A stretch of DNA of 24,524 nucleotides from a virus, in the IMG/VR virus record IMGVR_UViG_3300028045_000092, positions 1 to 24,524 of that record; one strand, given 5' to 3'. This document shows, piece after piece, positions 1 through 24,524 of this stretch. How positions within the stretch are numbered: position 1 is the first letter of the stretch; the number at the start of each line of letters is the position of its first letter. The notes under the pieces are model-generated. The model did not search any database and was not told where the DNA came from. It saw only the letters and a list, made by a program, of their open reading frames with translations. The position numbers and the translations under genes are program-made.

Positions 1-2
1 CG

Positions 3-3000
3 ATATTGTCTCTAGATGAGATCTTAAGCTACTTCACAGGACTAGATTTAACTTCAACTATGGAAAAGATATCTGGAATAGTTGATGCCGCTACAGGTGT
101 GGCTTGGTCATTAACTAAGCTTTCTGTAGTAAGCTCTCTACTTCTTCCTGCGGCTGCTTTGGCAATTGTCGGGGCGGTAGGCTTGCTTGCTGGTGCCGCA
201 GCACTTGGCATACTGTCTCCCGGAATTGCTGCATTCGCATTGGCAACAGTTGCTCTAGACGCACTCTTAAGCTTTGCCACGGGAAGAGATTTAACTTCAA
301 CTATGGAACTGACATCTGGTGTCGTTGATGCTGCTACAGGTGTGGCCTGGTCGTTAATTAAGCTTTCTGTAGTAAGCGCACTGCTTCTTCCTGCGGCTGC
401 TTTGGCAATTGTCGGGGCGGTAGGCTTGCTTGCTGGTGCCGTAGCACTTGGCATAATAACGCCTCCAATTCTTGCATTCACAGGGGCAATATTCGTTTTA
501 GGCGCAACCTTAGACGCCATTGCAGGATTAGATTATATAATTTCAGTGACAGAAAAGATGTCTGCCTTAGTTAATGCAACTATGGGATTTGCTTGGGCGA
601 TAATTAAATTCTCTGCCGTTGCTACAGCCCTTGGTGCCATGGCTATATTTGCTCCCATACTTGGAATAGCCTTGGCGGCGGGGGCTGCGGCTCTGTGGGC
701 CATGATGAAGGGCTTTATGGCATTTTCTACTGTTACTGTTTTATTTGGAAAATCTTTTGACGCTATTGGAGGCATAGATGAAGCTGTTAACATAACAGAA
801 AAGTTAGGCGAGTTTGTTGGTGCCATTCAAAGCTTTGTTTTTACATTACTGAAATACTCCGCCGTTGTTGCAGCCCTTGGTGCCTTGTTTGCGTTTGCTC
901 CCATGCTTGGAGCGGCCCTATTGGCAGGTACTGTGGGACTATTCGCCATGATGAAGGGCTTTATGGCATTTTCTACTGTTACTGTTTTATTTGGAAAATC
1001 TTTTGACGCTATTGGAGGCATAGATGAAGCTGTTCACATAACAGAACAAATGGGAGCGTTTGCAGATGCAATTACAAGTTTTGCAGTTTCGGTTATGAAG
1101 TTTTCTGCACTGGCTGCTTTATTGGGCGGAATGACACTAGCGGCAGGATTGGTCGGAGGAATTTTAGTAGGAACCGGCACAGCAGCACTGATGGGGCTTT
1201 CAACTGGGCTGGTGGCTTTTGGAATGGTACTGAAAAGTTTTGCAGATAAAATGGGATCAACATCTGAAGTAGAAGATACAGCAAACAAAATTGTAGCAAT
1301 AGCAAAAATGTTTTCAGTAGTGCCGGAAATAATGAACGTGCTTATAAATTCAATAACTCCAATGGTCTCCAAGAGAATGTTTGGATTAATGGCAGCACCT
1401 GCTGAAAAGTTAAACGGTGAAGCTATAAAGAAATTTTCTGATTTCTTTATAGGCGTATCTAAAATGATGAGAGACGGCATAATAGACCCTGTAAAAGAGA
1501 ATCTGGCTGATGCGGGAGAAATAAAGGATGTAACTAGCAAAATTCTTGGCATGGCACAAATAATTGATGTAATACCAGGGATGATGGACAATGTTGTTAA
1601 TGGTATAATCCCCATAATTGAAGGATCGCTCTTTTGGTCTTCACCTGCCGACAAACTAACCGACACGGTCATGGCTGATTTTAAGAAGTTCTTCACAAAA
1701 GTAGGAACGTTCTTGCGAGACGGCGTAGTCACTCCTATAAGGAATAACTTTGCAGATGTAGCAGAAGTGGAGAAAGTCTCTAGCATAATTGTTGCTTTGG
1801 GATCAATGGTAAGCGTTATCCCCAAAATGATGGATGATATAGTTAACGGTATAATCCCCATACTTGAAGGATCTGGCTGGTGGTTTTCAGGACCGGATTT
1901 GACTGACACGGTCATGGCTGATTTTAAGGAGTTCTTCACAAAAGTAGGAACGTTCTTGCGAGACGGCGTAGTCACTCCTATAAGAAATAACTTTTCAGAT
2001 GTAGCAGAAGTGGAGAAGGTCTCTAAAATAATTGTTGCTTTGGGATCAATGGTAAGCGTTATCCCCAAAATGATGGATGATATAGTTAACGGTATAATCC
2101 CCATAATTGAAGGATCTGGCTATTGGTTTTCCTCAGGACCTGCCGACAAACTAACCGACACGGTCATGGCTGATTTTAAGGAGTTCTTCACAAAAGTAGG
2201 AACGTTCTTGCGAGACGGCGTAGTCACTCCTATAAGGAATAACTTTGCAGATGTAGACGAAGTGCAGAAAGTCTCTCAAATAATTGTTGCTTTGGGATCA
2301 ATGGTAAGCGTTATCCCCAAAATGATGGATGATATAATTAACGGTATAATCCCCATACTTAAACCAGGACTTTTTTCAGACTCGCCCGCTGAAAAATTAG
2401 AATCGAAAATGTGGGAATTTGCTGACTTCTTTGAAGGAGTGGCACTTTTCTTGCGATACGGCGTAATCTCTCCTATAAGGAATAACTTTGCAGATGAAAG
2501 CGAATTGAAAACAGTTTTAGGTATGATGAATACAATGTCGTTTTTGATTGCTAACATCCCCGGTTTCTTGGAGAGTCTATCAATGTCCATAACTGGACTA
2601 GTGGAATCAAAAGGATGGTTTGGCTTAGGTGCAAGTCCTATGCAAGAGATTGCTGCGAAAGTAGTGACATTCTCTAGTTACTTCCAAGCCATTGGAGTTG
2701 CATTGGGGGAAGGAGTTGTACGTCCAATAAGAGACTACTTCCCAAAACCAAAGCAACTTAACACTGCGTTAAAACAACTGGACTCCATGGCATCACTGGT
2801 TGCTGCAATTCCTGATTTCTTGATTCGTATCAATAGTTCTATAGGAACCCTAGTTGATGGTACCTGGTGGAAGGCTTTCACCCAGAATCCTATGGGCACG
2901 ATGACTAAGAAAATACAACTATTTTCCGGTTACTTCCAAGCCATTGCCACTGCATTGGGGGAAGGAATTATTGATCCAATAAAAGATTATTGGCCAAAGC

Positions 3001-5153
3001 CAAAGGAAATTAAGACAGTTGGAAAACAAATAGATCAAATGGAAAAGGTTATCAAAAAACTTCCTGGTTTCTTAGAAAGCCTAGACGAGTCAGTCGGAGA
3101 TTTCTTCCTTGGCACATGGTGGAAGATGTCAAGTCTATACAACAGAACAAGCGTATTTGCTGATTATTTTAAATCTATTGCAGTATCAATAAATGATGGA
3201 CTAATACAGCCAATCCACAAAGAATGGCCAAAATCAAAAGATATAAAGGAAGTCGGTAAGAGAATAGACGAAGTTCAGAAAATTGTTGAAACGCTCCCAA
3301 GTTTCTTGGAGTCTCTAACAACTGTCGTTGAAGAATACGTCGATGGAGGATGGTGGGAAAATGACAAGATTGCTGGACTCTCTTCTAAAGTAGAAGTTTT
3401 TGCTGCTTATTTCGAAAACATTGCAGCAGCTTTAGATGATGGCCTTCTAAAACCAATACAAAAGTGGCCAGAATCTTCTAAAATAGAAGAAATAGGCGAA
3501 AAACTATCCACTGTTGAAAGTGTAATATCTGAACTGCCAAGCACACTGCAATTGTTAACAGATTCTATGCAGAGTCTAGAGAATGGAGCATGGTGGGATT
3601 TGCAGTTAGATAAAGAAAAACAAAAATATATAGACTTCTTTTCAAGTACGGGAAGTTTCATTGTTGATTCGCTAATAAATCCAGTAAACCTATTGCCTGA
3701 AACATCGGCCATACAAGAATCCATAACTAGAATCGAATTAATATGTGAAATATTTAATAAGTATGCGGAAGCGATGTCTTGCATGGCAGAAGCTTCTAAG
3801 AACTTATCTTCTACTGAGCCTATCGATTTAACTGGAATGGAAAATGTTGGAGACGCAATCAAGAACGCCCAGCCAGCAATAAGTAGCATGTTGGAAGGGG
3901 CACAGGTAAACGAAACCACCTTGTTCCCAAAAGACTATCGTGATCCTGCATCATTGACACAAGAGGAACTAATGATGCAAAAAACTGGAGCACAGGTAAA
4001 CGAAACCACCTTGTTCCCAAAAGACTATCGTGATCCTGCATCATTGACACAAGAGGAACTAATGATGCAAAAAACTGGAGCACAGGTAAACGAAACTACA
4101 ATTGCAGGAACAGATGAAAGCAATGAGTCATTGAAACGACTTACGACAGTTTCTCCAGAAAATGATCCCCGATTGAAATCTAATGCTTGGCATCAGAGGT
4201 TGTTAGAGCAGCGAAATCGTCCTGAAAGAGTTGGTCCTGCGGCTGTGGAGTCTCAGTCGCAACAGATGCTTGTTAATCAAACTGGAATGACTCCAGAACA
4301 ACAATTAGAGAAATTTGGACATGCAAGGTCAGGAAGAAAATTTGAATCCGACCCTATCGATAAGCAAATAAGGGCTAATCAACTCGCTACAGACAAGGCA
4401 CGTAGAGCCGCCGAAGGATACAGCCCTGCTCGTGGTGGTATTCAAGAAAATTTAAAGGTTGAAGAAAATCCATTCGATAAGCAATACCCAACATCTAAAG
4501 ATTGGGATAAGCAATACCCAACATCTAAAGATTGGGATAAGCAATACCCAACATCTAAAGATTGGGATAAGCAATATCCAACATCTAAATCTTGGGATGA
4601 GAAGTACGCTAATAGGCGGGAAATAGGAGCAATGGCAAAAGGAGGCGATTTCTTAACTACAGGCGCACAACTGTTGTTGGTTGGAGAAAAAGGCGCAGAG
4701 AGAATTAGTGTAAAACCAGCCGATCAAGTTGCCAATCTAGAGAAGAAAGCATTCGAACACTCTGAAATGACTTCTAAATCGGCAGCTTCTGTCTTGAACG
4801 TACCATCCTCAGTCAGAGCAGTAAATGCACAGCCAAAACCACTCTCAGACGTTCACGAAAGGGTAAGGCAACAATATGCAACAGAAGATGAAGGAAGTAA
4901 AAACAAATCCAAAGACATGGCAGAAATAGCTAGTGCGAGCAACAGCCAAGTTAGTCTCCTTGAAAAATTACATGAAGACAACCAACAGTTGCTTAAAGCG
5001 ATTGAAGGTAAAAGCCAGCCTGGCCGTAGTGAAGGAAACTCACAGGCATCAACTAAAAACAATCAAAAACCACTAAGTAGCCCGAAATATGGAAATTGGC
5101 AATATGGAAAAATGGGTCAAAATGCAAGTAGACAAATACTTACTCCTGGTTAA
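3..5153 (+). CDS. Tail tape measure protein, 5' end outside the window
   Basis: The reading frame is open to the left edge; the first possible start inside is TTG at 6, but the gene probably begins upstream. At least 1715 residues (numbered from the TTG) are present. Residues about 12-416 form five hydrophobic units spaced 81, 81, 82, 82 and 79 residues, each opening with a G-x-D motif. Residues about 417-1235 form ten amphipathic units with a (D/E)G-x-x-x-PI core and often a WW pair. Short tandem repeats follow at 1299-1364 and 1491-1535. Near residue 1543 is the motif GGDFLTTGAQLLLVGEKGAE, typical of the C-terminal part of phage tape measure proteins. The role is to set tail length and, in the family, to leave the tail and help DNA cross the inner membrane; the hydrophobic units fit that. 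Gene order (next to tube adaptor and LysM-like protein) supports the call. The near absence of long coiled coils is unusual, so another large tail protein is a minor alternative. Confidence 0.85.
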   Translation: MLSLDEILSYFTGLDLTSTMEKISGIVDAATGVAWSLTKLSVVSSLLLPAAALAIVGAVGLLAGAAALGILSPGIAAFALATVALDALLSFATGRDLTSTMELTSGVVDAATGVAWSLIKLSVVSALLLPAAALAIVGAVGLLAGAVALGIITPPILAFTGAIFVLGATLDAIAGLDYIISVTEKMSALVNATMGFAWAIIKFSAVATALGAMAIFAPILGIALAAGAAALWAMMKGFMAFSTVTVLFGKSFDAIGGIDEAVNITEKLGEFVGAIQSFVFTLLKYSAVVAALGALFAFAPMLGAALLAGTVGLFAMMKGFMAFSTVTVLFGKSFDAIGGIDEAVHITEQMGAFADAITSFAVSVMKFSALAALLGGMTLAAGLVGGILVGTGTAALMGLSTGLVAFGMVLKSFADKMGSTSEVEDTANKIVAIAKMFSVVPEIMNVLINSITPMVSKRMFGLMAAPAEKLNGEAIKKFSDFFIGVSKMMRDGIIDPVKENLADAGEIKDVTSKILGMAQIIDVIPGMMDNVVNGIIPIIEGSLFWSSPADKLTDTVMADFKKFFTKVGTFLRDGVVTPIRNNFADVAEVEKVSSIIVALGSMVSVIPKMMDDIVNGIIPILEGSGWWFSGPDLTDTVMADFKEFFTKVGTFLRDGVVTPIRNNFSDVAEVEKVSKIIVALGSMVSVIPKMMDDIVNGIIPIIEGSGYWFSSGPADKLTDTVMADFKEFFTKVGTFLRDGVVTPIRNNFADVDEVQKVSQIIVALGSMVSVIPKMMDDIINGIIPILKPGLFSDSPAEKLESKMWEFADFFEGVALFLRYGVISPIRNNFADESELKTVLGMMNTMSFLIANIPGFLESLSMSITGLVESKGWFGLGASPMQEIAAKVVTFSSYFQAIGVALGEGVVRPIRDYFPKPKQLNTALKQLDSMASLVAAIPDFLIRINSSIGTLVDGTWWKAFTQNPMGTMTKKIQLFSGYFQAIATALGEGIIDPIKDYWPKPKEIKTVGKQIDQMEKVIKKLPGFLESLDESVGDFFLGTWWKMSSLYNRTSVFADYFKSIAVSINDGLIQPIHKEWPKSKDIKEVGKRIDEVQKIVETLPSFLESLTTVVEEYVDGGWWENDKIAGLSSKVEVFAAYFENIAAALDDGLLKPIQKWPESSKIEEIGEKLSTVESVISELPSTLQLLTDSMQSLENGAWWDLQLDKEKQKYIDFFSSTGSFIVDSLINPVNLLPETSAIQESITRIELICEIFNKYAEAMSCMAEASKNLSSTEPIDLTGMENVGDAIKNAQPAISSMLEGAQVNETTLFPKDYRDPASLTQEELMMQKTGAQVNETTLFPKDYRDPASLTQEELMMQKTGAQVNETTIAGTDESNESLKRLTTVSPENDPRLKSNAWHQRLLEQRNRPERVGPAAVESQSQQMLVNQTGMTPEQQLEKFGHARSGRKFESDPIDKQIRANQLATDKARRAAEGYSPARGGIQENLKVEENPFDKQYPTSKDWDKQYPTSKDWDKQYPTSKDWDKQYPTSKSWDEKYANRREIGAMAKGGDFLTTGAQLLLVGEKGAERISVKPADQVANLEKKAFEHSEMTSKSAASVLNVPSSVRAVNAQPKPLSDVHERVRQQYATEDEGSKNKSKDMAEIASASNSQVSLLEKLHEDNQQLLKAIEGKSQPGRSEGNSQASTKNNQKPLSSPKYGNWQYGKMGQNASRQILTPG
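699..1046 (+). repeat. Pair of 102-bp near-identical direct repeats, 246 bp apart
   Basis: Bases 699-800 and 945-1046 differ by a single base (a/c at the codon after GAAGCTGTT). The sequences on either side are clearly more diverged although they belong to the same protein units. This points to a recent duplication or gene conversion limited to this block. Confidence 0.85.
1662..2360 (+). repeat. Three near-identical copies of a 243-252-bp unit
   Basis: Copies begin at 1662, 1905 and 2157 with GACACGGTCATGGCTGATTT. They differ at a handful of bases plus small in-frame insertions at the junctions (the GSLFW / GSGWW / GSGYW segment). They encode the units with the core DGVVTPIRNN. A fourth, more diverged copy follows to about 2600. 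Confidence 0.9.
3901..4096 (+). repeat. 90-bp tandem repeat, two full copies plus a partial third
   Basis: Copies start with CACAGGTAAACGAAAC at 3901, 3991 and 4081. The first two are identical over 90 bp; the third keeps only its first 16 or so bases. They encode a 30-residue unit starting AQVNETTLFPKDYRDP. Period 90 keeps the reading frame. Confidence 0.95.
4476..4610 (+). repeat. 30-bp tandem repeat, four copies plus a degenerate fifth
   Basis: Copies start with GATAAGCAATA at 4476, 4506, 4536 and 4566 and encode DKQYPTSKDW. The fourth has three base changes, and a degraded fifth (DEKYANRRE) begins at 4596. The copies abut without spacers. They lie in the hydrophilic segment just before the conserved C-terminal motif of the tape measure protein. 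Confidence 0.95.
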
Positions 5154-5189
5154 ACCGTAATCCCGCCTAAATTTATTATAATTCACAAC

Positions 5190-5197
5190 AATAAATA
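5190..5197 (+). promoter_or_regulatory. Possible T4-type late promoter
   Basis: AATAAATA lies in the 72-base gap between the tape measure gene and the next gene, 29 bases before its ATG. It differs at one position from the T4 late element TATAAATA and fits the looser NATAAATA form reported for T4-like cyanophages. In AT-rich DNA such octamers also occur by chance; the intergenic position is the main support. Confidence 0.4.
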
Positions 5198-5225
5198 ACT
5201 CTATTAAATCAAAGGAAAAGAAGAT

Positions 5226-5768
5226 ATGCCAAAAGGAACAACGCCTAGTGGGCAATTGATAAATTTAAGAGATTGTTATATTTTCGTACCAAATTTTGGG
5301 AGAGTCGAGCTAAACAATTTACCAGATATCAGTGATGGCAAGAGTGCTGCGTATAATGACGAATCACCAATTGGTAGATCTTTTCCTTTAAAAACTTATT
5401 CCCATTCAGAGAATCGTGCAATTTCAATGCAGCTTCATTTTTATGTTGGTAAAAGAAGTGACATTGTACTTAACCTCGAATATCTTAGAGCACTTGAGAG
5501 TTGTGTTTATCCGAGAGACCAAGTAGCAGGTGCGGCAAATGCACCATTTGTTCCTCCTCCTATTTGCAGAATCAGATGCGGGAAACTACTTGCAGATACA
5601 GAATTGTGCTGCATTCTGAAAAGCTACAGCGTAAAATTTCCTACAGATGTAGCTTGGGATTCAGATTTTTATACTCCCTATAAGTTCGACGTAGATACTA
5701 GTTGGGAAGTCGTTTATAAAAGTTCAGATTTACCCGGTCAAGGCAGAATATTAAGTTCAGGGAGATAA
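5226..5768 (+). CDS. Baseplate tube / tail tube initiator-like protein (CIS-tube type)
   Basis: This 180-residue protein starts at ATG 5226, preceded by AAAGGAAAAG. The central part (YNDESPIGRSFPLKTYSHSE, then RAISMQLHFYVG, then a PP-x-C-x-I-x-CG strand pair and a closing strand near residue 165) follows the layout of the contractile injection system tube/adaptor family (Afp7-like) and of P2 gpU or T4 gp48/gp54-like baseplate tube proteins. These form a ring that joins the hub to the tail tube. Position between the tape measure and the LysM-like gene agrees. No signal peptide or membrane segment is seen. The family assignment is by motif and synteny, not by full alignment, so the T4 counterpart is left open. 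Confidence 0.6.
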   Translation: MPKGTTPSGQLINLRDCYIFVPNFGRVELNNLPDISDGKSAAYNDESPIGRSFPLKTYSHSENRAISMQLHFYVGKRSDIVLNLEYLRALESCVYPRDQVAGAANAPFVPPPICRIRCGKLLADTELCCILKSYSVKFPTDVAWDSDFYTPYKFDVDTSWEVVYKSSDLPGQGRILSSGR

Positions 5769-5771
5769 AAG

Positions 5772-6095
5772 ATGGCAGTAGGTATAACAGAAACAGACTT
5801 CAGACCTTCAAGATACGTAAGCTCCTTGAGCAGATATCAAGGAAGCAAGGTGATTTACTGGAGTGATAAAAATTATCTAACATTCGAGACTTACAAAAAG
5901 CCAATTCATGTAAATAGTAATCAAGATATGTTTACAGTAATTAGTCCAAGTCAAGAGTTTAGACCAGATAAAGTTTCTCAAGATATGTATGGGATTCCTG
6001 ATTTTTGGTGGAAAATAATGGAAGTAAATAAAATTAAAGATGTATTTGATTTTAGGGCAGGATTGAGCATAAGATTACCAGGCGGAGTTTACTAG
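5772..6095 (+). CDS. LysM-like baseplate protein (gp53 / gpX type)
   Basis: This 107-residue protein has its ATG 4 bases after the previous stop; GGAGA at 5761-5765 overlaps the end of the previous gene, indicating translational coupling. The C-terminal half shows the LysM-like pattern of phage baseplate proteins: RPDKVSQDMYGIPDFWWKIM, then an asparagine, a short variable stretch and G-x-x-I-R-LPG at the end. In T4 the equivalent gp53 clamps the wedge to the hub; in P2 and PBSX gpX and XkdP sit in the same gene position just before the hub gene. No cell-wall role is implied: the domain here is structural. The assignment as gp53 rather than gpX cannot be settled from the sequence. Confidence 0.7.
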   Translation: MAVGITETDFRPSRYVSSLSRYQGSKVIYWSDKNYLTFETYKKPIHVNSNQDMFTVISPSQEFRPDKVSQDMYGIPDFWWKIMEVNKIKDVFDFRAGLSIRLPGGVY

Positions 6096-6102
6096 GAGAA
6101 AA

Positions 6103-7611
6103 ATGGCAAATAGTGGTTGCTTAGTTGGATGCATCAACGATTATACATGCGGTGGTTTACGAAGCTCGGTTGTAGACTTTGAGGATGTAGTTGCGCCATG
6201 GGTGAAAATGTATTTTGGAGATGATCAAACAACGGCAATAACGGTTGGAAACGAATCTCAACCACAGTATGGAAACACTGCAATTATAAAATCTTTTCAA
6301 TATGGAAGATCAGATGGAACCACAACAGAAGTAGAAATAATAGATGAACAAGGTGGCAATTTTAATAGGTTTGTAGATAAAATAGCAAAATGTATAGGTC
6401 AGATCGATGGCGGTAGTCCTTATGGCCATGTTGCTTTTGAATTTGGATGGACTGCTTCAAATTGCACGGGTTTAGAAGGTGGAAATCTAGGTACGCCCGG
6501 AACGGGCGGCGGAAGCGGTGGATCGCTTATGAGGTCACAGAGACTTCAGGGTATGCTTATAGACATTGAAGTGTCTTTTGAAAATGGAGTGGTCAAATTT
6601 CGATGCACCTTGACAGATTTGGTGCAAACTATATTTGTGTCTAGAATTGATGAAACAAAGGGAGACGATGATCAACCGATACCATTGAAGCAGGCCATCC
6701 TAGAATTAGCCAGAACCCCTGCGCCGGGTTTTGACGTTAGTTTCGAAAAACCAGATGGAACAACATGGGATTTTCTTGATAAACCCGTTTCGAGGTTTGA
6801 TGCAGATGGTCAAAACAAGTTGTCAATCATATCAAAATGGCTTGAGCCTTTTGTAACTAAAGATGGCAAAGGCATTGTTCCAATGTGGGATGATGTAAGA
6901 AATTTGTTAGTTTTACAAGAAGACATGACTCCCGACTGTGACGAAACAGTTAGTTGTTCAGGAAACCATATTGGGACATTTATTGTAAACGGTGGAAGAT
7001 GTAGTCCGGTAATAAGTTTTTCTCCAAAGATTAACTTTGTTGTTGCGTTTTCTACAAAGGCTTCAGGAGGTGGCACATCTGGTCAGGATGCAGCACCAGA
7101 AACCAAAGAGGAAGGAGAAACGTGTCCAAAACAGCCAAAACAAGTAGGTGTCCAAGAATCGTCCGGGCCGGTAACCCAGGCGGCGGAGAATGTCTTCGGA
7201 CCAAAAGAAGCTCTTTCCAAATCAAACAAAGCCCAAATCTCGCAGGCGAAAGCCAATGGAGTAATACAACTAGTACCAAGCGCAATCACAGCAGAACTTA
7301 CAATTGTAGGAGATCCAAGAATTGTTGGCTTTAATGTAGTAGGAAAATTCGTTGCTATAGTCGTTATAAATCCATTTCACATATTTGGGGACAAAGGGTG
7401 TGGGGATTGGCTCGCAATGCCAGGATGCAATGAAGTTTTAAGCAATAAAAATTGGTTAATACAGGGATTTGATCATCAGATAAAAGAAGGATCATTTGTT
7501 ACTACATTAAAGTTGCTGCTGGCCACTCCAGGAAATGAACTCTCCAATGAAAACAACTTTGGAGCAAGCAGCAACGGATACAGGCCACCAGATATATGTA
7601 GTGCTAATTAA
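6103..7611 (+). CDS. Baseplate hub protein (gpD / gp27-like), cysteine-rich
   Basis: This 502-residue protein starts at ATG 6103 with TAGGAG overlapping the previous stop codon. Gene position (after the LysM-like protein, before the OB-fold spike) and size match the trimeric hub of contractile tails (P2 gpD, T4 gp27, PBSX XkdQ). A glycine/serine linker (GTPGTGGGSGGS, about residue 130) is probably a loop between strands. The middle has the hub-like element LSIISKWLEPFVTKDGKGIV, and the C-terminal part has strands ending WLIQGFDHQIKEGSFVTTLK, which resembles the closing strand of gpD-type barrels. About 13 cysteines by hand count, three within the first 18 residues, is far more than in the neighbouring wedge proteins. 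The call rests mainly on synteny plus these weak motifs. Confidence 0.65.
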   Translation: MANSGCLVGCINDYTCGGLRSSVVDFEDVVAPWVKMYFGDDQTTAITVGNESQPQYGNTAIIKSFQYGRSDGTTTEVEIIDEQGGNFNRFVDKIAKCIGQIDGGSPYGHVAFEFGWTASNCTGLEGGNLGTPGTGGGSGGSLMRSQRLQGMLIDIEVSFENGVVKFRCTLTDLVQTIFVSRIDETKGDDDQPIPLKQAILELARTPAPGFDVSFEKPDGTTWDFLDKPVSRFDADGQNKLSIISKWLEPFVTKDGKGIVPMWDDVRNLLVLQEDMTPDCDETVSCSGNHIGTFIVNGGRCSPVISFSPKINFVVAFSTKASGGGTSGQDAAPETKEEGETCPKQPKQVGVQESSGPVTQAAENVFGPKEALSKSNKAQISQAKANGVIQLVPSAITAELTIVGDPRIVGFNVVGKFVAIVVINPFHIFGDKGCGDWLAMPGCNEVLSNKNWLIQGFDHQIKEGSFVTTLKLLLATPGNELSNENNFGASSNGYRPPDICSAN

Positions 7612-7625
7612 TATGGAATGTGAAA

Positions 7626-9668
7626 ATGCGAGATAAAATTGAAGAACAAGAACAAAGATTGAAAAAGCTGGAAAGCAGATTTTCTGAATTAGGGTACGAC
7701 ATGACTGCTTTAGTTCAATCTGAGTTCAAGAAAAAATGGAAAATACCTTCTCAGTTTGAAACGCATTATGGAATGCTTACCGCTTTATGCATTGATACCA
7801 TTGATCCTTGGAAACAGAATAAAGTCAGATGGTTCAATCCCTTGTTTCATAGTCCTGATTTAACAGTAAAGGCTTTACCGTGGGCCTATCCTATATCTAG
7901 CATGGGAGGCTTTGATGATTGTGGATTAAATTGGGTTCCGCCTGCCGGTTCAACTCTTTGTATCATATTTGAAAATGGAGCAAGACAAACGCCATATTAT
8001 ATGGGCACAACGTGGCATAGAGACAGAGGTCCTGCGGGACAAGAAAAATTTAAATTCAACATTGATGAATACTTTAAAATACACCAAGGAAAAAGAGACG
8101 GATATCTAGCTGGAGCAAACGATGGGTCTCAAGTATTTCCCCAATGGAACACAGAAAGTTACAATGGTTTTGATATAGACTCAATTGTTGACTTCAATGA
8201 GGACCCAGAAGCTCAAAGAAAAATAACTTACCCCAACATATATGGATTTAAGACTCCTCAAAAACATATGATGAAGCTTGTGGATGGAGACTACAAGTGC
8301 AACCACAGATGGAAAAGAGTGGAATTATTATCGGGTTGTGGCAACTGGATGATTATGAAAGATGATCATTTGCATGATTGTGGCACATGGGCGCATCCTA
8401 ATTGTGGAGTAAGCGGTTCAGAACATGAGTGTGAAGATGAATTTGGGTCTCCAGTAGAACTTACGGAATGCGAGGGCGATACAAGTAATAGTTCAATTCT
8501 TGGCGGGCACCCAAGTACTTCTGACAACAAGTCAAACACAGGAAGTAACCCATATTTCAAACACGAGAGTGAATGCAGGCCGTATAAAGGACCACAAACC
8601 CCACAAAACAACAGATGCGAATTGCCACAAACAGGAGTGCAATTTTTATCAATATCTGGTCATAGTTTCGTAATGGATGATTCTGTCGAAGAGCCGAGCG
8701 GAGTTCCAGAGTGGAAAAGGAGTACGGAAGGATTTGATTTTGGATGTAATGACAAATATGTTGGAAAGACGTTTTGGGTGTCTGCGACTGGACACCGTAT
8801 CGAGATGTCAGATAAAGAGGAAGAAACAAACATAAGAGGCGAAGAAAATTACATAAAATTATTAAGCGCAAATGGAAACAGAATAGAACTTAACGACCAT
8901 ACAGAAGGAATAAAAGGGGATTCTGGATGTCCTCCAAATATAGCAGGAGAAAAACGTGGTATAACATTAGAAAGCACTAGTCGCCATCATATTATGATGA
9001 TTGATGAAGACAATGAACAATGTGGACCGGCCAGAAAAGAAGGCGGAACACCTATCAATCGTGCAAAAAAAGCCTTCGTCAGAATTAGAACTGGTTACGG
9101 TTTGGAAATGGTGATGGCAGATGATGACAGTCAAGAAGATACCGTAAAACAGTATGTTAGGATATATTGCCCGCAGAAAGACAACAATGAACGTGGTCCT
9201 CATATACTACACTTCCAAGAAAAACCATCTGGCCCTGGATTAGTTTTTCTAAGAGTAGGCGGAGATTATGTGTGCTCCACTTATGACAATCATATAACAG
9301 TCGTAGGAGATGTAGAAGATAATCCATCAAATAAAATTGTTATGGTATCAGACAACTATATAGAAATGACTGAAAACCTTTACATGAATGCTGCTGATTT
9401 TCACTTTTTCTGTGCGAATAAAGTAATAATTCTTGGTGCCGGTCTAGATTTGCCGCCGCTGTGCGCTGATGATAAAGGAGGATGTAACCTTTGTTTGTGG
9501 CCTGTTTTGGTATTAGCAGGAGGGGTTGTTAGAGCAAGTGATAGAGTTTTCGCCTCTGCATCTGCCGACGCACCTTGTCTTTCTATATTCCAAATGATGC
9601 CATTCCACAAATGTCCACCAATTCCTTCTTGTAGTTCGGCACAGGCAGCACATGGATCAGGCGCATAA
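7626..9668 (+). CDS. Central spike protein with gp5/VgrG-type OB fold
   Basis: Two starts are possible: GTG at 7620 and ATG at 7626. ATG is chosen because GGA near 7615 is better spaced from it. The protein is 680 residues. A charged helix (residues 1-25) is followed by an OB-fold segment: HYGMLTALCIDTIDPWKQNK, VRWFNPLF, then PPAGSTLCIIFENGARQTPY, as in T4 gp5 and VgrG. No lysozyme domain follows. The rest carries repeated strands of the type S-x-x-G-H-x-I-x-M-x-D (FLSISGHSFVMDD, FWVSATGHRIEMSD, IKLLSANGNRIELND, VRIRTGYGLEMVMAD), the pattern of the triple-stranded needle. About 23 cysteines are present by hand count, including a C-terminal cluster (C-A-D-D-K-G-G-C-N-L-C, later HKCPPIPSCSS). 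The protein would pierce the outer membrane at contraction. Confidence 0.8.
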   Translation: MRDKIEEQEQRLKKLESRFSELGYDMTALVQSEFKKKWKIPSQFETHYGMLTALCIDTIDPWKQNKVRWFNPLFHSPDLTVKALPWAYPISSMGGFDDCGLNWVPPAGSTLCIIFENGARQTPYYMGTTWHRDRGPAGQEKFKFNIDEYFKIHQGKRDGYLAGANDGSQVFPQWNTESYNGFDIDSIVDFNEDPEAQRKITYPNIYGFKTPQKHMMKLVDGDYKCNHRWKRVELLSGCGNWMIMKDDHLHDCGTWAHPNCGVSGSEHECEDEFGSPVELTECEGDTSNSSILGGHPSTSDNKSNTGSNPYFKHESECRPYKGPQTPQNNRCELPQTGVQFLSISGHSFVMDDSVEEPSGVPEWKRSTEGFDFGCNDKYVGKTFWVSATGHRIEMSDKEEETNIRGEENYIKLLSANGNRIELNDHTEGIKGDSGCPPNIAGEKRGITLESTSRHHIMMIDEDNEQCGPARKEGGTPINRAKKAFVRIRTGYGLEMVMADDDSQEDTVKQYVRIYCPQKDNNERGPHILHFQEKPSGPGLVFLRVGGDYVCSTYDNHITVVGDVEDNPSNKIVMVSDNYIEMTENLYMNAADFHFFCANKVIILGAGLDLPPLCADDKGGCNLCLWPVLVLAGGVVRASDRVFASASADAPCLSIFQMMPFHKCPPIPSCSSAQAAHGSGA

Positions 9669-9685
9669 TATAACATAGGAATAAT

Positions 9686-10120
9686 ATGACAAATAAATTT
9701 TTAGGAGCACCGTACCCAATAGTTAGTACAGCGAGAGGACTGCTTGCTACCCAAAGAGGAGTTGATCAAATTAAAGCAGATTTATTACAATTGCTTTTAA
9801 CAAACCCTGGGGAGAGGGTGATGCTTCCTGGTTTTGGAACTCCTCTTAGAGAAATTATATTTGAGCCGAATGACGCTACATCTAGCGAACAAGTGAGAGA
9901 CATGATAATTAATTCCATAAGAACTTGGGAGCCAAGAATAACTATAGAACAGATTGATGTATCAACTCAAGCAGATCAAGAATCTCTTCATGAGGATGAT
10001 TCGCTTGAAGATATAGGTCATATAATGATTGTAAGAATATTATTTTTTGATCCAGAAAACATATCAGAAGTCCAAGAGTTAAAATTAGAAGTACCACTAG
10101 CAGGAGTGACAGGAGAATAA
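9686..10120 (+). CDS. Baseplate wedge protein, gp25/gpW family
   Basis: This 144-residue protein starts at ATG 9686, with AGGAA at 9677-9681. It shows the full gp25-like signature: an N-terminal strand with a GVDQIKADLLQLLLTNPGER helix and turn, then VMLPGFGTPLREIIFEPND, and an -R-x-W-E-P-R-I-x-I- strand near residue 87. Length and motif order are those of T4 gp25 and P2 gpW. In the wedge it binds the sheath initiator position and nucleates sheath polymerisation. It sits between spike and gpJ-like genes as in P2 (V-W-J-I) and Mu. It contains no cysteine, unlike the hub and spike. Family assignment is secure. Confidence 0.93.
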   Translation: MTNKFLGAPYPIVSTARGLLATQRGVDQIKADLLQLLLTNPGERVMLPGFGTPLREIIFEPNDATSSEQVRDMIINSIRTWEPRITIEQIDVSTQADQESLHEDDSLEDIGHIMIVRILFFDPENISEVQELKLEVPLAGVTGE

Positions 10121-10121
10121 A

Positions 10122-11696
10122 ATGTCTAACAATTGCCCTATTCAAGTAAATCCATATGATCAATCAGGTTTGTCAAAAAGTTCTCCTGTATCTAATTTAA
10201 ATTATACTAATCAAGATTTTTATTCTATGAAAACCAGATTGGTTAATTTCATAAATGAAAGATTTGGAGAGGACGGATCACAGATCCCCGAAGCATTTAA
10301 TGATTTTGTTGAATCTGATTTGGCAATCATGTTAATTGAAAATTGGGCGTTCTTAGCAGATACTTTATCTTTCAAGATGGATCAAATAACAAATGAATTG
10401 TTTATAGACACCGTCAACGAAATTGAAAACGCTTTTAGGCTATCTAGATTAGTTGGATTTAAACCACAACCCCCAATAGCCTCTAGATCGCTGTGGAGTG
10501 TAGAAACAAACAACCCAATCACAACAGACATTTCAATAGAAACTCCTGTTAACATTGATTTAGTTTCTGATGGTCAGAGTATAACAATAGAACTGTTTGC
10601 CGCAGATTCAAACAATTTACCTAAATTCGGTGAAGACATTATAATTCCGTCCGGTAGTACGTTAAACCAAAATATAATAGGATTAGAAGGTAGAACATCC
10701 ACAAACACGTTCGTCGGAACGGGCGAAATAGGACAAGCAGTAGAGTTGTCAAGATTTCCTGTAATATATGATTCCATAGTGGTGCAAGTTGATGGATTTA
10801 CATGGGAAAGGGTTGACTACTTTACAGATTCTAATCCAAGAAGAGAGTATAGAGTAGAGTTCAACTCTGCTTATCAGGGTTTTATAATTTTTGGGAATAA
10901 TAGAGCGGGACTCATTCCTTCCAACGGTTCTTCTATATCTGTCACATACAGAGTTGGAGGCGGGAGTATTGGAAATATTGTTACAAACTTTGTGGAAAAA
11001 CAAAAACAAGTAATAGTGGCAGGATTGGGATTCAACGTCCCTATAACTTACAGAAATTACACCAAAGGAGAATTTGGATATAACGGAGACACAATAGAAG
11101 ATATTAGAAGAAAACTTCCTGTTTGGATATCCACACAAAACAGAGCAGTTTCGGGAAATGATTACAAGATATTGGCAGATCAATTTTCGACTCCTTACCA
11201 TGGGCAAATTGGAAAATCAACAGCGGTTTTAAGAAATCATGGATGTGCTGCAAACATAATAGATCTGTATGTTTTAGCAAAAAATGGGGAAGATGGACTT
11301 GTCGAGGCTGGTAATGAATTAAAAGTAGGACTAAATAATGAGTTAAACGATAAAAAAATGTTGACAGATTTTGTTTGCGTAAGAGACGGAGAAGTTACTT
11401 ACGTAGATGTAGTTGTTGACATTACTATGGATAGTTTTTACAAAAAGTTTGAGCAAGAGTTTAGTGTAAATATTGACAATAAAATAAATGAATTCTTCTC
11501 TATAAATAACTGGGATTATGGAAAATCTTTAAAAGATACTGAATTGATTAAGTATTTATCGTCATTCAAAGAAATAAGTGATATAAGTATTTCCTTTACA
11601 ACGGATGATCCTGACAATTCGGGAAGCATGGTTACCGCAAGTTTTTATCAAATAATAAGACCTGATCAAGTAAACGTTTTATACGTTTACGAATAG
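10122..11696 (+). CDS. Baseplate wedge protein J (gp6-like)
   Basis: This 524-residue protein has its ATG 1 base after the previous stop; AGGAGA at 10111-10116 lies inside the previous gene. The N-terminal part has the gpJ/gp6 signature: NYTNQDFYSMKTRLVNFINE, then ESDLAIMLIENWAFLADTLS with DQITNELFIDTVN and R-L-x-R-L-V-G-F-K-P. The middle carries YRVEFNSAYQGFIIFGNNRAG and a GGGSIGNI turn. Next comes RRKLPVWISTQNRAVSGNDY, the conserved transition into the C-terminal dimerisation part. In contractile tails this protein forms the iris ring of the wedges and drives baseplate expansion. P2 gpJ is shorter (about 300 residues), T4 gp6 longer, so this one is in between. Confidence 0.9.
   Translation: MSNNCPIQVNPYDQSGLSKSSPVSNLNYTNQDFYSMKTRLVNFINERFGEDGSQIPEAFNDFVESDLAIMLIENWAFLADTLSFKMDQITNELFIDTVNEIENAFRLSRLVGFKPQPPIASRSLWSVETNNPITTDISIETPVNIDLVSDGQSITIELFAADSNNLPKFGEDIIIPSGSTLNQNIIGLEGRTSTNTFVGTGEIGQAVELSRFPVIYDSIVVQVDGFTWERVDYFTDSNPRREYRVEFNSAYQGFIIFGNNRAGLIPSNGSSISVTYRVGGGSIGNIVTNFVEKQKQVIVAGLGFNVPITYRNYTKGEFGYNGDTIEDIRRKLPVWISTQNRAVSGNDYKILADQFSTPYHGQIGKSTAVLRNHGCAANIIDLYVLAKNGEDGLVEAGNELKVGLNNELNDKKMLTDFVCVRDGEVTYVDVVVDITMDSFYKKFEQEFSVNIDNKINEFFSINNWDYGKSLKDTELIKYLSSFKEISDISISFTTDDPDNSGSMVTASFYQIIRPDQVNVLYVYE
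11501..11508 (+). promoter_or_regulatory. Exact match to T4 late promoter element inside the gpJ-like gene
   Basis: TATAAATA occurs on the + strand within codons for S-I-N-N, about 195 bases before the start of the next gene. It is an exact octamer match, but a few such matches are expected by chance in AT-rich DNA of this length and it lies in coding sequence. Confidence 0.2.
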
Positions 11697-11699
11697 GAG
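11695..11699 (+). promoter_or_regulatory. Ribosome binding site deciding a TTG start
   Basis: AGGAG overlaps the TAG stop (11694-11696) of the gpJ-like gene and is 5 bases before TTG at 11705. No ATG in the right frame lies close by, so the TTG is taken as the start of the next gene. Confidence 0.7.
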
Positions 11700-11704
11700 C
11701 CAAA

Positions 11705-14700
11705 TTGGGCATTAAAAGAATAACAGAAAATCCTACTATAGCGGATACAATAATATTCGACATATTGACTCCTAACGAAGTCATAAGTGGTATAGAATTA
11801 GACTCCGAAAGTCCAAATCAGCCAGAGTGCTTTGAAGCAGACCCTTTTAAAGTAGATGATGTAAAGATATTTTACATAGAAAGAGACTTCACAGGGGAAA
11901 ACATAGGAGAGACAGAAATTTCTTTGCCTGATTTGACGCTGCAACAGCAATTAGAGGCTGCAAAATCAACCGCATGTGATAGTCCTACAGAAGAAAATAT
12001 AGCAACCTTACAAAGAATTAAAAATGAATTTGATTTAAATTCAAAAAAAGAAATTATCAGATATAAGGACGCAGTATCCGTAGGTGCTTTTGGAAACGGC
12101 GATACATATCCGGCTTGGTTGTCCACTGATCAAGATAATGCAATACTAAATCATATTGTCTTAGACAGCAATGGCAACACTCAGTACGGTCACTTTGAAC
12201 TAGAGTGGGACCCCCTAGGCATGCGGGAGGGGGATTATTTTATATGTTGGACTTGGACTCCCTTACCGGCTGGGGACAAATTCAGTGCTCATCAGTTCTT
12301 TAGATTGGGAGGCTCCACCCAACTAACAACTTCAATACCAACTCACTTCACCAACCCAGACAAGTACAGCACGCTTTTAGATAGATACACTCCAGAAATG
12401 TATAAGGTTGGAATTTCCAACAATGACGTTACTAAGTATGTAATTGATAGATTAAACCATTCTGTAGCAGATGGATTTACTGTACTAGAAGATTTGACAA
12501 ATCAAATAGTTGATATAATTGATGCAAATGCAACGCATGAATCAATATTGCAATTATTGGGTAATACATTCAACCTTAAACTAAGAACCAATGACCCCAC
12601 GTTGTGGAGAAGGCAAATTAAAAATGCAGTTCCTTTATTCAAACAAAAAGGAACTTTGCCAGGGTTAACATCAGCATTATCAGCAGCGGGCATTGCATTG
12701 TCTAAATTTACTGAGATGTGGCAAGTTGTTTCTCCATATACTTTTCAAGAAGCTTTTGATGTAGAGGACGAAGAAGATCTTGATTTCACCCTTTCTAAAA
12801 ACGCCATTCTACCAGTAGATCCATTGAACTTTGAATTATTTTACAGAGGAGTTGAAGACTTAGAATGGACAGAATTAAGTGGACCCACAGATTATGTAAA
12901 TTTATCTGAGGTAGGTGGAAAAACAATAATGACTTGGGTTGGAAGCGAACTTTCAGTAAGTCCAATAATTCTAGAAGAAGGAGATTCGATTAGAGTCATA
13001 TACGAAGTAGTCGAAGTCCCAAACCCTACGCAGCAAACAATAGAAGAGTACATAAGAACGTTGCCCCTTTCGGATCTAAGAGATGATAGAGATCAAAATT
13101 TCCCTTTAAAGAATTGGAATGTTAGACTCATAGAAGAAGACGATGCTTTGTTTGACGTAATTATTCCAACAAGGCATCCTTTTGTGGAAGAATTAGTATT
13201 TGGTAAAATTAGAACTGAATTTCCTTATTCAGAAAATGTTTACAACATGGAAGAATACAATGGAAGCAGAAGAAATTCAACCAATCCTTGTGATATAGAC
13301 AGGGGATTCCTAGATGCTTGTTCATCTTGCAAAAGTAGTAAATACAATGTTGACTTGGAAATTGAAGATCTATCAAACAGAAGAATATTAGAAGCAGAAG
13401 AAGTTTTGAGAGAGCACACTCCTTTTCATAATATTTTGCACTCTATGACATTGACAGGCACTCAAAACGACTTTGTTCAATCACCTGTTGAAACTTTAGA
13501 AGGACTATTGACCATTAGTGGACAAGAAATAGCAGTCGTAGACCCTCCCCAGACAATATTCAGCAGAACCATGACAAATACATCTCAAATAAAAAGAAAT
13601 GCTTTGGCGTCAGTTTCAACAGTTGTAAGTAGTGCCTCTGGCACCGGAAGCAATCAAAGTGTAGTTTTATTCGCCCCAGACTTCAGGATGGACAGAATAC
13701 CTTTGTCAGATGACTCTTCTTTAACTTACTTAGAAATACTTTCTCCTCACGCTCATGCTGGAAGCTACACAGTTCAAAACCCCACAAAAAATCATTTAGA
13801 AGTAAACGGAGTGACTGAACCTATAACTCAATCTTCCTTCACATTTAGGCTTTCAAATGAGGCGGTCAAAAAGACATCGACAGACATAACACAAGATGAT
13901 TTATTTGTGTTCTCAGATGAATCTCTTTCATACAGTAATTACAATGTAAAAAGCCAATGGGATGTAGATAACGATTCGGAATATTCAGGAGGAGCTTGGA
14001 AAGTTTCAATTTCAACTTATTCAGATGTCTATGACATATTGGAAGTCCTACCCAATGGAAGTCTCGTATTAAACGATCCAAGTGCTACTTTACCAACAGT
14101 CGCAACCAACGGCATTATTTACAATCTTTTAAACGACTCTTCTGAAACAATTACATCTAGTACTAGCGGATCACTAATTGTCAACAGGCGAGGAAGAGTT
14201 GACTTGGGAACCGCTGGAAGCATGTTAATCCGTGGATCATCGACGACATCGTTAGATGATGTAAGAAACGTTTTAGAGATAGGTTATTTCATGCTCTACT
14301 CTGGAACTCAGTACTTTGTAAGCGGATTTGCAACAGGAGAAACTAAACAATTCTATATCGATGGATATTCAGGAGGAACAGTATCGGGAGTTTCTGTAAC
14401 CGTTTATCAGAGAATAGCGAGCAATGAATATGGAGTCTTACACCTAAAAGGCTTGGAACTGACGACTCTAGTAGATCACGAGACAGGTTTGGGGATTTTA
14501 AATGGGGCAAATGCTCCTGCTGACGAAAATGATATTTTGGAAGACGATTTATTTAAGGAAAATTTCTTGGTGTTGATAAATTCTGAGTATTTTGCAATTT
14601 CTGAAATTGATGGCACTACAATAACCTTGTCAGGTCCCCAAAATGATTGGAATACAACAGGTACTGCTGTAACTTACGATATTTTAAAATATTCTAAGTT

Positions 14701-14968
14701 AACAGGCACAACCGTAAATCCGCCAACGGGGTACAGATACGACCCAGTGGCAGACATACCTGAAAGAGAATACCCGCCTGTTCCAGGATATGCATTTGAA
14801 TTTTTAGACAGAAGAGGAAATGAAGTGATTGAGATAAATACTGAGAATGCGATGCCAATGATGGCAATGTCTGCTTTGTTGAATGCAGGCAGAAATGATG
14901 ATATTATGGAAACAGTTGGTCAAGAAGAAAAGATTACATTCAGTGTTGAATGGAAGGAGGAAGAATGA
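11705..14968 (+). CDS. Large tail protein with embedded P2 gpI-like domain
   Basis: This 1087-residue protein uses a TTG start supported by AGGAG 5 bases upstream. Residues about 250-345 (VADGFTVLEDLTNQIVDIID, later W-R-R-Q-I-K-N-A-V-P-L-F-K-Q-K-G-T-L-P-G-L-T-S-A-L) match the helical region of P2 gpI-type tail proteins, including the basic residues and K-G-T-x-x-G turn. P2 gpI itself is under 200 residues, so about 240 residues before and more than 700 after are extra. The C-terminal part looks like successive beta-rich domains (serine/threonine-rich, with short GTTVNPPTGYRY and PEREYPPVPGYAFEFL segments). Position after gpJ agrees. In contractile tails the gpI/gp7 protein ties wedges together and bears fibres. 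Whether the extra domains are wedge scaffold or fibre-attachment parts is not visible. Confidence 0.7.
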   Translation: MGIKRITENPTIADTIIFDILTPNEVISGIELDSESPNQPECFEADPFKVDDVKIFYIERDFTGENIGETEISLPDLTLQQQLEAAKSTACDSPTEENIATLQRIKNEFDLNSKKEIIRYKDAVSVGAFGNGDTYPAWLSTDQDNAILNHIVLDSNGNTQYGHFELEWDPLGMREGDYFICWTWTPLPAGDKFSAHQFFRLGGSTQLTTSIPTHFTNPDKYSTLLDRYTPEMYKVGISNNDVTKYVIDRLNHSVADGFTVLEDLTNQIVDIIDANATHESILQLLGNTFNLKLRTNDPTLWRRQIKNAVPLFKQKGTLPGLTSALSAAGIALSKFTEMWQVVSPYTFQEAFDVEDEEDLDFTLSKNAILPVDPLNFELFYRGVEDLEWTELSGPTDYVNLSEVGGKTIMTWVGSELSVSPIILEEGDSIRVIYEVVEVPNPTQQTIEEYIRTLPLSDLRDDRDQNFPLKNWNVRLIEEDDALFDVIIPTRHPFVEELVFGKIRTEFPYSENVYNMEEYNGSRRNSTNPCDIDRGFLDACSSCKSSKYNVDLEIEDLSNRRILEAEEVLREHTPFHNILHSMTLTGTQNDFVQSPVETLEGLLTISGQEIAVVDPPQTIFSRTMTNTSQIKRNALASVSTVVSSASGTGSNQSVVLFAPDFRMDRIPLSDDSSLTYLEILSPHAHAGSYTVQNPTKNHLEVNGVTEPITQSSFTFRLSNEAVKKTSTDITQDDLFVFSDESLSYSNYNVKSQWDVDNDSEYSGGAWKVSISTYSDVYDILEVLPNGSLVLNDPSATLPTVATNGIIYNLLNDSSETITSSTSGSLIVNRRGRVDLGTAGSMLIRGSSTTSLDDVRNVLEIGYFMLYSGTQYFVSGFATGETKQFYIDGYSGGTVSGVSVTVYQRIASNEYGVLHLKGLELTTLVDHETGLGILNGANAPADENDILEDDLFKENFLVLINSEYFAISEIDGTTITLSGPQNDWNTTGTAVTYDILKYSKLTGTTVNPPTGYRYDPVADIPEREYPPVPGYAFEFLDRRGNEVIEINTENAMPMMAMSALLNAGRNDDIMETVGQEEKITFSVEWKEEE
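14954..14960 (+). promoter_or_regulatory. Strong ribosome binding site overlapping the previous gene
   Basis: AAGGAGG sits in the last codons of the gpI-like gene, 4 bases before ATG 14965 and 7 before ATG 14968. It rules out the longer frame start at ATG 14950, which would put the site inside the new coding region. Confidence 0.85.
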
Positions 14969-15450
14969 TGTTGAGTGATAATGTGAGTGCTATCAAGCCT
15001 GTAGGCGAAATAGAAATTATAATTAACTACAATGACGGAAGAGAAGAAGAAAGATTTATTCACAACACAGTTCTTCGAAAAGGAAGAGAAGCTTTAGCGG
15101 CTAGTTTAGCGAACGAAATAGGAGACGCTTTTGACTTCTATATAAACAACATGCTGTTTGGTGATGGCGGAACAAACTCAGGAGTTCCAAAACATGTCAA
15201 CAGTGAAAGAAATGGTTTGTTTGGTATAACCAGATCAACAAAAAGCATAATTGCAACCATCGATCCTAATACCCCTTCTCAAGTTGTGTTTACAAGCATT
15301 CTTGGATTTGATGACGCAAACGGATACACAATAAATGAGATGGCTCTACAAATGAATACGGGCGATTTTTATAGCATGGCAACATTCGCTGACTTAGGGA
15401 AAACCTCATCTATGCAAATCACTTGGAATTGGCGTTTAAGCTTCGTTTAA
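14965..15450 (+). CDS. Phage tail structural protein, unknown subfamily
   Basis: This 161-residue protein overlaps the previous gene through ATGA (start 14965, previous stop 14966-14968), so translation is probably coupled; ATG 14968 is equally possible. It opens with a beta hairpin (VGEIEIIINYNDGREEERFI), then a helix (RKGREALAASLANEIGDAFD), then a glycine-rich loop (LFGDGGTNSGVPKHV), and ends with strands INEMALQM, FYSMATFADLGKTS and ITWNWRLSF. An N-E-x-A-L strand followed by a K-T-S-x-x-x-x-x-W-x-x-x-F end is common in small baseplate- or fibre-associated phage proteins. I infer a baseplate or fibre-connector role from this and from its location right after the gpI-like gene. No named family is recognised with certainty. 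Confidence 0.6.
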   Translation: MMLSDNVSAIKPVGEIEIIINYNDGREEERFIHNTVLRKGREALAASLANEIGDAFDFYINNMLFGDGGTNSGVPKHVNSERNGLFGITRSTKSIIATIDPNTPSQVVFTSILGFDDANGYTINEMALQMNTGDFYSMATFADLGKTSSMQITWNWRLSFV

Positions 15451-15452
15451 AA

Positions 15453-16454
15453 ATGTTTGATAAAATTATGAAAATATTGACAATAACAGAAGAAGTTGAT
15501 TCAATAGACAACTACAGAGCGTCTGGTCCTTTGTTTGAACTTGGTAAATCCGATGGGTATGAGGTGGACATAGCATCGAGAAATTTTGCATATTCTAAAA
15601 TTTTCAGAAAATATGATATATTTTATCTTCAAAGGCCAAGATCTATAGATTTAGAGACTGCTTGTTTAGCGAAAAAATTTGGATTGAAACTGGTCGTAGA
15701 CTATGATGACGACTTGTTTAATGTACCAGTTCACAATCCTGCACATTTAGGATTGCACTCGGAAGAGATAGATTGCATGAGGGATGTAATATGTGCATCC
15801 GATTTAGTGACAGTTAGCACTAAATCTTTAAAGGATGAAATAGAAGGCCAAACCATGCACAAAAATGTGCAAATTGTTCCAAATTCGCTGAATGATTCTA
15901 TTTTTGAACTAGGAGAAAAACAAAATTTTAATAAAGTAATTGTATGGCGTGGATCAAATACTCATGCAAAAGACCTCTATTCAGTTAAAGATGGACTCAA
16001 TAAAATAATAAAAGAAAGATCTGATTGGACGTTTGTGTTCATGTACTATTTCCCTTTTTTCATTGAAAAGGAAAAGAATGTAATCTATACAGATTGGATC
16101 AGTCCCTTTTATAACTACATGAACCAATTAAAATCTACTTATCCCGGAATAGTGATCCACCCGCTTACAGAAAATAAATTCAACAAGTCAAAAAGCAACA
16201 TAGCTTGGATAGAGGCTACACACGCTGGGGCAGCGTGTGTAGCTCCTGACCTACCGGAATGGAAGCAGCCAGGCATTGCGAACTATGAATCTGACAATGG
16301 GCAAGATTTCTATTTGAAAATAAAAGATCTTATGGAAAAAATAGATGATCGTGAAGACACAGGTTTTGAAGATAGTAAAAAGTTTATTGAAAGCAATTTA
16401 ATTTTAAGTAAAGTTAACTTAAAAAGAAAAGAATTGTATGAGAAGTTGCTTTAA
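15453..16454 (+). CDS. Glycosyltransferase-like protein, GT-B fold (group 1 type)
   Basis: The frame could begin at TTG 15423, ATG 15453 or ATG 15468; ATG 15453, 2 bases after the previous stop, is chosen, though MKILTITEE from 15468 looks like the first strand of the fold. No clear ribosome binding site is seen for any of them. From 15453 the protein is 333 residues. Features: first Rossmann strand with an NYRASGPL loop; KLVVDYDDDLFNVP (about residue 80-92), common in phage glycosyltransferases; the inter-domain motif VIVWRGSNTHAKDL (about 172-184); and near residue 256 SKSNIAWIEATHAGAACVAP, where the E-A-x-x-x-G-A-x-x-V-A-P pattern is the donor-binding region of group 1 transferases. Donor and acceptor are unknown; targets could be virion proteins, phage DNA or host surface glycans. 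Confidence 0.75.
   Translation: MFDKIMKILTITEEVDSIDNYRASGPLFELGKSDGYEVDIASRNFAYSKIFRKYDIFYLQRPRSIDLETACLAKKFGLKLVVDYDDDLFNVPVHNPAHLGLHSEEIDCMRDVICASDLVTVSTKSLKDEIEGQTMHKNVQIVPNSLNDSIFELGEKQNFNKVIVWRGSNTHAKDLYSVKDGLNKIIKERSDWTFVFMYYFPFFIEKEKNVIYTDWISPFYNYMNQLKSTYPGIVIHPLTENKFNKSKSNIAWIEATHAGAACVAPDLPEWKQPGIANYESDNGQDFYLKIKDLMEKIDDREDTGFEDSKKFIESNLILSKVNLKRKELYEKLL
16215..16243 (+). repeat. Perfect 12-bp inverted repeat with 5-base loop inside the GT-B gene
   Basis: GCTACACACGCT (16215-16226), loop GGGGC, AGCGTGTGTAGC (16232-16243). It is GC-rich against an AT-rich background and lies in codons of the donor-binding motif. No T run follows, so it is not a standard terminator. Confidence 0.9.
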
Positions 16455-16505
16455 TACAAACGATTTAAATTCTAAACTGATAAGCTAAAAAAAAAAGGCA
16501 TCTTT

Positions 16506-16775
16506 ATGAAAAAATCTTTTATAGTAACACAATATTTTGATCCTGAATTAGAGAAATATCAAAAAGTCATATTCGTAGATGAAGAACTGTTTGACTGGGG
16601 AATTGAGGAAGAGGCTTTACAGGAAGCTAAAAAATTTGCTGGTGAGGATCGTGCCATCAAAAAAGCTGTTCACGGAGATATTAAAAAGTTTTTCTTAGAC
16701 AGTTTATCAGAGTTTTTAGGAAGAAAAATCACTTTAAAAGAGGTAAACGAGGCTGTTGAAAACGGATATATTTGA
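16506..16775 (+). CDS. Small protein of unknown function
   Basis: This 89-residue, strongly charged protein starts at ATG 16506, with AAAAGG ending at 16498. It begins with a strand-like segment (KKSFIVTQYFDPELEKYQKV) containing a D-P-E-L pair, followed by helices rich in E and K, one including DIKKFFLDSLSEFLGRKI. There is no signal peptide, membrane segment or metal motif. The stop codon TGA (16773-16775) directly abuts the start of the SET-domain gene, so the two are almost certainly co-translated and may act together. I do not recognise the family; its real-gene status rests on the start site, length and tight packing. Confidence 0.6.
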   Translation: MKKSFIVTQYFDPELEKYQKVIFVDEELFDWGIEEEALQEAKKFAGEDRAIKKAVHGDIKKFFLDSLSEFLGRKITLKEVNEAVENGYI

Positions 16776-17297
16776 ATGATACTAATTGAAGAAAATGATA
16801 ATAGATTTTATATTGAAAAATCTAATTTAACAAATGCTGGCAACGGGGTGTTTGCCAAAGAAAATATAAAAGCTGGAGAATATTTAGAGATAATTGGCGT
16901 TTGCGTAAAGGCGAATTCTGAAGCTGATAAATGCACAGATTGGGCAAAACATTACAAATTTGCTGCTAGGGATAAAAATTTTGATAGATATATTGTGCCT
17001 ATGGGTTACGCTGCCGTAATTAATCACACTAATGACTCCAACATCCAAAATGTAGAAATTAGGTACTTGAAGAACATTCAAAAAAAGAATGAATCTGCTG
17101 GTGGAATGGTCTATTATTTCATTAAGGATGTTGACAAAGATGAGGAAATAGTAGGGAATTATGGAGAAGCAGTTGGAAAAAAATTAGATTGGATTCAAGA
17201 TAAAGCAAATTTCGACAAGGATGAATGGGCAACCTTTTTGTCTTTTGACCTATATAACTTAGGAATACTATCTGAGATAAAGATTTGCGAGGAATAA
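16776..17297 (+). CDS. SET-domain protein, putative protein lysine methyltransferase
   Basis: This 173-residue protein starts at ATG 16776, adjacent to the previous stop. The three SET motifs are present and in order: AGNGVFAKENIKAGEYLE (residues 21-38, the G-x-G-V-F-A AdoMet-binding start), INHTNDSN (82-89, the N-H motif that contacts AdoMet) and KDEEIVGNYGE (121-131, with the catalytic tyrosine expected at Y129). No post-SET cysteine triplet and no extra targeting domain are seen, so it is a minimal SET enzyme. In eukaryotes and some bacteria such enzymes methylate lysines in histones, ribosomal proteins or Rubisco-like substrates. Here the substrate could be a virion protein or a host protein. 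Lying between glycosyltransferase and fibre-like genes suggests late expression and a virion target, but that is inference. Confidence 0.85.
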   Translation: MILIEENDNRFYIEKSNLTNAGNGVFAKENIKAGEYLEIIGVCVKANSEADKCTDWAKHYKFAARDKNFDRYIVPMGYAAVINHTNDSNIQNVEIRYLKNIQKKNESAGGMVYYFIKDVDKDEEIVGNYGEAVGKKLDWIQDKANFDKDEWATFLSFDLYNLGILSEIKICEE

Positions 17298-17298
17298 A

Positions 17299-18099
17299 AT
17301 GCCCAGAATTGAACTAATACCAGAAGTGCTTTATCAAGCTATGGACCCTTACCACCATAGTTTTGACAACTTGCCTTTAAGAAACATTTTAACGAGACAA
17401 GATCTTGTCAATAGTGCTGTAGACAACAATTCAGAGATATTAAGGGATTCAGTTGGCACAGCAGGAACCTTATCTAATAGGTTGAATCAGTCAATAGAGG
17501 AAGATGGAAGTCTTAAGACTGTGGCTGTTGATGACACATTGCACAATATTGCTCTCCATACAGATGGGTCTGTTGAAATTAGTGGAGTGCCTGTTGACTT
17601 TGTTCGAATGCAACAGTCAGAGAGAGATAAGCTAAGTTTAATAACAGATGAGGCTACAGCGTTCAAATTACAAGTAGAAACAATTTCTACCACTGTGCTA
17701 TTCGACAACGATACAGTTAGAGTTGTTGACTCTGACACTGTAACATGGGAAGTAAGTTCTCCAAATGAGGTTAAAGCAAACTTTTCTTTTCCAGTGGCTG
17801 CTGCACATCAGCATTTCTATGATAGAACGCCGATAGATGCAAATTTAGTGACTCCTGACTATACTAACTATAAAGTCACATCCGTTTCCACACCGTTCAT
17901 TGCAGGCTCTCTGAGAGTTAGCATAAACGGAACCAAACTAAGCGAAACAGGAAACGTATATGTTCCAGATTCCACAGGTCCAGATGGTACGTGGACATTG
18001 ACCACATTTACGGGCAATGCAACAGGAGGCACTTTCGCCTTGAACAGGGCAATAACTGCATCTGATGTGATAAGGGTTGATTTCGATACTACTTATTAA
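17299..18099 (+). CDS. Tail fibre-like structural protein
   Basis: This 266-residue protein starts at ATG 17299 with GCGAGGA 6 bases upstream. The N-terminal segment YHHSFDNLPLRNILTRQDLV followed by NSAVDNNSEILRDSVGT is a pattern I associate with attachment domains of tail proteins in T4-like environmental phages (D-P-Y-H-x-x-x-D-N-L-P-L). The middle is strand-rich (DDTLHNIALHTDGSVEISGV), and a loop with AAAHQHFYDRTP follows. The last 75 residues form a beta domain with S-L-R-V-S-I-N-G-T-K-L and ending SDVIRVDFDTTY, the usual shape of small phage fibre modules. It may be a short fibre or a fibre-tip component. The next gene overlaps its stop, suggesting that the GT-A-like product acts on or with it. 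Confidence 0.6.
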   Translation: MPRIELIPEVLYQAMDPYHHSFDNLPLRNILTRQDLVNSAVDNNSEILRDSVGTAGTLSNRLNQSIEEDGSLKTVAVDDTLHNIALHTDGSVEISGVPVDFVRMQQSERDKLSLITDEATAFKLQVETISTTVLFDNDTVRVVDSDTVTWEVSSPNEVKANFSFPVAAAHQHFYDRTPIDANLVTPDYTNYKVTSVSTPFIAGSLRVSINGTKLSETGNVYVPDSTGPDGTWTLTTFTGNATGGTFALNRAITASDVIRVDFDTTY

Positions 18100-18650
18100 T
18101 GAAAATAATTGATTTTAATTTTGTAATTCTTTCTCCAGAGGCTAATTACGGGCTAATCAAGTCTACTGTTAGATCCATAAGGGGACGGTATAAAGATGTC
18201 GCATATTGTTGCGTCGTTGGGGGCAGAACGTCTCCAAAAAGAATGCAAGAAATAAAAACAATTTGTCCTGAATTGTACAAAGGAAAGGACACCATAACAT
18301 CTTTAATTAACCAAGGTGTCAAGAAAGGAAATAGTTGTTGGAAATATATTGTTTTTGAGGGTGTGACAATGTCTCCAAATAGAGACAAAAAATATAAAAA
18401 CTTTATAGAAAACGAAAAAAATATACTTTATCCAATAATCACAGATTATGACAGACAAGGCAACCCACTTAAATGTTATACCGACTTCGATGAGGCTACT
18501 TTAAACGGATTATTCATTCATCAAAAAACATTAAAAGAAGTAGGAGACTTCACTGATAATCCACTAAAAATTTCAAAGTTTTTCTGGATGCTTGAAGCGG
18601 CGGATAGGGGATGCACCTTCAAAGCAATATTAGGTGCCAAAGTTTTCTAA
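18099..18650 (+). CDS. GT-A-like glycosyltransferase-fold protein
   Basis: This 183-residue protein overlaps the previous stop (TAATG, shared A at 18099); no separate ribosome binding site is seen, so it is probably expressed by coupling. It starts with a strand (KIIDFNFVILSPEANYGLI) and a S-T-V-R-S-I helix, as at the start of GT-A folds. G-K-D-T-I-T-S-L-I-N-Q-G then resembles the N-x-G helix of family 2 transferases, followed by WKYIVFEGVTMSPN in place of a classical D-x-D. The C-terminal part (LIHQ-type segment FIHQKTLKEVGDF, then KISKFFWMLEAADRGCTFKAI) matches the late helix where the acceptor binds. The lack of a clear D-x-D means catalysis is uncertain; it could be a fold relative used in binding. 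Confidence 0.5.
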   Translation: MKIIDFNFVILSPEANYGLIKSTVRSIRGRYKDVAYCCVVGGRTSPKRMQEIKTICPELYKGKDTITSLINQGVKKGNSCWKYIVFEGVTMSPNRDKKYKNFIENEKNILYPIITDYDRQGNPLKCYTDFDEATLNGLFIHQKTLKEVGDFTDNPLKISKFFWMLEAADRGCTFKAILGAKVF

Positions 18651-19186
18651 ACTAGCCCGTAAACAAAAGACCATCTGTCGTCTTTTTTATGCTTACCAGA
18701 ATCTACTTCTTCCAAGTAGTCCCACACAGCTTCCAAACTTCCAAATCTTTTAGTTGACATCCCCCAATACCAAAAAGGAACAAAGTATCTACCTTCTGGG
18801 CAGAATATCAAAGTTGGATTTTTGTTGTTCACGCTGTTTACTATTTCATTGTGCGTACCTGTCGTTGCAACTCCTTTAGGCAAACAGGCAATTAAAAAAT
18901 CACTTTGACTGACCCATTTTAAGTCTTTTCTCACAAATCCATGCGCAATTCTTTCTATTTCGTGGTCTATCTCAGGAACAACTGCATCTCTGCCGATTGA
19001 ATTGCCTTTTTCTCTCAACTCTCTGAGGTTTTTTTGCCATTGTTGCTTTGGGTCATCAAAAGGATTGAGAACTTCTACTCCAAATTCTTGAGACAAGACA
19101 TAAGAAGCATCTTCTGTCCAAGACGATTCTGTCGAATTTTCCATTGGACCGCTTAAATAGCATCTTTTTCCTTTTAAAAAGGACAT
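18647..19186 (-). CDS. Nucleoside 2-deoxyribosyltransferase-like protein
   Basis: The only gene seen on the minus strand: 179 residues, ATG at 19186-19184, with GGAGG-type site just upstream (complement of CCTCC at 19193-19197). Motifs: CYLSGPM (residues 9-15, nucleotide-binding start of this superfamily), a D-x-E-I segment (74-77), QSDFLIACLP with D96, and TGTHNEI (100-105) where E104 is in the position of the catalytic nucleophile of nucleoside deoxyribosyltransferases. This superfamily acts on nucleosides or nucleotides, moving or removing deoxyribose-linked bases; some members are nucleotide-binding sensors. It might process nucleotides for phage replication or be a counter-defence factor. 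Its 3' end overlaps the GT-A-like gene by 4 bases, tail to tail. Confidence 0.7.
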   Translation of the reverse strand: MSFLKGKRCYLSGPMENSTESSWTEDASYVLSQEFGVEVLNPFDDPKQQWQKNLRELREKGNSIGRDAVVPEIDHEIERIAHGFVRKDLKWVSQSDFLIACLPKGVATTGTHNEIVNSVNNKNPTLIFCPEGRYFVPFWYWGMSTKRFGSLEAVWDYLEEVDSGKHKKDDRWSFVYGLV

Positions 19187-19251
19187 ATCGAAACCTCCAC
19201 ACTCTAATTAAAGAAGACAATAAATTACATATATAGAATGAAAGGCACTTT
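19187..19251. promoter_or_regulatory. Divergent control region
   Basis: This 65-base AT-rich gap separates the minus-strand deoxyribosyltransferase-like gene from the next + strand gene, so it must hold starts for both directions unless the + genes are read through. On the + strand TATATAGAAT (about 19229-19238) could serve as a -10 element, and AAAGG at 19241-19245 is the ribosome binding site. AATAAATT at 19220-19227 is one base off the NATAAATA late element. Confidence 0.35.
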
Positions 19252-19971
19252 ATGTCAAGCGAGAATGAGATTTATCTAGAAGCAGAAGAATTGCTAAAAA
19301 ATGAGGTCGTAGACAGACACAGTTTTTTCCAATTGAAATATTTTGTAGTTGGCAAAGAGCCAACAATGCAAGCAAAGATGTGGAGATGTTTAACTGAGCT
19401 TAAAACAAGAAAAGAAGCAATTGATAGCATCAATTTAGAAATCGAAGAAACAAAAGATACTATTGAACTGCTGAACATAGAAGAAAAACGTTTGGAAAAC
19501 ATTAATAAATACGAGAGTAATGAAAAAAGCTGGACGCAATCCGAGGCAGATGAGATTGAATACCATGAAGAAGAATTGAAGATTAAAAAAAGACAAATAA
19601 AACGTAAAAAAGAAGGTATTTCAAAATCACTAGATAACCTATACAAAAAACTTAAATTTACCCAAGAAGAAGCTGCATTTTTTATCAAGTCATTCAAACA
19701 ATTGAATCAAATAGAAGAATTAAAGCCATTTGATGATTTTGAATCTCAAAAATTATACTGGAATGAAAAGTTGTCACAAGAATTTGATTTAAAGATACTT
19801 CTTCATAGGCAACCAGACGTAGAGTTAGTTAAGACAATTCTCGCATTAACAGACGATTTAGAAGTAAAGAAAACAACAGTAAGATTGCTTCAAAATACAC
19901 AAAAAGCAATCTCCGACACTGGACACGCCAGTAGGGGCCACAATGCCGAAGAAATGGCCGAGAACAAATAG
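19252..19971 (+). CDS. Coiled-coil protein of unknown function
   Basis: This 239-residue protein starts at ATG 19252. Residues about 48-150 are heptad-like and highly charged (SINLEIEETKDTIELLNIEE, later EEELKIKKRQIKRKKEGI), predicting a long helical hairpin or coiled coil. The N-terminal 45 residues contain FFQLKYFVVGKEPTMQAKMW, a distinctive segment that could be useful for homology search. The C-terminal 60 residues are helical and end in a short hydrophilic tail. No enzyme motif, signal peptide or membrane segment is seen. It heads the + strand run of PKD-type tail proteins, so a structural or chaperone role in fibre assembly is possible but is inference from position only. Confidence 0.55.
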   Translation: MSSENEIYLEAEELLKNEVVDRHSFFQLKYFVVGKEPTMQAKMWRCLTELKTRKEAIDSINLEIEETKDTIELLNIEEKRLENINKYESNEKSWTQSEADEIEYHEEELKIKKRQIKRKKEGISKSLDNLYKKLKFTQEEAAFFIKSFKQLNQIEELKPFDDFESQKLYWNEKLSQEFDLKILLHRQPDVELVKTILALTDDLEVKKTTVRLLQNTQKAISDTGHASRGHNAEEMAENK

Positions 19972-20004
19972 AAAAAATTTAATTAGACAATTAGAAAAAA
20001 ACAA

Positions 20005-20010
20005 GTGAGG
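20005..20010 (+). promoter_or_regulatory. Ribosome binding site deciding a GTG start
   Basis: GTGAGG is followed after 6 bases by GTG at 20017, which is taken as the start of the first PKD protein; the next in-frame ATG is far into the conserved N-terminal domain. Confidence 0.65.
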
Positions 20011-20016
20011 TAATAA

Positions 20017-21039
20017 GTGTCAAAAATATCAAGCCTAGATGAAGGATACGTATCAGGAGATTTGTCTGTCTATCCTGAAGCGTTAGACAATAAAGATACA
20101 CTCAATGAAGCAGTAAATAATGCCGAAACTACTCTGAAACAGGGCTTAACATACTTAGGAAAAATTCTAGTAGTCGAAGACTCTTCGAACTTCCCAGATA
20201 CAGGACTGTTAAGACTGGTAAATGAAGATTCTAATCAATATGAATTACTTTACTATGGAAAAAAGACTCAACAAGGGTTCTCAGATCTAATAAGGGACTT
20301 TGCGGGATCTAGAAGAAATACTTGGCCAAAAGGAACTAAGATTGCAAATGCCGTATTTGCTGAACATCATAATGCAATAAAAGATGCAGTCTTAAACATG
20401 CAGTCACACTTGGGGGTCAAAGACTTTCCTGCGAGCACGTCGTTAAATGGAATTCTTAAAAAACTAGAAGAAAAGTATCTTTCGCCAAAACCTGTGTGGC
20501 GAACATATCCGAAACAGGGAGCACCTCCTTTAACCGTCAGATTTCAGAATTTTTCAGGTGGAGACGCTGTTCGTTTCCTGTGGGATTTTGGAGATGGAAG
20601 TACATCTATAGAAAAGAACCCAATACATACATACAACAACGAAGGAATTTACACTGTTAAATTGAATATAATCACATCAACAGGTGCTCAAGGAATTGCT
20701 ACTAAAACCAACTATATTACCGTGGACGAAAATTTAAAAGACCCATTTTTTTATGTTGCACCAAAAGATCCAACAAATCCAAACTACTCAATAGAAACAG
20801 CAAGCTCCCTTGGAGAGCCTGCTCAGGTGTTTCAATTTGTCGATCAAACTGACGGCGACATTTCGCAAAGATTCTGGATCTTTGACGACGGTAACAGTGA
20901 AGCGATAACCGACCCAAACATTCACACCTACGAATACACTTATGAGAAGCCCGGAGATTACGAGCCTTCCTTGCTGATTATATTCGCAGATCAAAAATTA
21001 AAACGTGTATTTTTAAAAGATGAAATTATTGTTTTATAA
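20017..21039 (+). CDS. Tail/adhesin-type protein with PKD domains (first of three paralogues)
   Basis: This 340-residue protein uses a GTG start. Residues about 9-140 are the N-terminal domain shared with the next two genes: YPEALDNKDTLNEAVN, then FPDTGLLRLVNED and YELLYYGKK, a GSRR turn, and AEHHNAIKDAVLNMQSHLG. Residues about 161-238 are a clear PKD domain (APPLTVRFQNFS, then FLWDFGDGSTSIEKNPIHTY and GIYTVKLNII). Residues 245-340 are a second, diverged one (FWIFDDGN, then TYEKPGDYEPSLLII). PKD domains are beta-sandwich modules common on cell surfaces and in phage fibres, where they act as spacers or bind glycans. The shared N-terminal part is probably the virion attachment domain. No enzymatic motif is seen. 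Confidence 0.75.
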   Translation: MSKISSLDEGYVSGDLSVYPEALDNKDTLNEAVNNAETTLKQGLTYLGKILVVEDSSNFPDTGLLRLVNEDSNQYELLYYGKKTQQGFSDLIRDFAGSRRNTWPKGTKIANAVFAEHHNAIKDAVLNMQSHLGVKDFPASTSLNGILKKLEEKYLSPKPVWRTYPKQGAPPLTVRFQNFSGGDAVRFLWDFGDGSTSIEKNPIHTYNNEGIYTVKLNIITSTGAQGIATKTNYITVDENLKDPFFYVAPKDPTNPNYSIETASSLGEPAQVFQFVDQTDGDISQRFWIFDDGNSEAITDPNIHTYEYTYEKPGDYEPSLLIIFADQKLKRVFLKDEIIVL

Positions 21040-21047
21040 GGAGAATT

Positions 21048-23285
21048 ATGACAATCCCAACTGCTAGTAATTATCCAGATCAATTAGATAATGATACGAA
21101 TTTGTATGAAGTGCATGATTCTTTAAGAGTTAGATTAGCAAATGACTACAACGTCGGAGACTCCAGTATAACTGTATTTGGAGACACAACCAGTTTTCCA
21201 ACAACTGGACTTATAACCTTAACGGAACAATGTTCGGAAATAAACTTAAGAGCAATAAGTTTTTATTACAAATCTAGAACAGACACCACCTTTGATGGCT
21301 TAGAAATGTTGTCCGGGTTCACTGACTCTGTAAAACCTAAACTCATTACAAATGTAACGCAGAATGTGATGGCAAGTCATCACAACAATATAAAAGACGC
21401 ATTAATTGCCATACAAGAATTTGTAGGAGTAGAAGGAACTATTGATACCACGCCATTGGGCGAGACAATGACAGGAAGAATTAACTTCCTTAGAAAACTA
21501 ATTCTAACACCAAAAGCCTGGTTTACTCAAAATAAAACAATTGGGCTTATTCCGCTGAAGGTAGATTTCACTGATCAGAGCTTCAGGCTAGGGGACAATA
21601 CCGTAACTTTTATATGGGATTTTGGAGACCAAACAACTTCAAACATTTCTTTTATTTCAAACATATCTGTTACAAGTGTTGTTCCAGTAGATGACGTTAA
21701 CGTAATAGTGTATGACTTAAATGGCGGGACATTGCAGAAAACATATTCTGAACCTGGCTTTTACGATGTTAGCTTGAGAGTGATAAATGAATTCGGAGAG
21801 GATACTGTTAAGTTTGAAAAACTAATCAACGCAAGATTCTCCGCTCCAGAAGAAGCTGAGATCAACTTCGTTCCTCGATCAAGTCAGACTTCAACAATTA
21901 ACCCTCCGACAATTAGATCTTCAGTAAATACTTTTATAGATATTGAAGTACCCGCTGGAGAAAATCCGTCCAATCCCGGATATTCTTACTCAGGCGAAAA
22001 ACTAGACGGAATTGGCAGTCCAATAGACCCAATTGACACATACACATGGTCGTTGGGGGATGACCTGTTGCATGTGAACTCCTCAGAGGCCAGAGCATCG
22101 TATAGCGTGGGCGGGTTGTATGACTTAGTGTTAAGAACGGATACAGAATTTGGATCGTATAGAATAACAGCACATGAAGATTCTATAAGTATAATTGAGA
22201 GGCAGAATTTATTTTTGTGGACTCTATCTGGGCCTACGGCTACAGCAAGTGAGTTTGGAATAGTAAGTGAAACTTTTGTAACTCAAGGAAACAATAATTA
22301 TAATGTGACTAGGGATGAAAGTTTTTTAACAGGGACGAATGGAGAAGAAAAAGCAAAATCTGAATTCAAAAAGAATACTGGATTTGCAAGGCGTGGAACT
22401 ATATTTTCAGGAGAACGAGGAACAGCAGTTCTTTTTCACGCTGAAGGGGGGAGCGACTACTCATCCATGGCAAGCCAAGAGGCAAAATTTGTCGAGTACA
22501 ACGGGTTTGATGATGTTTACTCTATAGATGGATCTGTAACGATTACAAGACCTTGGAATTGGATGTTTTTATCATCTGGATCTAAGGCTTATTTTCTTAT
22601 GGGGCCAGACTCTTCTTTAACGCCCAACGATAATAGTTCTTATCAATTAATGCAAACACTTGATCTAACACCTACCTTTTCTCTTTCAAACACCACATTC
22701 ACTTCCGGCAACTACGCTAGTGGCTCCAATGACTTATTGCAAAACGTGACTAGCGGGTTTGATGGGTCAGGAGAGCCACTAGATGGACGCTATTCGACAT
22801 ACAGAAGCACATGGAAAGATTCCAACGGGTATTTTGTTAGGAACGATGGGGTGGGATCTTTCTTTAGAATCAAGAGCTTCTATAGAACAGAGGGTGTTTT
22901 AGGAGATGAATTTCAAGGAGTTAAAAAATTACCAGATATTGCAGGAACAACGAAGTTAGAGGGAGAACTTGTAACAATGACAAATGGGATTTTCTTTTTC
23001 AACAACTCTGGATCAATTTCGGCATATAATGACTCTAGTGGCGTCTGGGAAGTTGGAGGCCCCAGTGGTAACTCTGCAACTTTTAGATCTGTGCAGGATA
23101 CAAGTGTTTCGGGCTTTGATAGCCCAGAAAATACTTTATTAGCAGCCTCTGATGGAGATAGGATAGCATATCTAAGTTATGACTATAGTTCAAATGCCTT
23201 AATTAAATATAACGGAACTGATTCTACATTCGTAAACATTGGACCCAGACCAAGCGGGGAACAATGGATTATGGGTGTTTATTGA
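21048..23285 (+). CDS. Large PKD-containing tail/adhesin-type protein (second paralogue)
   Basis: This 745-residue protein starts at ATG 21048 with AAGGAG overlapping the previous stop. Residues about 5-140 match the shared N-terminal domain (YPDQLDNDTNLYEVHDSL, FPTTGLITL, ASHHNNIKDALIAIQEFVG). PKD 1 (about 157-265) has FIWDFGDQTTSN and TYSEPGFYDVSLRVI but carries an insertion of about 30 residues between them. PKD 2 (about 270-385) has TYTWSLGDD and SYSVGGLYDLVLRT. The remaining 360 residues are rich in G, S, N, aromatic and beta-type segments, with repeats such as GIFFFNNSGSISAYND, RIAYLSYDYSSNALIKYNG; a propeller-like or receptor-binding head is possible. The size makes it the best candidate for a host-contacting protein in the window. 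Confidence 0.7.
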   Translation: MTIPTASNYPDQLDNDTNLYEVHDSLRVRLANDYNVGDSSITVFGDTTSFPTTGLITLTEQCSEINLRAISFYYKSRTDTTFDGLEMLSGFTDSVKPKLITNVTQNVMASHHNNIKDALIAIQEFVGVEGTIDTTPLGETMTGRINFLRKLILTPKAWFTQNKTIGLIPLKVDFTDQSFRLGDNTVTFIWDFGDQTTSNISFISNISVTSVVPVDDVNVIVYDLNGGTLQKTYSEPGFYDVSLRVINEFGEDTVKFEKLINARFSAPEEAEINFVPRSSQTSTINPPTIRSSVNTFIDIEVPAGENPSNPGYSYSGEKLDGIGSPIDPIDTYTWSLGDDLLHVNSSEARASYSVGGLYDLVLRTDTEFGSYRITAHEDSISIIERQNLFLWTLSGPTATASEFGIVSETFVTQGNNNYNVTRDESFLTGTNGEEKAKSEFKKNTGFARRGTIFSGERGTAVLFHAEGGSDYSSMASQEAKFVEYNGFDDVYSIDGSVTITRPWNWMFLSSGSKAYFLMGPDSSLTPNDNSSYQLMQTLDLTPTFSLSNTTFTSGNYASGSNDLLQNVTSGFDGSGEPLDGRYSTYRSTWKDSNGYFVRNDGVGSFFRIKSFYRTEGVLGDEFQGVKKLPDIAGTTKLEGELVTMTNGIFFFNNSGSISAYNDSSGVWEVGGPSGNSATFRSVQDTSVSGFDSPENTLLAASDGDRIAYLSYDYSSNALIKYNGTDSTFVNIGPRPSGEQWIMGVY

Positions 23286-23337
23286 TTCTTACAAATATAC
23301 CACTCTCCGATTTAGACAGAAAATTAGAAAATTAACT

Positions 23338-23352
23338 AAATAAATTAAGGAG
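23338..23352 (+). promoter_or_regulatory. Possible late promoter and ribosome binding region before the third paralogue
   Basis: AATAAATT at 23339-23346 is one base away from NATAAATA, in an 86-base gap. AAGGAGAAG follows at 23347-23355, and AGGAAA (23361-23366) is nearer the ATG at 23372. The gap contains no hairpin or gene. Confidence 0.25.
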
Positions 23353-23371
23353 AAGTAACCAGGAAATAATT

Positions 23372-24524
23372 ATGTCAATAGGATTCCCACCAGTTCCACT
23401 GTACCCGAAAGCTTTAGATTCAGACTACACCTTGTTTTTAGTCTATAACACATCTGAAGCTGCATTAGCTTCAAATAATGAAGCGTGGGCGGAAGAAGTA
23501 GAAATAGAACCTGTTAGTGCCGAAAGTAATGAGATTTGGGCAGACAATGGCTTTGCGAACATATCTGGTGAGTTGTTCTATTATGACGAAGTAGAAAAAG
23601 ACTCGAATGATAAAGTCTACAAGTTAAAAAGATGCTCACGAAACCTTGGAGGCTCTAAAACAAAATTTAACGAATCTGGATCGATGGTGCGTGGATTCGT
23701 AGTGGCAGAACATCACAATCAATTAGCAGACGCAATAATAAAAATAGAACAATTTGTTGGAGCAATATGTGACATAACAGATGCTGAAGAGTTTGCTAAA
23801 ATAAAAGACAGTTTAGATTGTAAAATTCGTTCTTTGGATGCAGAGCCAGATTGTATAGATGATGCCTGTCCTGATGCTGTTTTTTCTTTTGAAATCAACG
23901 ATGAAGAAAGTAGTAACTGCGAAGGTACAGTTGCTGAGTACGAGATAAGCATCGAAGGAAATTTTACAGGATTCAAAATTGACTTTGGTGATGGAACATT
24001 CACAACATCTTCAAGGTCAGGCACAAAAACATACCCTCCAAACACAAATATAGATCCAGTTTTGACAGTTAGCAACAATGCGTGTCAAATTATTCAAACT
24101 CCAATTGTAAGATCGAACCCTCAAGAGCCTGAAACTGAAGAAGTGCTAGAAGCTTTTGAAATACCGATCCCAGAAGTTCCTCCGTTTCCAGAGTTGGTAA
24201 TACCAGATATTGAGGCTCCTGAAAATGAACTAACACTGCCTCCAATAGTGTTTCCGTGTTTGGAAGCTGGGCCTTTGGGGCCAATAAATGTGCCATCTGT
24301 TATAATTATAGAACCACCTATTGACATACCTTCAGTAATATCAATTACGCCAGTTGACATACCTAGTGAAATCAGGTTTATCGACGCACCATCATTCAGT
24401 CCTATTGAGTTTGGCCCAGCACCATCGTTTAGTCCTATTGAGTTTGGCCCAGCACCATCGTTTAGTCCTATTGAGTTTGGCCCAGCACCATCGTTTAGTC
24501 CTATTGAGTTTGGCCCAGCACCAT
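23372..24524 (+). CDS. PKD-like, proline-rich tail/adhesin-type protein (third paralogue), 3' end outside the window
   Basis: The start is ATG 23372, preceded by AGGAAAT. The frame is open through the right edge (384 complete codons). Residues 1-150 match the shared N-terminal domain: PLYPKALDSDYTLFLVYN, ISGELFYYDEVE, GGSKTKF and VVAEHHNQLADAIIKIEQFVG. Residues about 168-255 hold a PKD-like module with FKIDFGDGTFTTSS and a late VLTVSNNACQ strand; four cysteines lie around it. From about residue 255 the chain is proline-rich (EIPIPEVPPFPEL, EPPIDIPS), and from residue 339 it is a perfect 11-residue repeat APSFSPIEFGP, four full copies plus the start of a fifth at the edge. This reads as attachment domain - PKD - extended stalk, with any receptor-binding tip lying beyond the window. 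Confidence 0.75.
   Translation, partial: MSIGFPPVPLYPKALDSDYTLFLVYNTSEAALASNNEAWAEEVEIEPVSAESNEIWADNGFANISGELFYYDEVEKDSNDKVYKLKRCSRNLGGSKTKFNESGSMVRGFVVAEHHNQLADAIIKIEQFVGAICDITDAEEFAKIKDSLDCKIRSLDAEPDCIDDACPDAVFSFEINDEESSNCEGTVAEYEISIEGNFTGFKIDFGDGTFTTSSRSGTKTYPPNTNIDPVLTVSNNACQIIQTPIVRSNPQEPETEEVLEAFEIPIPEVPPFPELVIPDIEAPENELTLPPIVFPCLEAGPLGPINVPSVIIIEPPIDIPSVISITPVDIPSEIRFIDAPSFSPIEFGPAPSFSPIEFGPAPSFSPIEFGPAPSFSPIEFGPAP
24386..24524 (+). repeat. 33-bp tandem repeat running off the right edge
   Basis: Copies begin with GCACCATC at 24386, 24419, 24452 and 24485, and a fifth at 24518 is cut by the edge. The first has two base differences (TCATTC for TCGTTT); the next three are identical. Each encodes APSFSPIEFGP. 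Confidence 0.97.

Follow-up and report, generated by a model that had tools for sequence, protein, structure and literature searches.

Large repeated units of two kinds in the probable tape measure protein of an uncultured contractile-tailed virus

That tape measure proteins (TMPs) can contain repeat units, which may be duplicated or lost, is already known (PMC3271669, PMC5099701). Tandem repeats of 11 residues (11/18 type), marked by Trp/Phe, occur in TMPs of Clostridium and Bacillus prophages (Belcaid et al. 2011, PMC3271669), and a 44-aa TMP block differs between Bacillus prophages (PMC3271669). The TMP of TP901-1 also carries 11/18-type repeats (Mahony et al. 2016, PMC5099701), and deletion of 347 aa of these shortened the tail from 118 to 65 nm, or 0.153 nm/aa (PMC5099701). 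A 40-residue repeat is ascribed to the TMP of the lactococcal phage p2, as cited in the same report (PMC5099701). In phiCbK, the TMP of 1,964 aa predicts a tail of 295 nm, with which the measured tail agrees (PMC3556154). Natural units in tape measures and the evolution of tail length are thus an old question, which could earlier be approached only through 11/18-residue repeats or single blocks.

Here we describe an array of ~83-residue units, in a hydrophobic (H) and an amphipathic (D) flavour, encoded by a viral DNA window of 24,524 bases that represents the whole virus record. Like the 11/18-repeat TMPs, for which duplication or loss was proposed to alter tail length, the protein and its relatives have tandem rod units in variable number, and, as in TP901-1, hydrophobic regions lie upstream of the repeat region. 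Unlike in those proteins, the units are ~83 aa long, their hydrophobic period is 3.5 residues with little signal at lag 11, and the hydrophobic part is itself an array of equal period. The published W/F patterns (11- or 11-11-18-residue spacing) were absent from all TMPs of this group. The p2 repeat, compared by its description only, resembles the present units in that 40 residues are about half of one unit, but differs from them in its 11-11-18 spacing with aromatics, which is absent here. In a limited literature search, units of ~83 aa, hydrophobic and amphipathic flavours in one array, and arrays of up to 25 units were undescribed, and the unit type appears to be new within a known kind of protein. 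The first-pass annotation of this DNA had stated that TMPs are usually devoid of large regular units; the documented 11/18-, 40- and 44-residue repeats narrow that statement, whereas the novelty of conserved 83-residue units appears to stand. A ruler made of large units that can be counted, in two kinds and with about 8 to 25 in each protein, would allow tail length to be predicted for each virus, and the H units would offer a handle on the role of the hydrophobic part of the tape.

Gene neighbourhood and identity of P0001

The window opens within the ORF P0001 (3-5153, plus strand), which is therefore truncated at its 5' end by the contig edge and encodes 1716 aa in the window; the complete orthologue in L035, the closest relative, has 3068 aa. 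P0001 is the longest gene and adjoins the baseplate genes on their upstream side, the position expected of a tape measure gene. On the same strand it is followed by a conserved tail gene of 180 aa (5226-5768), which lies directly 3' of the TMP in relatives, a gp53-like baseplate wedge gene (5772-6095; phrog_7145, E 8e-13), a 502-aa gene at the position of the hub protein but without family match, a baseplate spike gene with a Phage_base_V OB domain (7620-9668; PF04717 above cut-off), a gp25-like wedge gene (9686-10120; PF04965, E 4e-19) and a gp6-like wedge gene (10122-11696; phrog_10646, E 5e-24; phrog_219, E 4e-21). This gene order is kept in relatives, and gp25 was found in all 11 relatives tested. 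Wedge genes of gp25, gp6 and gp53 type next to a TMP mark the contractile-tail (myovirus) module. A tail sheath domain above cut-off was present in the L048 genome, and the L083 genome encodes a sheath with 65% identity; sheath genes were not detected in the remaining relatives (fragments or divergent sequences).

P0001 itself gave no match to TMP families. Its sole match among viral contigs was a near-identical contig and it had none among 50,697 phage records, where the array of L049, a relative, was likewise without an isolated-phage match. Relatives were found first via the neighbouring genes and then via the TMP N-terminal domain. In L035 and L004 this domain matched phrog_28 ('tail length tape measure protein') weakly, with an E value of 7e-4, and the N-terminal domain of the relatives matched PF10145 under the cut-off. 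The D array of L049 matched phrog_4200, of the same TMP name, at E 5e-10, though without any significant single stretch. At the other end of P0001, a C-terminal motif, AMAKGGDFLTTGAQLLLVGEKGAERISVKP (4629-4718, plus strand), is conserved in L004, L006, L035, L049 and L055; motifs of this kind are associated with TMPs. Of the TMP hallmarks, great length, mostly helical content and a place upstream of baseplate genes were found, the helix content being read from a low-confidence model. In a PDB profile search two solved TMP chains appeared with E values of only 0.2-0.3; matches to designed coiled coils and to helical chains of unrelated proteins were judged to be due to low complexity.

The missing direct family match would be compatible with P0001 being some other long tail or virion protein, but gene position, length, the conserved N- and C-termini in relatives and the weak TMP matches make that extremely improbable. 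The earlier naming of this ORF as a tape measure protein is upheld by its baseplate gene neighbours, the conserved ends of its relatives and the weak N-terminal family matches. We consider it likely that P0001 is the TMP of a contractile-tailed virus, with the array of ~83-residue units forming a rod that acts as a length ruler. The uncultured huge phage LR756511.1 (595 kb) has homologous gp6-like, 180-aa and TMP N-terminal domains; unlike P0001, its 1641-aa TMP has no H and D units.

Several other features of the window were recorded. The C-terminal part of P0001 contains a tandem repeat of 2 x 90 nt, 99% identical (3897-4076; ETTLFPKDYRDPASLTQEELMMQKTGAQVN), and four tandem copies of a 10-residue unit, DKQYPTSKDW (4476-4598). 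Repeats of 33 nt (PSFSPIEFGPA; 24386-24524) reach past the 3' end of the contig and belong to an ORF without Pfam match (23372-24523). Amid the tail genes lies a gene for a SET-domain protein (16776-17297; PF00856, above cut-off), and the start of an ORF in L016 (15797-16333) resembles that of this protein. A Nucleoside 2-deoxyribosyltransferase-like gene, slightly under the Pfam cut-off, sits inside the tail module on the opposite strand (18647-19186), and two PKD-domain proteins are encoded 3' of the baseplate genes (20017-23285).

The unit array of P0001

The array consists of five hydrophobic units, H1-H5 (42-1250), spaced at 80-82 residues, and then ten (D/E)G-x-x-x-P(I/V) units, D1-D10 (1251-3689), spaced at 78-84 residues, all on the plus strand. 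The hydrophobic units are H1 (42-284, 81 aa), H2 (285-527, 81 aa; 84% identical to H1 in nucleotides), H3 (528-773, 82 aa), H4 (774-1019, 82 aa; 74% nucleotide identity to H3) and H5 (1020-1250, 77 aa). They are followed by D1 (1251-1505, 85 aa, core DGIIDPV), D2 (1506-1748, 81 aa, DGVVTPI), D3 (1749-1991, 81 aa, DGVVTPI; 95% nucleotide identity to D4), D4 (1992-2243, 84 aa, DGVVTPI), D5 (2244-2486, 81 aa, YGVISPI), D6 (2487-2738, 84 aa, EGVVRPI), D7 (2739-2990, 84 aa, EGIIDPI), D8 (2991-3224, 78 aa, DGLIQPI), D9 (3225-3464, 80 aa, DGLLKPI) and D10 (3465-3689, 75 aa), in which the core is degenerate (DSLINPV). The preceding stretch, H0 (3-41, plus strand), looks by eye like what is left of the C-terminal end of one more hydrophobic unit: residues 1-13 of P0001 (ILSLDEILSYFTG) are similar to the end of H1 (TVALDALLSFATG), so that at least one more unit has been cut off upstream by the contig edge and fifteen is a minimum. 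About fifteen units of about 80 residues, hydrophobic ones preceding those with the DG-xxx-PI core, had been proposed before, and both number and order were borne out; of the extent then given, 39-3710, the place holds and the limits are now 42-3689.

No internal match was listed when P0001 was compared with itself by BLASTP, and lag and HMM tests were used instead. BLOSUM lag autocorrelation had its peaks at 82/164/245 for the hydrophobic part and, for the part that follows, at 84/81/165/246. Compared with 1000 permutations, the best lag within 74-94 had z values of 22.8 for the H and 31.8 for the D part. At the DNA level, repeats spaced at 243-252 nt (DNA repeats D1-D4 and D6) were seen in both halves of the array. 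An internal repeat confined to 1662-2360 would have spoken against the array; residues 829-1229 alone, where the near-identical copies are left out, still gave a best lag with z = 17.6 (1000 permutations), and the H part lies outside that stretch as well. HMMs built from other viruses only, with no window sequence, recovered all ten D units with scores of 27-69, against a highest score of 7.9 among 500 shuffles. Of the five H units, three exceeded the shuffle maximum of 6.5 (14.0, 11.8 and 10.5) and the others scored 5.8 and 1.2, H5 being the weakest in this search; the assignment of H4 and H5 follows from their likeness to H3 inside the window. Near-identical units can collapse in short-read assembly, and unit counts are therefore lower bounds.

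Unit number, TMP length and predicted tail length among relatives

Both H and D units were present in eleven other uncultured viruses, with H before D in all of them. The relatives have about 4-12 H and 4-18 D units, in total about 8 to 25, and the complete unit-bearing TMPs range from 1507 aa (L048) to 3833 aa (L049, 6 H + 19 D); the complete TMP of L035 has 8-9 H and ~11.5 D units. Over 179 steps the unit length was 83.3 ± 3.8 aa (range 74-94), the units of L004 (89-93 aa) and the H units of L049 (~90 aa) being long. Only one to four D-like units were found in L036, L038, L039 and L069, and many relatives sharing the TMP N-terminal domain have no H or D units at all, which indicates that the units are dispensable for TMP function. 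Other repeats were seen in two TMPs of the group. In L004, a 21-residue tandem repeat (GFKDRFNDMTSKDGMLGKAAQ; residues ~775-870) precedes the H array. The L007 TMP, which is without 83-aa units, has a hydrophobic repeat of smaller size, about 55-60 residues (residues ~750-930), with lag 56 among its top lags, maybe another unit size in another branch.

Across the nine complete TMPs that carry both unit kinds, TMP length rose with unit number (r = 0.94), each unit adding 91 ± 13 aa. The intercept, about 1190 aa, corresponds to the non-repeated TMP ends, and array span correlated with TMP length at r = 0.95. The close relatives L052, L053 and L059 (71-79% identical) differ within the array mainly by unit-sized blocks, which measure 88, 84, 82 (47+35), 76 and 86 aa; outside the array there are further indels of 25-95 aa, and L059 has one combined block of 146 aa. 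In unit trees, which have low support at several nodes, middle units group by virus (D2-D5 of the window, H3-H7 of L035, D2-D4 of L004), and for the last D units the grouping is in part by position. The clustering of middle units by virus implies that arrays gain and lose units in their middle, and at the level of sequence it shows lineage-specific tandem duplication of these units. Given totals of about 8-25 units among relatives and differences by whole blocks, tail length probably evolves stepwise, by roughly 12 nm per block.

In the mechanism that we propose, the rod is built of head-to-tail ~83-residue units between a conserved N-terminal domain (missing in the window) and a conserved C-terminus, in a fixed order from very hydrophobic H units to amphipathic, heptad-patterned D units. 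Each unit is predicted to form a pair of helices, both roughly 40 residues long. Extended inside the tail tube, the rod would set the length of the tail, with about 0.15 nm for each residue, and gain or loss of one unit would change the tail by about 12.5 nm while leaving both ends undisturbed. The H units may also serve for chaperone binding in assembly or for membrane passage of DNA after ejection. AlphaFold2 models, one covering three D units and one covering H4-H5-D1-D2, had mean pLDDT values of 49 and 51, at which the two-helix unit is tentative; that the protein is helical, as first suggested, agrees with these low-confidence models and with the 3.5-residue hydrophobic period of the D units.

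By the simple ruler relation of TP901-1 and phiCbK, the TMP lengths of these uncultured viruses predict tail lengths between about 226 and 575 nm for the group. The longer members would fall, on gene-based predictions, in the length class of the long-tailed myovirus S-CREM2, whose tail of ~418 nm is the longest of isolated myoviruses according to its authors (PMC10665884); the text of that paper does not mention the TMP (PMC10665884). A more elaborate proposal, which we advance tentatively and with rather less than even confidence, is that H and DG-type units alike descend from a single ancestral two-helix unit of ~83 aa, and that the ruler is modular, with quanta of ~12.5 nm and independent numbers of H and D. 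If so, a contractile tail of about 575 nm would be expected for L049 (6 H + 19 D, 3833 aa), exceeding the ~418 nm reported as longest among isolated myoviruses (PMC10665884).

The units might instead be mechanically indifferent, easily duplicated DNA in whose place any helical filler of equal length would work, their likeness reflecting recent copying. Middle units are indeed the youngest and most alike, many relatives do without units, and replacement of an 11-aa repeat of TP901-1 by alanines had little effect (PMC5099701). Yet the D core and spacing are kept across TMPs otherwise only about 35% identical, and the old, diverged units at the C-terminal end of the array keep them too, which points to selection on unit form and leaves indifference an unlikely account, though one of some weight.

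Two unit flavours, one period and the ring register

The two flavours differ strongly in hydropathy. GRAVY values are 1.25-1.5 for H units, in which 38-59% of 19-residue windows exceed a hydropathy of 1.6, as against 0.1-0.4 for D units, which have a heptad pattern with a hydrophobic period of 3.5 residues. Such hydrophobicity, together with the proposal that TMPs form host-membrane pores (PMC8718954), would fit H units that are a membrane pore or channel domain outside the ruler and share the period by chance. However, H and D periods are equal within each virus and the arrays join in phase, the distance between the last H and the first D unit being one period (79-88 aa) in 10 of 12 viruses. 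In the other two, L048 and L078, overlapping hits at the junction distort the step count. In four viruses the starts of the units were set partly by eye, and in the others by HMMs, so that the in-phase result is favoured in those four. When H and D profiles (77 and 101 units) were aligned, helix A matched in register, 2-37 to 3-38, with a score of 17.4, as compared to 6.9 ± 1.4 for 60 controls with permuted columns and 11.6 when the profile was reversed, at an hhalign probability of 11%. By hhalign, H-D homology was not significant with the window units alone and still weak with four viruses; a common origin of H and D units is suggestive on these sequence comparisons. Part of the hydrophobic region of TP901-1, moreover, counts towards tail length (PMC5099701). 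Taken with the shared period, this makes a separate pore domain improbable, and we prefer to regard H units as part of the ruler.

Each unit had also been suggested to match three rings of the tail tube. On average the two are close, as 83.3 aa at 1.5 Å give 125 Å, or 2.9-3.2 rings of the 38.5-42.8 Å reported as tail-tube ring thickness (PMC8718954). A functional mark on the tape at exactly three rings is nevertheless very unlikely. Units spread over 74-94 aa within and between proteins, and those of L004 and the H units of L049 would be several rings out of step over ten or more units. A rise of 1.5 Å per residue needs an unbroken helix, and D units contain prolines and a mid-unit loop. A 27-residue sub-period was absent from both sequence and hydropathy. 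Owing to the spread in unit length and this absence the suggestion fails as a strict rule, and there may be a loose average match of one unit to about three rings. Sub-periods were seen at 7 residues, the heptad, and some arrays also had one of 42 residues (about half a unit), the D units of the window giving a weak 42-residue half-unit signal (z 3.8).
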